Assembly (NCBI GenBank): GCA_021413925.1
Contig: JAIOPL010000001.1
Location: 1 to 64,000, forward strand
Length of the DNA: 64,000 nt
Reading direction: 5' to 3'
Source: Verrucomicrobiota bacterium
Lineage (GTDB): Bacteria; Verrucomicrobiota; Verrucomicrobiia; Chthoniobacterales; UBA6821
Part shown: piece after piece, positions 1-64,000 of the stretch
How positions within the stretch are numbered: the stretch's first letter is position 1
Layout of the letters: every line of letters starts with the position of its first letter
Notes under the pieces: generated by a model
Told to the model about the DNA's origin: nothing
The model's database searches: none
Seen by the model: only the letters and a program-made list of their open reading frames with translations
Made by a program: the position numbers and the translations under genes

Positions 1-15
1 CACAAGCGTCCGGTT
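1..15. repeat. IS left terminal inverted repeat
   Basis: These bases match the reverse complement of 1290-1304 at 13 of 15 positions. The transposase stop codon begins one base inside this repeat, so the coding frame runs right up to the end of the element. Confidence 0.75.
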
Positions 16-1189
16 ATAAGTCCCACAGCATCAATTGGTTATTTTTGTGAGGCATGTAAGATTTGAAGTCGGTTTCTGTAAGTAGCTCATGGATAGGAAC
101 TTTCTCAAAAGGATGAATGCTCAAAAGCTGGAAGGTTCTGTGGAGTCTGCCAGGGAGTTGGAGCTGCTTGTGGAGGATGGCCACCATCAAGTAAACGGCG
201 ACCGCAATCCAGATCTGGCTCTTCACCGCATTGGGGCTCGTACCGAAGTAGTGTTTGATGCGCAGGTGGCCTTTGATCCACTTGAAGAAGAGTTCGATCT
301 GCCATCGCGACTTGTAGAGCTTGGCCACGGTGAGAGCGGGGATCTCCAGGTTGTTGGTGAGGAAGACAAGATGCTTGGCGGTCTCCTTGTCGAAGTAGCG
401 CACCCTGCGCAGAGGATATGGGAAGTCGGCCGCTGCTTTGGGAAGCGATGGAGATCCAATTTGATCGCTGAGAACACCCTCCAAGCAATCCCGAGGGAGC
501 GATCGATGACGGGTGAAGCGAAGATTGCTCTTGGCCCTCGTGACGAAGAAGGCGCCTGCCAAAACGATACGAGCAAGTCGAGCAAAGTCCATGTAGGCGC
601 GATCCATCACATAGAAGGCTCCCGCTTCGAAGAGCAGGTCGTCGAGCCAGTGAACATCGGCCTTGCGGGCTCCGGAGATGTGGATGCATGTCGGGATAGG
701 GCCTCTCAGATCGAGCTGGGTATGCATCTTGATCCCAGCTTTGGTGCTTCGAAAATCGGCCCATGGGAAGAGACTCAGCGAGAGATCGATCGTGGTGGAA
801 TCCAGAGCGTAAACCGTGTTCTCCAGTTCCAATCCAAGATCCTCTCCGGCGTAGAGGACACGTGCCTTGCGCATGAGCCCTTTGGCGAGATCTTCCCAGA
901 GTCTCCAGTCCCTCTGCTCGTTGGCATCGGCCAAGGTGGACTTGGCAACTCTCTCTCGAAAACCAAGATGGTAGAGGGCTTCGCTTCGGGCGTTGAGACA
1001 GGTGGCGATATCGCGCAGTCCTTCCCTCCAGGTCAGTTGCGCAAAAGCCATACAGATCAACTGCTGTCGGTAACCGAAATGCCGAACTTTGCTCTCCGCG
1101 TCGTAGCGTTGGACCAAACGGGAGAGAGTCTGCCAGTGGACCAGATCGAGGACTTGGGAAAGGATGTAGCGGCCGGTGTTCATTGCCAC
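14..1189 (-). CDS. IS4-family DDE transposase
   Basis: This 391-residue protein catalyses cut-and-paste transposition. The catalytic triad is visible: D130 in the ALDSTTIDLSLS stretch, D196 in YVMDRAYMD, and E299 in YKSRWQIELFFKWIK. The last stretch fits the IS4 signature Y-(2)-R-(3)-E-(6)-K exactly (Y292, R295, E299, K306). The first 100 residues form an N-terminal domain of the kind often seen in this family. There is no frameshift or internal stop, and the length is normal. An alternative start two codons downstream (MNTGRY) is possible. Confidence 0.93.
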   Translation of the reverse strand: MAMNTGRYILSQVLDLVHWQTLSRLVQRYDAESKVRHFGYRQQLICMAFAQLTWREGLRDIATCLNARSEALYHLGFRERVAKSTLADANEQRDWRLWEDLAKGLMRKARVLYAGEDLGLELENTVYALDSTTIDLSLSLFPWADFRSTKAGIKMHTQLDLRGPIPTCIHISGARKADVHWLDDLLFEAGAFYVMDRAYMDFARLARIVLAGAFFVTRAKSNLRFTRHRSLPRDCLEGVLSDQIGSPSLPKAAADFPYPLRRVRYFDKETAKHLVFLTNNLEIPALTVAKLYKSRWQIELFFKWIKGHLRIKHYFGTSPNAVKSQIWIAVAVYLMVAILHKQLQLPGRLHRTFQLLSIHPFEKVPIHELLTETDFKSYMPHKNNQLMLWDL

Positions 1190-1289
1190 AGATCGTCACC
1201 AAACGACTCTCCAAGTTCAAATCCCTCACATCCATTTTGGATCGCAACTCACTCATCTTGAAGTATCAACAAAAACCAATCACCCTCTC

Positions 1290-1304
1290 AACCGGACACT
1301 AGTG
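1290..1304. repeat. IS right terminal inverted repeat
   Basis: This is the partner of bases 1-15. Immediately outside it (from 1305) an in-frame coding sequence begins without a start codon, which marks the insertion point in the host gene. Confidence 0.75.
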
Positions 1305-2040
1305 AGAGGAATTCACAACTCTGGATGGAAAGCATTATGCCGATGCCACATTGAAGCGTGTAGAGCCTGATGGACTTGTTATCTGTTATCCCGATGGTGT
1401 TGCTAAATTGAAGTTCAAGAATCTCACTCCCGGGCTACAAGAAAAATACCAATACAGTCCCGACGCCGAAAAAGAATTCTTAGAAAAAAGTCACGCTGAA
1501 GATGTAAAGCGTTCACAAGAAAACCACCACCCCACATCCCATACTCGGGATAGCCACCCCCCCGCATCCCATAATCCGGATAGTTCATTTGTTGCGACTA
1601 TTCTGAAAAACCAACTTCTTGATGAGAAAATAAAGATTGCAACTTACAACTGTGAATTTATTAAAAAAAGAATTGCTACCCTTGAGAAAGAAATATCAGA
1701 GGAAGACAATCAAGAATCATATAAAATAGCTCAAATAAAAGATGATCGAGGATACCCTATGGGATCAAAACTGATTAGATCATCTGGACCAAGTCAGGGC
1801 GGCCTTGTTTATCTAAAAGAAGCACTTGAAAAGAAGAAATCAGAACTGCCTATAAAAGAGGCTATCTTAGCTACGCTTCTTGCCGAAAGAAATCCTAATC
1901 CTAATCCTAATCCTAATCCTAATCCTAATCCTACTCCTACTCTGCCACCTCCAAGCCTTCTCGAAAAATATGGCCAATATCTACTTTGGTCGCTGCTAGG
2001 AATTGCCGGAATTATACTTTTCTTGTGGAGGAAAAGTTGA
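1305..2040 (+). pseudogene. 3' remnant of an IS-interrupted gene for a tail-anchored protein
   Basis: The frame is open from 1306 but has no natural start. It reads EEFTTLDGKHYADATLKRVEPDG straight out of the IS end, so the 5' part must lie left of the window. A TTG at 1351 is internal. The first ~45 residues look like the small domain (RVEPDGLVI... LTPGLQEKYQY) that I associate with verrucomicrobial exported proteins. After it come a His/Pro-rich imperfect duplication, a charged coiled-coil-like stretch, seven Asn-Pro dipeptides, and a C-terminal hydrophobic helix ending in WRKS. Base composition is clearly more AT-rich than the neighbours, suggesting acquisition. The fragment probably makes no functional protein. 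Confidence 0.75.
1891..1932 (+). repeat. AATCCT hexanucleotide microsatellite (7 units)
   Basis: Seven perfect AATCCT units, followed by a degenerate ACTCCT, encode (Asn-Pro)7 just before the C-terminal membrane helix of the interrupted gene. Whole-unit slippage would lengthen or shorten the linker by two residues per unit without breaking the frame. Confidence 0.95.
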
Positions 2041-2183
2041 GTTTTTGAACTCAAATTCTTATTAAGGACCAACCCGCAAGGCTCGCAAGCTTGGATGGAG
2101 AGCTATGCCGTTAAGCGAAGCTGTATAAATTATACTGCGAGCACGGACCAACGACGCTATCCGCCAAGATCGCTAGCCTTCCT

Positions 2184-2465
2184 CTACTCTCTTAGGCGAG
2201 ATTGAAACACTTCGTATATCCACCGGCGCGGGGCGGCAAAGACACAGGTGATCGTCTGTTTACCGCGAATCGTTTCGTATTCGAAGATCACCCGGTGATA
2301 GCCGATGCGGAGTCGATGGAATCCCTCCAGTTCCTCGGCGAGCGTCTTGATGTCACCCTGCTCCTTGGCAAGTCCCTTAATAGCGCAACGCAGGGCGTGA
2401 CGGGGCTGGGGAGGAAGCTTTCTCAGATACTCCATCACCTCGTCGGTGACGCGGACGCCGATCAC
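2184..2465 (-). CDS. RelE/ParE-family toxin
   Basis: This 93-residue protein has the RelE/ParE pattern. The N-terminal helices (EVMEYLRKLPPQPRHALRCAI) precede a basic strand region (FHRLRIGYHRVIFEYE) and a closing strand with FAAPRRWIYEVFQ. RelE-type toxins cleave mRNA on the ribosome, while ParE-type toxins inhibit gyrase. The sequence alone does not tell me which applies here. Its start overlaps the end of the antitoxin gene by four bases (ATGA), the usual coupled arrangement. Confidence 0.85.
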   Translation of the reverse strand: MIGVRVTDEVMEYLRKLPPQPRHALRCAIKGLAKEQGDIKTLAEELEGFHRLRIGYHRVIFEYETIRGKQTITCVFAAPRRWIYEVFQSRLRE

Positions 2466-2710
2466 AGGGCGTCGAGGGCGGAGACCGGATGGTAGGTGGA
2501 CTTGCCCTCACGGTGCCTACGAAGAGCGGACATGGCTTTGGGGTCGGCGAGGATCTCCATCGTCTCGGCGATCGCCTCCATCCGGTCGATCGACATCATC
2601 ACGGCCACCGCGCGACCCTGACGGGTAATCGTGATGGGATGATCCTCAGCCTCCTGGACCACAGAGGAGAAGCGCTGCTGCGCGGTCTTGATTGTGTAAG
2701 TGTCGGCCAT
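2462..2710 (-). CDS. Phd/YefM-family antitoxin
   Basis: This is the upstream partner of the toxin. The 82-residue protein reads MADTYTIKTAQQRFSSVV... ITITRQGRAVAVMMS. That is the Phd/YefM fold: an N-terminal DNA-binding dimer followed by a C-terminal arm that wraps the toxin (EAIAETMEILADPKAMSAL). I take the ATG at 2710; a TTG two codons upstream is also open. Such antitoxins normally repress their own operon. The pair sits in the accessory strip next to the IS. Confidence 0.85.
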   Translation of the reverse strand: MADTYTIKTAQQRFSSVVQEAEDHPITITRQGRAVAVMMSIDRMEAIAETMEILADPKAMSALRRHREGKSTYHPVSALDAL

Positions 2711-2814
2711 ACCCAAAAGTCATCCTTTTTTTGAAAAAAAGCAAGACCGCCAGACCATCATGGTTCACCGCTTTCCATCCCTTTTATCCCCTTCATCCCT
2801 GTGCCCTAACAGTT

Positions 2815-4827
<2,013 letters not shown>

Positions 4828-4987
4828 GGAAAATTGGGTATGGGATATCGGGAATAGGTGATGGGGAGATGCAAACTCTAATAGGAAATCTCCACTCAAG
4901 GAGGGCAAAAACTTTGCTTCTTTTCTCCGCGCCTCTGCACTTGCTTGCCCGGCCGTTGCTACGCATCCGTTACGGCTGCGGGAGACT

Positions 4988-5575
4988 TTATTCTTCTGCC
5001 TGCAAATGGGCTGCGAATTTCCGGACAATCCTCGGATAGAGCTCGTGCTCAGCGACCTGGATCCGGGTATGGAGCGACTCGGCGGTATCGGCAGGAAGAA
5101 CGGGAACGCGGCTCTGGCCGAGAATCTTACCCGTATCGACTCCGGCATCGACCAGATGGACGGTGCAACCGGCCTCAGGCACGCCTGCCTCGACGGCCTG
5201 ACGCCAGGCCTCCAGTCCGCGGAAGTCAGGCAGGAGCGATGGATGGATATTCAGGATGCGGCCGGGGAAGGCATGCAGAAGGGGTTCCTTGATGACTCGC
5301 ATGAATCCCGCCAGCACGACGAAATCGACCTTGGCCTCCCGGAGCAGGCGGATGATTTCTGCTTCGGCTTCGGGTGACATCTTGGTCCGGAAGGGACCCG
5401 GTGAGACAAAGCGACAGGGGGTTTCAAACTCCCGGGCCAGATCCAGAATGCCCGCATGCTCGACATCGGAGAGGACGAGCGCTGGTTGAGCGCCCAAGGT
5501 TCCAGACTGAAACGCCTCCGCTAGGGCCCTGAAGTTGGATCCTTTTCCCGATCCCAGAACCCCGAAACGGAGCAT
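4988..5575 (-). CDS. purN: Phosphoribosylglycinamide formyltransferase
   Basis: PurN transfers a formyl group from 10-formyl-THF to GAR, the third step of purine synthesis. Starting at MLRFGVLGSGKGSNF (ATG at 5575), the protein has 195 residues, the normal length. The substrate loop GSGKGSNF, the catalytic ILNIHPSLLPDFRG (Asn and His) and VHLVDAGVDTG (the Asp) are all present. The frame is open upstream to 5695, but that part crosses the rpmA terminator hairpin and is not conserved in character. It lies downstream of rplU-rpmA on the same strand, separated by that terminator. Confidence 0.93.
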   Translation of the reverse strand: MLRFGVLGSGKGSNFRALAEAFQSGTLGAQPALVLSDVEHAGILDLAREFETPCRFVSPGPFRTKMSPEAEAEIIRLLREAKVDFVVLAGFMRVIKEPLLHAFPGRILNIHPSLLPDFRGLEAWRQAVEAGVPEAGCTVHLVDAGVDTGKILGQSRVPVLPADTAESLHTRIQVAEHELYPRIVRKFAAHLQAEE

Positions 5576-5606
5576 GGGCGATTCCCGGGAGGCGGATAAA
5601 ACAGAA

Positions 5607-5632
5607 ACCCCCGGCATGTGAGCGCCGGGGGT
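5607..5632 (-). terminator. Rho-independent terminator of rplU-rpmA
   Basis: A perfect 9-bp stem (5607-5615 with 5624-5632, sequence ACCCCCGGC) has an 8-base loop. On the minus strand it is followed by the T-rich tract TTTCTGTTTT. It lies 35 bases after the rpmA stop and in front of purN, so it ends the ribosomal protein transcript. Confidence 0.85.
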
Positions 5633-5666
5633 GTTCATCCCTTCTTGATGGGAAGAAAAGAGTGCC

Positions 5667-5936
5667 TTACTTGGCGGAAGCCTCTGCCGAAACAACGGGA
5701 TCGACGTTCACTCGGCGACCGGCCTGATCGAATCGTACCTTGCCCTCGATAAGAGACCAGATCGTGTAGTCACGTCCAAGACCGACATTACGGCCGGGAA
5801 GGAATTTGGTTCCACGCTGGCGGATGATGATATTCCCGGCGATCACGGTCTGATCGCCGAATTTCTTCACACCGAGGCGTTTGCTTTCGCTATCGCGTCC
5901 ATTCTTGACGCTTCCCTGTCCTTTTTTATGTGCCAT
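5667..5936 (-). CDS. rpmA: 50S ribosomal protein L27
   Basis: This 89-residue L27 starts [16 protein letters not shown], with the conserved basic N-terminus that reaches the peptidyl-transferase centre. The body motif [12 protein letters not shown] is the L27 signature. The start directly gives AHKKG, so no Firmicutes-type cleaved extension is present. It follows rplU in the usual order. The tail VVSAEASAK is slightly longer than the typical end. Confidence 0.97.
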
Positions 5937-5983
5937 GGCAGTAGGTGGGTTGGATTAAAGGTTTGGTAAAAAAGTGACGAAGA

Positions 5984-6298
5984 TTAGGCGGAGATCTTGG
6001 TGATCTTCAGCTCGGTGAGCTGACGGCGATGGCCGACGGTGCGGTGATAACCTTTGCGGCGCTTGAACTTGAAGGCTATCACCTTCTCATCCTTGTACTG
6101 ATCGACGACCTCGGCCTGAACCGTGGCTCCCGATACGTGCGGTGTGCCAAGGGTGACCTTGTCGCCGTTCACGACGAGGAGGACATCGCTGAAAGTGGTC
6201 TCTTTGCCGGTTTCGACAGCGAGCTTCTCGACACTCAGGACGTCTCCTTCGGAGACGCGGTACTGCTTGCCGCCGGTTTGGATGATTGCGTAGGACAT
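5984..6298 (-). CDS. rplU: 50S ribosomal protein L21
   Basis: From MSYAIIQTGGKQYRV (ATG at 6298) the protein has 104 residues, as expected for L21, which binds 23S rRNA. The C-terminal KFKRRKGYHRTVGHRRQ is the family signature. An in-frame ATG 12 codons upstream adds residues with no family resemblance, so I reject it. The gene is divergent from the tRNA-Leu, and the shared intergenic region (6299-6421) must hold both promoters. Confidence 0.96.
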   Translation of the reverse strand: MSYAIIQTGGKQYRVSEGDVLSVEKLAVETGKETTFSDVLLVVNGDKVTLGTPHVSGATVQAEVVDQYKDEKVIAFKFKRRKGYHRTVGHRRQLTELKITKISA

Positions 6299-6377
6299 GG
6301 GAAAATCTTTGGAAAAGGAGTGAGATGATGCCACGGAAGAGTTCGGGAGACAACAACATTTTTGTTTATTTTCCCTC

Positions 6378-6405
6378 TTGCCCGAATGTCATCTCCCCGT
6401 ATGAT
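6378..6405 (+). promoter_or_regulatory. Probable promoter of tRNA-Leu
   Basis: TTGCCC (6378-6383) and TATGAT (6400-6405) are separated by 16 bases. A start about seven bases later would put the 5' end roughly 10 bases before the mature tRNA. The -10 box matches the consensus at five of six positions. Confidence 0.6.
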
Positions 6406-6421
6406 GCCCAACCCATCTAAT

Positions 6422-6505
6422 GCTCGGGTGGTGAAATGGCAGACACGTGCGTTTAAGGGGCGCATGCCGAAAGGCATGAGGGTTCGAGTCCCTCCCCGAG
6501 CACCA
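6422..6505 (+). tRNA. tRNA-Leu, anticodon AAG
   Basis: This class II tRNA folds fully. The acceptor is GCTCGGG/CCCGAGC, the D stem is GTG/CAC, and the T arm is GAGGG-TTCGAGT-CCCTC. The long variable arm is TGCC-GAAA-GGCA, and CCA is encoded. With base 26 = G, the anticodon stem is TGCGT/GCGCA with loop TTAAGGG, so the anticodon is AAG. Reading it as TAA would need a shifted stem with a G-G mismatch and no base 26. The sequence looks like a common tRNA-Leu(GAG) (…TTGAGGGG…) with G34 changed to A34. Confidence 0.9.
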
Positions 6506-6526
6506 TCTCCAGCCGTTGGCTGGAGA
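6506..6526 (+). other. Hairpin immediately 3' of tRNA-Leu
   Basis: A perfect 9-bp stem (TCTCCAGCC, 6506-6514 with 6518-6526) has a 3-base loop and starts directly after the CCA. There is no T tract, so it is not a classical terminator. It may protect or guide 3' processing of the precursor. Confidence 0.6.
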
Positions 6527-6530
6527 GGGG

Positions 6531-6601
6531 GAAAGTGAAAGGTAAAAGGTATAAAAGTACCTTGTCGGTCTACCGACCTTAGACCTTCCTACTTTTTACC
6601 T
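6531..6601. repeat. Short-word intergenic inverted repeat (AAGGTAAAA type)
   Basis: Bases 6531-6562 are built from short words such as GAAAGGTAAAAGGTA. Bases 6578-6603, read in reverse complement, give AAGGTAAAAAGTAGGAAGG. Between them is a small hairpin (GTCGGT-CT-ACCGAC, 6564-6577). The whole can fold into a long imperfect stem. Similar word-repeat elements sit at 8351-8456 and 37276-37438. Confidence 0.6.
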
Positions 6602-7177
6602 TCACGCCAATAGAGTCTCCGCTGGATGATCGGCGATTCCGCTCAGTTCGATCAGTTTCCTGAGTAGAAGCAGCGAGGCCAAGGCATCCGAGAGCGCCTC
6701 ATGCCATCGGAAATCAGGAAGCAGAGAACGTGCATCCACCTCCAGTGAGAGTTCGCCTACCAGATCGGAGAGCGCATAGGAGGAACGCCCTGGCAGAATC
6801 TTACGACTCAGCGTCAGCGTATCGATCCAAGGACCGAATCCATGCATGGGAAAGGCCCGCAGGTAACGCTTTTCCGTTCCGACTCCATGGGCGACCATCC
6901 AGCGTCCTCCAAGGCGCTGCTTCAGCTCAGGCCAGAGGGAAAGGAGTTCGGGAGCATTCCGCAGATCCTCATCGCTGATTCCGTGGATCAGTTGAGCGCT
7001 CCAAGTCACGGGGCGTAAGGCCTTGAGATAACTCCGATAAAAGGATTCTTGCGATACGGCGAGATCGTGCATCCAGGCAATGCCGATCTGAACGGGAACT
7101 CCGGCTTCGTTCGCGCGCTCACCAGCAGATTCAAAATCAAGCGCCGCAAAGGAAAGCTCCCTGACGGTCAGTGCCAC
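6602..7177 (-). CDS. DEDDh-type 3'-5' exonuclease (DnaQ-like)
   Basis: From a GTG at 7177 (VALTVRELSFAALDFES) this has 191 residues, one RNase T/DnaQ-type exonuclease domain. Exo I is ALDFESAG (D and E). Exo III is HEALSDALASLLLL (H and D). In Exo II the usual HNxxFD is replaced by AHGVGTEKRYL, so the aspartate position carries Glu or Thr. The start lies 13 bases after the DAHP synthase stop, suggesting co-transcription. The longer open frame upstream lies inside DAHP synthase and is spurious. The specific substrate is unknown. Confidence 0.75.
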   Translation of the reverse strand: MALTVRELSFAALDFESAGERANEAGVPVQIGIAWMHDLAVSQESFYRSYLKALRPVTWSAQLIHGISDEDLRNAPELLSLWPELKQRLGGRWMVAHGVGTEKRYLRAFPMHGFGPWIDTLTLSRKILPGRSSYALSDLVGELSLEVDARSLLPDFRWHEALSDALASLLLLRKLIELSGIADHPAETLLA

Positions 7178-7190
7178 GGGAAAGAAGAAG

Positions 7191-8243
7191 TTACGCTTTG
7201 CGGAGCAGCTCCGCCGTCGACTCCCAGTCAAGGCAGGCATCCGTGATCGAGACGCCATAGCGAAGCTTGGAGGGATCACCCTCCAGCGACTGGGCTCCAT
7301 GCTCGATATGGCTCTCCAGCATCGCTCCGACAATGTCGCCACGACCTCCGCCACGCTGATCCAGGATGCTGTTCCAGACCTCGGGCTGACGCGCCGGATC
7401 CTTGCCGCTGTTGGCATGACTGCAATCGATCATGATGGCCGTCGGCACTCCGGCGGCCTTGAGCTTGGCGGCAGCATCAGCGGTCTGATGGGGATGGTAG
7501 TTCACCCCGTCGCGTCCGCCACGGAGCACAAGGTGACCGTCGGGATTGCCTGCCGTCTTGATGATGCTGGTCATGCCCTCCTGGTCAATACCGAGAAAAC
7601 TGTGGGCGCTGCGCGAGGAGCGCATGGCATCGATTGCCGTCTGGATACTGCCGTCCGTGCCATTCTTGAAGCCGACCGGCATCGAGAGGCCGCTGGCCAT
7701 CTCGCGATGTGTCTGGGACTCCGTAGTTCGCGCCCCGATAGCCGACCAGCTGATCAGGTCCGCGATGTACTGGGGCATAATCGGATCGAGCACCTCGGTG
7801 GCTGCGGGCAGGCCAAGAGCCGCGACATCAAGCAGGAGTTGGCGGGCCACTTTGATGCCGTGCTGCATATCGCCGGAGTCGTTCAGGTAAGGATCATTGA
7901 TAAGCCCCTTCCATCCGACAGTCGTGCGGGGCTTCTCGAAGTAGACGCGCATCACGAGGAAGAGCTTGCCTTCAACCTCTTTGGCTAGTTCCGCAAGTCG
8001 GCGCGCGTAGTCGAGTGCGGAGACGGGATCATGGATCGAGCAGGGACCGACGATGACCAGAAGGCGGGGATCCTCGCCACGCAGGATACGGCGGCAGGTC
8101 TCACGGTATTCAGTCACCTTGGCAAGGACTTCAGCACTGGCAGGAAGCCTCTCCTTGATCTCGCGGGGAGAAACAAGACGCGTCACACCGCACACACGGG
8201 TATTTTCGGTGCGGGGCTTATCGGAAGTGTCTGTCGTGGTCAT
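7191..8243 (-). CDS. aroF: 3-deoxy-7-phosphoheptulonate synthase, class I (AroF/G/H type)
   Basis: This enzyme condenses PEP and erythrose-4-phosphate, the first step of the shikimate pathway. From MTTTDTSDKPRTEN (8243) it has 350 residues, the length of E. coli AroG. The family motifs LLVIVGPCSIHDP, YFEKPRTTVGWKGLINDP, SWSAIGARTTESQTHREMASGL, GFKNGTDG and MIDCSHANSGKDP (metal and substrate ligands) are all present. Which aromatic amino acid inhibits it cannot be told, so the symbol is for the family. Twenty-seven extra upstream codons look unlike the family and are excluded. Confidence 0.93.
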   Translation of the reverse strand: MTTTDTSDKPRTENTRVCGVTRLVSPREIKERLPASAEVLAKVTEYRETCRRILRGEDPRLLVIVGPCSIHDPVSALDYARRLAELAKEVEGKLFLVMRVYFEKPRTTVGWKGLINDPYLNDSGDMQHGIKVARQLLLDVAALGLPAATEVLDPIMPQYIADLISWSAIGARTTESQTHREMASGLSMPVGFKNGTDGSIQTAIDAMRSSRSAHSFLGIDQEGMTSIIKTAGNPDGHLVLRGGRDGVNYHPHQTADAAAKLKAAGVPTAIMIDCSHANSGKDPARQPEVWNSILDQRGGGRGDIVGAMLESHIEHGAQSLEGDPSKLRYGVSITDACLDWESTAELLRKA

Positions 8244-8350
8244 AGTCGCGCTAAAGTCTCTATTCCGCCTCTTTGGTGGCTTAGGCAGGCTGGATAAGAT
8301 TCCTGCAGAAGAGATGGATTGCAACTCGCAAAAGGAGGCTTCACCTCCTT

Positions 8351-8456
8351 GGTCAAAAGTTGGAAAGTGAAAAGTAATAAGGCTCCGGCGCGAAGGGACG
8401 GCTCCACCTGCTCCAACTTTCCCACTTTTTACCTTTTAACTTTTCAACTTAAACCT
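8351..8456. repeat. Short-word intergenic inverted repeat (AAAAGTT type)
   Basis: The left part (8354-8380) reads AAAAGTTGGAAAGTGAAAAG. The right part (8413-8450) in reverse complement reads AAGTTGAAAAGTTAAAAGG and continues in the same words. A ~30-base GC-rich centre separates them. The element fills most of the gap between the divergent DAHP synthase and yajQ genes, so it overlaps the region where their promoters must lie. Confidence 0.6.
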
Positions 8457-8469
8457 TCATCCTTTCTTC

Positions 8470-8958
8470 ATGCCTTCCTTTGACATTGTTTCAGAAATCG
8501 AGCGGATGGAGATCGAGAATGCCGTCAATCAGGCGGTGAAGGAGCTGGCCACCCGGTTCGACTTCAAGGGGAGCAACGTAAAGATCGAACTGACCAAGCC
8601 GGAACTCATCACGCTCTCCGCCGAGGATGGCAATAAGCTCAAAGGGGTCCGCGAAATCATGGTGGGAAAGCTCGCAAAACGGGGCGTCGATCTCCGTAAT
8701 GTCGAACAGAAGGACCCCGATGTCTCCTCGATTGGCAACACCCGCCAGGAGTTCGTGATCACCCAGGGGCTTGAGGGCACCAAGGCAAAGGAGATCACTA
8801 CGGCCATCAAGGCCGAGAAATTCAAGGTGCAGGCCTCCCTACAGGACCGGCAGGTCCGCGTCACGGGAACCAAGCGGGACGAACTTCAGGAGGTCATCAC
8901 CTTCCTGAAGGGCAAGGACTTCGGGGTGTCGCTAAGCTTCAAGAACTTCAGAGACTAA
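8470..8958 (+). CDS. yajQ: YajQ-family nucleotide-binding protein
   Basis: This 162-residue protein is full length and co-linear with YajQ. It starts MPSFDIVSEIERMEIENAVN and contains TRFDFKGSNVKIELT, VDLRNVEQK, ITTAIKAEKFKVQASLQDRQVRVTG (signature) and the ending LSFKNFRD. YajQ proteins have two RNP-like domains. Some members bind cyclic di-GMP and act as effectors with transcription factors, but that cannot be inferred here. It stands alone, divergent from DAHP synthase. Confidence 0.93.
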   Translation: MPSFDIVSEIERMEIENAVNQAVKELATRFDFKGSNVKIELTKPELITLSAEDGNKLKGVREIMVGKLAKRGVDLRNVEQKDPDVSSIGNTRQEFVITQGLEGTKAKEITTAIKAEKFKVQASLQDRQVRVTGTKRDELQEVITFLKGKDFGVSLSFKNFRD

Positions 8959-9068
8959 GCGACTTAAGAGCCAGCCGTTCTCGCGCAAAGACGCAAAGAC
9001 GCGGAGGGGAGATGCTGCGGCAACTCTTGTCCGCCTAGCCGATTCCACAAAACCTCCGAATCCAAAAG

Positions 9069-9103
9069 GCCTAACGTTAAAGGTTGGTTAAAGTTGGTTA
9101 GAC
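9069..9103 (-). other. attC-like core pair downstream of small gene
   Basis: Read on the minus strand, the TAA stop of the adjacent gene lies inside GTCTAAC (9103-9097), which matches the integron R'' consensus RYYYAAC. Thirty-five bases on, the segment ends in CGTTAGGC (GTTAGGC, 9075-9069), matching GTTRRRY. The site is shorter than known attC sites, and its interior is made of simple words, so it could be chance or part of the word-repeat family. Confidence 0.3.
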
Positions 9104-9511
9104 CGATTCATTCTTGATGACCGCCCTCAACGATCGAGCCATCAAGATGAATGGCACGCCAAACGGTGCGATCCCGAACGATGCCAACAGCATGACAGGA
9201 TGGAACACGGCTTTGACTCCTGGAATAGCCGGCCAGAGTAAAATAAGGAGTGCTGAACCAAGGAAGTAGATCGCGCCAAGCCACGACAGAACCAGCATCC
9301 CAGAAGCTGCCCACATGCGGTGAAATATTCCGCCGATCCCAACGACGATGCCCGCAAGGGCCACCGCCGAGAAGACGGCGAGCTGAACGCGATAGGTCGA
9401 TTGGGAATGTACCGACGATATCCCAGCCATGACAAACACAACGGGCGCAAGAGCGATCCAGATCATACCGAACGTCCGGAGGCGCCGCCTAGAGTCTTCT
9501 GATGTGTTCAT
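9098..9511 (-). CDS. Small four-helix membrane protein, unknown function
   Basis: This 137-residue protein has a charged N-terminus (NTSEDSRRRLRTFG) and about four hydrophobic helices: residues ~13-31, ~43-63, ~70-92 and ~104-126. It ends in a short basic tail. I recognise no family. The TAA stop is embedded in an attC-like GTCTAAC, and a palindromic attC-like stretch lies directly upstream of the ATG. That arrangement is typical of integron cassettes, which often carry orphan small membrane proteins of this kind. Confidence 0.7.
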   Translation of the reverse strand: MNTSEDSRRRLRTFGMIWIALAPVVFVMAGISSVHSQSTYRVQLAVFSAVALAGIVVGIGGIFHRMWAASGMLVLSWLGAIYFLGSALLILLWPAIPGVKAVFHPVMLLASFGIAPFGVPFILMARSLRAVIKNESV

Positions 9512-9517
9512 GACTGG

Positions 9518-9615
9518 ATCGAACGTCGGAGGTCAGGCGGATGCATGCTTGGCACGGGACGTGCACAGCACGACGCGTGATAGGCATGTATCTTGTGTCT
9601 AGCGCCTGGTTGGAC
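9518..9615 (-). other. attC-like palindromic site between two small genes
   Basis: On the minus strand this begins with GTCCAAC (9615-9609, RYYYAAC). It contains nested inverted repeats: CAGGCG (9534-9539) with CGCCTG (9603-9608), and GATGCATGC paired with GATACATGC at eight of nine positions. It ends near GTTCGAT, which is one base off GTTRRRY. The length of 98 bases suits an attC recombination site. The R boxes are not well complementary, so the call is tentative. Confidence 0.4.
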
Positions 9616-9629
9616 GTTTTTTTGTCTTA

Positions 9630-10310
9630 TCATCTTGGCTGCTGTTTCTGCGAAGCAGCCACCATCTGCAATCGGATCATCAGTCGCCTTCCAATCACTT
9701 CAGCTTGTCCAGGAGGATAAGCGCTACTCGGTGTTATATTCAGCGCAAAGTAAGTCGACCCGTCTGTTGTGCTACCAGTAACGCTTCCGCCGTAAGTATA
9801 GCCGGGTATCGTCCACTCGGAATTGATTTTTTCGAGAAAGGATCCACCGGCAGTGCTTTTCACACGTCCATGAATGACAAATGGAAACTCCGTCGTATCG
9901 ACTTCCAACTTGTCGACTTTGATACCGAGCGTCTCGGCGAGATCGCAAAAGACGGCCGAAATCTCTTCTGGAGAATACATATGATCAAGGCCTACAGGTG
10001 CCGACACTGGCGCTCCGAGGTAAGCCGCAATCGTAGAATTGCCTGAGACAACTGTCGAAGCCTCAGGTGCCGCGATCGGAGATGCTGGCTTGGACGGCGA
10101 GACATCGCGAAGCACTTTGCGCTCTTGCAACGCAGAACGAAGTGCTTCTCGGTCATGCTGAGCAGCTTTTTGAGCATGCGATAGATCAGCCCGCAGAGTC
10201 GCAATCTCGGCTTCGTTTGCCGGCTGATCGCGCGGCCATGAAACTAGCAATGACGATGTAATGATCGCACCGCTGACCAATCCGACTCCAAATGTGATGG
10301 AAGATTTCAT
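9630..10310 (-). CDS. Membrane-anchored protein with coiled coil, unknown function
   Basis: This 226-residue protein has an N-terminal helix (residues ~5-24, GVGLVSGAIITSSLLVSW) acting as anchor or signal. A coiled-coil stretch with heptad character follows (ANEAEIATLRADLSHAQ…, ~32-68), then a Pro/Ala/Ser linker and a C-terminal domain (~105-226) rich in Thr and Gly. No family is recognised. Base composition appears lower in GC than that of neighbouring housekeeping genes. It lies between attC-like cores, with CGTTAGGC 35 bases upstream of its ATG (10351-10345) and GTCCAAC 15 bases after its stop. Confidence 0.7.
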   Translation of the reverse strand: MKSSITFGVGLVSGAIITSSLLVSWPRDQPANEAEIATLRADLSHAQKAAQHDREALRSALQERKVLRDVSPSKPASPIAAPEASTVVSGNSTIAAYLGAPVSAPVGLDHMYSPEEISAVFCDLAETLGIKVDKLEVDTTEFPFVIHGRVKSTAGGSFLEKINSEWTIPGYTYGGSVTGSTTDGSTYFALNITPSSAYPPGQAEVIGRRLMIRLQMVAASQKQQPR

Positions 10311-10390
10311 AGGTGATTAACGCTCTTTTATAGTGACCTTGTGTGCCTAACGTATTTTAGAACACCATGTCATTCTATTGCTCTAAGCCC

Positions 10391-10424
10391 CTAACAGCCT
10401 AACAGTCTTCAGCCTAAACCCCTA
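10391..10424. repeat. CTAACAGCCT-type intergenic repeat, copy 1
   Basis: The reverse complement of 10391-10418 matches 13505-13532 at 24 of 28 positions (shared core TTAGGCTGAAGACT). A third, looser copy lies at 14952-14986. The element abuts the hldD stop codon. Confidence 0.7.
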
Positions 10425-11411
10425 TGCATCCCCGAGGTGCTTTCCGGGGACTAGGTAGTTGCGGACGTAGTCGCCCACGGATTCCTCAAGCGTGGTAGAG
10501 GGAGTCGTCCAGCCAGTGGCGCGGAGGCGACTGACATCGGCGCAGGTGTGGTACTGGTACTGGTTCCGGATGTGATCCGGCATGTCGATGAATTCGATCT
10601 CGGGCTTGCGATCGAGCGCTTTGAAGAGAGCCGTCGCGAGATCGATCCAGCTACGGGGGGTGCCGGTGCCGATATTGAAGAGGCCGTTGGCCGAGGGTGT
10701 GTCGGCGAGGTGGAGGGTCATGGCGACCGCATCCTTCACATAGACGAAGTCGCGTACCTGCTCTCCATCGCGATAGTCGGGGCGGTGGCTCTTGAAGAGG
10801 CGGACCTTGCCGGTCTCGAGGATCTGCTCGTAAGCCTTGGAGACGAGGCTGCGCATCTCTCCCTTGTGCCCTTCGTTCGGCCCAAAGACGTTGAAGTATT
10901 TGATGCCGACCATCCGGTCGAGCCATCCGTTGTGCTTCGCATGCAGATCGAAGAGGTGCTTTGAGTAGCCGTAGGCATTGAGCGGGCGGAATGACTCGAG
11001 CTGATCCGTCCCGTCGTCCATGCCGCGCGTCCCGTCGCCGTAGGTGGCGGCGGAGCTGGCGTAGACGAAGCGGATGCCGCGCTGCAGCGACCACTGGGCG
11101 AGGCGCTTGGTGTAGCCGAAGTTATTCTCCATCAGATAGCCGGCATCGGTCTCGGTGGTGGCCGAGCAGGCGCCGAGATGGAAGATGGTGCGGATGGAGT
11201 CGAGGCTCTCCGGCTCGCACTCAAGCCGGTCGAGGAAGGCATCGGCCTGCATGTAGTCGTCGAATCGGAGCGGGGAGAGATTTTTCCACTTCGCATCCTT
11301 GCCCAGCACATCGGTCACGAGGATGTCCTCTCGGCCGCGCTGGTTCAGGGCATGGATGAGGGCGCTGCCGATTAGGCCTGCGCCGCCGGTGACAAGGATG
11401 GATGGGGACAT
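10422..11411 (-). CDS. hldD: ADP-L-glycero-D-manno-heptose 6-epimerase
   Basis: HldD epimerises ADP-D-glycero-manno-heptose to the L form used in LPS inner core, so this organism should make heptose-containing LPS. The 329-residue protein is an extended SDR. It has ILVTGGAGLIGSAL (NADP site), LGACSATTETD, YASSAATYG, and the catalytic pair YGYSKHLFD (YxxxK). The heptose-epimerase-like KYFNVFGPNEGHKGEM and VRLFKSHRPDYRDGEQVRDFVYV follow. The length is slightly over that of E. coli HldD. It is followed on the same strand by a word-repeat element. Confidence 0.94.
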   Translation of the reverse strand: MSPSILVTGGAGLIGSALIHALNQRGREDILVTDVLGKDAKWKNLSPLRFDDYMQADAFLDRLECEPESLDSIRTIFHLGACSATTETDAGYLMENNFGYTKRLAQWSLQRGIRFVYASSAATYGDGTRGMDDGTDQLESFRPLNAYGYSKHLFDLHAKHNGWLDRMVGIKYFNVFGPNEGHKGEMRSLVSKAYEQILETGKVRLFKSHRPDYRDGEQVRDFVYVKDAVAMTLHLADTPSANGLFNIGTGTPRSWIDLATALFKALDRKPEIEFIDMPDHIRNQYQYHTCADVSRLRATGWTTPSTTLEESVGDYVRNYLVPGKHLGDA

Positions 11412-11419
11412 GGGATAGG

Positions 11420-12097
11420 CTATTTTTTTGCTGTGGCGAGGCCACTCTCATCGAGCTCCTCCTGAAAGATCTGTGTCTTATCCCCGTAGACGCTCTTGGC
11501 TACATCGATGAGTCGGGAGGCCTTGTCAGAATCGCCCGCCTTATAGGAGCGTGCCGCCAAGGCAAAGTACCAAGCGGGGGTGTTGCTTGGGATTGGCGAG
11601 TCGAAAAGCCGCCTTTCCAGTGCTGGATCAGAACCCTGAATCAGTAAGAGAAGAAGGAGTTTGTACTCCACCAGCTCGTTGTTGGGTTGTTCGATCAGAA
11701 GGTTCCGGAAATAGGCAATCGCAGGATCCCACTCCTGCTGGAGTGACAGTAAGGCGCCGATGTTGTACCGGGCAGGAAAGAAACCGGGTGATGCCTTCAG
11801 AGCCCCCTCATAGCAGAGTTGGGCTCCAGCGTAATCCTTGGTCTTGGTGAGAATCGCACCCTTCAGATTCAAGACAGTCGGGTCTTCGGGACGCAATTGA
11901 AGCGCTGGCCCGAGATCGGAAAGGGCTTTCTTATAATCCTTCTTCTCCAAGGCGACCGAGGAGGCTCGGATGGAGGCATCGGCATCCAAACCCGAAACCT
12001 GAACCGCCAGCGCCCTGGATGCCGAAAGGCATAGGAACAAAAGCACTGCGATTCCAGCGGACAAAAACCGAAAAGTCTTGGGCATCGACCTGCTCAT
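11420..12097 (-). CDS. Exported TPR-repeat protein
   Basis: From MSRSMPKTFRFLSAG (12097) this has 225 residues. A signal peptide (hydrophobic core AGIAVLLFLCLSASRALA) is followed by tetratricopeptide repeats from about residue 45 to 205. Examples are ALEKKDYKKALSDLGPALQL, TKDYAGAQLCYEGALKASP and EWDPAIAYFRNLLIEQP. The ATG four codons further in (12085), behind AGCAGG, is an equally good start. TPRs mediate protein contacts, but the partner is unknown. The gene ends eight bases before hldD, so the two are probably one transcript. Confidence 0.8.
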   Translation of the reverse strand: MSRSMPKTFRFLSAGIAVLLFLCLSASRALAVQVSGLDADASIRASSVALEKKDYKKALSDLGPALQLRPEDPTVLNLKGAILTKTKDYAGAQLCYEGALKASPGFFPARYNIGALLSLQQEWDPAIAYFRNLLIEQPNNELVEYKLLLLLLIQGSDPALERRLFDSPIPSNTPAWYFALAARSYKAGDSDKASRLIDVAKSVYGDKTQIFQEELDESGLATAKK

Positions 12098-12115
12098 GTT
12101 CAACGATTGAGAAGC

Positions 12116-12928
12116 ATGGAGATAGCACGTCCAATATGGCAACAAGATCTTGGAGAAACTAAAGAACCCCAGTTTGCAAAAGGCTGGTTTCGCCGGGTGA
12201 TTTTCCAAGCCGCGGTTCTGATCCTTTTTTTCTGCCTGATCTCCGGCCTTGGCCTTAACGCAAGGGGCGACCAATCATTCGCCGTGGCACTTCCGGAGCT
12301 GGAGGGACCGGTAACGCTCGGGATCTTCTCCGAAGAGGGGGCCCTCCTACGGCTCCTCTATAGCGATGCACCTGTGGAATCGATTCCCGCCGGGCTCAAC
12401 GGCCTCATCATGACCTGGGATCAAAAAGATGATCAGGGGAGACCGGTGCCAGCAGGAAACTATATCGCGAAGGGCTTAGTTCACGGCCCCCTAACTGTCT
12501 CCAGCCTGCCGTTCTCGGAACGCCGCAATGGTCTAATGCCGCCTGAAGAGCCCCTTGCGCTTTCACACATGCCTTTGATCAAAAACGCGATCACTGTTCG
12601 CGCGGCCAGAGACGCGTTGCTGGAAAAAAGCCCTCCTCTTTCAGTCAGAGCAAGCCTTAGAAAAAACACCTGCATCCTTGCTGTGGAGGGCCTTCCCATC
12701 CTTTCGGTTCCCCTGCTCCCACTTGGAAACGAGGATTTTCATCAAAGCGTCCGCCTTGCCCATAGCATGAAGGAGGGAAGCGCCCGCCTCATGGTCGAGG
12801 ATCTCAGGGGAATAACTACCTATGAGATCATAGGACTGGACCGACTGGTTCCCCTCTCCGCAGGAAAGCTGGAAGTCTCTCCGGATGCTTTCCATTCGTC
12901 GCCGCCTGCTGGAGAATCCGTCCCATGA
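12116..12928 (+). CDS. Exported protein with FlgD/Ig-like segment, unknown function
   Basis: From the ATG at 12116 the protein has 270 residues. A hydrophobic helix at ~28-47 (IFQAAVLILFFCLISGLGL) follows a long hydrophilic lead, giving either a late signal or an N-in anchor. The stretch VTLGIFSEEGALLRLL … TWDQKDDQGRPVPAGNY resembles the FlgD-type beta fold, in which such W-D-x-x-D-x-G-x-x-x-P-x-G-x-Y loops recur. No catalytic residues are evident. It is divergent from the TPR gene and overlaps the next gene by four bases (ATGA). Confidence 0.7.
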   Translation: MEIARPIWQQDLGETKEPQFAKGWFRRVIFQAAVLILFFCLISGLGLNARGDQSFAVALPELEGPVTLGIFSEEGALLRLLYSDAPVESIPAGLNGLIMTWDQKDDQGRPVPAGNYIAKGLVHGPLTVSSLPFSERRNGLMPPEEPLALSHMPLIKNAITVRAARDALLEKSPPLSVRASLRKNTCILAVEGLPILSVPLLPLGNEDFHQSVRLAHSMKEGSARLMVEDLRGITTYEIIGLDRLVPLSAGKLEVSPDAFHSSPPAGESVP

Positions 12929-13491
12929 ACGCACTCCGGATCATGCTCACGCTGATAGCCCTGCCGATGGCGGGAGGAGTCGCCGTTGCTCAGCAACAGA
13001 CGCTCAAGGAAATCAAAATCCCCTACTCGTTAACGTGGGGGGACAGCATCGACAAGGTCCGCGAGATGATCAATGCGGTGAAGGCCCATGAAACCTCCTG
13101 CACCGAGAAATCGATCGGCAAAGTCGTTCTGGAAGCCGATGGCCTGAGCATTGGCGACAAGTTGCTGAAAAAGTCGCTCTTCAACTTCAAGGATGGCTCC
13201 CTTATCGAGATAGAGCTTCACTATGACGACCCCTCCTGGGATGCCGAGAAGACGGTCGACTTCTTCGATCGCACCAGACGCCGCATTGACGAACGCTACG
13301 GCCCCGGCACTCTTCTGGTGAACAAGGTAAAGGAACATCCCCCAGGGGACAATATTCCGAAGGAAACCACCTACACACTGATTATCTATCAATGGAGTCA
13401 GCCGACGGTGAACCTTGAGCTGAACTACTATAGCGTCGAGGAGAGGGATAAATCCCTGCGCCTAGTCTCCCTCCACTACAAGACGCCGTGA
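12925..13491 (+). CDS. Exported protein, unknown function
   Basis: The 188-residue protein has a typical signal peptide (MNALRIMLTLIALPMAGGVAVAQ, cut near residue 23). A soluble alpha/beta-looking domain with many charged residues follows. It contains IPYSLTWGDSIDKVREMI, a pattern seen in proteins that match a short helix to a calculated step, but I cannot assign a family. It is translationally coupled to the preceding gene through ATGA, so the two are one unit. Confidence 0.72.
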   Translation: MNALRIMLTLIALPMAGGVAVAQQQTLKEIKIPYSLTWGDSIDKVREMINAVKAHETSCTEKSIGKVVLEADGLSIGDKLLKKSLFNFKDGSLIEIELHYDDPSWDAEKTVDFFDRTRRRIDERYGPGTLLVNKVKEHPPGDNIPKETTYTLIIYQWSQPTVNLELNYYSVEERDKSLRLVSLHYKTP

Positions 13492-13504
13492 TGGGGAAAG
13501 GGCT

Positions 13505-13532
13505 ATTAGGCTGAAGACTATTAGACTGTTAT
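13505..13532. repeat. CTAACAGCCT-type intergenic repeat, copy 2
   Basis: Opposite orientation to copy 1, matching its reverse complement at 24 of 28 positions. It sits 14 bases after a stop codon, between convergent genes. Confidence 0.7.
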
Positions 13533-13564
13533 AACCTAGCACCCTCGGGGGCTTCCCCCTACCT

Positions 13565-14884
13565 CTACCTCTCCCAGCCTTCAATTTTGTAAACTTTTCC
13601 GAGGAGCTTTCGCTCCGTGGCACCCGAGTCGGGTTCGAACCAGACCTCAAACCGTGCGGCGTAAGGTTTCCCCCAGTCCCCCTCATAGATCGTGAAGTGG
13701 GTGTTGGAGAGGAAGAGTTCGTTGGGATCTGACGACCATCCGACCCATTCGTTGCTTCGCTCCTTGAGTTTGGTCTCTGAGAGAGGCGTCCCTTTGGTCA
13801 CCTCAAAGGCCTTGAGGTAGATTCTTCCGGGTTCACCGGGGTTCACGCGGATGAGGGATTCGTAGATGCCCGGTTGCATGCCGTTACGAAGATCGAGTGA
13901 CGGGGAACCCCGCGTGATGGCTCCGGGAGGCAGAATGGATCTCATGGTCTTTTCACTGGGATCGGCCGCCAGCGGGGCGATTTCCTTCTCGAGAAAAGCA
14001 AGGGAGGCTTTGGTGAGACGACGCTCTGTCCCGGCCGACTCTTCAAAGACCTCGATGGCCAAGGGCGCTGTCGATATAATGGTGTGGCTATTGTCGGTTC
14101 CGTTCCCCGAGGAGACGAGGGCCAAAGCGCTCTCCCCCTCCTTCAGGAGGGTGGTGTTTTTGTCACCTCTCCACCAGGGTTGCTTGTCGAGGCCGAGGGT
14201 CAGGCGTGTCTGGAAGTAGGGGATCCCCGATTTCTCAAACATGTCGATGACATTCCGGGTGTAGTAGCCATGGAGTTCCCATCCCCAGTCGGGACCGACG
14301 GCCCAACGTCGGGTGGCGAAGCGTTTGCCATGTTCCTGGAAGACTCGCCAGCTGGGACTGGAGGCGAGATAGCGTTTCAGGAGATCCGGGTGATTGGTGG
14401 CCAGATCGATAAGCGACGGAAGTCGGGCCGTGATGGTCGGGTCCTCGCTTGGCTGTTGAGAGAGGGATTCGAGGAGACTTTTTTGGAAGAGATCAATCGC
14501 GCTTCCCGGCTCATGGGGACGCTCGGAGAGAGGAAGCGCAACCTCGATGTTGGTCGGGATGGTCAGATTGCCCGCGAAGTCGTCCTTATCCGCGAACATA
14601 AGGATGAATGAGCCGACGATCGCTAGGGCCAGGCCGACCGGGATCGTCAGGAAATGAAGGATCCCCCGTAGCCACTGTTTTTTGAACAGGTTCCACAGTG
14701 TGCTTCCAAGGAGTCCGAGGAGGCCGAGCAGGAAGAGAACGGCAAATGCGTTCGTGATCAAAGAAAGGCGCCTTGGTTCAAAGAATGTGCAGGTGAGGCC
14801 CATCGAGAGCGACAGCAGCGGCATCACCGGAGCCAGCCACCAACTGCGGAGATAGAAGGAGTAGTAATGGCGCAGGGCTTTCAT
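13565..14884 (-). CDS. Large membrane-anchored protein, unknown function
   Basis: From MKALRHYYSFYLRSWW (14884) this has 439 residues. A GTG 17 codons upstream is the alternative start. Three hydrophobic segments lie in the first ~110 residues (ending GLALAIVGSFILMFADK). A long soluble region of ~320 residues then faces the outside. It is rich in Trp, Thr and Pro and ends RKLLGKVYKIEGWER. No family is recognised. It is flanked by word-repeat elements on both sides and stands convergent to the exported pair. Confidence 0.65.
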   Translation of the reverse strand: MKALRHYYSFYLRSWWLAPVMPLLSLSMGLTCTFFEPRRLSLITNAFAVLFLLGLLGLLGSTLWNLFKKQWLRGILHFLTIPVGLALAIVGSFILMFADKDDFAGNLTIPTNIEVALPLSERPHEPGSAIDLFQKSLLESLSQQPSEDPTITARLPSLIDLATNHPDLLKRYLASSPSWRVFQEHGKRFATRRWAVGPDWGWELHGYYTRNVIDMFEKSGIPYFQTRLTLGLDKQPWWRGDKNTTLLKEGESALALVSSGNGTDNSHTIISTAPLAIEVFEESAGTERRLTKASLAFLEKEIAPLAADPSEKTMRSILPPGAITRGSPSLDLRNGMQPGIYESLIRVNPGEPGRIYLKAFEVTKGTPLSETKLKERSNEWVGWSSDPNELFLSNTHFTIYEGDWGKPYAARFEVWFEPDSGATERKLLGKVYKIEGWER

Positions 14885-14951
14885 CGGGCGATCAACGAAC
14901 TTGTCAGCACGATGAGGAAGATATGCTACTAGCACAAGGCGTCGATTTTTT

Positions 14952-14986
14952 ACCTAACAGCCTACAGCCTAAAAGGCTAACAGCCT
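14952..14986. repeat. CTAACAGCCT-type intergenic repeat, copy 3
   Basis: The words CCTAACAGCCTACAGCCT and GGCTAACAGCCTT follow each other, with the inner part CAGCCTAAAAGGCTAACAG partly self-complementary. It lies between the membrane protein start and the dinG stop, where both genes run on the minus strand. Confidence 0.6.
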
Positions 14987-15006
14987 TCGGGGTCTTACGA
15001 TCCCGA

Positions 15007-17022
15007 TCACGCTATCTCCACCGGGCACTCTGGCAGAGCCTTGAGGAAGGCCTTGCCGTAGGGACGCGAAAGAATGCGGCTGTCTAGGATCACGATGGAG
15101 CCTCGATCCTTAGAGCTACGGATGAGCCTTCCGACTCCCTGCCGCAGTTTCAGGATCGCCTCGGGCAATGAATAGGTCTGAAAGGGATCGCCCCCCGCGG
15201 ACTCGATCTCCTCCAACTTCGCCTCGGTGAGGGGATGGTCGGGGGTCACGAACGGCAATCTGGTGATGATCACGCTGGAGAGAGACTCGCCAGGCAGGTC
15301 AACACCCGTCCAGAAGCTATCAGTCCCGAACAGGACGCTCTCCCCGTCCTCGCGAAAGCTTTCCAGCATGCGCGAACGCGAGAGTCCTCCTCCCTGCACG
15401 ATGAGATTCCATCCTTTCTTCTCAAAGAAATCTCCCATCCGGGCGGCGACGGACTGCATTGTCCGGTGGCTTGTAAAGAGGACAAAGGCCCGTGCGCGAC
15501 TCTCCTCCGTGAAGTGGCTAATCCATGTGGCTAGCGATTCCTCGTACGAGGGATCCTTCGGCTCAGGCATCTTGCGTACGAGATGCAGCTTCATCTGCTT
15601 TGAGTAATCGAACGGGGAACCGAGTTGCAGCGAAGGCACCTCCAGCGCGCCGACACGACCCCGGAAATAATCGAGTTCGGAAGATCCGACCGAAAGAGTC
15701 GCGCTGGTCATGACCGCAGTACTGCCTTCGCGAAAAAGGAGCCGTCCCAAGAGCGGTGCCACGGCCACTGGTGCCGCATGCAAACTGCACCAGGAGGCAG
15801 CCTTACCGTTCCGCTCCACCCAGTAGACATGGCCCGGCTCGCTCTGTGAGAGGAAATCGACGAGCCCTGCCCTGGATGTCCTGAGTCTCGAAGCGACTTC
15901 GGAAAGTTCCCCCTTCAGCCCCTCCTCCTCTGCCTTCCCGGCGGCTGCGCCGGCGGAATCCGCCAAGCGCGCCAAACTTTCGGAGAGAGGACTCCCGGAC
16001 ACGGCCTCGATAAGATCGGCCGACTGATCCCCGCGCACGCGGCATTCCCTTCCCTGCCGGAAGGTGCAGGCTCCAGCGATCGAGTCAAAGAATCGGTCAA
16101 TTTCAGGAATCAGATCTGCAGCAGTGCTGATCCCCTCGTTGTGCCTGGCCTGCTGGAGAAGCCCCTTCCGGGTCCTCGGGTTGTAGAGACGCTGGATCGA
16201 CTGCCGCAGACCGTACTGCGAGAGGGAAAAACCGAGATGCCGTGAGGCTACCTGCTCGACAGTGTGGGCCTCGTCAAAGATCACGAAATCATCAGGAAAG
16301 AGATAACCGATTCCCTCGTCCTCGGGGTCTCCGAGGAGAGTGAAGAAGAGGGTGTGATTGAGCACGAGGACCTGTGCCGACTGGGCACGGCGGCGTGCCG
16401 ACTGATAGAAGCATCCGGAGTCACGACCGCAGGTCTTGGGTGTACAGAGATGCTGCTCGCTGCAGACTTGGGCCCAGAGTTGTTGTGCAGGCTCGAAGGG
16501 AAGATCACTGAGCGATCCGTCAGAGGTCGTCGCGGCCCACTCCCGGATGCGTTCCAGCTCCGGCTTCTCCTCGGTGGTGAAGAGATCGCTGCCATGGCGA
16601 AGAGCGCGGGCAAGCCGGGTGGGGCAGACATAGTTCTGACGACCCTTGAGCAGGACTGCCTCGAACTCCTCCCCTATCAGTCCTCGCACTAGGGGGACAT
16701 CTTTGTAAAGCAGCTGTTCCTGAAGGTTGATGGTATGGGTGCTGATCAGGGCCTTCCGTCCCGTTCTGATGGCATGAAGGACTGAGGGGATCAAGTAGGC
16801 GAGGGATTTTCCGACACCGGTTCCGGCCTCAACCACAAAATGGGAGCGATCTGCCAATGCCCCGGCCACCCCTTCCGCCATGCGCTGCTGCTCGGGACGC
16901 CATTCAAACCCCCGGATCGAGGCAAGCGAACCCTTCGGCCCGAAGAGTTCCGCAATCTCACGCGCAAAGCCTCCAGTCACAGGCGGAGCGCCGGGAGTAA
17001 GCTCTTCATTGATGGAAATCAT
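15007..17022 (-). CDS. dinG: DinG/XPD-family ATP-dependent helicase
   Basis: This 671-residue superfamily 2 helicase acts 5'-3' on forked or R-loop DNA in the known DinG members. Motifs are RPEQQRMAEGV (Q), VVEAGTGVGKSLAYLIP (Walker A), VIFDEAHTVEQVA (DEAH), TSATLSVG (III), VLFTSHRTMQ, FGTDSFWTGVDLPGE (V) and LRQGVGRLIRSSKDRG (VI). Four cysteines between Walker A and DEAH (CPTRLARAL, CSEQHLC, CGRDSGC) fit the Fe-S cluster domain. The start MISINEELTPGAPP follows the gap facing the Lpt permease, which is divergent. Confidence 0.92.
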   Translation of the reverse strand: MISINEELTPGAPPVTGGFAREIAELFGPKGSLASIRGFEWRPEQQRMAEGVAGALADRSHFVVEAGTGVGKSLAYLIPSVLHAIRTGRKALISTHTINLQEQLLYKDVPLVRGLIGEEFEAVLLKGRQNYVCPTRLARALRHGSDLFTTEEKPELERIREWAATTSDGSLSDLPFEPAQQLWAQVCSEQHLCTPKTCGRDSGCFYQSARRRAQSAQVLVLNHTLFFTLLGDPEDEGIGYLFPDDFVIFDEAHTVEQVASRHLGFSLSQYGLRQSIQRLYNPRTRKGLLQQARHNEGISTAADLIPEIDRFFDSIAGACTFRQGRECRVRGDQSADLIEAVSGSPLSESLARLADSAGAAAGKAEEEGLKGELSEVASRLRTSRAGLVDFLSQSEPGHVYWVERNGKAASWCSLHAAPVAVAPLLGRLLFREGSTAVMTSATLSVGSSELDYFRGRVGALEVPSLQLGSPFDYSKQMKLHLVRKMPEPKDPSYEESLATWISHFTEESRARAFVLFTSHRTMQSVAARMGDFFEKKGWNLIVQGGGLSRSRMLESFREDGESVLFGTDSFWTGVDLPGESLSSVIITRLPFVTPDHPLTEAKLEEIESAGGDPFQTYSLPEAILKLRQGVGRLIRSSKDRGSIVILDSRILSRPYGKAFLKALPECPVEIA

Positions 17023-17129
17023 GGGTTCGGTCGTGATGGCAGGGTGTTTACGATTGCAGAATCCGACGCAAGGGACTCAGAATCGTGTTCTTTCCGGCCT
17101 CCTGCAACGGGTTTCTGCCGGTGACTGTC

Positions 17130-18257
17130 ATGACGATCTTCGACCGCTACCTTCTCAACAAGTTTCTGATCCCGTTTTTTTACTGCGTTTCCGGATTCAT
17201 CTCGGTCTGGCTGGTCTGGGATCTGAGTGTCAACTTGCCGGATTTTCTTTCCGGACATGCCACCTTTGCCCTCGTAACGCACTACTATCTTCTGCAGATC
17301 CCTAGCGTCATCGTCCTAAGCGTGCCCGTGGGACTTCTCCTCGCCCTGCTCTACACACTAACCCAGATGTCCCGGCGTAACGAGATCATCTCCATGCTTT
17401 GCGCAGGCGTCAGCCTCTACAGGATTTTCGTCCCACTGGTAATTGTTGGACTCGTCATGACGGCTCTTCTAGGGGCCCTTAACTACCGACTGGCTCCGCA
17501 GGCTGGATCCTCAAGCGAAGAGATCAAGAGCGAGATCAAGTCGGGACAGAAGGCGTTTAACGGGATTAACAATCATCTCTTCCGCAACCGCGAGGACCGC
17601 CGACTCTGGTATCTCACTGCCATGTTCACCAAGGCCAACCAAGCCTTGAATGTCGAGATCATCCAGCAGAACGAGTCGGGAGTCGTGACGGAGAAATGGT
17701 ATACTCCCCATGCCACCTATCTACCTGAAACCGGAACATGGTCACTCATGGATGCCAGGCATGTGATCGTCGATGAATCGGGAAACCAAGTCTCCTCAGA
17801 GTCCTCCCCACGCCTAGAAATCAAGGGTTGGCATGAAACCCCTTGGAAAATCGCCAGCTCGAAGATGAACTCTGATTTCATGGGGCTCCCAGAACTGACC
17901 GATTATCTGCGCTACAATGCTGAGTTTCCAGAGACTCGCCTAGCGCCCTTCGTGACTCATTGGAACTACCGCTGGGCCCTTCCCTGGATCTGTTTTGTGG
18001 TGATCTTTATCGCGGGTCCCATGGGTGTGGTCATCGGGCGCCGCGGGATTATGGGAGGGGTTACCGCGGCGATCGGACTCTTCGCCGCGCTGATTTTCTC
18101 AAGCAGCCTCTTCATTGCCCTCGGCAAGGGGGATCGCATCCCGGGATGGGTTGCAGGATGGGGGCCGATCCTGATCTTCCTGTCCATAGGAATCCTCTTC
18201 TTCTGGATCAAGGCAACGGGCCGGGAGCTTCCAAAGTTGCGGTTGCCCGGCTTCTGA
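17130..18257 (+). CDS. LptF/LptG-family LPS export permease
   Basis: From MTIFDRYLLNKFLIPFFY (17130) this has 375 residues. The family layout is clear: two helices (~17-38 and ~48-80), a third at ~102-125, a large periplasmic beta-jellyroll region (~125-270), then three C-terminal helices ending in SIGILFFWIK. With LptB and the partner permease it would pull LPS from the inner membrane. Only one of the two permeases is here, and I cannot tell F from G. The open frame starts 15 codons earlier but without the family motif. Confidence 0.88.
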   Translation: MTIFDRYLLNKFLIPFFYCVSGFISVWLVWDLSVNLPDFLSGHATFALVTHYYLLQIPSVIVLSVPVGLLLALLYTLTQMSRRNEIISMLCAGVSLYRIFVPLVIVGLVMTALLGALNYRLAPQAGSSSEEIKSEIKSGQKAFNGINNHLFRNREDRRLWYLTAMFTKANQALNVEIIQQNESGVVTEKWYTPHATYLPETGTWSLMDARHVIVDESGNQVSSESSPRLEIKGWHETPWKIASSKMNSDFMGLPELTDYLRYNAEFPETRLAPFVTHWNYRWALPWICFVVIFIAGPMGVVIGRRGIMGGVTAAIGLFAALIFSSSLFIALGKGDRIPGWVAGWGPILIFLSIGILFFWIKATGRELPKLRLPGF

Positions 18258-18281
18258 TCCTAGCCTAAAATCGCCTGATAC

Positions 18282-18854
18282 ATGCAGCAGGACTGGAACA
18301 TCAAGGCACGCTCCGAGGCATGCGACGCCACCGGACGACCCTTCGCCAAGGGGGAAATCTTCCATGCAGCCCTCTTTATTGAAGGCCAGGGATTCCGCCG
18401 CAGCGACCTCTGTGAGGAGGCATGGAAGACTCGTTCGCTCGACCCAAGCTCCGAGCCTCCCTTCTCCGCATGGCGCTCCAAATTCGAGCCTCCCGCTCCT
18501 CCCCCGCTGGAACCGCTGCCACGCGATGATGCCGAAGGGATGCTGCGCAGGCTGATCGAAAGCAATGATCCAGCCCACACCAACACCCGCTACCTGCTCG
18601 CGGTCATGCTGGAACGCAAGCGGGTCCTGAAGCCGCAGCCCTCTCCCGACACGACAACGCTGATCTACGAACGGGCAGGAACCGGCGAGACCTTCATCAT
18701 CACCGACCCGAATCTCTCCCTATCTGATCTGGTTGCCGTCCAGGAGGAGGTCTCTGCACTCCTTTCTGGTCTCTCTGCACCAGCACTGACTCCGGTTCAG
18801 GAGCCTGTAGCAGCAGAGTCGGAGACTACGTCCTCTCCGGCTGAAGAGGCCTGA
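18282..18854 (+). CDS. Conserved-looking protein of unknown function
   Basis: This 190-residue soluble protein starts MQQDWNIKARSEACDATG. Two parts are visible. An N-terminal ~90 residues has spaced Cys and Trp (SEACDATGRPF, RRSDLCEEAW, FSAWRSKFE), which could bind a metal or simply be structural. A helical part (~88-165, AEGMLRRLIESND… RYLLAVMLERKRVL) follows. The tail is Ala/Pro/Thr-rich. The 24-base gap to the Lpt permease and 17-base gap to dus suggest an operon. I recognise no named family. Confidence 0.72.
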   Translation: MQQDWNIKARSEACDATGRPFAKGEIFHAALFIEGQGFRRSDLCEEAWKTRSLDPSSEPPFSAWRSKFEPPAPPPLEPLPRDDAEGMLRRLIESNDPAHTNTRYLLAVMLERKRVLKPQPSPDTTTLIYERAGTGETFIITDPNLSLSDLVAVQEEVSALLSGLSAPALTPVQEPVAAESETTSSPAEEA

Positions 18855-18871
18855 ATTACCTTCCATACCTC

Positions 18872-19852
18872 ATGGAGAAGGGTTCCCTTCCGCTCTTCCT
18901 GGCCCCTATGGCGGGGGTCACTAATTCCATCTTCCGTACCATCTGCAAGGAAAAGGGAGCTGATATCCTGACAACGGAGTTCGTCTCTGCGGACGGCATC
19001 ATGCACCGGAATGCCCGGACGCGGGGCTATGTGGAGTTCACTCCCCTGGAGCGTCCTATGGGGGTCCAGCTGTTTGGAGGGGACCCAGAAAGGCTCGCTG
19101 AAGCTGCACAACAGGTCATCGACTGGGTGAAGCCCGACTTCATCGACATCAATTTCGGCTGTCCCGCAAGCAAGGTGGTCTGCCGCAACGGAGGCTCCGC
19201 GCTCTTGCGCGACTGCCCGTTGCTGGAAAAAGTCGCCAATGCTGTCGTGCGGGCCTGCGCTCCACTGCCCGTCACCGCAAAGATCCGTATCGGATGGGAC
19301 GCCAACACCATCAACGCCGTGCAGACGGCTCAACTCCTGGAGGGGGCAGGCATCCGACGCATCGCCGTCCATGGCCGCACCAAGGCACAAGGATACTCGG
19401 GTGAAGCCGATTGGGAGGTGATAGCCTCCGTCGCCGCCTCTGTCTCAGTTCCAGTAATCGGCAACGGAGACATCGCTGACGGCGCAACGGCACTCAATCG
19501 CATGAAAACAGGGGTCTCAGGACTGATGATCGGGCGGGCGGCAATGACCAATCCCTGGATTTTCACCGAGGTGAAGGCGTCGCTCCAAGGAATTCCTTAC
19601 ACGCCTCCATCCTTAGAGATGAGGTGGGAGCTCGTGCGCCGGCATTGCTCTGAAGAAGTGGCATCCAAGGGAGATGAACGCTTCGCGATGCAGGGCATGA
19701 GGTCACGCCTCATGGCCTACACGCGGGGAATGCCGGCCGCCCGTCCCCTCCGCGCCAGCCTCTCGTCAGTTGGCTCCCTGATGGAACTCGACGACATTAT
19801 TGAACGCCATCTCCTGGAAATTCCCGAGGAGACGGCCCTCCTGATTTCTTAA
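18872..19852 (+). CDS. dus: tRNA-dihydrouridine synthase (DusB-like)
   Basis: Dus enzymes reduce uridines in the tRNA D-loop using FMN and NADPH. The 326-residue protein has LAPMAGVTNSIFR (FMN site), LTTEFVSADG, GVQLFGGDPE, DINFGCPASKVV (holding the catalytic Cys), GGSALLRD, VTAKIRIGWD, IAVHGRTKAQGYSG and VIGNGDI. It also has the C-terminal helical domain (~240-326). The motif set is closest to DusB. It is the last gene of a plus-strand run and converges on phoR. Confidence 0.93.
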   Translation: MEKGSLPLFLAPMAGVTNSIFRTICKEKGADILTTEFVSADGIMHRNARTRGYVEFTPLERPMGVQLFGGDPERLAEAAQQVIDWVKPDFIDINFGCPASKVVCRNGGSALLRDCPLLEKVANAVVRACAPLPVTAKIRIGWDANTINAVQTAQLLEGAGIRRIAVHGRTKAQGYSGEADWEVIASVAASVSVPVIGNGDIADGATALNRMKTGVSGLMIGRAAMTNPWIFTEVKASLQGIPYTPPSLEMRWELVRRHCSEEVASKGDERFAMQGMRSRLMAYTRGMPAARPLRASLSSVGSLMELDDIIERHLLEIPEETALLIS

Positions 19853-19896
19853 TCCGAATATCGCATGCCGGAATCCAGGGAAAAATCCCAAAATCC

Positions 19897-21177
19897 CTAA
19901 ACCGGCAGGAAAATCGTGAAGGTGGAGCCCTCGCCCGGGCGGCTATCCAGAGCCATACGCCCTCCGTGTGCCTGGACCACGTTTTTCACAATCGACAATC
20001 CCAGACCAGTGCCTCCCGTCTGACGGGCGCGGTCGCCCCCGACACGGTAAAAACGCTCGAAAATATGATCCTGATCTTGGAACGGAATCCCGGGTCCTTG
20101 ATCGCGGAAACTGATGGCGACTTCAAACCCCTGCAGCGATGCGCTGATCACGATGTCGCCACCATTACCTTCCTGGGGAACGCCGTGGCGAAGCGCGTTG
20201 ACCAGGAGATTCGAGAAGGCCTGTTCAATCCTGTATCCGTCAACCTGGACATCAGGAAGTGCCGAGCTGACCTCCAGCAGGACACGAGCACCACGTTCCT
20301 TCACTTCACTCTCCAAGTGCTCAACCACATTCGAGAGGAGCACTCCCAGGTTCGTAGGAAGAGTCTCGAGGCTACCCCCTTTTTCCTCCATGCGGCTGAT
20401 AGTGAGAAGATCTTCGATCAAATGGTTCAACCTGTCGGCGTGGCGGCGCATCACCGTTAGTGATTTACGCGTCATCTCGCGACTCAGTCCTCCCTCTTGA
20501 AGCGTCTCCAGATAGCCGTTGATGATCGACAGGGGGGTGCGAAATTCGTGCGAGACATTGGCTACAAATTCCCTTCTTACGGACTCCAATTCGCGAAGCC
20601 TGGTCACGTCATGCAGCACCATGAGACATCCTCCCGGGGACTTCATGTCGGGGGTCTTGAGCGTGGCGGCCGTCACCACCAGATGGCAACGATCACTTCT
20701 TCCCGGAATGCCGAGAGTCAACTCGCCTCGTTGCACTTCACCTGTGACTGCGGCACGTTGGGCTACCCCTTGGAGTTCATGGCCCATGAAGACTTCCGGT
20801 AGCAAGAGACCCTTCACTTCTCCACGCAGATTGAACATCCCGACGGCTGCTTTGTTCACCAGACGAATACGCAGATCATCTCCCGTGATGACCACGCCCT
20901 CCGTCATGCTCTCCAGAATGACCGCGATGCTGAATTCTTCCTCGGCAAGAAGGCTCTTCTGACGGGCAAGCGTTTCCGCGATGACCCTCAGCTCACCGGT
21001 AGGCTTCCTAAAGATCCATGGCAATCCACTCAGGATCACCGGCCTGAAATCGCCACCGGCTATCCTCCTAAGGATTTCCAACAGTTCCCTTGCCGGGAGT
21101 ACGATGCCGCAGAAAAACCACCAGAGACAGCAACCAACCAGAAACAGGCAGGCTCCCCAGAAAACAACGCCATGCAT
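19897..21177 (-). CDS. phoR: PhoR-like sensor histidine kinase
   Basis: The 426-residue kinase has one N-terminal membrane helix (~5-28), a short HAMP-like stretch, and a PAS domain (~80-190, MTEGVVITGDDLRIRLVN). The HisKA box is FVANVSHEFRTPLSIINGYL (phospho-His). The HATPase domain has N box SNLLVNALRHG, G1 DQGPGIP, F box IFERFYR and G2 GGTGLGLSIVK. There is no sizeable periplasmic domain, so the signal is likely sensed in the membrane or through partners, as for phosphate PhoR. Its ATG shares one base with the phoB stop (TGATG). Confidence 0.85.
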   Translation of the reverse strand: MHGVVFWGACLFLVGCCLWWFFCGIVLPARELLEILRRIAGGDFRPVILSGLPWIFRKPTGELRVIAETLARQKSLLAEEEFSIAVILESMTEGVVITGDDLRIRLVNKAAVGMFNLRGEVKGLLLPEVFMGHELQGVAQRAAVTGEVQRGELTLGIPGRSDRCHLVVTAATLKTPDMKSPGGCLMVLHDVTRLRELESVRREFVANVSHEFRTPLSIINGYLETLQEGGLSREMTRKSLTVMRRHADRLNHLIEDLLTISRMEEKGGSLETLPTNLGVLLSNVVEHLESEVKERGARVLLEVSSALPDVQVDGYRIEQAFSNLLVNALRHGVPQEGNGGDIVISASLQGFEVAISFRDQGPGIPFQDQDHIFERFYRVGGDRARQTGGTGLGLSIVKNVVQAHGGRMALDSRPGEGSTFTIFLPV

Positions 21178-21869
21178 CAGATCAACTGGGCGGGCGCCAT
21201 GAAGCGGTAACCCTCACCCCGGATAGTCTCCAAATAGGCCGAATGGAGGCCTAGTTTTTCGCGAAGGCGGCGCATGTGGGTATCGACCGTCCGCGTATCG
21301 ACTGTGCTGCGGTATCCCCAGACCTCGTGGAGCAGTTCGTCACGTGATTGAATCGCGCCTCCCTTCCCGATGAGGAGGGAGAGCAATCTGAATTCGGTCG
21401 AAGTCAGGTCGATCCGCTGCCCGTCAAGCATCACTCTTAAGGAAGTGCGGTCCAGAACGAAAGGACCTGCGGCAGCGGATTCTGAAACCACGTCTGGACG
21501 CGCCCTTTTCAGGAGGGATTGGATCCTGAGTAGCAGCTCTCTCGGACTGAAGGGCTTGGGCAGATAATCATCGGCTCCCAGTTCAAGCCCCTTGATCCGG
21601 CTATCCGCCTCACCCTTGGCACTCAGGATCAAAAGCGGAATGCCAGCCGTGCGATCTTTAGCCTTCAACTTCTTGGCAACCTCAAATCCGTTGAGCCGGG
21701 GAAGCATGATGTCCAGAATGATCGCATCCGGACACTCCTCCGCCGCCAAAGCCAGCCCCTCCACACCATCAGCAGCCACAATGACCCGCAGCTTGGCTTT
21801 TTTCAGATGATATCGGATCAGATCGGATACATCTTCTTCATCTTCAATCACAAGTATTGTCTCGGACAT
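21177..21869 (-). CDS. phoB: PhoB-like OmpR-family response regulator
   Basis: The 230-residue protein has a receiver domain (1-122: acidic pocket EDEEDV, phospho-acceptor in AIILDIMLPRLNGFEV, Thr/Ser in LILSAKGE, Lys in YLPKPFS). A winged-helix DNA-binding domain (~135-228, LTSTEFRLLSLLIGKGG … VDTHMRRLREKLG … YRFMA) follows. It is co-translated with the downstream kinase. PhoB is the best guess from overall resemblance. No pho box or pst genes in the window confirm a phosphate role. Confidence 0.85.
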   Translation of the reverse strand: MSETILVIEDEEDVSDLIRYHLKKAKLRVIVAADGVEGLALAAEECPDAIILDIMLPRLNGFEVAKKLKAKDRTAGIPLLILSAKGEADSRIKGLELGADDYLPKPFSPRELLLRIQSLLKRARPDVVSESAAAGPFVLDRTSLRVMLDGQRIDLTSTEFRLLSLLIGKGGAIQSRDELLHEVWGYRSTVDTRTVDTHMRRLREKLGLHSAYLETIRGEGYRFMAPAQLI

Positions 21870-22172
21870 GGTGTGGGTGGTCGTGAAATCCCGTGCTCTC
21901 CGTAGGAGCTACCCGAGTGGAGGCATGGTGGCAAGCGCCTCTTTGGGATGTATGACCGCGTCAAAAGCCCATGAAGACAAAAAAGCGGGCCGCCTTATTC
22001 GTCCCGGAAAAACCATGAAACCGGAACGAGGCGGCCCGCCCCCAATGTAAACCTGTATATTCTGACATCCGCCCCAGGCATTCGTTCAAAAATTTTATCG
22101 TTCCTTTGATTTTTTTGTTATTCTGCTATCCCTGCACAGTTGCCACCCCTAGGCGGCTTACCTTTTGAGATC
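21870..22172. other. Intergenic region between phoB and pfkA
   Basis: There is no credible gene in these 303 bases. The region holds a strong hairpin (21985-22039, listed separately). Close to pfkA is an AT-rich stretch (22081-22130) with an extended -10-like TGTTATTCT (22117-22125) about 50 bases before the pfkA ATG; no convincing -35 goes with it. The phoB promoter must lie in 21870-21984. I see no clear pho box direct repeats. Confidence 0.5.
21985..22039 (-). terminator. Strong rho-independent terminator, minus strand, orphan
   Basis: An 11-bp perfect stem (GCGGGCCGCCT, 21985-21995 with 22029-22039) encloses a second near-perfect stem (CGTCCCGG with CCGGAACG, one mismatch) and a loop. 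On the minus strand the structure is followed by TTTTTT. No minus-strand gene lies between it and pfkA, so it either ends a small RNA or sits in the phoB leader as an attenuator. Confidence 0.75.
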
Positions 22173-23171
22173 ATGAAAACTATCGGCGTATTGACATCGG
22201 GCGGAGACGCCCCCGGAATGAATCCTGCGATTCGCGCGGTAGCGCGGACCGCTGCCCAACAAAACTGCCGTGTGGTTGGCATCAATAACGGTTATGATGG
22301 AATTTTCGACGGGAATATCGAGGAACTCGGCCACCGTAGCCTAGCCTCCATCATCGACCGCGGCGGAACAATCCTCCAGTCAAGCCGCTGCAAACGGATG
22401 TACAGCCCCGAGGGCGTTGATGCCGCACGGGCTCGTCTCACCGAGCTCGGCATCCACGGCCTGATCGTTATCGGAGGGGATGGCTCCCTAACCGGAGCCC
22501 GCGAACTCGCGCGACGGGGTGTGCCCGTGGTGGGGATTCCCGCCAGCATTGACAACGACCTCTCCGGCACAGAAATGGCCATCGGCGTCGATACGGCGAC
22601 CAATACGATCATGGACTTGGTCGACCGGATTCGGGACACGGCCAGATCCCACCGTCGCTGCTTTCTCATTGAGGTGATGGGCCGCAATTCCGGATACCTT
22701 GCCCTGACCACGGCTATAAGCTCGGGCGCCTCGGTAGCTGTCATTCCCGAGTTCCGCTACAATATGGAGAAAATAGTCTCCCTACTTCACAAGCGCTATC
22801 AAGAGGATCGTGGTAATTCCATCGTGATGCTGGCGGAAGGCGTCTGCGGTGCTGAACCCTTCATGGAGCACATGCAGAAAGCCGTTCCCGGAGGGGAATT
22901 CGAGCAGGAAATCCGCATTACCGTCCTGGGTCATGTGCAGCGCGGTGGAAGTCCGACACACTTCGACCGCATGCTTGGCGCAAGATTCGGCGAACTGGCG
23001 GTCATGGGACTGCTTCAGCAAGAAACAGGGTGCATGACAGCACTCTCCAAGGGGAGCGCCACGCTGATCGACCTTGATAGGGTGATCGGAAAGAAGAAAC
23101 ATCCCGCCCCGGAGCTCCTACGTCTTGCCAGGAATCTGAAGGTCGAGTTCGGCGATACTGTCGAACTCTGA
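22173..23171 (+). CDS. pfkA: ATP-dependent 6-phosphofructokinase
   Basis: PfkA phosphorylates fructose-6-phosphate in glycolysis. From MKTIGVLTSGGDAPGMN (22173) it has 332 residues. The nucleotide site IVIGGDGSLTGA carries Gly after GGD, the mark of ATP rather than pyrophosphate use. The catalytic loop is PASIDNDLSGTEMAIG (Asp retained; no PPi-type Lys at that place). EVMGRNSGYLAL, AEGVCG and VLGHVQRGGSPTHFDRMLG complete the substrate site. Eleven upstream codons are not family-like. The next gene begins 36 bases on and may be co-transcribed. Confidence 0.94.
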   Translation: MKTIGVLTSGGDAPGMNPAIRAVARTAAQQNCRVVGINNGYDGIFDGNIEELGHRSLASIIDRGGTILQSSRCKRMYSPEGVDAARARLTELGIHGLIVIGGDGSLTGARELARRGVPVVGIPASIDNDLSGTEMAIGVDTATNTIMDLVDRIRDTARSHRRCFLIEVMGRNSGYLALTTAISSGASVAVIPEFRYNMEKIVSLLHKRYQEDRGNSIVMLAEGVCGAEPFMEHMQKAVPGGEFEQEIRITVLGHVQRGGSPTHFDRMLGARFGELAVMGLLQQETGCMTALSKGSATLIDLDRVIGKKKHPAPELLRLARNLKVEFGDTVEL

Positions 23172-23207
23172 TCTCCGATCCTTTCCTGCGCTGTCCGGTT
23201 CGCCATT

Positions 23208-23897
23208 ATGGAATCCCTCCTGACTCTCCCCATCGGGGATTATCGCGCTGTTGAGCTGAGCTTGCGCCTGACGATGTTGCTGATCGTCATGACGGCCCTA
23301 CTCCAAATTCTCTGCCTCAGCGTGGTAGAGCGACGATTTCGACTGCCCCTGACTCTCTCTTCGGTGGCATTGCTGGGAGCGGGATGGTTCGAGTCAGGCG
23401 TCTGGCTCGCCTGGAAGGAAGCCTTCGAGCTGGCAGGCACATCCTATTGCGTCACCGGTCATCTGCTAGCCGGAGAAGACCGGATCATCGCATTGTCCCT
23501 AGGTCTTCCGGCGATTCTTGTCAGTTTTGGCTTACTTCATCTCAATCCACGAGAAAAAGGGTTCCGCAACCTGTGTTGGACCGCTCTAGGATGGGCCGTT
23601 CTTGGGCCTTTTTTTCAGTTCGTGTCACTGTTTGGTTTTGCAAGCTGCTTGGCTCAGATTCGCAGAGTCTTGCGGGGAGCGACTTCAATCGTTGCCATCG
23701 CAAGCATGGCGCTGGGTTTCATTGTCACAGAGCTTGGGTACCTACATCTCCTACCGCTAGGAAAGACGGCTGAGAAAACTCTGGTCAGGGGAGAAATCAT
23801 CCATTCCCTCTGTGAAATTCTTGCACTGGTTGTTCCGGGAGTAGCCCTGCTGATTGGAATACTCAAGATCTCCGAAGAGAAACCGAAATCAGCTTAA
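23208..23897 (+). CDS. Lysine-less microbial-rhodopsin homologue (Rh-noK-like)
   Basis: This 229-residue polytopic protein aligns by eye, without gaps over ~65 residues (43-107), with Gloeobacter/xanthorhodopsin-type pumps. RFRLPLTLSS matches RYRLALLVSA, and AGWFESGVWLAWKEAFEL matches AGYHYFRIFNSWDAAYVL. R92 and P101 keep the helix-C spacing of RYVDWLLTVP. At the key places the residues are lost: acceptor Asp is A95, the helix-C Thr is G99, the donor carboxylate is S106, and the retinal Lys in helix G is L207 (CEILALVVPG against ADVLAKPVFG). E203 stands for the counter-ion Asp. The D-E loop is ~13 residues shorter. It cannot bind retinal by a Schiff base. The remote homology is my reading from memory of the family. 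Confidence 0.7.
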   Translation: MESLLTLPIGDYRAVELSLRLTMLLIVMTALLQILCLSVVERRFRLPLTLSSVALLGAGWFESGVWLAWKEAFELAGTSYCVTGHLLAGEDRIIALSLGLPAILVSFGLLHLNPREKGFRNLCWTALGWAVLGPFFQFVSLFGFASCLAQIRRVLRGATSIVAIASMALGFIVTELGYLHLLPLGKTAEKTLVRGEIIHSLCEILALVVPGVALLIGILKISEEKPKSA

Positions 23898-25090
23898 TTC
23901 AACGCCTGCTTAATCGCCTCCACCACCTGCTGCTGCTCATCAGGTCGGAGTCCGGGGAAGATGGGCAGGGCAAGACTCTCCTTGGCCGCTTGCTCGCTTG
24001 CAGGGAAGTCGCCCAGCTTGTGACCGAGGTAGGCAAAGCACTCCTGCAAATGGAGCGGCACGGGATAGTAGATGGCGCATCCGATCTTCTGCTCCATAAG
24101 ATGGGCCATCACAGCATCCCTCTTCTGGCTCCGGATCACGTACTGATGATAGATGTGATGGTCAAGGAGGCCTGAATCAGCAAAAGGTTCGGCAGGAAGT
24201 GTCACGCGGTCGAGGAGATCTGCCGCTTCGAAAGCCTCCCCATAGGCGGCAGCGTTCGCGCGGCGCGTGGCATTCCATCCATCCAGGAAGGGAAGTTTGG
24301 CCCGGAGAACAGCCGCCTGAATGGCATCGATGCGAAAATTGCCGCCGACTACCTTGTGGTAGTAGCGCTGCTCCATGCCATGGTTACGAATACGCCGGAG
24401 CTTATCGGCCATCTCCGCGTCAAGGCAGAGAGTCGCGCCAGCATCTCCGGCAGCACCGAGATTCTTGCTTGGGTAGAAGCTGACATAGGAGGTAGGGGCA
24501 ATAAGTCCGGAGGACTTGGTTCCTGACTGCGATGGATATTTCGCACCGAGGCTCTGGGCGGCATCCTCGAGAATTTCGATCCCGAACTCTGCCGCGACGG
24601 CGCCGATTCCATCCATGTCGCAACAGGCTCCGAAAAGATGAATCGGAACGATAAGTCGTATGCGGTTTCCCTTGGGGGATCGAAGATCACCATCAGCATC
24701 CTTCTTGAATGAGGAGAGCAAGGCTCGCAGACTCGCGGGATCCATCATGAAAGTGGCCGAATCAATGTCGCAGAAGAGAATCTCGGCACCGGTGCGATGA
24801 ATGCAACCAGCGGTGGCAAAGAATGTGTAGGGAGTGGAGATAACCGCATCACCCTCACCTATGCCCATCGCCATCAGCAGTGCCAGCTGAGCATCTGTTC
24901 CTGAGGACATTCCGACCGCATGACCACCACCGAGATATGCGGTAAGATCACTCTCAAACGCCTCCACTTCAGCACCAAGGACATAACCTCTATGTCCGAG
25001 AACGCGAAGGGCAGCCTCGCGGACAGCCTCATCGACCTGCGTTCCGAGACGGCTCAGGTCAAAAAGTGGGATAGGAAGAGGAAGAGGCAC
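23894..25090 (-). CDS. DegT/DnrJ/EryC1/StrS-family sugar aminotransferase
   Basis: The 398-residue PLP enzyme has GMSSGTDAQLALLMA (phosphate-binding), TPYTFFATAGCI, and ILEDAAQSLGAKY (Asp to the pyridine N). The Schiff-base Lys is in SFYPSKNLGAAGDAG, followed by RIRNHGM and GGNFRIDAIQAAVLRAKL. Family members aminate nucleotide-linked ketosugars for surface glycans. The sugar here is unknown, and no sugar-pathway neighbour narrows it. The 3' end overlaps the convergent rhodopsin-like gene by four bases. The first codons (MPLPLPIPLFDLSRLG) give the usual start. Confidence 0.9.
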   Translation of the reverse strand: MPLPLPIPLFDLSRLGTQVDEAVREAALRVLGHRGYVLGAEVEAFESDLTAYLGGGHAVGMSSGTDAQLALLMAMGIGEGDAVISTPYTFFATAGCIHRTGAEILFCDIDSATFMMDPASLRALLSSFKKDADGDLRSPKGNRIRLIVPIHLFGACCDMDGIGAVAAEFGIEILEDAAQSLGAKYPSQSGTKSSGLIAPTSYVSFYPSKNLGAAGDAGATLCLDAEMADKLRRIRNHGMEQRYYHKVVGGNFRIDAIQAAVLRAKLPFLDGWNATRRANAAAYGEAFEAADLLDRVTLPAEPFADSGLLDHHIYHQYVIRSQKRDAVMAHLMEQKIGCAIYYPVPLHLQECFAYLGHKLGDFPASEQAAKESLALPIFPGLRPDEQQQVVEAIKQALN

Positions 25091-25119
25091 CTGGCGCGAA
25101 AGAGCGTGAAACCAGCAGG

Positions 25120-25620
25120 TTACTTCACCACACCGAACTCAGCGCGCCGATTCTTGGCCCAAGCGGAATCGTTGCTGGCTGGATCAACGGGCATTTCGGA
25201 ACCAAAACTGACGGTCTGGACATTGTTAGCCTTCATGCCCTTGGCGATCAGGGCCTCGCGCACGGCCAGGGCGCGCTTCTCACCCAAACTGCGGTTGTAT
25301 TCCTGGGTGCCGCGCTCGTCAGTGAATCCGGCAACGATGACCGTTTTGCCGCTTCCCTTGAGGGCGTCAGCGACAGCGGCCACCTTGGACTCCTGGTCGG
25401 GAGCCACAGAGGAACTGTCATACCCGAACTGGACAGGCGCATACTGACCGCGCTGCACGTTTGAGCCCATGAAGTTGGCGCCCTCGGTCCGTTCTCCAAG
25501 CGGCGTGCCGCTCACATAGTCGCCGTCGACGCCGGCGTATTGCTTGTTCTTCTTGTTGGCACAGCCGGAAAGAGTAAGCAGGGCCGTGATGGAAAGGAGG
25601 GCAAAGGTTTGAAAACGCAT
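25120..25620 (-). CDS. pal: Peptidoglycan-associated lipoprotein
   Basis: Pal tethers the outer membrane to peptidoglycan as part of Tol-Pal. From MRFQTFALLSITALLTLSGC (25620) it has 166 residues. The lipobox LSGC is at the end of the signal peptide. The OmpA-like domain covers ~60-165, with VIVAGFTDERGTQEYNRSLG (NxxLG…R peptidoglycan contact), ALAVREALIAKG and AWAKNRRAEF. An ATG six codons upstream is rejected because the signal fits better from MRFQ. tolB precedes it on the same strand, but tolQRA are not in the window. Confidence 0.92.
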   Translation of the reverse strand: MRFQTFALLSITALLTLSGCANKKNKQYAGVDGDYVSGTPLGERTEGANFMGSNVQRGQYAPVQFGYDSSSVAPDQESKVAAVADALKGSGKTVIVAGFTDERGTQEYNRSLGEKRALAVREALIAKGMKANNVQTVSFGSEMPVDPASNDSAWAKNRRAEFGVVK

Positions 25621-25709
25621 GAATCTATACAGGGTCAAAAGCGGAAAAAGATCAAGAGTGAGGGTGCAATTTTCTTACTCGGAGGTTCACCTTTTGGCCT
25701 GTTTTACTT

Positions 25710-26858
25710 CTACCGCGTCCAGGTCGGCTCCGTGACCTTCCCAAGACCGCTGATCACGGGAATGGATTTGCCTGTCGGGACATCAAGTAAGGAAATGGTG
25801 CTGCCGGTACTGTAGACGACATGGCGTGAATCGGCTCCCCATACAGGATTCTCTCCCTGCGCGACGATCCGGGCTCCTCCTCCATTCAGATCCATTACAG
25901 CGACGGAGAATCCTCCACCTGAACGAACATTGAAGGCAAGTCTCTGTCCGTCAGGAGACCAGCTTGGCTCGGTGCAGTAACCGAATCCCGTGGGCACAAG
26001 TCGACCACTTCCCCCAGTCGAAGAAATCTTGTAGAGCTGCGGCACGCCAGTCTCATCGCAGGAGTAGATGATCTCTGCGGCGTTCGGAGACCAAGTGGGG
26101 CTCGATTCGGCCGCGCGGGTGTGGGTCAACCGGCGGGCTACGCCACTCAGACTGACCACATAAAGCTCGGGATTCCCATCCTTGCTGATGGTGCAGGCAA
26201 GAAGGTTCCCGTCGGGTGAGAAGCGGGCGCCTGAGTTGGTTCCGGGAAATTTGACCAACCGCACCCGGGCTCCCGTTGCCAGATCAATGACGTAGATATC
26301 TGCATACCCTGCCTGATAGCCGGTATAGGCGAGCCGATGGCCGTTGGGGCTGAGTGCCGGTGAGACGCTCAAGCCATTGTCATGGGTGAGTTGGCGGCCA
26401 TTGGATCCGTCATAATCAGCAAGATAGATCTCTTTCCTGCCACTACGATTGCTAACAAAGGCAATCGTGCTGGTGGCGATCCCCTTGTGATCGGTCAAGG
26501 TTTGAACGATATCATCTACAAACTGGTGGGCGGCCATGCGGGGACTGCCACTGTAGTTCTTGGAGAGCACCACCTCGCCTCCCTTGACGACCTTACCCTG
26601 AAGAACTCCTCCGGCGAATGTACCGCTGACCGTGAAGGAAGCCATCCCTGGCTGGACCAATGCGAACCATCCGGCAAGCGTCAGGTCATTCTGGACCACC
26701 TTGGTGGCAAGAGCCCCATCACTGCCTCCAATCCCGGCGAAAGCGACATTCAGGGCATCACTCTTGCGGACGGTGATGGTCGGAGCATCGGCCGCCTGGA
26801 GAGAGGCTCCCAACAGGCAAGCCGCAAGAAGAGGAAGAAGACGGTGTAGTCGGATCAT
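25710..26858 (-). CDS. tolB: Tol-Pal system translocation protein TolB
   Basis: From MIRLHRLLPLLAACLLGASL (26858) this 382-residue periplasmic protein has a signal peptide cut after LQA. A TolB N-terminal domain (~30-140, FAGIGGSDGALATKVVQNDL) is followed by a six-bladed beta-propeller of PD40-type repeats. Examples are LSVSPALSPNGHRLAYTG, GARFSPDGNLLACT, SPTWSPNAAEIIYS and CTEPSWSPDGQRLAFN. TolB binds Pal, the next gene, and the pair is typical. The gap to pal is 89 bases and holds no hairpin I can defend. Confidence 0.92.
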   Translation of the reverse strand: MIRLHRLLPLLAACLLGASLQAADAPTITVRKSDALNVAFAGIGGSDGALATKVVQNDLTLAGWFALVQPGMASFTVSGTFAGGVLQGKVVKGGEVVLSKNYSGSPRMAAHQFVDDIVQTLTDHKGIATSTIAFVSNRSGRKEIYLADYDGSNGRQLTHDNGLSVSPALSPNGHRLAYTGYQAGYADIYVIDLATGARVRLVKFPGTNSGARFSPDGNLLACTISKDGNPELYVVSLSGVARRLTHTRAAESSPTWSPNAAEIIYSCDETGVPQLYKISSTGGSGRLVPTGFGYCTEPSWSPDGQRLAFNVRSGGGFSVAVMDLNGGGARIVAQGENPVWGADSRHVVYSTGSTISLLDVPTGKSIPVISGLGKVTEPTWTR

Positions 26859-26894
26859 GGTATCTGTTTGATGCAACTGGTAGCGAAAGGCAAG

Positions 26895-27761
26895 TCAGCG
26901 CGCGCTCCGATAGCGGGGTCTGGTAGCGTACGATCCCGGCAACTCGAGGCGCACCGAAAGACGGCGTGCTCCCGCAAGGGCTTTTTTCACTTTGGCATCC
27001 TCGGCAGATCCCTCGATCTCCAGATAAAAAACATAGGTCTCGGGTTGTCCGGGAACCGGACGGGAGACAATCCTGCAAAGGTTCACTCCGGCTCGGGCAA
27101 AGGGCCCCAAAAACCGATGCAGACTTCCCGAAGTCTGGGGAAGGGCAGCGACGATTGCCGTCTTGCTGCGCTTCTCTTTCGGCAATTCGGAGGGCGTAGC
27201 CGAGATCACGAAGAAATGGGTGACATTCACAGCCTCCGGGCGGACGGGAAATTTCAGAATAGAAAGTCCGTAAAGTTCCGCGGCCCCGGGAGCTGCAAGG
27301 GCGACAGAGGTGACAGAAAGCGCAGCTTTTTTCGCGGCTTCCGCCGTGCTTGAGCTCTCGATCATGGTGACGCTCGGAAGGTTTTCCATGATCCAGTCAC
27401 GGTGATGCCGGAGGGGCATCACATGCGAATAGACGGCCTTCAACTTTCCAAAGGCTGTGCCGGCGTGCCCCAGTAGGGCGAGGCGGACATCAAGAGCCAG
27501 TTCCTCGGCAATGAATATCTTGCCTGCCTGCTCAATGAGCAGATCGACGGTTTCTGTAATAGTGCCTCCGGAGGAGTTCTCGATCGGCACAATACCCAGT
27601 TGGGCTTGCCCCGAGCGGACAGCATGAAACACCTCGGTGATCGTAGCCACGGGAAGCCCTGCCCGTTTTGGAAAACGTCTCAGCACGACAAGGTGGGAAA
27701 AGGTACCTTCGGGACCAAGATAAGCAACCTTACCAGACTTGGCAGTTGATGAAGAGGACAT
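26895..27761 (-). CDS. pheA: Prephenate dehydratase with ACT domain
   Basis: This enzyme converts prephenate to phenylpyruvate for Phe synthesis. From MSSSSTAKSGKVAYLGPEGT (27761) it has 288 residues: a dehydratase domain (~10-185) and an ACT domain (~200-275), with no chorismate mutase. GPEGTFSH, PIENSSGGTITETVDLL and AGTAFGKLKAVYSH are intact. Two normally invariant motifs differ: the catalytic TRF reads THF (VNVTHFFVIS), and the ACT-domain ESRP reads VSRP (NLCRIVSRPV). These could change activity or Phe feedback. It is separate from the tyrA-aroA cluster at 54 kb. Confidence 0.88.
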   Translation of the reverse strand: MSSSSTAKSGKVAYLGPEGTFSHLVVLRRFPKRAGLPVATITEVFHAVRSGQAQLGIVPIENSSGGTITETVDLLIEQAGKIFIAEELALDVRLALLGHAGTAFGKLKAVYSHVMPLRHHRDWIMENLPSVTMIESSSTAEAAKKAALSVTSVALAAPGAAELYGLSILKFPVRPEAVNVTHFFVISATPSELPKEKRSKTAIVAALPQTSGSLHRFLGPFARAGVNLCRIVSRPVPGQPETYVFYLEIEGSAEDAKVKKALAGARRLSVRLELPGSYATRPRYRSAR

Positions 27762-27890
27762 GTCTGCAAGATTTATGGGGGTTGATCCTTCTGCGCGCAA
27801 GTCTGGGCAAAGAGATAAACTCAGCAGGTGGGATCACCTCGATACGAATAGGAGATTGATTTCCGGATTGCCCGTGTACATGAGGAGGTG

Positions 27891-28352
27891 ATGCATTATG
27901 CCCCCATGATTCGGATCATTCTGATCCTTGGCCTCTTTGTTCTCATAGGATGTGCTGGATGCGCTCAACTCAAGAATGGGGGTCGGGATAAGAATCATCA
28001 AGCAAGCCAGTCAACCACCAAGCCGGCGCCATCAGCCACACAAGGCCTGAGTTATCGCCTGACTCACCCAGTGGACTTCTTTCATCTTTTCGCACGGAAA
28101 GAACAACCTCAGAGCCCCAAAAAGGCGGTTGCCCTTCTTACTATTGGCATCATCAGGACCATCTCGAGCGACGGAAGTTATGTGATTGCGGAGCTGGAAC
28201 CGGGAGTCATGGTCGCCACGGGCAGCTCTCTTCTGGTCACGGGCAATAACGAAGAACCTGCACATCTCAAGGTTGCCGAGATCACCCTCCCTTACTTTGT
28301 TGCGGAGATAGAGCATGGCAACCCGGAACCCGGAGACTTGTTGAAGCAATAG
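27891..28352 (+). CDS. Small lipoprotein, unknown function
   Basis: From the ATG at 27891 this has 153 residues: MHYAPMIRIILILGLFVLIGC, a lipoprotein signal with lipobox LIGC (a second Cys follows at CAGC). The mature part has a Ser/Thr/Gln linker and a C-terminal domain from about residue 75 (VALLTIGIIRTISSDGSYVIAELEPG). That domain looks like a small beta-barrel with a repeated VxxI pattern. A ribosome site GAGGAGGT ends at 27889, too close to this ATG. The ATG at 27898 is better placed but encodes only Met-Pro-Pro-stop, overlapping the in-frame ATG at 27906. Confidence 0.72.
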   Translation: MHYAPMIRIILILGLFVLIGCAGCAQLKNGGRDKNHQASQSTTKPAPSATQGLSYRLTHPVDFFHLFARKEQPQSPKKAVALLTIGIIRTISSDGSYVIAELEPGVMVATGSSLLVTGNNEEPAHLKVAEITLPYFVAEIEHGNPEPGDLLKQ

Positions 28353-28404
28353 CACTCATATCACCTCAAAGATTGGGATTGGGATTTGATCGGACGGGTC
28401 GAGA

Positions 28405-28434
28405 TTGACTTCAGGCCCTGACTCCAAGCACTAT
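28405..28434 (+). promoter_or_regulatory. Probable promoter of marR-tolC
   Basis: TTGACT (28405-28410) and CACTAT (28429-28434) are 18 bases apart. The predicted start falls at about 28441, exactly at the palindrome listed next. Confidence 0.4.
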
Positions 28435-28441
28435 CTGGAAC

Positions 28442-28456
28442 CTTAATCACATTAAG
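28442..28456. promoter_or_regulatory. Putative MarR operator
   Basis: A perfect 15-bp palindrome, CTTAAT-CAC-ATTAAG, lies 37 bases before the marR ATG and at the predicted transcription start. MarR-family dimers bind AT-rich palindromes of this size in their own promoters, so autoregulation of marR-tolC is likely. Confidence 0.55.
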
Positions 28457-28493
28457 TAACTCTTGGGAATTCCTTGGAGATAAACACCCCTTC

Positions 28494-28973
28494 ATGACTC
28501 CAGCTGCCGACCATCCGAACAACCAGCTTAACCCTCTCAATCTTGAGGAGGTGGATTCTCTGGCCGAAATCATCATGGTGATGCAGCGCCGTTTCTTGGC
28601 TAGCCTGATGGGAGAACTGGCACGGGGAAAAGTCTCCTTCCCTCAGTTTTTCCTGCTTGGACATCTCTGTTCCCAAGGGCCTTCCGGAATGAGCTGCATT
28701 GCTACGCTCATGGATCATAGCATGCCTGCTGCGACGGGACTTGTGCAGCGACTGGAAAAGCTGGGCTACATCAAACGCTCTTCCGACAAAGAGGACCGAA
28801 GAAAAGTGAGGGTTCAAACAACCCAAAAGGGAAGCCGTCTTGTGGAGGGAATCCGCAAGGAAATGGCAGCCAACCTCGAAAAGGTCATGGAACTTCTGGA
28901 GCCCCCGGAACAGAGGGCTTGGTTGGACATTTACAAAAAAATACACGATTACTGCACATCCTGCCATCGATGA
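28494..28973 (+). CDS. MarR-family transcriptional regulator
   Basis: The 159-residue protein has the MarR winged-helix layout. An N-terminal dimer helix (EEVDSLAEIIMVMQRRFL) precedes the recognition region (MSCIATLMDHSMPAATGLVQRLEKLGYI) and the wing RSSDKEDRRKVRVQTTQKG with the signature DxRxxxVxxTxxG. A C-terminal dimer helix follows. Such proteins repress efflux or stress genes and release DNA on binding small phenolic ligands. It overlaps the tolC-like start by ATGA, so it most likely regulates that gene and itself. Confidence 0.92.
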   Translation: MTPAADHPNNQLNPLNLEEVDSLAEIIMVMQRRFLASLMGELARGKVSFPQFFLLGHLCSQGPSGMSCIATLMDHSMPAATGLVQRLEKLGYIKRSSDKEDRRKVRVQTTQKGSRLVEGIRKEMAANLEKVMELLEPPEQRAWLDIYKKIHDYCTSCHR

Positions 28974-31090
28974 AAACACTCACCACACTCCTAGCCACGG
29001 CCTTCCTGCTTGCTGTAGCCGATCAACCTAAGGCTGCTTCCTCGAATAACAATACCGAGTCAATCGATGCGCTCCAGTCACTGAGCACGAACCCCATTGT
29101 CGCGACCAACAAGCCCTCTGTGGCTGATCAGTCGCTCATGGGGCTTTCTGTCGGCTCTCAGGTGAACGCACAAGCGGCAACTAATAATTCCGTCTTCGCA
29201 ACGAACTCTCCCCCTTCTTTCGATCAATCCCCTGCCGGAGCATCGGTGCTGCCTGAACTTGCAACCAATCCTCCGACTCCCCCCGAGGGACTGAATGCCG
29301 GCACGAACAACTTCACCAATCTTCCTTCACTCCCGGCACCCGATCTTCCGACCGCCCCGCTGATCACCAACCCGATCACTCCGGAATCACTCCCGGCACC
29401 CCTCCCTGAAACCACGGCCGGGCCCATTCCCCTGCCCACGCCGACGACCAATAATTTCGGGCTGATCGACAAGATCATGAAACTCGTCAAGGACGTGCCC
29501 CTGACGGCGGAGGCCCTTGCGAAGGCCGGTAACAAGATCGTTCCAGACATCATCGCTAAGGATGCCAAGAGGATGAACATAGACCAAGCGGTCCAGTATG
29601 CCCTGACACACAATCCCGATATACTGACCGCCGTCCAGAACATCCAGCGAGCCTCAGGCAACTACATCAACGTCCGCGCCGGCCTCCTTCCGAAGCTCAA
29701 TGTCCAACCGGGATACACATGGCTCGATCCCCAGATCCAGAACGGTCAGACGCCCCCCGGATACGGCAGTAGCGGCGGAATCCCCAGCGTTCAGGTCAAC
29801 CAGACATGGAACATCAACTTCCAGGGCACCCAGCTTCTCTACGACGGATGGAAGACCCCCTCCCTCACGGAAGCGGCCAAGCTCTCCGAACAGATCGCCT
29901 ATTTCCAACTCCGCCAAACTATCGACCGCGTGGTGGCCGACGTCGTGCGCCAGTTCTACCAGGTCGTCCTGAACCGGGCCCTCGTGATCGCGAACGAGCA
30001 GCAGGTGGCCCTCTACAAGACACAGGTCACCGATCAGCAGAGCCGGTATGACGCTGGAACTGTCCCCCGCTTCAACGTCCTGCAGGCGCAGGTTCAGATG
30101 GCCAACGCCATGCCTCCGTTCATCGCAGCCGAAAACAACCTGCGCACCTCCCTGTTCCGTCTTGTCCAGTTGATCGGCATGGACTATCCGAACATCCAGA
30201 ACGTGAAGATCCCCTTCGATGTCAACGGGGAGCTCGGATACTACCCCCGCAAGGTCGACGAGAACGCCTCGATTCACACGGCGCTTCAGCGCAACCCCTC
30301 GCTCAAGGCCCAACGCTCCAACATCCTGGTCACGGCGAAACAGGTGACTGCGGCGATTTCGGGCTGGCTGCCGACGATCAATGCCAATGGTGGCTATCAG
30401 ATCCAAAGCTACAAGTATGACAAGACCCTCACGGAGACCATCGAAGGATGGTTCTTTGGGGCCACCGGCAGCTGGGCAGTCTTTGACGGTCTGGCGACTT
30501 ACGGCGCGGTCAAACAGGCCAAGGCGACCATGCAGAGCGCCAAGATCTCCTACGACAACGCCGTCCGAGGCGTCGTCACCGAGGTGCAGATAGCCATCTC
30601 AAACCTCCAGCAGGCGAAGGAAACCATCGAGAGCCAGAGAGCCACCGTGGAACAGGCGGCCGAGGCACTGCGACTCTCACGCGAACGGCTCGATGCAGGC
30701 GCCGGCGTCCAACTCGACGTGATCAATGCACAGGTCCAGCTCCTCCAGGCCCAGACCTCGGTTCTTTCGGCGCTCTTCCAATACATCTCGGCGACCGCTG
30801 AATACGACCGGGCCCTCTCGCTTCACACGCAGTATGAGGAACTCTTCGACGATCCCCTCAATAAATGGGAGAAGGCGCGCTACCAGTCACTCAATGCCGA
30901 GAACCGCGCCCGTCCCCAGCTTCCGAGATCGATGCGGAAGGATGACCCCCTGCCCCCGGGAGTGCAGTTCGACGATCTGATCAAGAGCTCCACCGTGCGC
31001 AAGCAGGAGCAGCCCTTGGACTCCAAGACCAAGACTAAGGGCAAGTCCTCCAAGAAGACCAACGGGAACGACAAGAAATCCGTCGATTGA
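28970..31090 (+). CDS. TolC-family outer membrane channel with long disordered N-terminus
   Basis: From MKTLTTLLATAFLLAVA (28970) this has 706 residues, far over the ~450-500 usual for TolC proteins. After the signal peptide, ~170 residues are rich in Pro, Thr, Asn and Ser. The channel domain starts near 195 (RMNIDQAVQYALTHNPDILTA) and shows both outer-membrane-factor repeats, e.g. YDAGTVPRFNVLQAQVQMAN and LSRERLDAGAGVQLDVINAQ. It ends near 640, followed by a Lys-rich tail (KTKTKGKSSKKTNG). It would export small molecules with an inner-membrane pump, but none is adjacent. Confidence 0.88.
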   Translation: MKTLTTLLATAFLLAVADQPKAASSNNNTESIDALQSLSTNPIVATNKPSVADQSLMGLSVGSQVNAQAATNNSVFATNSPPSFDQSPAGASVLPELATNPPTPPEGLNAGTNNFTNLPSLPAPDLPTAPLITNPITPESLPAPLPETTAGPIPLPTPTTNNFGLIDKIMKLVKDVPLTAEALAKAGNKIVPDIIAKDAKRMNIDQAVQYALTHNPDILTAVQNIQRASGNYINVRAGLLPKLNVQPGYTWLDPQIQNGQTPPGYGSSGGIPSVQVNQTWNINFQGTQLLYDGWKTPSLTEAAKLSEQIAYFQLRQTIDRVVADVVRQFYQVVLNRALVIANEQQVALYKTQVTDQQSRYDAGTVPRFNVLQAQVQMANAMPPFIAAENNLRTSLFRLVQLIGMDYPNIQNVKIPFDVNGELGYYPRKVDENASIHTALQRNPSLKAQRSNILVTAKQVTAAISGWLPTINANGGYQIQSYKYDKTLTETIEGWFFGATGSWAVFDGLATYGAVKQAKATMQSAKISYDNAVRGVVTEVQIAISNLQQAKETIESQRATVEQAAEALRLSRERLDAGAGVQLDVINAQVQLLQAQTSVLSALFQYISATAEYDRALSLHTQYEELFDDPLNKWEKARYQSLNAENRARPQLPRSMRKDDPLPPGVQFDDLIKSSTVRKQEQPLDSKTKTKGKSSKKTNGNDKKSVD

Positions 31091-31755
31091 GCGAAAACCA
31101 TCCCACCGTGGCGGTCGTCCCGATATCGGTTCACGAATCGGCTTCACGGGTCGACGCGCGATTCATCGGGCGGATCCCCGGCATCGGGGTCACCCTTGAG
31201 CGCGATGCCGCGATGGCGGCACTTGCGCCGCATCAACGCAGGTTACTCGCGGAGCAGGGGCTCGGCAGATACCCCTTGGTCACCGCCGAGCAGATCCACG
31301 GGGCGGAGATCGCCATCGTCACGGAACCCTCCGAAAAGCCGATCCAGGGAGCCGATGGGCTAGTGACCATGACACGCGGAATCACACTCGGAATCTCGGT
31401 CGCCGACTGCGCCCCCGTCTGGATTGTCGCCCGGGACGGCTCCGCGGGAGCCCTCCTGCATTCGGGAAAAAAGGGCACTGAATCGGGGATTGTTCCAAAT
31501 GGCATCCAATCTCTCAGCTCCCTTTCGGGGATAAATCCCTCCGACCTCATTGTCGTGATCGGACCCTGCATCCGCCCCCCGTGCTACGAGGTCGATTTTG
31601 CTGCGGAAATCAGAAGACAGGCAAAGCGATCCGGGGTTGCTGAAGTGTATGATGAAGGCATCTGCACGGCATGTCATCCGGAGCGGTATTATTCCTACCG
31701 CAGAGAGCAGGGACTGACCGGACGGATGCTGGCTACCCTTACCCTTCTTGCCTGA
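31087..31755 (+). CDS. pgeF: PgeF/YfiH-family laccase-domain protein
   Basis: This 222-residue protein belongs to the family known as multicopper polyphenol oxidoreductase or purine nucleoside phosphorylase. E. coli PgeF edits mis-incorporated L-Ser in peptidoglycan precursors. The three metal ligands are kept: His in TAEQIHGAEI, Cys in SVADCAPVW, and His in GALLHSGKKG. The usual HxGWRG reads HSGKKG, and IGPCIRPPCYEVDF is present. The TTG start (31087) overlaps the tolC stop. If the TTG is not used, the next in-frame starts would shorten the N-terminus. Confidence 0.85.
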   Translation: MSENHPTVAVVPISVHESASRVDARFIGRIPGIGVTLERDAAMAALAPHQRRLLAEQGLGRYPLVTAEQIHGAEIAIVTEPSEKPIQGADGLVTMTRGITLGISVADCAPVWIVARDGSAGALLHSGKKGTESGIVPNGIQSLSSLSGINPSDLIVVIGPCIRPPCYEVDFAAEIRRQAKRSGVAEVYDEGICTACHPERYYSYRREQGLTGRMLATLTLLA

Positions 31756-31765
31756 TGAGCCTGTG

Positions 31766-32491
31766 ATGAAAAGGGAATTTGATCCCAATATTCCAGAACT
31801 GATGGATCTGGCCGTTCTGGAAAATGGGAAGCCCTCCGCGGAATTGGAACGAGACCTTGCCAATCTGCGTTGGCTCAATCGCCTGTTCGGCGCCTACTCG
31901 ATCCTTCATCGTTTTCTGAAACGCTGGTTTTCACGACGCGCATCCGGAGGGCCACCCCTCCGCGTTCTCGATCTGGCCACCGGGGAAGGAGACCTTCCTA
32001 GGGAATTGGTTCTCTGGTGCCGCAAGCGGGGCATTCCAGTCACTGTCGATGCAATCGATATGAATGAAGCCACCTTGACCATTGCCAGAGAGCGAAGCAG
32101 GAACTTTCCCGAGATTACATTCCATCAAGGAGATATTCGGAGTTGGGGCTCCCTCTCCGAATCGTGGGAGTTCGTTCTCTGCTCCTTGGCGCTTCATCAC
32201 TTCAGCGGGGAAGATGCCGTTCTGGTAATGCGCAATGCCAAGAGGCTTTCCTCCGATCACCTGCTTGTGGCGGACCTGGAAAGAAGCCGCAGCGGAGCCC
32301 TCGGCATCTGGCTACTGACAGCCCTCGTACTGAGAGAGCCGATGACCAAGCACGATGCCCGGCTCTCAATCCAACGCGCTTTCTCCTTTGAGGAATTCCG
32401 ATCGTTGGCGCTTGAAGCGCGTTGGAACGACTTCGGACAGGCTCGCTTTCCCGTCACCCGCCAAGCGATCTGGATCGACCGGGTCGCATGA
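31766..32491 (+). CDS. Class I SAM-dependent methyltransferase
   Basis: The 241-residue protein (from MKREFDPNIPELMD) has the Rossmann methyltransferase motifs. Motif I is LRVLDLATGEGDLPRELV, the acidic loop is VDAIDMNEATL, FHQGDIRSW follows, and the post-motif is SLALHHFSGED. The substrate is unknown. Proteins of this type with N-terminal LRWLNRLFGAYSI often methylate lipophilic or polyketide-like products. The 10-base spacing from pgeF suggests one operon. Its last 38 bases overlap the convergent AsmA-like gene. Confidence 0.85.
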   Translation: MKREFDPNIPELMDLAVLENGKPSAELERDLANLRWLNRLFGAYSILHRFLKRWFSRRASGGPPLRVLDLATGEGDLPRELVLWCRKRGIPVTVDAIDMNEATLTIARERSRNFPEITFHQGDIRSWGSLSESWEFVLCSLALHHFSGEDAVLVMRNAKRLSSDHLLVADLERSRSGALGIWLLTALVLREPMTKHDARLSIQRAFSFEEFRSLALEARWNDFGQARFPVTRQAIWIDRVA

Positions 32492-34967
32492 TCAAGCGCT
32501 CGGTTAGTTTGGATGCGGAAGAAACGGGTGTCGGTTTGGGAGCTTCTTTACCCTTAGGCAGGAGCTTGGGCCGCCACTTGGGATGTTTTGCTGATCCCGT
32601 GGATTCGTATTCGAAGATCTTGCTGATTAGGAAGGTTGCCAATCCCGGTAGCCCCTGAGCATTAAGCCTGATACTCATGTTCATCCTGTCATCAAGATAA
32701 TGGATGTCACCGTGCCCGATCATATTGAAGCCCGTTCCCTCGATAAGTAGATCGCGAGTGGTGATGGTGCCGTCGGCGACACTAAACTCGGCGGTCGCTT
32801 TTTTGGCCGATTGGTAGCCTAAGCCGGGAATCACATCATTCAGTAAGAGAGAGAGGGGACCGAGGATCGGCATTGCCAGCACGTTGCCATCGCGAATCAG
32901 GAGATTCCCCTTACCGGTCATTGCCCGGTCATTACCGCCAACAGCATGGAAGGCGTAATCGCCGGTCAGTTTCCCGCTCGACTCATTGTAATCAAAATAG
33001 AGCCTGGCAAGCGTCTTGAAATCGACATCCTCCAGATGCACCGAGGCTCCGTACCGGGCATCTCCTGGCATCACCGATACATCGGCCTTCAGCGCGACAT
33101 CACCGCCGAACAGGTGAGACTGAGGCAGGTCGACCAGCACCTTCTGCCCTTTCAGAAGAACCGTGCCCGATGTCGGCCCGAAGGGAAGATCCTTTCCGAT
33201 AAGTGTGTATACCAATCCCGCGGTCGCATTGAGTTGAATGCGCAGGTCGTTTTTTTCGGGATCACGAAGCCCCACTTTTCCCGTGAGTTGGACATTGGGG
33301 GATTTGACAAAGCGGTAATTCTTAAGCGACTGGGCAATACGTGGATCGATCCAGGTCATCATTTTGACGGGATCAAGCGTGGACTGCACCTTCGGAAAGA
33401 GCCCTTCCCAGTTCTTGTAATCATAGACGAACTCACCGCGTCCGGATCCCTCACCCATCCTCACCAGGATATCCCGAAAGGTGACGGCACCGTTGGTCAC
33501 ACGGAATTTCGAACTCAGCCCGTCGACCCAGGCTCCCCTCATAGCTGCCTTTCCCAGATCAAGGCTTCCATTTCCCTGAAGCTGCAGAGGATCAAGGATA
33601 GGGGCTCCTCCCTCGAAGCTGATCTGCAGGGGCTCCTTGAAATCCATCGACTCGAAGGCCTCGCGGGTTTTCCCTGCTGTCATCGGAGCAAGCTTTGAAG
33701 GGAAGAGAGATGCCTTGAGACGTAGCCTGTTGTCACCGGGAGCAATCATGAGATCGGCGTCGATTGCTCCGGGTTCCCCGGACGCGTGGAGGTCCCGGAC
33801 AAGAAACTTACCCTCCCGGAGCGCTACTCCCGCAGAGAGCGTGTCGAACATCACTCCGCGATAACCGAAATGCCCTGTATTGAATCGAGCTATACCGCCG
33901 AAGGAGGGTTTTCCCGAGAGCCAATCCGCAGAGAAATTCCCTTCGAGGTGGACCGGGTCCCGACAGGTCAAGTCCGCCGCCTTTTTCGAAGACAGGAGCA
34001 GTGCCGGGACCACGCTTCCCCTAAATGTTCCAGAAAATTCCAAAGACGAGTTCTTGTCATGGAAATCTGCCTTTCCTGCAGCATGAAAGATCCCAGCCCC
34101 GTCATCTGTCACAAGCCGATCCAAGGTCAACTTGCTATCCTGATAATGAAGCGCCATTCCGATCCGCCGGAAAGTTATCCCGTGCCATTCTCCGGGCCCT
34201 GTCTGCAGCTCAGCCAGGTCTACCCTAAGGCTCTCGGAATCACCGAGATCACCCCCTGCCTGAATAGTGAGCACGGGCTTCCCTTCACTCCAATGAACGG
34301 ACCGCAACTCGCGTTGAATCGCATCGATGGTCTGGGCCGTTTTCCCCGGTCCTTCTGAGGAGACCGGTTTGGGTGAGAACTTTTGCGGATTCAGGAAGGA
34401 TCCGGAAACGTTGACCTTGATCCCGGCAATCTCAAAGGTAGCCGAACTCAATCGAAACTGAGACGGAGGGCAGATAATCAGGCCGCGGACATGATCGAGC
34501 CTTAGACGCGGCTGCTCGGAAGGCCCCAAGGGGATATCAAGGGTGGCATCGCGGAGAAAAATCCGCTCAAGGCGCGGGCTACGCCGCAAGAGCGAATCCA
34601 TGTTCATAGAGACGGCAATCCTGTTGGCGGAAACGATCAAACGATGGGCTGGTGTCAGGTCGTGCATCTGTAACCGATCCAGAACAAAGCCGCGTGTCGG
34701 ACTAAAAAGAACACGTCCGATACTGACCCTGTAGAATTTTCCGCCAAGCAGTCCTTCCGCCTTCTCCCGCACGGCATCTCCAAGGCCATACGTGGAGGTT
34801 ATTACCAGGAGGATGGGAATTCCAAGAAGGAGGCCGAAAAAGAGGAGGCCAAAAAACGAGGCGGCTATGTACCGTAACAGATGGTCCAGCTTACCTCGGA
34901 AGGTGCGGCGATCCATGACTTCCCCCCTCCTTAGACGGGGAATGATCGTTGGCTCCGGATTGCTCAT
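32454..34967 (-). CDS. AsmA-like envelope protein
   Basis: From the ATG at 34967 this has 837 residues. One N-terminal membrane helix (~35-62, AASFFGLLFFGLLLGIPILL) anchors a long, repetitive beta-rich periplasmic body. Near the C-terminus GNDRAMTGKGNLLIRDGNVL and ATAEFSVADGTITTRDLLI match the AsmA C-terminal style. AsmA/TamB/YhdP-like proteins are bridge-like lipid carriers between membranes. This assignment is by character rather than exact motif. The C-terminal tail (RPKLLPKGKEAPKPTP) is unstructured. The 3' end overlaps the convergent methyltransferase by 38 bases. Confidence 0.75.
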   Translation of the reverse strand: MSNPEPTIIPRLRRGEVMDRRTFRGKLDHLLRYIAASFFGLLFFGLLLGIPILLVITSTYGLGDAVREKAEGLLGGKFYRVSIGRVLFSPTRGFVLDRLQMHDLTPAHRLIVSANRIAVSMNMDSLLRRSPRLERIFLRDATLDIPLGPSEQPRLRLDHVRGLIICPPSQFRLSSATFEIAGIKVNVSGSFLNPQKFSPKPVSSEGPGKTAQTIDAIQRELRSVHWSEGKPVLTIQAGGDLGDSESLRVDLAELQTGPGEWHGITFRRIGMALHYQDSKLTLDRLVTDDGAGIFHAAGKADFHDKNSSLEFSGTFRGSVVPALLLSSKKAADLTCRDPVHLEGNFSADWLSGKPSFGGIARFNTGHFGYRGVMFDTLSAGVALREGKFLVRDLHASGEPGAIDADLMIAPGDNRLRLKASLFPSKLAPMTAGKTREAFESMDFKEPLQISFEGGAPILDPLQLQGNGSLDLGKAAMRGAWVDGLSSKFRVTNGAVTFRDILVRMGEGSGRGEFVYDYKNWEGLFPKVQSTLDPVKMMTWIDPRIAQSLKNYRFVKSPNVQLTGKVGLRDPEKNDLRIQLNATAGLVYTLIGKDLPFGPTSGTVLLKGQKVLVDLPQSHLFGGDVALKADVSVMPGDARYGASVHLEDVDFKTLARLYFDYNESSGKLTGDYAFHAVGGNDRAMTGKGNLLIRDGNVLAMPILGPLSLLLNDVIPGLGYQSAKKATAEFSVADGTITTRDLLIEGTGFNMIGHGDIHYLDDRMNMSIRLNAQGLPGLATFLISKIFEYESTGSAKHPKWRPKLLPKGKEAPKPTPVSSASKLTERLIMRPGRSRSLGG

Positions 34968-35019
34968 CACTCAACCTTCTGGATTGCAGAGCCTCTTGTA
35001 AAGCAGGGGAAGAGAGTGC

Positions 35020-37266
35020 CTACATCAACGAGTAGGGATCGACATCAATAGTCATGATGACCCCCTCGGGAAGTTTCAAATTCAAGGAAACTTCACGGAC
35101 AAGTCTGGCCAGTATGATGCCTGATTTCGACTTGAGCGTTACATGGAACCGATATTGCCCATGAGACCTTTCCAGGGGGGCAGGGAACGCCTCGGACACC
35201 TCGACTGAAGCAGGGGCTTTCTTGCGAAAAATTGCGGCGATATGGCCAGCAGACCGGGTTGTTTTTTCGAGTGAAACACCGCGAATCTGAACCAGAACCA
35301 TGCGTGTGAAAGGCGGGTGTCGGAACGCCTCCCGGAAGGAGATCTCCTGCTCGAAAAAACCGGCGTAATCGTGATGCCGGGCATGCTGGATGGAGGGACT
35401 GGCCGGCGAGAAGGTCTGGACGATCACCTCCCCCTCGGTCTCGCCGCGACCGGCACGACCCGCGACTTGAGTCAGGAGTTGAAAGGTCCGTTCCCCGGCG
35501 CGGAAATCGGGCGAGTGAAGGCCTATGTCGGCATTGATGATGCCAACAAGGGTGACGTTCGGGAAATCGAGCCCCTTGGCGATCATCTGTGTGCCCAGCA
35601 GGATATCGATCTGACGGGATCGGAATTTTCCCAGCACTTCGGCATAGGAACCTCGACGGGACATGGTGTCGGCATCCATCCGCGCGAGACGTGCCTTCGG
35701 AAAAAGTCGCCTGATTGTCTCCTCGACCCGTTGGGTGCCGAGGCCGGAATGCTGAATGCCTGGATCCTTGCATTCGGGACAGCGCTCAGGAGGCTTTGCT
35801 CCATGGCCGCAGAGATGACAGGCAAGGCGGTTATCCGCGCGATGCAGGGTTAGGGAGAGGCTGCAATTTGGACAGCGGCAGACATGCCCGCACTGCTGGC
35901 AGAGCAGGGAGGTCGAGTAACCGCGCCTGTTAAGGAAAAGGATGGTTTGCTGGCCGGCCTCCAGACGCTTGGTCATTGCCATTTGTAAGGGCGCAGAGAG
36001 CCCTCCCTCCGATTTAGCGCGTTTTCCCTGGAGTCGCAAATCCACCACCCTGATCAGAGGCATGAGTTGATCATCGGCACGGCGTGGAAGTTCCAGAAGG
36101 TTATACTTACCGCATTGGACATTCTGGAAGCTCTCCACGGATGGTGTGGCGCTTCCCAGAATCACGAGAGCCCCCTCAAGCCGCCCCCTCATGACAGCTA
36201 CATCCCGGGCATGATATCGCGGTGTTTCCTCCTGCTTGTAGGTATTTTCGTGTTCTTCATCCACGATGATGATCCCCAGATTCCGCAGTGGAGCGAAGAC
36301 AGCGCTGCGAGCACCGATGGCGATCCGGGCGTCGCCTCGCTGAAGACGCATCCACTCCTCGCGTCGCTCGGCATCAGTCAAATGACTGTGCAGAACAGCT
36401 ACTCCGGCCCCCTCTTTGCCTGCGTGATCAAAGCGAGATCGAAAACGCTCCACGGTCTGGGGCGTCAGGGCGATCTCGGGTACAAGTACGAGGCCGCTCT
36501 TGCCTGACTCAAGGGTGCGAGCCAGAGCCCGGAGATAAACTTCCGTTTTTCCGCTACCTGTGACTCCATGCAGCAGATAGGGAGAGGGAGCCGTTGCGCT
36601 TGTTTCAAGATCATTAAGTGCATGCTCCAGGGTCCCGACGACCACCTGTTGATCCGCATTGAGTTTTGGAATTTTCCCCGGAAGGATTTCCTCCGCTTCG
36701 AATTGCCCACCCATCCTGCGCTCAAGGACAATACGAATCAATCCAGCCTCAACAAGCGCTTTAAGCGAGGACTCAGAAGCTGCACATCGACTCAACAATT
36801 CCTGCGAGGCAATCGGATCAGGAAACTTCTCGAAATGCTTGAGGATTGCACCTTGTTTGGGAGCGCTCTTTTCAATCCGTTGCAACTCTTCGACCTCGAT
36901 CCGTCGGACTAGTGAAACCATCCGGACTTTCCTACCAGCGATGGTCTCGCCCCTCATCATGGGGGGAAGCATGGAGCGCATGACCGCGGCTATTGGCGCA
37001 CAGTAATAATCGGCCATCCAGTTGGCCAGACGCATCATGACAGGCGGAAGACTTGTCTCTTCGCCAACCAGTGCCTCAAGCGGTCTGATGCCCGGAACAA
37101 CGGAATGATCCAGCAATTCAAGTACAGTCCCCACTGCGCGTCGGTTGCGCACCATCACGATCACGCGTGAACCGATCGTGACCTGATCTAGCAACGCCGT
37201 AGGAACCGAGTAATCCAGTTTCCTGCCCTCGGACCGGTCGATCAGGATGCGGGCGAAGGAGGGCAT
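35020..37266 (-). CDS. priA: Primosomal protein N' (PriA helicase)
   Basis: PriA restarts replication at stalled forks. The 748-residue protein has the 3'-DNA-binding domain (~1-100) and Walker A HGVTGSGKTEVYL. The DEEH box is DEEHENTYKQEETPRYHARD, and the zinc region has CQQCGHVCRCPNC and CHLCGH…CPECKD (eight Cys). QMIAKGLDFPNVTLVGIINAD and QVAGRAGRG follow, then the C-terminal domain. The start MPSFARILIDRSEGRKLDYSVP matches the family. It stands between the AsmA-like gene and ilvB, on the same strand as both. Confidence 0.95.
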   Translation of the reverse strand: MPSFARILIDRSEGRKLDYSVPTALLDQVTIGSRVIVMVRNRRAVGTVLELLDHSVVPGIRPLEALVGEETSLPPVMMRLANWMADYYCAPIAAVMRSMLPPMMRGETIAGRKVRMVSLVRRIEVEELQRIEKSAPKQGAILKHFEKFPDPIASQELLSRCAASESSLKALVEAGLIRIVLERRMGGQFEAEEILPGKIPKLNADQQVVVGTLEHALNDLETSATAPSPYLLHGVTGSGKTEVYLRALARTLESGKSGLVLVPEIALTPQTVERFRSRFDHAGKEGAGVAVLHSHLTDAERREEWMRLQRGDARIAIGARSAVFAPLRNLGIIIVDEEHENTYKQEETPRYHARDVAVMRGRLEGALVILGSATPSVESFQNVQCGKYNLLELPRRADDQLMPLIRVVDLRLQGKRAKSEGGLSAPLQMAMTKRLEAGQQTILFLNRRGYSTSLLCQQCGHVCRCPNCSLSLTLHRADNRLACHLCGHGAKPPERCPECKDPGIQHSGLGTQRVEETIRRLFPKARLARMDADTMSRRGSYAEVLGKFRSRQIDILLGTQMIAKGLDFPNVTLVGIINADIGLHSPDFRAGERTFQLLTQVAGRAGRGETEGEVIVQTFSPASPSIQHARHHDYAGFFEQEISFREAFRHPPFTRMVLVQIRGVSLEKTTRSAGHIAAIFRKKAPASVEVSEAFPAPLERSHGQYRFHVTLKSKSGIILARLVREVSLNLKLPEGVIMTIDVDPYSLM

Positions 37267-37275
37267 GGAGGAGAA

Positions 37276-37438
37276 GGATGAAACCTGAAACTTGAAACCT
37301 GAAGGACTTTTATCAGCCTCGCCTCCTTACGTGCAGGTTGCAGTTATTCAATTCCATCTCTCCCAACAGTCCAGCACTTCAAGATTCAAGTCCTTTTCGA
37401 CTGATCCTATTTCAGGTCTCAGGTCTCAAGTTTCATCC
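37276..37438. repeat. TGAAACCTGAAAC-type intergenic inverted repeat
   Basis: Bases 37276-37303 match the reverse complement of 37411-37438 at 24 of 28 positions, and every mismatch is a transition. About 107 bases lie between the arms. The arms are built from the word TGAAAC(C/T). The element fills the priA-ilvB gap and could fold into a long cruciform or RNA stem. Confidence 0.75.
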
Positions 37439-37463
37439 TTCATAGGCACTGCGTTTGCAGTGC

Positions 37464-39251
37464 CTACTCCGTAATGATATCCTTGTAGGTCTTACCCGAG
37501 GGGATCATCGGGAGCACGTGCTCCGTGTAGGGAGTCATGACATCCAGGACATAAGTCTCCTTGGAGTCCAGCATCCGCTGAAGGGCTGCCCGCAGGTCTT
37601 TCTTGTGCAGTACGCGCTCGGCCGGCACGCCAAAGCCTTTGCAGATTCCGAGGTAGTCGGGATAGATCCGCTTCAGATCCTTCGGATCACCCAGGAAAGT
37701 GTGTCCGCGGTTGCTATCGTAGAAACGATCTTCCCACTGCACTACCATGCCAAGATGCTGGTTATTGAGAATGATCACCTTGGAGGCGATTCCATCGATA
37801 TGCGCCGTGGCCAGTTCCTGAACATTCATCAGGAAAGATCCATCGCCATCGATATCAATGACCTGCTTGTCAGGACGTCCCAGCTTCGCACCCAGAGCGG
37901 CGGGATAGCCGAAACCCATCGATCCAAGTCCGGCAGAGGTCACAAGCGTCCGGGGTTCGGTGAAGTTATAGTACTGGGCGGCCCACATCTGGTGCTGGCC
38001 GACTCCAGTGGTGATAATGGCATCCCCCTTGGTGAGTTCCATTAGGAGTTCGATCACATGCTGTGGCTGTATGGCATCAGGCGTATCCTTGTAGCGGAGA
38101 GGATGATCCTTCTTCCACTTGGCGATCTGCTTGTACCAAGCTGGGAAGCGGGTGTGATCTTTCTTCACCGGCTTGCTGCCTGCACGGTCGAGTTCCTTGT
38201 TAAGGCGCGCAAGGGCATCCTTCACGTCACCAAGGATCGGGAGCTTCACAGCTCGGTTCTTGTTAATCTCAGAGTTATCAATGTCGATGTGGACGATCGT
38301 GCCGTGCTCGCAGAATTTCTCTACCTTGCCGGTCACGCGGTCGTCGAAGCGGACGCCGATGGCCAGCAGGAGATCGGCTTCGTTGACTGCATTGTTGGCA
38401 TAGACCGTGCCGTGCATCCCAAGCCACTTGAGCGAAAGCGGATGGGTCTCGGGGAAGCAACCTATTCCCATCAGGGTCGTGGCTACGGGAATCTGGGAGC
38501 GTTCGGCAAACTCGGCCAGCTCCTTAGAAGCCTCCGCAGTGATCACGCCGCCACCGCAATAGATCATCGGCCTCTTGGCCGAGGCAATCAGGCCCAGCAT
38601 CTCTTGAAGGGCCAGATCATCCGCGCGTCGCACGGGATTGTAGCCGCGCAGGCTGATAGTCTTCGGGAAGATCGGATGGGCAGTCTGATTCTGGATGTTC
38701 TTCGGAATATCAACCAGCACGGGCCCTGGACGTCCACTCTGGGCGATATGGAATGCCTCCTTGATGATCCGGGGAATGTCGTTGATATCCCAGACAAGAT
38801 AGCTGTGCTTCACCACGGGGAGTGTCATCCCAAAGAAATCGGTCTCCTGAAAGGCACCGCGACCGATCATCTCCTGCGGTACCTGTCCGGTGATCGCCAC
38901 GAGCGGCACGGAATCCATGTAGGCATCAGCGATGCAGGTCACGAGATTGGTGGCACCAGGACCAGAAGTCGCCATACAGACCCCGGCCTTGCCGGTCACG
39001 CGGGCATATCCCTCCGCAGCGAATCCACCTCCCTGCTCATGGCGGGGCAGGATGGTACGGATCTTCTTTGACTTGGTCAGAGCCTGATGGATCGGCATCG
39101 AACAGCCGCCCGGATAAGCAAAGACAAAATCCACTCCCTCGCGCTCAAGAGAGGCGACCAGAATCTCAGCCCCATTCATGACAACTCCACGCTCATTGGA
39201 GGTAGCAGCTTTGGAGGGTTTGGTTTTCTTGGATGGGGATTTCGAGGCCAT
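37464..39251 (-). CDS. ilvB: Acetolactate synthase, large (catalytic) subunit
   Basis: This enzyme joins two pyruvates (or pyruvate and 2-ketobutyrate) in branched-chain amino acid synthesis. The 595-residue TPP enzyme has [32 protein letters not shown] (catalytic Glu), [12 protein letters not shown] and [19 protein letters not shown]. The TPP motif is [11 protein letters not shown] … [15 protein letters not shown] Lys/Ser-rich lead of ~25 residues precedes the conserved start. The regulatory subunit gene (ilvH/ilvN) is not adjacent. An ilv terminator is not obvious; the repeat element lies downstream. Confidence 0.94.
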
Positions 39252-39303
39252 GGCAGTTAGGGAATGTCACCGAAGGGTGACGGCGGTGTCGAGAGACAAA
39301 AAA

Positions 39304-39329
39304 AGGGGCTTCCGTTTTCGGAAGCCCCT
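39304..39329 (-). terminator. Rho-independent terminator of the pseudopilin gene
   Basis: A perfect 10-bp stem (GGGGCTTCCG, 39305-39314 with 39319-39328) plus a flanking A-T pair has a four-T loop. It is followed on the minus strand by a run of T (A-run at 39298-39304). It separates the pseudopilin from ilvB. Confidence 0.9.
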
Positions 39330-39349
39330 CATTGAGAAAAGTTCCGGTT

Positions 39350-39889
39350 TTAGTTCGTTCCGAAGACGTAGTTGTTCGTATTGACGTTTGTCCCGATAAT
39401 TGAGTTGGCAGACCCGCCAACGGTTACCAAAGCTGCACCCTTTAGATTGTATGGAAGTACATTTTGTACGGTTCCATTGGAGACATTCGCGGTTGCAATA
39501 AACACATTCAAACTATTTCCTGAGCTGCCAACGTTGAATACTGCGGAATTTGCTGTAGTACCCTTAACGCTCAGCAGGTTGCTAAGTGCATTGTTAGAAA
39601 TGTAGCCACCGTTAACCAATCCGTTTGACCAATTTGCCACACCGCCGATGTCACCTGGGAACCCAAAATTGGTCAGCCCGCTTTGCTGGGCATCAAGCGA
39701 AGCGCTCTGGGTCAGAATATAGATCTGTCGGTAGTTACTCGTGGTCTGGGTGATCTGACCTTTCACAAGCGCACCGGTGATGGCAGGAAGCGCAAGGGAG
39801 GCGAGCACCGCGATGATCGAGATGACAACAAGAAGCTCAATGAGGGTGAATGCGGCAAATTTGCGGCGTAGGGTTTTGAGGGTTTTCAT
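39350..39889 (-). CDS. Type II secretion/type IV pilin-like pseudopilin
   Basis: The 179-residue protein carries a prepilin leader. MKTLKTLRRKFAA is cut before FTLIELLVVISIIAVLASLA, where the +5 Glu and the hydrophobic N-terminal helix are those of type IV pilins and pseudopilins. The mature globular part is rich in Asn, Ser and Gly (VNGGYISNNALSNLL). Such single pseudopilins are abundant in Verrucomicrobiota and Planctomycetota. No secretion genes are near. Composition is lower in GC than the neighbours. It has its own terminator, so it is a monocistron. Confidence 0.88.
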   Translation of the reverse strand: MKTLKTLRRKFAAFTLIELLVVISIIAVLASLALPAITGALVKGQITQTTSNYRQIYILTQSASLDAQQSGLTNFGFPGDIGGVANWSNGLVNGGYISNNALSNLLSVKGTTANSAVFNVGSSGNSLNVFIATANVSNGTVQNVLPYNLKGAALVTVGGSANSIIGTNVNTNNYVFGTN

Positions 39890-40040
39890 GGGTTTGTGAT
39901 TGAATTTTATTTTGGTGGGAATTCCAACTGTGGAAACATCTATCTCCCAGTCCGATTCGTCAAGTGCAGGTTTGTCTTTAACTCTTCCACTCTTGGGAAT
40001 TGGGGGCCAGCAGTCGGAGCTATTAGGGCCCAGTCAGGCA

Positions 40041-42314
40041 TTAGGGAACTTTCAGAATCAAGACGGCTAGCGGGGGAAGATCGAGCTCGATGGAATGAGT
40101 CCGGCCGTGTGCCTCCAGCCCGCAGGATTCAATGTGAGCAGTAGACGCACATCCGCTACCTCCGAATTCCTTGGCGTCGGAATTGAGGATCAGTTCGTAG
40201 GTTCCCGTCACAGGGACCCCGAGCCGATATCCATGACGGACGACCGGAGTGGCGTTGACCACGACCAGCAGATCCTTCCCGGCACCCACGGGGGCCTTGC
40301 GGAGGAAGGACCAGACTGTGTTCTCCGCATCATGGAAGTCGACCCACTCGAATCCCTCTGGGCGGTCATCGAGCAGCGCTAGAGCCGGTTCGCTTCGATA
40401 CATCTCATTCAGGCGCTTCACCAGGCGCTGCATTCCGGAATGGGGCTGATGCTCCAGCAGGTGCCAGTCGATGCTTTGGTCGTGATCCCACTCGCGCCAC
40501 TGGGCGATCTCGCAGCCTTGGAAGAGAAGTTTTTTTCCGGGATGAGTCCACATCCAGCTCAGGAACATCCGCAGGTTCGCCGCCTTCTGCCAGTCATCCC
40601 CGGGCATTTTATTGAGCAGGGACCCCTTTCCATGCACCACTTCGTCATGGCTCAGCACCAGCATGAAGTGTTCATGGTAGGCATAGAGCATCGAGAAGGT
40701 GATCTCACCCTGATGATGCTTCCGGTGGATTGGCGGACGGGCGATGTAGCGGAGCGAATCATTCATCCAACCCATGTTCCACTTAAATCCGAAACCGAGG
40801 CCTCCCTCGTAGACGGGCTTGGAAACTCCGGGCCATGCCGTCGACTCCTCGGCAATCGTCATGACGCCGGGATGGCGTGCATAGCAGGCGGTGTTGAAGG
40901 CCTTCAGAAACTCGATCGCCTCGAGATTCTCCCGACCTCCGAAGCGGTTCGGGACCCACTCCCCAGACTTGCGCGAGTAGTCGAGGTAAAGCATGGAGGC
41001 CACGGCATCCACGCGAAGACCGTCTATATGGTACTGGTCGAGCCAGAAGAGGGCATTGGAGATCAGGAAATTCCGGACTTCGTTGCGACCGTAGTTGAAG
41101 ATCAGAGTCCCCCAGTCGCGGTGCTCACCGAGACGAGGATCCTCGTGCTCATAGAGTGCCGTGCCGTCGAATCGGGCGAGACCATGCGCATCCTTAGGAA
41201 AGTGCCCGGGCACCCAGTCGAGGATAACCCCGATACCCGCCTGATGGAGCGCATCGATAAGATGACGAAACTCATCCGGCGATCCGAACCGGCTGCTCGG
41301 GGCAAAGAAGTTGACCACCTGGTAGCCCCACGATCCGTCGAACGGATGCTCCATGACTGGCAGCAGTTCCACATGGGTGAAGCCCATCTCCTTCACATAG
41401 GCAACAAGCTCCACGGAAAGCTCCAGATAGCTCAGAGGGCGATCCTGCTCCTCGGGACGCCTCCGCCATGATCCGAGATGGACTTCATAGACCGACATCG
41501 GCTCCGCATAGGCATTCCTCCGGGCCCTCTGCTCCATCCAGCTTTGATCCCTCCATGAATAGCGCTCAAGATCAGTCACCATGCATGCCGTGCGAAGATC
41601 ATGCTGGGCGAAGAATCCATAGGGATCCGTCTTCAGAAAGATATCCCCATGCGGGCCGCGAATCTCAAATTTGTAATGCTCTCCCTCGGCAACTCCGGGA
41701 ATGAAAATCTCCCAGACACCGGATCCCCCAAGACGCCTCATCATGTGGCGGCGACCATCCCAGGCATTGAAATCCCCGACGACGCTGATCCGCTGCGCAT
41801 TGGGGGCCCAGACGGCGAAGGAAGTTCCATCGATGCCATCTATTATTCGAGGATGAGCTCCAAGGACTTTGTAGGCCTCCAGATGTTCCCCCTGCCCAAG
41901 CAGATAGAGATCCAGCTCTCCAAGCGTCGGGGCAAACGCATACGCATCGCTGGAACTGAGTGCCGAGCCGTCTGCCAAGGTCACCTCAAGGGTGTAATCA
42001 GCCCCTCCGTGCAAAAGGGTTTGAGTTGTCTGTCCCTCGAACAGCCCCTCCGCATGAACCTTTGTGAGAGCGAGCTTCTCCCCATTGGAAAAACTCAGCG
42101 TAATACTGGAAGCTCCCGGATAAAACACACGGGCAATGCTTCCCCCCTCACCCTCACCCGCCTTGATCTTGCGAACGCCGAGAATACGATGGGGATCGCA
42201 ATGGCGGCATTCCAGTAGCGGATAGAGGTCCGCTGGAGAGAGAAGCATGGAGGCCGAGGCTGGGACAGAAGCGGAAGCGCAGGGGGAAATGCTCTTGTTC
42301 ATCATTCCCAGCAT
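40041..42314 (-). CDS. glgB: 1,4-alpha-glucan branching enzyme
   Basis: GlgB makes the alpha-1,6 branches of glycogen. The ~757-residue protein has an N1 domain (~30-130), a CBM48 domain (~145-240, SFAVWAPNAQRISVVGDFN) and a GH13 catalytic barrel. HVELLPVMEHPFDGSWGYQ, DGLRVDAVASMLYLDY (nucleophile Asp), TIAEESTAWP (acid Glu) and LVLSHDEVVHGKGS (Asp) are seen. A C-terminal beta domain ends LAVLILKVP. Several in-frame ATGs crowd the start (42314, 42305, 42302), and I chose the first. glgA and glgC are not in the window. Confidence 0.95.
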   Translation of the reverse strand: MLGMMNKSISPCASASVPASASMLLSPADLYPLLECRHCDPHRILGVRKIKAGEGEGGSIARVFYPGASSITLSFSNGEKLALTKVHAEGLFEGQTTQTLLHGGADYTLEVTLADGSALSSSDAYAFAPTLGELDLYLLGQGEHLEAYKVLGAHPRIIDGIDGTSFAVWAPNAQRISVVGDFNAWDGRRHMMRRLGGSGVWEIFIPGVAEGEHYKFEIRGPHGDIFLKTDPYGFFAQHDLRTACMVTDLERYSWRDQSWMEQRARRNAYAEPMSVYEVHLGSWRRRPEEQDRPLSYLELSVELVAYVKEMGFTHVELLPVMEHPFDGSWGYQVVNFFAPSSRFGSPDEFRHLIDALHQAGIGVILDWVPGHFPKDAHGLARFDGTALYEHEDPRLGEHRDWGTLIFNYGRNEVRNFLISNALFWLDQYHIDGLRVDAVASMLYLDYSRKSGEWVPNRFGGRENLEAIEFLKAFNTACYARHPGVMTIAEESTAWPGVSKPVYEGGLGFGFKWNMGWMNDSLRYIARPPIHRKHHQGEITFSMLYAYHEHFMLVLSHDEVVHGKGSLLNKMPGDDWQKAANLRMFLSWMWTHPGKKLLFQGCEIAQWREWDHDQSIDWHLLEHQPHSGMQRLVKRLNEMYRSEPALALLDDRPEGFEWVDFHDAENTVWSFLRKAPVGAGKDLLVVVNATPVVRHGYRLGVPVTGTYELILNSDAKEFGGSGCASTAHIESCGLEAHGRTHSIELDLPPLAVLILKVP

Positions 42315-42373
42315 GAGTCCCAATCAGCGAGACGACAAGGTCATCCGCACCAACACGCGTCGACAGGGATGGA

Positions 42374-43312
42374 TCAGATGGCTTCGAACCGACTCAGCGT
42401 ACGGAAGATTTCGTAGCGCTCGGCGATCTCGGCCTTCGTTACCGTCCTCAGTCGATCCATGCTGAAGGACTGGACATTAAAACTCGCAAGCACGCTTCCT
42501 TCCACGACAGCCTGGCGAAGATACTCGAACGGGATGTCTTTTTTCTCGCTCAGATCGTCATCACTGAGATGGCGGCTGGCCAGATAACCAGCCAGACCAC
42601 CGGCAAAACAATCCCCGGCACCCGTCGGATCATGAATATCCTCAAGGGGATAGGCGGGGCAGCTGAAGAACTGACCATTGCCGAAGAGCAGGCAACCATG
42701 CTCTCCCTTCTTGATGGCCACAATGGAAGGGCCCATTTCGCGGATACGGCGACCCGCCTTGATCAGGCTGGTCTCACCGGTCAGTTCACGCGCTTCGCCA
42801 TCATTAAGGATCAGCATGTCGACTCTAGCGATCAGGCGCACCAACTCCTCCTTTGCAATGTTGATCCAGAGATCCATCGTGTCAGCGATGACGAAATGGG
42901 GACGGATTAACTGATCGAGCACATGGTGTTGGAGTGCCGGGGCGATATTGCCCAGCAGGACCATCCGGGCCGAACGGTATGACTCGGGCAGGTCGGGGGT
43001 GAAGTTCTCGAAGACATTCAGCTCGACCGAGCGAGTCTCGCGCTGATTCATGTCCCACATGTATTCCCCCGACCAGCGAAAGGTCTTTCCGGGAACAACC
43101 TGAAGCCCCGTGAGATCAATGTTCCGACTCTTGAAAAACCCGATGTCTTCCTTCGGAAAATCATCGCCGACAATTCCCACAAGATTCACCGGGGAAAAGA
43201 AACTGGCTGCCACGGCTGCATAGGAGGCGGAACCGCCGAGTATATCAGCGCGTTCCTCGAGCGGTGTTTTGACGGTATCGAGGGCGATGGAACCAAGGAC
43301 GAGCAGGGACAT
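42374..43312 (-). CDS. PfkB-family carbohydrate/nucleoside kinase
   Basis: The 312-residue kinase has the ribokinase fold: N-terminal VLGSIALDTVKTP and LGGSASYAAVAASFFSPVNLVGIVGDD (PfkB signature 1), MLILNDGEARELTGE, and DPTGAGDCFAGGLAGYLA (signature 2, with the catalytic Asp and anion hole). The GGSASYAAVAA site suggests a sugar or nucleoside acceptor. Members close to this are often annotated as adenosine- or inosine-type kinases, but I cannot fix the substrate. It lies 60 bases upstream of glgB on the same strand and may be co-transcribed. Confidence 0.88.
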   Translation of the reverse strand: MSLLVLGSIALDTVKTPLEERADILGGSASYAAVAASFFSPVNLVGIVGDDFPKEDIGFFKSRNIDLTGLQVVPGKTFRWSGEYMWDMNQRETRSVELNVFENFTPDLPESYRSARMVLLGNIAPALQHHVLDQLIRPHFVIADTMDLWINIAKEELVRLIARVDMLILNDGEARELTGETSLIKAGRRIREMGPSIVAIKKGEHGCLLFGNGQFFSCPAYPLEDIHDPTGAGDCFAGGLAGYLASRHLSDDDLSEKKDIPFEYLRQAVVEGSVLASFNVQSFSMDRLRTVTKAEIAERYEIFRTLSRFEAI

Positions 43313-43365
43313 AGGGAAAGGGTGAAAGCTAAAGGATAAAGGTTAAAACGGCTGCAGGAGGAACA

Positions 43366-45663
43366 TCACTTGCCGGCGGCGGCTTTCTTGGCCCCAAGCT
43401 TGGAGCACCAGAGGACGATCGGCGAGGCCACGAAGACCGAGGAGTACGTTCCGACCAGGATCCCGATCAAGATCGCGAAGGCGAAATCCTTGAGCACAGC
43501 TCCACCGAAGAAGAAAAGGGTCGCAACAGAGAGCAGCGTCATGCCGCCTGTCAAGATCGTGCGGCCGAGGGTCTCGTTGATGCTGCGGTTCATCAGGGCC
43601 TCGACGCTACCGCCCGTGCGGTTGCGGAGCCCCTCACGGATACGGTCATAGACGACGATCGTGTCGTTGATCGAATAACCGGCGATCGTCAGGATCGCAC
43701 CCACCATCACAAGCGAGAGTTCGCCACCGGTGAGGGAGAAGACGCCAACCGTGATAATCACATCGTGGAGTAGAGCCACCAGTGCGCCGACGGCGAAGGA
43801 AAACTCGAAGCGAAGCGTCACGTAAATCAGAATGCCGACCATACCGAGGCCGAGTGCGAGGAGTGCCTTTTTGGCAAATTCGAGACCGATCTGGGCGCCA
43901 ACTTTTTCCTGCTGGGCGGCAACGAGTTTATGGTCAGTGAAGGTCACCTTCAGCTTCTCGAAAATCTTGCCGGAGGTGTCCTCAGCGCTCCGAATGGCAA
44001 TCATCTGCTGGGTCCCAGCCTGTTCCATCTGGATCGTCTCCTCGGTGAGGTGAAGCGACTCAAGCGCAGCGCGAACCTCGTTTACTTTCAGGGCCGGTTT
44101 GGAGTCGATGACAAGGAGATCGCCTCCTCGGAAATCGATGCCGAAGTTATTGGCCCCGCGCACCGCAAAGAAGGCAATTGATCCACCGATCAGGATGACG
44201 GAGATGAAAACAGCGATTACCCGCTTGCCCAGGAAGTTGAACTGATGGCTCGGCGCCAGGTTGGCCATCGTGAGGCGCTTCAACCCAGCATACTTCATCA
44301 TCCAACGGAACGCGGTGCGTGTGAAGAGGATCGCCGAGAAGAGCGAGGCAACGATGCCGAGCATCAGTGTGACGGAGAAGCCGCGTACAGGTCCGGAGGC
44401 CTGCCAGAAGAGGATGCCTGCCGTGATGAGCGTTGTAGCATTTGCGTCGAAGATGGCGCTGAAGGCCTTGTTGTAGGCTCCGTCGAGGGCCGCTCCGAGC
44501 GATTTGCCGGCGCCGAGTTCCTCGCGCAAGCGCTCATACAGCAGCACGTTGGCATCCACGGCGAGGCCGATCGTCAGGATAATGCCGGCGATGCCAGGCA
44601 GGGTCAGGACGAAATGGAACATCGCCATCATTCCGAAGAGCAGGATGATGTTGATCCAGAGCCCGATCAGAGCCACGGATCCGGCAAGTCGATAGTAGAA
44701 GAGAACGAAGAGCATCACAAGGGCGAGGCCCCCAATACCCGAGACAATGCCGCTGCGGATCGAGTCCTGTCCAAGCGTAGGGGAGACACTGCGCGTCTCC
44801 TCGATCGTCACTGGGGTGCGGAGAGGGTTCTCCAGGACACTGGCTAGCTCGCGGGCCTCCTTCTCCTTGAAATTTCCAGTGATCTGAGCCTGACCTCCGG
44901 CAATCGGACTCTTCACTGAAGGGGCACTCTGGATCTTACCATCCAGCAGGATGGCAAGCCGTCCTTGATGAGGAGCCAGTTGCTGAGTCAGTTCGAAGAA
45001 GGTCTTGGCGCCCTCGCCGTCGAGATTGAGCGTGACCCCGTAACCCTGTTGATCAAAGAAAGCAAAAGCTTTGGTCACATGCTCGCCCGTCAGGTCAGCC
45101 TCTTTCTTCACGAGCAAGCGCTCGGTGATCTCCTTGCCCTGGTAGTTCTGGGCGTGCTCCTTGATAAGGAATCCTGGCGGCAGGATCGCCTCACCCTTAT
45201 CGATTTGAGCGATGAGGGCGGCGGAATTGGGATGGACTTCTGCAAACTCGAGCTTCGCCACCTGCTGGAGCTGCTCCTTGGTGGACTGAATCTGCTCGGG
45301 GTCGAGGCCTGGAATCTGCACAAGGATCCTGCTGGAACCCTGCGGAGCAATCACAGGCTCGCTGACACCGAACTTGTCGACACGCTTGCGGATCACTTCG
45401 ACTGCCTGTTGAAGCATATCGGCCGTGATCGGCTGGTCATTCTGCGGAACTAACTGCAGGAGAAAGGAGGTGCCGCCGCGCAGGTCGAGCCCGAGATGAA
45501 TCTTCTTGGCAGGTGGAGTCGCCGAATCGAGGCAGAAGAGCAGAAGTAGGATCGTCAGGATGGCACCTAGCCAGCGCTTCTTGCCGTCACTCTCTGCGGA
45601 AAAGTACCAGGCAAAGAGACCTAGAATCAGAAGTCCAAAGAAAAAGGTGAGCAGTGGCGTCAT
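43366..45663 (-). CDS. secDF: Protein translocase subunit SecDF (fused)
   Basis: This is a natural SecD-SecF fusion of 765 residues. SecD has TM1, then LGLDLRGGTSFLLQL, a periplasmic domain with ITGNFKEKEARELASVL, and the membrane block ending GLAVDANVLLYERLREE. SecF begins near residue 480 with FNFLGKR, then FGIDFRGGDLLV and GYSINDTIVVYDRIREGLRN. It uses the proton gradient to finish export through SecYEG. yajC lies directly upstream on the same strand (83 bases), the common order. Confidence 0.95.
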   Translation of the reverse strand: MTPLLTFFFGLLILGLFAWYFSAESDGKKRWLGAILTILLLLFCLDSATPPAKKIHLGLDLRGGTSFLLQLVPQNDQPITADMLQQAVEVIRKRVDKFGVSEPVIAPQGSSRILVQIPGLDPEQIQSTKEQLQQVAKLEFAEVHPNSAALIAQIDKGEAILPPGFLIKEHAQNYQGKEITERLLVKKEADLTGEHVTKAFAFFDQQGYGVTLNLDGEGAKTFFELTQQLAPHQGRLAILLDGKIQSAPSVKSPIAGGQAQITGNFKEKEARELASVLENPLRTPVTIEETRSVSPTLGQDSIRSGIVSGIGGLALVMLFVLFYYRLAGSVALIGLWINIILLFGMMAMFHFVLTLPGIAGIILTIGLAVDANVLLYERLREELGAGKSLGAALDGAYNKAFSAIFDANATTLITAGILFWQASGPVRGFSVTLMLGIVASLFSAILFTRTAFRWMMKYAGLKRLTMANLAPSHQFNFLGKRVIAVFISVILIGGSIAFFAVRGANNFGIDFRGGDLLVIDSKPALKVNEVRAALESLHLTEETIQMEQAGTQQMIAIRSAEDTSGKIFEKLKVTFTDHKLVAAQQEKVGAQIGLEFAKKALLALGLGMVGILIYVTLRFEFSFAVGALVALLHDVIITVGVFSLTGGELSLVMVGAILTIAGYSINDTIVVYDRIREGLRNRTGGSVEALMNRSINETLGRTILTGGMTLLSVATLFFFGGAVLKDFAFAILIGILVGTYSSVFVASPIVLWCSKLGAKKAAAGK

Positions 45664-45745
45664 CTAGCGTGGGGAGGTTGGGGCGTCAGGACGTCAGGTT
45701 GTCTTGGGTGCTGTCAGCGAAGATCGCGGAGAATTGGGGAAATTA

Positions 45746-46102
45746 TTAGGATGCCGGAGTCTCCGTGGTTTCCTCGGAGGAGCGGTCCAGAACAGTGGCA
45801 ACGGCAGCCTTGTCGATCTCGATCTTCACGTTGTCGGCGACCTTCAGCAGGACAGTGCGCTCTTTCACGTTAGAGATCATACCGTGGATTCCCGAGCTGG
45901 TTACCACCTTGTCTCCCGTCTTGATCGATGCGATAAGCTTCTGCTGCTCCTTACGCTGCTTCTGCTGGGGACGAATCAGAAGGAAGTAGAAGATGACGCC
46001 GATAAAGATCAGCGGCGCGAACTGGGTGATGGGATTAGGGGCCGGAGCTCCAGCGGTGGAGGCGGCATCAAGGATTAAAAGGGCTGTTGCTGAAAAAACC
46101 AT
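45746..46102 (-). CDS. yajC: Preprotein translocase subunit YajC
   Basis: The 118-residue protein has a single membrane helix (~29-45, APLIFIGVIFYFLLIRP) and the family signature RPQQKQRKEQQKLIASIKTGDKVVTSSGIHG, followed by a short cytoplasmic beta domain. YajC associates with SecDF. The Ala/Pro-rich N-terminus (ASTAGAPAPNPITQ) is longer than in E. coli. It is the first gene of yajC-secDF. Confidence 0.93.
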   Translation of the reverse strand: MVFSATALLILDAASTAGAPAPNPITQFAPLIFIGVIFYFLLIRPQQKQRKEQQKLIASIKTGDKVVTSSGIHGMISNVKERTVLLKVADNVKIEIDKAAVATVLDRSSEETTETPAS

Positions 46103-46226
46103 AGCTACTCTTGGTAACCTAGGAGTGCCCTCAAGAGCAAGGACTCAAAAGAGAGATTCACGGTGAAGAAGAGGGTGAAGGGGATACAAAAACAGCCTCT
46201 TGATCCCCTTTGATGCCTGCGAGCTG

Positions 46227-46958
46227 TCAGTGCCCCAAATAGGCAGCCTGAATCTCGGGGCGGCTCTTGATCTCGGCGGAGGGACCCTCCAGATGGATGT
46301 GACCGGTCTCTAGGACATAGGCATAATTGCTGATTTTCAAGGCGAGCGAGGCATTCTGCTCAACAAGCAGTATCGTCATACCCCTCTCCTTGTTCAGGGA
46401 GACCAAGCGCTCGAAGATGGTTTCCACGAGCAGGGGCGCTATCCCCAGCGAGGGCTCGTCGAGCATGAGACAGCGAGGCCTTCCCATGAGGGCGCGTCCG
46501 ATCGCGAGCATCTGCTGCTCCCCACCGCTGAGTGTGCCTGCCCGCTGGGTGATGCGTTCCTTGAGCCGTGGAAAAAATTCACCGACCCATTCCAGGTCGG
46601 CACCGATCTCCTTGCGATCCCGCCGGAGATAAGCCCCCATCATCAGGTTTTCCTTCACCGACAGATCGGGAAAAACCAACCGCCCCTCAGGGACATGAGC
46701 GAGTCCGTCGGCGACAATCCTGTGAGCAGGCCATCCGGCGATCTCCCGTCCATCGAATTTGATCGATCCCGCAGAGGAGGGAACAAGTCCCGAAATCGTA
46801 CGAAGCGTTGTTGATTTACCGGCGCCATTGGCTCCGATCAGGGTGACGATGCTGCCCTTGGGAACTTTCAGTGAGAGGCCATTTAGCGCACGAATCCCGC
46901 CGTAGCATACCTCCAGTCCGGAGAGTTCCAGCATCGGATGAAGAGAATTAAGGATCAT
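46227..46958 (-). CDS. livF: Branched-chain amino acid ABC transporter, ATPase LivF
   Basis: The 243-residue ATPase has LIGANGAGKSTTLRTISGL (Walker A), TLSGGEQQMLAIGRALMG (signature) and CLMLDEPSLGIAPLLV (Walker B). The H-loop is LLVEQNASLALKI, typical of LivF, which carries EQN in place of EHD. The start at 46958 overlaps the livG stop by ATGA. Eight residues later MLELSGLEV gives another start closer to the family average. Confidence 0.93.
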   Translation of the reverse strand: MILNSLHPMLELSGLEVCYGGIRALNGLSLKVPKGSIVTLIGANGAGKSTTLRTISGLVPSSAGSIKFDGREIAGWPAHRIVADGLAHVPEGRLVFPDLSVKENLMMGAYLRRDRKEIGADLEWVGEFFPRLKERITQRAGTLSGGEQQMLAIGRALMGRPRCLMLDEPSLGIAPLLVETIFERLVSLNKERGMTILLVEQNASLALKISNYAYVLETGHIHLEGPSAEIKSRPEIQAAYLGH

Positions 46959-47746
46959 CCAACAACCTCCCCGTGATCTTCCCCGAGATAGGCCGTAATT
47001 ACCTTGGGATTGGCGCGAATCTCCTCGGGTGTTCCCGAAGCGAGCACTTTCCCCTGATCCAGCACATAGAGGCGCTCACAGATGCCCATGACGACCTTCA
47101 TATCATGCTCGACAAGCAGCACCGCCGTACCGAATTCATCACGCACGCGGGCGATCAGACGTTTTAGTTCCTCCTTCTCGGTTGGATTCATTCCCGCAGC
47201 GGGTTCATCCAGCAGCAGTAGACGAGGCTTGGTTGCAAGAGCCCGCACAATCTCCAGACGACGCTGGTCCCCGTAGGAAAGGCTACGGCTCGGATGGAGC
47301 GCCGCGTGCTCGAGTCCGAAATAGGAAAGCAGTCGGTGTCCCTCCTCTTGGATCTCTTCCTCCTCACTGCGGAATGATCTCCCTCGGCGCACGGTATTGA
47401 TAAGGCCATGGCGCAACCGGGCGATAAACGAGGTCCGGACATTCATTCCCACATCAAGTGAGCCGAAGAGACGGATGTTCTGGAACGTTCGCGCCATGCC
47501 GAGCGTGTTGATTTCATGCGACGGCAATCCCGCGACATGCTCCCCCTCGAAGAGAATCTCACCCTTGGTCGGCCTGTAAACACCGGTCAGGATATTGAAT
47601 AGCGAGGTTTTGCCGGCTCCGTTCGGGCCGATCAATCCCAGCAACTCGCCAGCCTCAATCTTGATCGAGACATCAGTAAGAGCAGCGATACCTCCGAAGC
47701 GGAGGGAGCAGTTCCGAACCTCAAGCAGAGAATCTCCAGCACTCAT
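46955..47746 (-). CDS. livG: Branched-chain amino acid ABC transporter, ATPase LivG
   Basis: The 263-residue ATPase has [20 protein letters not shown] (Walker A), the LivG-specific long insert [20 protein letters not shown], and [20 protein letters not shown] (signature, reading YGDQ as in LivG). It also has [15 protein letters not shown] and [13 protein letters not shown]. It is coupled to both neighbours by four-base overlaps (livM stop/livG start and livG stop/livF start). Confidence 0.94.
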
Positions 47747-48768
47747 GAGGCGTTATCGGGCTTGGTTCCAGTTCTTCCCATAGGAAGCTTAGGCAGCTTA
47801 GGCAGAAATCTGCGGAAAAAAGGACCTAGGGATTCTGTCGGGCGAAAGATCATGAAAAGGATGATAATAAGCGCGTAGACGACCATCCGGTACTGGGAAA
47901 GATCGCGCAACCACTCGTTGAGCAGTGTGATCAGGATGGCCGCAACAGCAACCCCCACCGGCCTGCCAAGACCGCCCAGAATGACCATGACGATGATCTC
48001 GAAGGAGCGGAGAAAGTTGAACCCCTCAGGACTGATAAACTCGACAGCATGGGCATAGAGAGCGCCGGCTACCCCGGCAAAGAAGGCTCCTATCACGAAG
48101 GCTGTGACCTTGAAGCGCGTCGTATTGATCCCCATCGCCGCAGCGGCGATTTCGTCGTCACGTACTGCCTGAAATCCACGGCCGTAGGTCGATCGAACCA
48201 AGGCGATCATCGAGTAGAGGGTCACCGCGGCAAACCCAATCGCCCAGAAGAGATTCGTCGCTGGCAGAATCCCCTCCATGCCGCGCGCCCCTCCAACGGC
48301 ATTAGTGTTCTGGAGTAGGACCCGGATAATCTCGCCGAAGCCCAGCGTGACCATCGCCAGATAGTCTCCCCTCAGACGAAGCGATGGCCCACCCACGATC
48401 AGACCCGCAAAGGCCGCAATCAGACCTGCGATAATCAGCACGGGAAGGAAGGTCAACTGCGAGGCCCAAGAAGTGCCCGTCCACGAGAGATGGGGAAGCA
48501 ATGCCGGCAGCGCCTTGCCGGTCAGCAGCGCCGAGGTGTAGGCACCGACCGCCATGAAGGCGGCATGACAGAGGGAGAACTGGCCCGTCTCACCCATCAC
48601 CAGATTCAGGCTGACTGCCAGGATCACATTGATCGCGGCAAAGAGGATCACCTGCGTCGTGTAGGGATCGATCCATCCCCCGCAGAGTTGGAGGAGCACC
48701 GCCAAGGCGATCCCGGCGGCCAGAGCGAGACGCGGATTCTTGATGCGGGCGTGATAGGAACGGAACAC
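47743..48768 (-). CDS. livM: Branched-chain amino acid ABC transporter, permease LivM
   Basis: The 341-residue permease has about nine to ten membrane helices. The LivM marks are INVILAVSLNLVMGETGQFSLCHAAFMAVGAY, GPSLRLRGDYLAMVTLGFGEI (EAA-like) and ILGGLGRPVGVAVAA. Its partner permease livH and the binding protein livK are not next to it. Upstream is an unrelated DUF309 gene. The transporter must be completed by genes elsewhere, or this is a variant for amides or urea, which have the same family architecture. Confidence 0.92.
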   Translation of the reverse strand: MFRSYHARIKNPRLALAAGIALAVLLQLCGGWIDPYTTQVILFAAINVILAVSLNLVMGETGQFSLCHAAFMAVGAYTSALLTGKALPALLPHLSWTGTSWASQLTFLPVLIIAGLIAAFAGLIVGGPSLRLRGDYLAMVTLGFGEIIRVLLQNTNAVGGARGMEGILPATNLFWAIGFAAVTLYSMIALVRSTYGRGFQAVRDDEIAAAAMGINTTRFKVTAFVIGAFFAGVAGALYAHAVEFISPEGFNFLRSFEIIVMVILGGLGRPVGVAVAAILITLLNEWLRDLSQYRMVVYALIIILFMIFRPTESLGPFFRRFLPKLPKLPMGRTGTKPDNAS

Positions 48769-48795
48769 GTTAAGAAAATTAGCCTCAAGTTGTGC

Positions 48796-49278
48796 TCAAT
48801 CGGAGCCTTTTCTGACAACGGGATTCGGCAGCACTGGAGAGAAGTCGGGAGTCCATGGGTTTTCGGTGAACTCGGATTGCTCCAAACACCTGATCATCTG
48901 CCCGCAGAGAGAAAGCACCTGCACAAGATCTAGCCCCTGATGCCAGGGGCCATAAGAAATAAGGTTCGCTTCAGCAAGGAGGAAAAGTCTGCGTGCGGGA
49001 TGCAACCGTTGGCCATGCTTCGGATGGTCTGGGTGCAGGCGCTGGAGGCGGAGATGAACAAATCCTCCGGCAAGTTGAATGAGTCCCTTGTAGAAGGCGT
49101 AATCGGGTGCATCCCGGCCATCCTTCAACCAGAGATGCTCCAGCACATCATGAGCCTCATAGTAGCGCTGAGTGTTGAAACACTCAAAATAGCCAAGATA
49201 GCAGGCATCGAAGAATTCGGATTCCCGGCTCGCCTCCAATCCCTGAACAAAGGACTCCATGCGCTCGGATTTTTTCAT
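48796..49278 (-). CDS. DUF309-family protein
   Basis: The 160-residue helical protein has the DUF309 core YYEAHDVLEHLW … DYAFYKGLIQLAGGFVHLRLQR, with conserved His, Glu and Asp residues that could bind a metal. A second half follows with ARRLFLLAEANLISYG. Function is unknown. It lies 27 bases both from livM downstream and from the glycosyltransferase upstream, so it is probably part of that transcript. Confidence 0.85.
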   Translation of the reverse strand: MKKSERMESFVQGLEASRESEFFDACYLGYFECFNTQRYYEAHDVLEHLWLKDGRDAPDYAFYKGLIQLAGGFVHLRLQRLHPDHPKHGQRLHPARRLFLLAEANLISYGPWHQGLDLVQVLSLCGQMIRCLEQSEFTENPWTPDFSPVLPNPVVRKGSD

Positions 49279-49305
49279 GCGCTCGATGGGAAGAATAATA
49301 GGGCC

Positions 49306-50544
49306 TCAGTTAAAAGAGGAACGTGTTTTCCCGGAATAGTTGCGTCCCTTCCAACTCACGCCAGTACCGTGGCAGAGCCTCCAGCTATTCAGTGCGATTA
49401 GCAGAGCGAGGATCACCGCGAAGGGATGGGCAATGATGCCGAGCCATGAAGTCTGAAATCGCATGGTGATCATAAATCGCATTCCCATGATCAGGATCAC
49501 GGCTATCCAAGCCGCGGAGAGCAAAGACCCACGCAAGGGAAGCAGCAGGAATGGGAGCAGAAAAAGACTGAAAATCACCACTCCGAAAAGAGCAAAACCG
49601 ACATGAGATTCCTCAAAGACAGGCCTGAGATTCTTGGAAAAACCTTCCCATAGTTCCGAGAAGCCAGAATACATCCTACATCTGAGAAGATCGATACCAT
49701 CGGCATTCACTAGGCGCATTCCCTCGCCCGTGCGGGCCGCGACCCTGCGGCCGAAGGCGATATCCTCTACCAGATGATCCCTCAGCGCCTCATGGCCGCC
49801 GAGTTGCCGGTAAGAATCCCGCCGGAACAGCAGGAACTGCCCGTTCGCCGCCCCCATGGAGGCGAGGCATTTCCTAGAGAGGCCCCATCGCGCGACACGA
49901 CCAGGATTGGCCTGCAGCCAGGTCAGGATGGGAAAAGGGTGAAAGGCCATGAAGAGCAGGTACCCGAGGGGAATCACCAGTTTCTCCGACCAAGTGCCCG
50001 TGATCTGATCCGGCCAGAGAGAAAGAAGATCGGCCCTTGTGGAAACGGCGTGGGCAAGCGCCGTCCGAACGCATACAGGGGAATGTGTCGTGTCTGCATC
50101 GGTGAAGAGAAGATGCCCGCTCTCTAAGGACGCGGCCTGCGAAAGCTGATGACAGGCCCAGTTTTTCCCAACCCACTCCTCGGGCAATTCCTCACCACAA
50201 AGCAATCTGAGTCGGCTTCCCCGTTCTTCCCTAAATCCAAGTTCCCGGGCAATCGCGGCAGTCTGATCCGTGGAGCGGTCGTCGAGCAGGATGATCTCCC
50301 GGACCGGGGGCTCTTGTGCAATCAGTGAAGCAAGACAGTCGCGGATCCTACGCTCCTCGTTGCGAGCCGGCACCAGTACGGAGATATCCTGAATCCTGAT
50401 TTTCCCCATCTCCCCAGAGGGCGTCGGCTTCAACCTCCTCAGAAGCCTCATGTTGATGAGGCAATGTGCGAAGCAGAGCGTCAGCAAGGGGAGCAGAAGA
50501 CCCCAGATGAACAACTGTGGCAGGAGATGGATCAACCCCTGCAT
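49306..50544 (-). CDS. Membrane glycosyltransferase family 2 (HpnB/CrtQ-like)
   Basis: The 412-residue protein has an N-terminal helix (~8-33) and a GT2 domain: ISVLVPARNEERRIRDCL, ILLDDRSTDQTAAIA, HLLFTDADTTHSP (DxD) and RDHLVEDIAFGRRVA (ED catalytic motif). Three C-terminal helices end near residue 395. This architecture, with a helix, GT2 domain and helices around LPEEWVGKNWACHQL, is that of hopanoid-associated HpnB and carotenoid-glycosylating CrtQ-type enzymes. The acceptor cannot be decided. No hopanoid or carotenoid genes are in the window. Confidence 0.82.
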   Translation of the reverse strand: MQGLIHLLPQLFIWGLLLPLLTLCFAHCLINMRLLRRLKPTPSGEMGKIRIQDISVLVPARNEERRIRDCLASLIAQEPPVREIILLDDRSTDQTAAIARELGFREERGSRLRLLCGEELPEEWVGKNWACHQLSQAASLESGHLLFTDADTTHSPVCVRTALAHAVSTRADLLSLWPDQITGTWSEKLVIPLGYLLFMAFHPFPILTWLQANPGRVARWGLSRKCLASMGAANGQFLLFRRDSYRQLGGHEALRDHLVEDIAFGRRVAARTGEGMRLVNADGIDLLRCRMYSGFSELWEGFSKNLRPVFEESHVGFALFGVVIFSLFLLPFLLLPLRGSLLSAAWIAVILIMGMRFMITMRFQTSWLGIIAHPFAVILALLIALNSWRLCHGTGVSWKGRNYSGKTRSSFN

Positions 50545-50582
50545 GGTTTTGCGTGAGGCCGCTAAAAAAACAAGCTTAGTCG

Positions 50583-51281
50583 TCAGTTGTTATTAGAGTC
50601 CGCTTTTTTCTTCTTTCTGTGCTGAACCGACGCGTCTGAGGGTGACGGCGAAGGAGAGGCCCCGGAGGCTGCATTGACCGCTGGCGGAAGACCCGTAGGA
50701 ATACTGGGCTCAACGCGGATCTGCTGAAGGCGACGAAGATAGGCTGCGTGCATTGTATCTATCCAATCGGAGATCGAGGGGTCGATCTTCTTCATCCGCT
50801 TAGCGAGCAGGTCGTAGTATTCACGGAGGGTTTCGCGCTTCGTCTCGTCGCTCTTTGCCTTATCGCTTTTGGTGAGAAGGGAAGCAAGAGTCTCCTCCTT
50901 GTCGGCCTTCACCTTGGCCGCATAATACTTGGCCTTCTGATCCTGACGCTGTTTCTCCTCATTGCCGGCTGCATTAATCGGGGAGGGTTGTGACGGCTCG
51001 ATCGGAGGCGGGATCAGAGAGTTGGGATCGCTCTGAGGAGGGTTTTGCCCTGGGGAGCCGGCCCCGGAGTTGGCCGCAGGGGCCAGCGGATCGACGGTAG
51101 TCGGCACAGGAGCATTTGTTTCAGAGGTGGCGGCATTGACTGGTGCGGGAGCATTGGACGCCGGGGCGGCAACGGGGGCTGGAGAAAAAAGGGAGGGAGC
51201 ACTCGTTGTTGCCTGATCTTGCGCTGAGGCGGCAGTGCCTCCCAGGGTGATCAATACGCAGATAAGGAATCGGTGTTTCAT
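50583..51281 (-). CDS. Exported Ala/Pro/Ser-rich protein, unknown function
   Basis: The 232-residue protein has a signal peptide (MKHRFLICVLITLGGTAASA). About 90 residues of Ala/Pro/Asn/Thr-rich linker follow, then a charged helical segment (~105-190, QRQDQKAKYYAAKVKADKEETLAS … SISDWIDTMHAAYLRRL), another Ser/Pro run, and a basic end HRKKKKAD. It looks like a periplasmic coiled-coil or structural linker protein. No family is recognised. Confidence 0.7.
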   Translation of the reverse strand: MKHRFLICVLITLGGTAASAQDQATTSAPSLFSPAPVAAPASNAPAPVNAATSETNAPVPTTVDPLAPAANSGAGSPGQNPPQSDPNSLIPPPIEPSQPSPINAAGNEEKQRQDQKAKYYAAKVKADKEETLASLLTKSDKAKSDETKRETLREYYDLLAKRMKKIDPSISDWIDTMHAAYLRRLQQIRVEPSIPTGLPPAVNAASGASPSPSPSDASVQHRKKKKADSNNN

Positions 51282-51370
51282 AAGAAGATAGGATTAAGGG
51301 AAAAGCTCTTTGAGAGCCAAGTTCTTGTCAAAGAACCAAAAATGCGAGGTGATGGCAAGATGTGCCGAGC

Positions 51371-52609
51371 ATGAACGTGACGCAGCCTCTTTCCTCCACC
51401 GCAACTTCGCATGAAAAACCATGCCTTCCGGAGATTGCAACGAAACTCCGGACTAGGAACGGCTTTGTCTGGCTGGACTCCGCTCTGGATAGCTCGCTGG
51501 AGGGCTCGAAGGAGATGTCCCTGCTGGCATCGAATCCAGACTTGGTCCTCGTAGGAGAGGCCTCGGACTGGAACCTTATCGAAAGGGAGCTCGCGGCAAG
51601 AAAGCGGCCGCCCGGAAAAATCGGGGCACCTGATGGAGCTGCCATCGGTTACTTCCGATTCGACGGATCCTTTCGCTTCGGTTTTTACGATGCCCCGCAG
51701 ATCCTATCCGAGGGAACAGTGAGGAAAGAAAACTCTGGAGAGCCAACCTCTATACAGATCCCTCCCGCTCAACTTCCGATCGTGGACTTCCAGTCGGATA
51801 CGGGGAGGGAGTCTTATCTTCGGATGGTATCCCGGGCCCGCGAATTCATTGCCGCTGGAGACATCTACCAAGTCTGCCTCTCTCATCGTTTCTCCGCTCC
51901 GTTTGGAGCTGATCCCTGGCCTCTCTATCTGGCGCTGCGCGAGGCATCCCCGGCTCCTCATTCAGCCTACCTCCGACTCGGAGACGAGGCGGTCCTCTCC
52001 AGTTCCCCCGAATGCTTCCTCAAGATCAGCGGACGTACAATCTCAACCCGCCCGATCAAGGGAACAAGACCCCGACGTGATGCGATCCCAGCCGATGAAC
52101 GCGAGGCCTTGGAGCTTCAATCATCCCCCAAGGAACTTGCGGAACTGATCATGATTACCGATCTGGAGCGTAATGATCTGGGAAGTATCTGCGAATACGG
52201 CAGTGTGACAACATCCCGGATTGCCGAACTGGAACGCTACGCGCAGGTCTTCCACCTCGTCTCGACTGTCGAGGGCAAGCTTCGGGAGGGCGTCTCGCAG
52301 GTTGCTGCGGTGGCAGCCTGCTTCCCGGGAGGATCGATTTCAGGAGCTCCAAAAAAAAGAGCCCTGGAGATTATCAGTGAACTGGAGCCGACACCGCGCG
52401 GTCTTTTCACGGGAGCCATCGGCTACTTCGGCTACAATGGGGAGAGCCAGTTCAGCATAGCGATCCGTACGGTTGTGATCCGCGATGGAGAGGCCTCCTT
52501 TCATGTTGGCGCGGGCATCACAGCCGACTCCGATCCGGAAAAAGAATGGGAGGAGACCCTCCATAAGGCTGCTGGGATCCTTATGGCGGCAAAGGCTGTC
52601 AATAAGTAG
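51371..52609 (+). CDS. pabB: Aminodeoxychorismate synthase component I
   Basis: PabB aminates chorismate on the way to p-aminobenzoate and folate. From the ATG at 51371 it has 412 residues. A GTG three codons earlier is an alternative. The chorismate-binding domain has REFIAAGDIYQVCLSHRF, SSSPECFLKI and STRPIKGTRPR, where the Lys in PIKGT separates PabB from TrpE. ELIMITDLERNDLG, CFPGGSISGAPKKRALEII and FSIAIRTVVI follow. The N-terminal domain is shorter than in E. coli. pabA and pabC are not adjacent. Confidence 0.9.
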   Translation: MNVTQPLSSTATSHEKPCLPEIATKLRTRNGFVWLDSALDSSLEGSKEMSLLASNPDLVLVGEASDWNLIERELAARKRPPGKIGAPDGAAIGYFRFDGSFRFGFYDAPQILSEGTVRKENSGEPTSIQIPPAQLPIVDFQSDTGRESYLRMVSRAREFIAAGDIYQVCLSHRFSAPFGADPWPLYLALREASPAPHSAYLRLGDEAVLSSSPECFLKISGRTISTRPIKGTRPRRDAIPADEREALELQSSPKELAELIMITDLERNDLGSICEYGSVTTSRIAELERYAQVFHLVSTVEGKLREGVSQVAAVAACFPGGSISGAPKKRALEIISELEPTPRGLFTGAIGYFGYNGESQFSIAIRTVVIRDGEASFHVGAGITADSDPEKEWEETLHKAAGILMAAKAVNK

Positions 52610-52667
52610 GGATAAAAGGCGCGGCCAGCCTTAGTCGTCAAGAGCCGGGCAGCCATCGGCAGATAAA

Positions 52668-52697
52668 AAAGGCCCGGAAGTTTCCTCCCGGGCCTTT
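52668..52697. terminator. Bidirectional terminator between pabB and the RRM gene
   Basis: A perfect 10-bp stem (AAAGGCCCGG, 52668-52677 with 52688-52697) has a 10-base loop and is flanked by an A-run on the left and TTT on the right. It can stop the convergent transcripts from both sides, more strongly the minus-strand RRM transcript (TTTTTT). Confidence 0.85.
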
Positions 52698-52743
52698 GAT
52701 TGAAAAAGTCCCCATTCAGGGACTGGGTGACACTTTAGAAGAC

Positions 52744-53208
52744 TTAGCGGTAGTCCTGACGTCCGCCACGGTCATCGCCACCACCACGGTAGCCACCACC
52801 GCCGCCGCCACCACCACGGTAGCCGCCTCCGCCGCTACCACCACGGTCGCCGCCGCCGCCTCCACGGTAGCCGCCACCACCTCCGCCGCCGCCACCACCA
52901 CGGTAGCCTCCGCCGCCGCCGCCACCGTATCCACCGCCGCCTCCGCCACCACCGCGAGGACGATCCTCCATCGGACGGGCTTCATTGACGGTGAGATTGC
53001 GGCCACCCATGTCGGCGCCGCTGAGTCCCGTGATCGCCGCGCGACCTTCGTCGTCGGTGCTCATGGTGATGAATCCGAATCCGCGTGAGCGGCCGGTCGT
53101 GCGGTCTATCATGACGATTGCGTCTGTGACAGTGCCGTGAGCGCCGAAAACCTCGCGGAGGTCAGCGTCGGTTGCTGAGAAGGGAAGATTCCCGATATAT
53201 AACTTCAT
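52744..53208 (-). CDS. Glycine-rich RRM RNA-binding protein
   Basis: The 154-residue protein has one RRM (1-80): RNP2 is KLYIGNLPFSAT and RNP1 is SRGFGFITM. A ~70-residue tail is almost entirely Gly with Tyr and Arg (GYRGGGGGG units), like RGG boxes. Such proteins occur in cyanobacteria, Planctomycetota and Verrucomicrobiota, bind single-stranded RNA, and in some cases are cold-induced. The tail could drive condensate formation. The coding DNA is a long GGC/CCG-rich simple repeat, so length variation between strains is likely. Confidence 0.93.
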   Translation of the reverse strand: MKLYIGNLPFSATDADLREVFGAHGTVTDAIVMIDRTTGRSRGFGFITMSTDDEGRAAITGLSGADMGGRNLTVNEARPMEDRPRGGGGGGGGYGGGGGGGYRGGGGGGGGGGYRGGGGGDRGGSGGGGYRGGGGGGGGYRGGGDDRGGRQDYR

Positions 53209-53497
53209 ACTGCTTGTTTTTGTTGGTTCCTGTTACGCTGACGGCTACTTCTTGGAATGCACCAGCTCCTCACCTGAGGATACGTGGAGCAGTCCTCCCG
53301 ACCAGCGGGGAACCTGCATTGCCTGAATCGCTATCATCGAACTTCGACTTCAAGCTATGGTGATGCGGGGTCACTTTGGCAACAGAATTTATCAATGTGA
53401 CGCTTTCTTCACACTTTGGTCATAAGCGGTTCACTCCGTCAAAATCCTGATTCCGGTTGAAAAACATTGAAGTCACGGGACAAATGAGTGATCACCT
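53209..53497. other. Divergent intergenic region between RRM gene and lipoprotein gene
   Basis: There is no gene in these 289 bases. Two identical CACTTTGG boxes (53372-53379 and 53412-53419) stand exactly 40 bases apart, about four helical turns, in the AT-richer middle. They could be a pair of protein sites for either gene. On the minus strand the stretch TTGATAAATT between them resembles a -10 region. The RRM gene would then have a leader of over 150 bases. I find no known riboswitch. Confidence 0.35.
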
Positions 53498-53926
53498 ATG
53501 GACTTCACCATGATGAAACGATCACTTCGCTTACTCCCCCTTATCCTAGTCCTAATCTTGGTGGGATGCGCTGACAACGAGACGCCGGCTCCAAGGAAGA
53601 AGCATGGTGCCGCCACCGTTACCGATTCCCAAGAGATAAACACCTCAACCTCGACCAATGGAGTTGCTCTCGTTGACGGGAGTGTAACCGACACCAACAG
53701 CGCGGTGACCAATGCGATCTCCAGCCCTGCCAATCCCTTTGCCACTCCGACTCCAGTTCCCGTGGCCGCCCCCCGCGATCTCCCTTACGGAACCCCCGTC
53801 CCAGGAAAGCCCGGCTTTGTGACCAGCCCCCACTCACCAACCGCCGGTTATGTGGATGTCCGCGGTTTCCCTCCTGGCTCCGAGGTGAAGGATCCCTACT
53901 CCGGAAAGGTTTTTCTGGTTCCCTGA
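53498..53926 (+). CDS. Small lipoprotein, unknown function
   Basis: The 142-residue protein has a lipoprotein signal (MKRSLRLLPLILVLILVGC, lipobox LVGC). In-frame ATGs at 53498, 53510 and 53513 are all possible starts. A Thr/Asn/Ser linker (INTSTSTNG…) is followed by a Pro-rich stretch and a short C-terminal motif YGTPVPGKPGFVTSPHSP … GYVDVRGFPPGSEVKDPYSGKVFLVP. I believe this ending recurs in verrucomicrobial lipoproteins, but I cannot name the family. tyrA begins 10 bases after it. Confidence 0.75.
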   Translation: MDFTMMKRSLRLLPLILVLILVGCADNETPAPRKKHGAATVTDSQEINTSTSTNGVALVDGSVTDTNSAVTNAISSPANPFATPTPVPVAAPRDLPYGTPVPGKPGFVTSPHSPTAGYVDVRGFPPGSEVKDPYSGKVFLVP

Positions 53927-53936
53927 TCCGCTCCGC

Positions 53937-54836
53937 GTGAGCACTCCGGCAGTCAAGAACGATACGGCTCCCGCCGGACGCGTCACCATTTTAGGTCCTG
54001 GGCTCATCGGCGGCTCGATTGCCATGGCTCTTCGAAGCCGCTCTCCAGGCACTAAAATTTCGGCCTGGGCACGCAACGAAGAAGCCTTGAATGAACTCAC
54101 CAGCAGAGGTCTAGCCGATTCTGTCTCCACTGACCCGGCGGCTGCCGTTGAAGCAGCGGATCTCGTCGTGCTTTGCACCCCGGTCGGCAGCATGGAAGGG
54201 CTGGCGAGGAGTATGGCTTCAGGACTTTCGGCTACGGCGGTCATCACGGATGCAGGAAGCGTGAAAGCCTGTATCGTCGATCAACTCACCCCGATTCTGG
54301 GGGAAAATTACATAGGCGCCCACCCGATGGCCGGCAGCGAACGGGCAGGGCTCGGAGCCGCACGCGAAGACCTGTTTGAGGGGGCTTCCTGCCTTGTCAC
54401 TCCTTCCCGTGAAAGCGGTCAAAGTGCCCTCGGCAAGGTAAGAGGATTCTGGCAGGACCTTGGTTGTGCCGTCACGATAATGAGCCCTGTCGAACACGAC
54501 CGTCTGGTTGCGCGACTCAGCCACCTGCCGCACGCCCTAGCCTACGCCCTGATAAATCTTGTCATCGATACGCTTCCGGAAGGATCCCAGCAACTGGCTG
54601 GGGGCAGCTTCCGTGACGCCACACGCGTTGCCGCAAGCAACCCAGAGCTCTGGACAGGAATCCTTACCTCTAACGGCCCGGAAGTTGCCGCAGCCCTACG
54701 GGAAATGTCCAAACTCTTGAAATCGATGGCCACCGCGATCGGGGATGAAAACCCCGACTCGCTTCTCGATTTTTTGAAGAGGGCAAAGCACCATCGCGAT
54801 GCGCTTCCACTCCCTCCCCCCGAACGCGCAGCCTAG
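53937..54836 (+). CDS. tyrA: Prephenate/arogenate dehydrogenase
   Basis: TyrA oxidises prephenate (or arogenate) to the Tyr precursor. The 299-residue protein begins at a GTG (53937). It has the NAD(P) site VTILGPGLIGGSIAMAL, ADLVVLCTPVGSM, and the catalytic region GAHPMAGSERAGLGAAREDLFEG. HDRLVARLSHLPHALAYAL contains the conserved His. There is no ACT domain or chorismate mutase. It is first of a tight tyrA-aroA-cmk-plsC run (gaps of 8, 8 and -1 bases). Confidence 0.93.
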   Translation: MSTPAVKNDTAPAGRVTILGPGLIGGSIAMALRSRSPGTKISAWARNEEALNELTSRGLADSVSTDPAAAVEAADLVVLCTPVGSMEGLARSMASGLSATAVITDAGSVKACIVDQLTPILGENYIGAHPMAGSERAGLGAAREDLFEGASCLVTPSRESGQSALGKVRGFWQDLGCAVTIMSPVEHDRLVARLSHLPHALAYALINLVIDTLPEGSQQLAGGSFRDATRVAASNPELWTGILTSNGPEVAAALREMSKLLKSMATAIGDENPDSLLDFLKRAKHHRDALPLPPPERAA

Positions 54837-54844
54837 AAATTTTC

Positions 54845-56152
54845 ATGCATACTTTCACTGTCCATCACTGCGGCCCGATCCGTGCCACCATCACTATTCC
54901 GGGAGACAAGAGCATGTCGCATCGAAGCGCCATGTTCGCCTCTCTTGCAGAGGGGCGGAGCACGATCACCGGTTTCCTCGAGAGCGAGGACTGCCTCTCC
55001 ACTGTCAATGCGATGAGATCGCTCGGAGCCCACATCGAGCGCGCCGGCACCGGCACCTTTGTCGTGGAAGGCAAGGGAGGCCACTTCACCGCACCGGCCA
55101 CTGATGTCGATTGCGGCAACTCCGGCACCACCATGCGCCTTCTCTCCGGCATTCTGGCCGCCCAGCCTTTCAGCTCCCGACTTACCGGCGATGCCTCACT
55201 CTCCAAGCGCCCAATGGGACGGGTCATCAAGCCGCTCACCGAGATGGGGGCTCGCTTCAACTCCGAAGGGGGTGAGGGGAAACCTCCCCTAGTGGTCGAG
55301 GGTGGGAAGCTCACACCCCTCCACTATGAGATGCCTGTTGCCAGCGCCCAGGTGAAGAGCGCCATCCTGCTCGCGGGTCTCTCAGCCGAGGGGGAGACCA
55401 GCGTCGTGGAACCTGCTGCCTGCCGAGATCACACGGAACGGATGCTTCAAGAGTTTGGTATTTCACTGGATCTCGGGAAAGCTGACGTTAACGGTCGCCG
55501 CCGCATCGCCCTCAAGGGCCCCCAACAACTCAAGGCCCGAGACTTTGCCGTGCCGGGCGACATCTCAAGCGCCGCCTTCTGGCTTGTGGCCGCTTCAGCC
55601 AAAGCGGGATCCGATGTCACGATGCCTGGCGTCGGACTGAACCCCACTCGCACCGGCGTCATTGCAGTACTCCGTCGCATGGGGGCAACGATCGAGACCA
55701 CACCAGTAGACCCCAATGCAGCCGAACCACTTGGCACTGTCCGAGTGCTTGGCCGCGAACTCCACGGCACCGTGATCGAGGGGGCCGAGATTCCGAATGT
55801 CATCGATGAACTTCCCATCCTTGCGGTGGCCGGAGCACTAGCCCAAGGCACAACCATCATCCGTGACGCCAAGGAGCTTCGAGTTAAGGAGACCGACCGC
55901 ATTGCCGCAGTCGCCGGAAATCTTCGGGCCATGGGCGTACCCGTTACCGAGACAGAGGATGGCATGGTGATCGAAGGTGGGCACCCGCTCAAAGGCGCGC
56001 AACTTGAGTGCTTTCACGATCACCGCATCGCAATGGCTTTTGCGATCGCAGGACTCTTCGCCGAGGGGAAGACAGTCATCAATCATGTGGAATGCGTGGC
56101 CACCTCCTATCCGACCTTCGGCTCAACGCTTGAGTCGGTACTGGCCGCCTGA
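54845..56152 (+). CDS. aroA: 3-phosphoshikimate 1-carboxyvinyltransferase (EPSP synthase)
   Basis: AroA adds PEP to shikimate-3-phosphate. The 435-residue protein has IPGDKSMSHRSAMFASLAEG (shikimate and PEP binding), DCGNSGTTMRLLSGILA, SKRPMGRVIKPL, ELRVKETDRIAAVAGNLR and FHDHRIAMAFAIAG. A Ser follows DK in the first motif, as usual. It is co-transcribed with tyrA and cmk; the aroA-cmk pairing is common in bacteria. Confidence 0.96.
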   Translation: MHTFTVHHCGPIRATITIPGDKSMSHRSAMFASLAEGRSTITGFLESEDCLSTVNAMRSLGAHIERAGTGTFVVEGKGGHFTAPATDVDCGNSGTTMRLLSGILAAQPFSSRLTGDASLSKRPMGRVIKPLTEMGARFNSEGGEGKPPLVVEGGKLTPLHYEMPVASAQVKSAILLAGLSAEGETSVVEPAACRDHTERMLQEFGISLDLGKADVNGRRRIALKGPQQLKARDFAVPGDISSAAFWLVAASAKAGSDVTMPGVGLNPTRTGVIAVLRRMGATIETTPVDPNAAEPLGTVRVLGRELHGTVIEGAEIPNVIDELPILAVAGALAQGTTIIRDAKELRVKETDRIAAVAGNLRAMGVPVTETEDGMVIEGGHPLKGAQLECFHDHRIAMAFAIAGLFAEGKTVINHVECVATSYPTFGSTLESVLAA

Positions 56153-56160
56153 ATAATCCC

Positions 56161-56817
56161 ATGGCCGGACGCGTCATCGCCATCGACGGTCCCGCCGCCT
56201 CCGGGAAGAGCAGCGTCTCCCGGGGAGTTGCCGCTGCCCTGGGCTGGTTCTTTGTCAGCTCAGGACACTTTTACCGGGCCATCGCGTGGGGCACCGTGCG
56301 CGATCAGGTCTCCTCCGACTCATCCGATTCTTTGGTCGGCTGGGTAGCCAGGCGCAAACTCACACTCCTTGAAGACGAAGACCCAACAAAAGGCGTCTCC
56401 CTGCTACTGGATGGGGAGAATGCCACGCCTCACCTTTCGGATCCACAGGTGGCGGCCACGGTCTCCGTAATCGCCGCAGTGCCTGCCGTGCGTGATTTCA
56501 TCAATGCCAGACTCCGCGCCTTGTCGGAAAACCATGATCTGATCATGGAAGGTCGCGATATCGGCTCCATTGTCTTTCCGGAGACCCCATGGAAATTCTA
56601 CCTCGACGCCTCTCCCGAGGTACGTGCCCGCCGTCGTGCCAGTGAGGGAGCGATCGATACAGTGAATGAACGTGACCGACTCGACTCAACCCGCGCGACC
56701 GCCCCACTGACGATTCCGCCGGGCGCCATTGTCATCGACACGACACACCTGACCTTGGATCAAGTAATCCAGACGGTACTGGACCATCTTCATCTTCCAG
56801 AGCTGACCACCGGCTGA
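56161..56817 (+). CDS. cmk: Cytidylate kinase
   Basis: Cmk phosphorylates CMP/dCMP. The 218-residue protein has IDGPAASGKSSVSRGVAAAL (P-loop), SGHFYRAIAW (the usual SGxxYR), LIMEGRDIGSIVFPETPWKFYL and a LID with RARRRASEG. The length is normal. The stop shares one base with the plsC ATG (TGATG), so translation is coupled. Confidence 0.95.
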   Translation: MAGRVIAIDGPAASGKSSVSRGVAAALGWFFVSSGHFYRAIAWGTVRDQVSSDSSDSLVGWVARRKLTLLEDEDPTKGVSLLLDGENATPHLSDPQVAATVSVIAAVPAVRDFINARLRALSENHDLIMEGRDIGSIVFPETPWKFYLDASPEVRARRRASEGAIDTVNERDRLDSTRATAPLTIPPGAIVIDTTHLTLDQVIQTVLDHLHLPELTTG

Positions 56818-57491
56818 TGATGAGCTTCACCTACTACTTCTGGTACACGCTCTCGAAGATCGCGGCGCGTTTCTTCTTCAGCTTCCGGGCGGTTCATCCG
56901 GAGCGGATGATCGAAGAGGGACCTCTCATTCTTGCCTCCAATCACCAGAGCTATTTTGATCCCCCGCTGGTCGGCATCTGCTCAAGACGGGGCGTCTATT
57001 ATCTCGCCCGCAAAACCCTTCTTCAGATCCCCTTGCTGGGAAAGCTTCTCCCCCATATCAATGTCATCCTCGTCGACCGCGATGGTAATGACATGTCGGC
57101 GCTCAAGATCGTGATCCGCACGGTCAAATCGGGCAACGCCGTCGTCCTCTTTCCCGAGGGAACGCGATCGGTGGATGGCACTCTCCAACCGGCAAAGGCC
57201 GGGATCGGCCTGGTCATTGCAAAGACCCGAGCCCCCGTGCAACCGATGCGCATCTTCGGCTCCCACGAGGCCTTTCCGAAGGGATCAGGAAAAGTTTCCC
57301 TGACTCCAATCAGCGTAGTGGTAGGCAACCCGATCCGTTTCACACCCGAGGAACTGGATCCAGCTACCCATGGTGGCGATGACCGGGCTCTCTATCAGCA
57401 TCTTTCCAATCGTGTCATGGAAGCGATCGGAGCCCTATCGCTTCCGGGGTCATCCCTGGAATCACTCTCGTCATCTTCCCAGACTTCCTAA
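56817..57491 (+). CDS. plsC: 1-acyl-sn-glycerol-3-phosphate acyltransferase
   Basis: PlsC makes phosphatidic acid. The 224-residue protein has the acyltransferase blocks SNHQSYFDPPLVG (HX4D), GVYYLARKTLL, VILVDRDGND and VVLFPEGTRSVDG, then PVQPMRIFG. A hydrophobic N-terminus may associate with the membrane. The ATG at 56817 (overlapping cmk) and the next ATG at 56820 are both possible. It is the last gene of the tyrA run before an ABC transporter. Confidence 0.93.
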   Translation: MMSFTYYFWYTLSKIAARFFFSFRAVHPERMIEEGPLILASNHQSYFDPPLVGICSRRGVYYLARKTLLQIPLLGKLLPHINVILVDRDGNDMSALKIVIRTVKSGNAVVLFPEGTRSVDGTLQPAKAGIGLVIAKTRAPVQPMRIFGSHEAFPKGSGKVSLTPISVVVGNPIRFTPEELDPATHGGDDRALYQHLSNRVMEAIGALSLPGSSLESLSSSSQTS

Positions 57492-57532
57492 GCCTTGCCA
57501 TCCTCGCCTCCGATGCCGAATCTCTAACTTTC

Positions 57533-58522
57533 ATGAGCGAATCAAAGACCCATGCCATCGTTGTCAACGATCTCGTGAAATCGTTTGGCGAGCGCCGTGC
57601 ACTTGACGGAATCTCCCTCGAGGTGCGCCGCGGCGAACTCTTCTGCCTGCTGGGTCCGAATGGGGGAGGAAAGAGCACTCTCTTCCGAATCCTGGCGACC
57701 CTCTCCCTGCCCGATTCGGGTACGGCTAAAATCGCGGGTCATGATGTCGTTTCGGCCGCAGCCGAAGTCAGGGCCCGACTCGGCGTTGTCTTCCAGTCAC
57801 CAAGTCTCGACGGCAAGCTGACCATTCTGGAGAACCTCCGTTGTGGCGGCGCCCTTTACGGGCTTACGGGAACGGAACTCGAATCCCGCATCATTGAGGC
57901 CACAAAGGCCCTCAACCTGACGGACCGACTTAATGACATTGTCGAGACCCTCTCCGGCGGACTTCAGCGCCGTGCTGAAATCGCCAAGTGCCTCCTGATC
58001 CGTCCGGAGGTACTTCTGCTCGACGAGCCCTCCACGGGACTCGACCCTGGAGCCCGCCTCGATCTCTGGGCTGCCCTGGAAAAACTTCGAAACGAGCACA
58101 ACGTTACCGCTCTCTGCACCACGCATCTCATGGAGGAGGCGGCGCGAGCCGACCGGGTCGGCATAGTCAGTTCCGGAAAACTTGTCGCCCTTGGAACTCC
58201 CGATGAACTCACCTCCGCCATCGGCGGCGATGTGATCAGCCTCGGAGTTTCCAAAGAAACCGGAGCCGATCAACTCGCCAAACTCATTACCTCGAAGACC
58301 GGCATACCCGCGACAGTCGTGGAGGGAGAGGTTCGCATCGAGCATGTCGAGGCCTATGCGCTTGCAGCTCGGCTGGCCGGGGAATTCCCGAAAGAGATCA
58401 CCTCCCTCCGAATTGCCCGACCCACCTTAGAGGATGTCTTCATCGCGAGGACGGGGCGCCTCTTTGCCGATCAGGATCTGGAGCCCGACATGAATGCGCC
58501 CGTTAAGAAAAAGAAGCACTGA
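57533..58522 (+). CDS. ABC-2-type exporter, ATP-binding protein
   Basis: The 329-residue ATPase has CLLGPNGGGKSTLFRILATL (Walker A), VVFQSPSLDGKLT (Q-loop), TLSGGLQRRAEIAKCLL (signature), VLLLDEPSTGLDP (Walker B) and LCTTHLMEEAARADRV (H-loop). A C-terminal ~90-residue domain (GDVISLGVSKETG … TLEDVFIARTGRLF) is typical of CcmA/DrrA-type exporters. With the next gene it forms a two-component exporter for drugs, lipids or polymers. The substrate is unknown. Confidence 0.93.
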   Translation: MSESKTHAIVVNDLVKSFGERRALDGISLEVRRGELFCLLGPNGGGKSTLFRILATLSLPDSGTAKIAGHDVVSAAAEVRARLGVVFQSPSLDGKLTILENLRCGGALYGLTGTELESRIIEATKALNLTDRLNDIVETLSGGLQRRAEIAKCLLIRPEVLLLDEPSTGLDPGARLDLWAALEKLRNEHNVTALCTTHLMEEAARADRVGIVSSGKLVALGTPDELTSAIGGDVISLGVSKETGADQLAKLITSKTGIPATVVEGEVRIEHVEAYALAARLAGEFPKEITSLRIARPTLEDVFIARTGRLFADQDLEPDMNAPVKKKKH

Positions 58523-58541
58523 GTTGCCAAAGCAGTTCCTT

Positions 58542-59345
58542 ATGAAACCCACACGCCTTCTCTGGACTCCCGCCCTCGCCTTCTGGTGGCGCGATGTCAT
58601 TCGCTTCCTGCGTCAGCGTAACCGCATCATCGGGGCCCTTGCCACTCCGCTTGTCTTTTGGCTGCTTGTCGGTTCAGGCTTCGGACCTTCCTTCCGCAAT
58701 CCCGGAGCCCTGACTTCCGCCGCCGCCACGGGCAGCTACCTCGCCTATTTCTTTCCCGGCACGCTAGTGCTGATCATGCTCTTCACCGCGATCTTTTCGA
58801 CGATCTCGGTCATTGAGGACCGTCGCGAGGGATTCCTTCAGGGTGCACTCGTTGCGCCGCTATCCCCCGCCGCTATCCCACTTGGAAAATTCCTGGGAGG
58901 AACGACCCTTGCGGTCCTTCAGGCAGCGCTATTCTGCGTGCTGGCCCCACTGGCAGGCCTGCCGATCGGTTGGCATCAGGCGGCCCTACTCCTGCCCGCC
59001 CTCGTTTTTGTCGGCTTCGCAATGACAGGGATGGGCTTCCTTGTTGCCTGGCCTATGGACTCAACCCAGGGATTTCACGCGATCATGAACATCTTCCTGA
59101 TGCCCCTCTGGATGATGTCCGGAGCCCTCTTCCCCATGCCTGCAGGAACCGGCTGGCTCTACTGGGCCGGAGCGCTCAACCCTGTCAGCTACGGGGTCAC
59201 GGCAATCCGTTCGTCCTTTGCTGCGACCAGCGGAACGGCACTGCCCGCCGGATATCTGACAGGCCTCGTCGTCACGGCGCTTTTTGCAGCCGTGATGTTT
59301 GTGATCAGCGTTAACCTAGTTGCCAAGCGCTCCAAGCGCAACTGA
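58542..59345 (+). CDS. ABC-2-type exporter, permease
   Basis: The 267-residue permease (from MKPTRLLWTPALAFWWRD) has six helices and the ABC-2 signature. The latter covers RDVIRFLRQRNRIIGALATPLVFWLLVGSGFG at the start and the late stretch MNIFLMPLWMMSGALFP … LNPVSYGVTAIRSSF. It lies 19 bases after its ATPase gene. An in-frame ATG 16 codons upstream, inside the ATPase gene, is less likely. Confidence 0.92.
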   Translation: MKPTRLLWTPALAFWWRDVIRFLRQRNRIIGALATPLVFWLLVGSGFGPSFRNPGALTSAAATGSYLAYFFPGTLVLIMLFTAIFSTISVIEDRREGFLQGALVAPLSPAAIPLGKFLGGTTLAVLQAALFCVLAPLAGLPIGWHQAALLLPALVFVGFAMTGMGFLVAWPMDSTQGFHAIMNIFLMPLWMMSGALFPMPAGTGWLYWAGALNPVSYGVTAIRSSFAATSGTALPAGYLTGLVVTALFAAVMFVISVNLVAKRSKRN

Positions 59346-59362
59346 GTCAAACCGTCCTATCC

Positions 59363-61183
59363 ATGGGGAACCTGCCTGACTTATTTGAAGAACTGAAGTC
59401 TGCAGTGCTTTGCGGTGATGGAGCGATGGGCACGCTCCTGGCCGAGAGGGGCGTTCCTGCGGGAAACTGCTTTGAGGAGCTCTGTCTCTCCCAACCGGAA
59501 ACAATCTCCTCCATTCACCGCGAATACCTGGAGGCCGGAGCCCAACTCATCACCACCAACTCCTTCGGAGCGAATGCACGCAAGCTATTCGCGTTCGGTC
59601 TTGAAGGACGGGTGGGCGACATCAACAGAGCGGCCACCCGCTTGGCTCGGGAGGCTGTGGATGCCTCCGGAAGGCCTGCCCTGGTTGCCGGAAGTGTGGG
59701 CCCCCTTGGTTCTCACCAAGCGGAAGCCGACCAGAACCAAGAAGTTCTTTTCCGAGAGCAGATCAGCGGACTGCTCGAAGGAGGTGCGGACCTGATCCTG
59801 CTGGAGACCTTCCAGGATCCCGAGGAGCTCTCGCTAGCACTGCAAGTAGCCAAATCACTCGGCAACAAGCCGGTCATTACCCTGATCGCCTCTCCCGAGA
59901 GCGGGCGCTTACCCGGCGGAGCCTGGATCGGAGATGTCCTGGAATCCCTTGGTGAACAGGGTGCGGACCTGGTCGGTCTGAACTGCGTGAACGGTCCCCA
60001 GGCGATGCTTCGCCTCGTCGAAAAAATCGCACCCGCCCGCCCTCTCGCCGTCTATCCAAATGCCGGGCGGCCTACCTATCAGGAAGGCCGCATCGCTTAC
60101 GGCACGACACCCGAATATTTCGCCGATCTAGGCCGCCGGATGGCCGAGGCTGGCGCCGCCTTGGTCGGTGGATGCTGCGGAACCTCTCCTCTTCATATCA
60201 AGGCGCTCAGCAAAGCGCTGCAAGGCCTCAAACCGACAACACGACAAACAACGGGAGTCGTCACCAGTCTAGAACCTCCCCCGGCCCCGGAACCCACCGA
60301 GAAAAGCATTCTCGACCTGATCGCCGGGGGAAAGACCGTTATCGTCACGGAACTGGATCCTCCCAAGACACTCCCTTTGGAAAAATTCTTCACTGCCGCC
60401 GAAGCACTCACCCGGGCGGGAAGTGACGCCATCACCCTGGCAGACAATTCACTCGCTATCCTGAGGGTCAGCAATTTCGCTGTAGCCGCAATGTTGAAGC
60501 AACGGGGAATCACCCCCCTTCTGCACGTGAGTTGCCGGGATCGCAATGTGATCGGCCTCCAGAGCGAACTCCTCGGCATGGCAGCGATGGGAATGCGCCA
60601 TGTGCTTGCCCTGACGGGAGATCCCGCCAAGGGAGGAGACCATCCCGACGCAACCTCCGTCTATGACGTGAACTCCGTCGGCCTCCTGGAGATCATCCGC
60701 AGACTGAATGAAGGATATACGCTGGCCGGGACCGACCTGCAGGCGCGGCCCGATCTCATTGCGGGATGCACCTTCAACCCCAACGCCCGGAGTCTCGACA
60801 CGCAGATCCAGCGCCTCGAGCGCAAGATCAAGGCCGGGGCACGGTATGTCATGACCCAACCGGTTTTTGAAACCGCCTTGGTCGAAGAGACCGCGAGACG
60901 GACCGCTCACTTCGGAGTGCCGGTCTTTATCGGCGTCTGGCCTCTGCTCAACGGACGCCAGGCAAAGTTCCTCCATAACGAGGTGCCCGGCATCACGATC
61001 CCCGTTCCCGTCATGGCCCGGATGGAGGGTCTCGAAGGTGCTGAGGGACGCAAGGAAGGTGTCGCCATCGCTAAGGAGGTGACTCGCTCCGTGCTTGATC
61101 ACTTCCCGGGCGTCTACTTCATGACACCCTTCCTCGCCTATCAGACCACCGAGGAACTCTCCTCATTCGTCAGAGGACGCTGA
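59363..61183 (+). CDS. Bifunctional homocysteine S-methyltransferase / methylenetetrahydrofolate reductase
   Basis: This is a fusion of 606 residues. The N-terminal part (~1-295) is a homocysteine methyltransferase: LCGDGAMGTLLAERG, TTNSFGANARKL and the zinc-binding cysteines GLNCVNGPQ and GGCCGTSP. The C-terminal part (~310-600) is an MTHFR: VTELDPPKTLPLEKFF, SDAITLADNSLAILR, MRHVLALTGDPAKGG, AGARYVMTQPVF and VPVFIGVWPLL. It resembles Bacillus YitJ and would couple methyl-THF formation with Met synthesis. A cobalamin domain is absent, so it either works with a separate MetH module or uses another methyl donor. Confidence 0.92.
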   Translation: MGNLPDLFEELKSAVLCGDGAMGTLLAERGVPAGNCFEELCLSQPETISSIHREYLEAGAQLITTNSFGANARKLFAFGLEGRVGDINRAATRLAREAVDASGRPALVAGSVGPLGSHQAEADQNQEVLFREQISGLLEGGADLILLETFQDPEELSLALQVAKSLGNKPVITLIASPESGRLPGGAWIGDVLESLGEQGADLVGLNCVNGPQAMLRLVEKIAPARPLAVYPNAGRPTYQEGRIAYGTTPEYFADLGRRMAEAGAALVGGCCGTSPLHIKALSKALQGLKPTTRQTTGVVTSLEPPPAPEPTEKSILDLIAGGKTVIVTELDPPKTLPLEKFFTAAEALTRAGSDAITLADNSLAILRVSNFAVAAMLKQRGITPLLHVSCRDRNVIGLQSELLGMAAMGMRHVLALTGDPAKGGDHPDATSVYDVNSVGLLEIIRRLNEGYTLAGTDLQARPDLIAGCTFNPNARSLDTQIQRLERKIKAGARYVMTQPVFETALVEETARRTAHFGVPVFIGVWPLLNGRQAKFLHNEVPGITIPVPVMARMEGLEGAEGRKEGVAIAKEVTRSVLDHFPGVYFMTPFLAYQTTEELSSFVRGR

Positions 61184-61228
61184 TCCGCAAATGCAGTCGG
61201 GGCTCGAAAGAGCATGTTCCCAATAAAA

Positions 61229-61256
61229 AAGCCCCTCTGCCGAAGCAGAGGGGCTT
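61229..61256 (-). terminator. Rho-independent terminator of rpsT
   Basis: A perfect 12-bp stem (AAGCCCCTCTGC, 61229-61240 with 61245-61256) has the loop CGAA and is followed on the minus strand by a T-run. It lies 26 bases after the rpsT stop. Confidence 0.92.
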
Positions 61257-61282
61257 AGAATAACTAAAGAACGGAAAGAAGT

Positions 61283-61645
61283 TTACTTCTTCGGCTTCAG
61301 CTTCGCCTTTGTCTTGGCAACCACCTTCTTGACCGCGGTCTTTTTCTTGGGAGCCTCGACCTGCTTGGCTCCTTTGGCAATACGGGTGTTCAGACGGCTC
61401 TTCTTACGGGAAGCGACATTCTTGTGGATAGCCCCTTTCTTGGCGGCTTTATCAAGCGCGGAGGAAAAGTTCTGGTAGAGGGCTGTCACCTCATCGACAC
61501 CAGCATGGAGGGCGGCACGTAGTTTTTTCTCTTCGGTCTTGAGACGGCTCAGGACGCTCGTGTTGCGGGCCTCGCGCTTGATAGTCTGACGCTTGCGCTT
61601 GAGTTCGGAGTTGCTTTTTTTGACTACTACTTTGGTTGTTGCCAT
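61283..61645 (-). CDS. rpsT: 30S ribosomal protein S20
   Basis: S20 binds 16S rRNA early in assembly. The protein has 120 residues against the usual ~88. The S20 core is SNSELKRKRQTIKREARNTSVLSRLKT … AAKKGAIHKNVASRKKSRLNTRIA. A ~25-residue tail of Lys, Ala, Val and Pro (KKKTAVKKVVAKTKAKLKPKK) is an extension. It follows the CAU tRNA on the same strand by 45 bases, so the two could share a transcript. Confidence 0.93.
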   Translation of the reverse strand: MATTKVVVKKSNSELKRKRQTIKREARNTSVLSRLKTEEKKLRAALHAGVDEVTALYQNFSSALDKAAKKGAIHKNVASRKKSRLNTRIAKGAKQVEAPKKKTAVKKVVAKTKAKLKPKK

Positions 61646-61690
61646 AGGAAAGGTGTTGGGTGTCTTGAGTGGGTACGGTGGATAGTCGAG

Positions 61691-61765
61691 TGGTGCCAGT
61701 AGCAGGATTCGAACCTGCGACCAAGGGCTTATGAGTCCCCTACTCTACCGCTGAGCTATACTGGC
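61691..61765 (-). tRNA. tRNA-Met (anticodon CAU)
   Basis: The gene folds as a cloverleaf: acceptor GCCAGTA/TACTGGC, D arm GCTC…GAGT, anticodon loop CTCATAA, T arm GCAGG-TTCGAAT-CCTGC, and CCA encoded. The top pair of the anticodon stem is A-G (GGGGA against GCCCT). CAU can be elongator Met or the Ile tRNA read as AUA after lysidine modification. The body GGACTCATAA…CCTTGGTCG fits elongator Met as I know it, but Ile2 cannot be excluded. It is not an initiator: acceptor 1-72 is paired (G-C). Confidence 0.88.
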
Positions 61766-61901
61766 GATGAGGGCGAAGCGTACCAATTCAACGCATCTCT
61801 TCAAGGGAGAATATGAAGCGGTGAAGATTCCTCTCCACTAAGCAAAGCACTTATTTGCCTCCGGTCACATAGGAAGCAGGGAAAAATACCCGACTAATCT
61901 A

Positions 61902-61930
61902 TTGACAACTTTCTGCATAGGTCCTACCAC
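61902..61930 (+). promoter_or_regulatory. Possible promoter of the outer-membrane protein gene
   Basis: A perfect -35 TTGACA (61902-61907) is followed after 17 bases by TACCAC (61925-61930), a weak -10. It lies 35 bases before the ATG at 61965. Confidence 0.45.
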
Positions 61931-61964
61931 TCAGCGTGTCAGTACAACCATAAACCAAAACTAA

Positions 61965-62495
61965 ATGAACAAAACACTTACACTCCTCGCAGTTGTGATT
62001 GCTACCGCAGCGACCTCGTTCGCCGGTTCTGCAGTCTCCTCCAAGAAAGTTGTCGTCGCCCCTCAGGAAGATCTCTTCCGTGCCGGTGAAGTCCAGCTCG
62101 ACGTATTCGCAGCTGGTGCTGCCGGTAACTACAAGGGCGGATCCGTCAACGGATTCGGCGGCGGTCTCGGCCTGAGCTACTTCTTCACGAAGTACTTTGG
62201 TATCGGAATCGACGACACCCTCACCAGCCTCAATGGCAATGGCCACACCTACAACAGCACTCAGGGCAACCTGATCGCCCGTCTCCCGATCGAGAGCCTT
62301 CACCTTGCTCCTTACGCCCTTGTTGGCGGTGGTGCAACCTGGGGCACACAGATCCAGGGCAACGGCAACGTTGGTGGTGGTCTTGAGTACCGCATCAACC
62401 GCGGCATCGGCCTCTTCGCTGATTCCCGTTACCTCTTCGGTAACAACGGTCTCAACGAGAGCCTCACCCGCGCCGGTCTCCGTTTCATCTTCTAA
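61965..62495 (+). CDS. Small outer-membrane beta-barrel protein
   Basis: The 176-residue protein has a signal peptide (MNKTLTLLAVVIATAATSFA) followed by alternating hydrophobic strands typical of an eight-stranded barrel. Examples are LDVFAAGAAGNYKG, GFGGGLGLSYFFTKYFGIG, LHLAPYALVGGGATWG and VGGGLEYRINRGIGLFADSRYLF. It ends with LRFIF, so the last residue is Phe as needed for BAM recognition. It resembles OmpA/OmpW-like small barrels. Codon use looks optimised, and a good -35 box suggests an abundant protein. Confidence 0.82.
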   Translation: MNKTLTLLAVVIATAATSFAGSAVSSKKVVVAPQEDLFRAGEVQLDVFAAGAAGNYKGGSVNGFGGGLGLSYFFTKYFGIGIDDTLTSLNGNGHTYNSTQGNLIARLPIESLHLAPYALVGGGATWGTQIQGNGNVGGGLEYRINRGIGLFADSRYLFGNNGLNESLTRAGLRFIF

Positions 62496-62521
62496 GAATC
62501 TCCTCCCGACAGCCTGATTCT

Positions 62522-63697
62522 ATGACAACACCTGCACCATCATCCGAATCCCGACGCGTTGTCGTGGGAATGAGCGGAGGAGTGGACTCCAGCGTGGCTG
62601 CCTATCTGCTGAAGGAGCAGGGATGGGAGGTCATCGGCGTCACCATGAAACTCTGGCCCCAGGACTGCATGTCCCGAGCGGAGGATAAGTGCTGCGGCCC
62701 TCAGGCTATAGCCGATGCTCGCGGCGTGGCCCATGCGCTGGGAGTGCCCCATTACGTAATCGATGAAGCCGTGCCCTTCGAGCGGTTGGTAATCGATTAC
62801 TTTGCCGATGAGTACAAGGCCGGGCGTACACCGAACCCCTGTGTCATGTGCAACGAGAAGCTGAAGTTTGGTAACCTCTGGGACAAGGCGACCGCCCTGG
62901 GCGCGGCCTACATAGCCACGGGCCACTATGCCTCCGTCGAGCATCCCGAGGATACAGACAAAGATAACAAGCTGAAGGCCCCGATCCTCCGTAAAGGACT
63001 CGACCCCAAGAAGGATCAGTCCTACTTCCTCTTCAGTTTGCGACGGGAGCAGCTCGCACGGGCTCTTTTCCCTCTCGGTTCCCTCACCAAAGAGGAAATC
63101 CGGAGCATCGCCCGCAAACTGGGCCTCAAGGTCGCCGATAAGGAGGATAGTCAGGAGATCTGCTTCGTGCCGGGCAAGGATTACAAGGCCTTCCTCAAAG
63201 ATCGTTTCACAGATCGCGGCGAGACCTTTCAGCCGGGCGGTTTTTACGACATGCAGGGTAATCACATCGGGCCGCATGATGGGATCGAACTCTTCACGAT
63301 CGGTCAGCGCAAAGGTCTTCCAGGAGGGGCGGGAACTCCCCGTTATGTCATCGATATCGACGCCGCAAGCGGCCGTGTCGTCCTGGGGGGGGAGGAGGAC
63401 CTGCTTTGCGAGGAGTTCCTTGTCAATCGGACTAACTGGCATGGAGAGGCACCCTCAACCCCACGGAGACTTTCGGTGAAAGTCCGCCATGGTCACTCGG
63501 GAGACTTGGCCGAAGTGACCGCAGGGGAGAATGATACCGCCGTCATCCGCCCCCTCCAGCCCCTACGGGCCGTCACCCCGGGACAAGCCGCCGTCTTCTA
63601 TGACGGCGATCGCGTCATCGGTGGCGGATGGATCGCCCGACGCACCACCCTTGATCCGGCAATGCTTCAAGATATCTCCGCTTCCTCCCTCGCATGA
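62522..63697 (+). CDS. mnmA: tRNA-specific 2-thiouridylase MnmA
   Basis: MnmA makes 2-thiouridine at wobble U34 of Glu, Gln and Lys tRNAs. The 391-residue protein has the PP-loop VVGMSGGVDSSVAAYLL, the first catalytic Cys in TPNPCVMCNEKLKFG, and the second Cys in DSQEICFVPGKDY. It also has GIELFTIGQRKGL and the C-terminal barrel domain. An internal linker (EHPEDTDKDNKLKAP) is slightly long. The stop overlaps the ribB start by ATGA. Confidence 0.96.
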   Translation: MTTPAPSSESRRVVVGMSGGVDSSVAAYLLKEQGWEVIGVTMKLWPQDCMSRAEDKCCGPQAIADARGVAHALGVPHYVIDEAVPFERLVIDYFADEYKAGRTPNPCVMCNEKLKFGNLWDKATALGAAYIATGHYASVEHPEDTDKDNKLKAPILRKGLDPKKDQSYFLFSLRREQLARALFPLGSLTKEEIRSIARKLGLKVADKEDSQEICFVPGKDYKAFLKDRFTDRGETFQPGGFYDMQGNHIGPHDGIELFTIGQRKGLPGGAGTPRYVIDIDAASGRVVLGGEEDLLCEEFLVNRTNWHGEAPSTPRRLSVKVRHGHSGDLAEVTAGENDTAVIRPLQPLRAVTPGQAAVFYDGDRVIGGGWIARRTTLDPAMLQDISASSLA

Positions 63698-64000
63698 AAA
63701 AACTGCCTGTGAAGCCAAGAAAAGCTCCTCAAAAAAGAGCTTCCATCAAAGGCGCCAAATCCTCCGCCTTTGATTCCATTGCCGATGTGATCGAGGAGAT
63801 ACGCAGGGGGCATATGGTCATCGTCACCGATGACGAGGATCGTGAGAATGAAGGAGATCTCGTCATGGCCGCCTCCAAAGTCACGCCACAGGCAGTGAAT
63901 TTCATGGCGACCCACGGGAGGGGACTCATCTGTGTTCCCATCACCGAGGACCGGGCTGCCCATCTTGGCCTCCAGCGCATGGTGGCCCATAATCGGGAAC
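63694..64000 (+). CDS. ribB: 3,4-dihydroxy-2-butanone 4-phosphate synthase (partial, cut by window end)
   Basis: The first ~102 residues are visible. A basic lead ([16 protein letters not shown]) precedes the family start [19 protein letters not shown], with [19 protein letters not shown] (the acidic metal-binding loop) and [15 protein letters not shown]. The product feeds the riboflavin lumazine ring. Whether a GTP cyclohydrolase II domain follows (RibBA) cannot be seen. It is translationally coupled to mnmA. No FMN riboswitch precedes it, as the start lies inside mnmA. Confidence 0.93.

Follow-up and report, generated by a model that had tools for sequence, protein, structure and literature searches.

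The question raised by this locus is how CUC and the other codons of the CUN box are read in a genome in which a tRNA-Leu gene with the anticodon AAG is found and the usual GAG gene is not. The gene lies at positions 6422-6505 (forward strand) of the window, by which we mean the whole stretch of 64,000 nucleotides analysed here, and it belongs to the draft genome G000 (2.40 Mb, 32 contigs, 95.5% complete). ARAGORN folds it into a complete class II cloverleaf with an encoded CCA, in which the loop UUAAGGG occupies bases 6453-6459, the anticodon AAG bases 6455-6457, and A34 is base 6455. In a cmsearch run over the whole genome it scores 46.2 bits against RF00005 (gathering score 29), and the long variable arm, A73 and NAG anticodon of a class II tRNA-Leu are all present, which bears out the A34 tRNA-Leu of the original prediction. 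A likely promoter, TTGCCC and TATGAT with 16-base spacing (6378-6405, forward strand), was picked out by eye, and genus members have similar upstream flanks. Beyond it lies rplU for ribosomal protein L21 (5984-6298, reverse strand; TIGR00061, 123.5 bits), which synteny marks as a conserved neighbour, and on the other side of the tRNA there is an exonuclease-like gene (6602-7417, reverse strand; PF00929, 52.2 bits). Near the left end of the window a transposase gene with a PF01609 DDE domain and DUF4372 was also seen (14-1189, reverse strand).

G000 encodes 40 tRNAs according to the RF00005 covariance model, all of which were named by ARAGORN. Its leucine anticodons are AAG, TAG, CAG, CAA and TAA, and neither the covariance model nor ARAGORN found a GAG tRNA-Leu in this draft assembly; the only other A34 tRNA named by ARAGORN is Arg(ACG). 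CUC is the commonest leucine codon in the open reading frames of the window (17,173 codons), where it makes up 33% of the leucine codons and CUU 22%, and rpoB of G000 contains 58 CUC and 22 CUU among 103 leucine codons. By the wobble rules, no other tRNA detected in this genome is expected to read CUC well. As no GAG tRNA was found and CUC is the commonest leucine codon, the tRNA-Leu(AAG) must read CUC, and therefore inosine is called for at its wobble position. We thus consider it quite likely that this is a working tRNA-Leu in place of the usual GAG tRNA, whose A34 would be deaminated to inosine by the TadA of G000, and which would then decode CUU, CUC and probably also CUA as leucine. Here we infer both the deamination and a TadA that accepts the loop UUAAGGG besides that of tRNA-Arg(ACG), its usual substrate. 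The Arg loop CUACGGA has U33, A34, G36 and G37 in common with the window tRNA, whereas positions 32, 35 and 38 differ, as do amino acid and tRNA class. The widened TadA range suggested from the start is thus the best explanation, with no GAG tRNA found and tadA present, and altered leucine decoding holds as a synonymous wobble change. It does not hold as a changed codon meaning, as CUN and UUA codons stand opposite mostly leucine in homologues, and in the homologue alignment CUU matches leucine at 0.89 and CUC at 0.91.

Some features of the tRNA itself count against the inosine reading. In the predicted fold the anticodon loop is closed by wobble pairs, and the loop fits the S. pyogenes editing motif YUAMGRA at positions 32-37 but fails at position 38, which is G here and A in the motif. 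If A34 stayed unmodified, the tRNA would be a good reader of CUU and a poor one of CUC, and two-out-of-three reading or a tRNA-Leu(UAG) with modified U34 would help with the latter. According to the available part of the O. oeni work, some A34 tRNAs of that organism (Thr, Ser) are indeed not edited (PMC8072771), and no TadA was detected in three genomes carrying the A34 gene, but poor reading fits badly with CUC as the top leucine codon, also in rpoB, and unmodified A34 leucine tRNAs are reported to disfavour the C-ending codon strongly (PMC11066159); we therefore regard an unmodified A34 as improbable. That a deaminase other than TadA makes the inosine appears very unlikely: a RibD-like frame with the deaminase fold does occur in G000, but PF14437 gives only this frame and TadA, and RibD is already known for a function of its own. 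Editing may not require an altered TadA, because partial modification of an orthogonal AAG-anticodon tRNA by the E. coli enzyme is reported (PMC11066159). For S. pyogenes, the available portion of the source describes a tRNA-Leu that is not modified by E. coli TadA and a TadA of its own that edits its tRNA-Leu(AAG) fully in vivo (PMC11472039).

The gene might also be an artefact, that is a pseudogene, a read error or a wrongly read anticodon register, and indeed a quick Rfam scan of positions 5500-7500 listed no entry and missed this tRNA as well. The full cloverleaf, the compensated stem changes and the occurrence of A34 in 15 genomes speak against this, and the family survey refutes it, which leaves such an origin with next to no probability. 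A sequencing error at 6455, which the original prediction had allowed for, is excluded by the presence of the same A34 gene in 15 of 22 family genomes. A compensated exchange in the stem fixes the AAG register: the pair is A28:U42 in G34 relatives and G28:C42 in the window tRNA. The TAA register, read from the sequence, produces a G-G mismatch in the stem; moreover, the TAA tRNA is encoded by another gene.

For the family survey the 22 family genomes, which are draft assemblies, were searched with a tRNA-Leu pattern that covers the D and anticodon arms. A34 was found in 15 of them, G34 in four (G003, G006, G007, G014), neither in three (G011, G019, G021) and both in none. A normal GAG tRNA beside the A34 gene, which would have made the latter a possible relic, was thus found neither in G000 by covariance model and ARAGORN nor by pattern across the 15 A34 genomes. 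Stray pattern matches, one each in G010 (TGAGG) and G015 (TAAGG), are not tRNAs. In other families of the order, 33 of 36 genomes have G34 and none has A34. Among 213 genomes of the order, the exact A34 arm occurs in 15, every one of them in the family of G000 (0 of 191 elsewhere). A search for the arm gave 31 sequence stretches, 14 of which match family genomes and are labelled Spartobacteria (8), Chthoniobacterales (2), Verrucomicrobia or Verrucomicrobiia (3) and plain bacterium (1); the NCBI taxonomy puts Chthoniobacterales within the Verrucomicrobiota. We attribute locus L125 to G017 and not to G018, because its downstream flank is the same as that of L094. Judging by isolate names, many of the family stretches are presumably of lake origin.

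The remaining 17 of the 31 stretches represent 16 genomes of Clostridia, Mageeibacillus, Ruminococcus MAGs, Candidatus Firestonebacteria and two other bacteria, and the titles of the Clostridia, Mageeibacillus and Ruminococcus MAGs are mostly animal-gut. ARAGORN names a tRNA-Leu(AAG) in 29 of the 31 stretches, L111 and L117 being cut by a contig end. The identity of the arm across these groups holds by construction, as the search pattern fixed the arm, and the tRNA bodies differ from that of the window, so we take the A34 tRNAs of the groups outside the family to be of separate origins. In the 15 of these 16 genomes that were searched (that of L111 excluded), no G34 tRNA-Leu matched by pattern and TadA was found. 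A phage origin was considered and rejected: 17 phage records match partially and the annotated ones are tRNA-Leu, but by the count of the search tool no record reaches 80% coverage of the query at a single place.

The tadA gene of G000 lies outside the window (G000:C13:91986-92495) and scores 157.3 bits against NF008113, for which the NCBI cut-off is 150. A full-length TadA was found in 11 of the 15 A34 genomes and a partial one in another; in G005, G009 and G016 the search gave a RibD-like match or nothing. The TadA frame of G010 holds one TGA. G016 (genus g2; 97% complete, about 20 contigs) has the A34 tRNA and a RibD-like frame only, and rpoB was not found in it either; both absences are likely an assembly gap, and a real loss of TadA there, if true, would be interesting.

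In an alignment of 50 TadA rows, read by eye, residue 108, by which we mean the column of the His in E. coli AMIHSR, is Asn in nine of the 11 A34 genomes and His in G010 and G015. It is His in all four G34 members, Asn in the three family genomes of undetected tRNA state, and His or Leu in the 32 outgroup rows. A column scan, run after residue 108 had already been noticed, passed positions 89, 108, 121 and 151, among which 108 alone is without Asn in the outgroups. The association of Asn108 with the A34 state is suggestive only, and no test on this residue can reach significance because there are only two independent contrasts. A strict marker does not emerge, as no position splits all A34 from all G34 genomes. 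The K in VTKEPC, odd when compared with E. coli, was dropped, being present in all 50 rows. Opposite the Asn of GASNQK in S. pyogenes TadA, the family enzyme retains Asp. At the place of E. coli D108, other A34 lineages have Glu (Firestonebacteria), Ser (G215 and G220), Asn (S. pyogenes) or Asp (Clostridia), a comparison made among A34 lineages. In E. coli numbering we take the places concerned to be H96 and D108, both presumably near the substrate. Looking by eye at the TadA sequences of A34 Clostridia (L307-L309, L311, L312, L315), we also saw that they lack a segment around the conserved NHR motif that precedes the last helix, which may possibly be tied to substrate range.

If inosine drove leucine codon choice, its effect might be sought in CUU and CUC usage. 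Within the genus the raw CUU share of CUU plus CUC is 0.41 in A34 members and 0.31 in G34 members, but GC3 fully separates the two groups, and after correction by other codon boxes no shift is left (p 0.23; rpoB alone p 0.94). CUA relative to GUA is -0.20 in A34 members and -0.89 in G34 members, and the outgroup value of -0.68 (sd 0.75) spans this. Codon usage was therefore rejected as support for inosine, the raw CUU difference being confounded with GC3 and the corrected measures null.

How the A34 gene arose can be approached by comparing its body with G34 relatives. The gene had been thought to be a normal GAG tRNA with one change, which does not hold for the genus: the window tRNA differs from the G34 tRNA of its genus sisters G003, G006 and G007 at six positions (28, 34, 42, 50, 57 and 64 by tRNA numbering), corresponding to about four events. 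The fourth G34 member, G014, is outside this comparison, its tRNA being cut in the available stretch. From the G34 tRNA of G024 (family f4) the window tRNA differs at three positions, 34 and the pair 50:64, and a single change between an A34 and a G34 tRNA is seen only for family member G016 when compared with G027 (family f7). The G34 tRNA of G003, for its part, shows no difference from that of outgroup G030 in the 81 compared bases, while its promoter flank, by eye, is like that of its A34 sisters. The tRNA has rplU as its neighbour in 14 of the 15 A34 genomes (rplU was not seen within 3 kb at G010), in three of the four G34 family genomes, with G014 outside that check, and at two of eight outgroup loci (G030, G041).

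The species tree was built from eight proteins, with TadA left out, and has 25 of 27 rows, G011 and G021 having been dropped for too few columns. On this tree two changes account for the A34 state, and fewer are incompatible with its well-supported branches. The four G34 members cluster together (75/95.9, short of the starred support level), and their group adjoins the A34 group containing G000. A single A34 clade is rejected by the AU test (p 5e-59), for which the group had been defined by the tRNA before any tree and which was run when the tree had already been seen. The simplest reading is that A34 replaced G34 in the ancestor of the family and that one clade later returned to G34. From the gene sequences we infer that the G34 gene body of that clade was replaced by recombination with a G34 donor, which is favoured because six exact back-mutations are unlikely; repeated acquisition of A34 through exchanges of this sort would fit as well.

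Another leucine tRNA of the genome, outside the window, deserves separate mention. The sole UAA tRNA-Leu found in G000 (G000:C19:30744-30816; L030 1501-1573) is a 73-nt class I tRNA with a short variable loop, G1-U72 and A73, and its T arm resembles that of the class II tRNA-Leu(UAA) of relatives. This short form occurs in 12 of 16 genus genomes, in none of which (0 of 12) a class II UAA tRNA matched. The class II form was found by pattern in G015 of the same genus, in all six genus g2 genomes and in 33 of 36 genomes of other families, and was confirmed by ARAGORN in G015, G016, G019, G020 and G021; in G005, G006 and G010 neither form matched. In short-form genomes, UUA codons stand opposite leucine in 83% of 249 pairs (81 sites), and the meaning of UUA seems unchanged. 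The short tRNA has the appearance of a bacterial tRNA-Leu whose variable arm was lost. A literature search gave no title on a tRNA-Leu without variable arm of this sort, and this tRNA may surprise more than the A34 tRNA. Directly next to it, in L417 (G000:C19:22900-31200), there is an integrase gene of the tyrosine-recombinase type (PF00589), and 7.5 kb upstream the initial 38 bases of the short tRNA are repeated, with partial copies also in G001 and G013; this is probably an integrated mobile element that uses the short tRNA as its site.

Editing of tRNA-Leu(AAG) to IAG is described in the accessible parts of reports on the wine bacterium O. oeni (PMC8072771, PMC8266599), on S. pyogenes (PMC11472039) and on oral streptococci (PMC13249217), the last of which, as far as available, places almost all bacterial tRNA-Leu(AAG) genes in the class Bacilli and gives a synonymous leucine codon shift as a trait of tRNA-Leu(IAG) lineages. 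Our literature search, with most subscription papers and two surveys by Rafels-Ybern beyond its reach, gave no title on Verrucomicrobiota with tRNA-Leu(AAG). As in these Lactobacillales (Oenococcus oeni, Streptococcus), the tRNA is of class II, has A34 for G34 and no GAG partner was found, and TadA is present. Unlike there, the phylum is another one, the loop has G38 instead of A38, TadA has Asp where that of S. pyogenes has Asn, and no shift in codon usage was seen. Compared with the tRNA-Leu(GAG) of other genomes of the order Chthoniobacterales, the body is nearly identical and the wobble base is A34 instead of G34. We would thus see here the known kind of tRNA-Leu(IAG) in another phylum, the Verrucomicrobiota. 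What is new is the lineage, the G34 clade nested among A34 members with a tRNA differing at six positions and an apparently vertical flank, the same A34 arm in Clostridia, Firestonebacteria and two other bacteria, and a loop with G38.

A wider reading, which we offer as doubtful though conceivable, is that leucine decoding has been repeatedly remodelled in one Spartobacteria family. A34 would have replaced G34 at the base together with a TadA accepting the new loop, helped by Asn108; one clade, its TadA with His, would have regained a whole G34 body through recombination that did not extend beyond the tRNA gene; and in the same genus the UUA-reading tRNA would have lost its variable arm. If this were true, the widening of TadA would be reversible, and several groups of bacteria would have arrived at it along different routes. 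The family also offers an independent case in which to test whether leucine codon choice is driven by inosine, and no such drive is seen here. With close A34 and G34 relatives at one orthologous locus, it could reveal the TadA residues that set substrate range.
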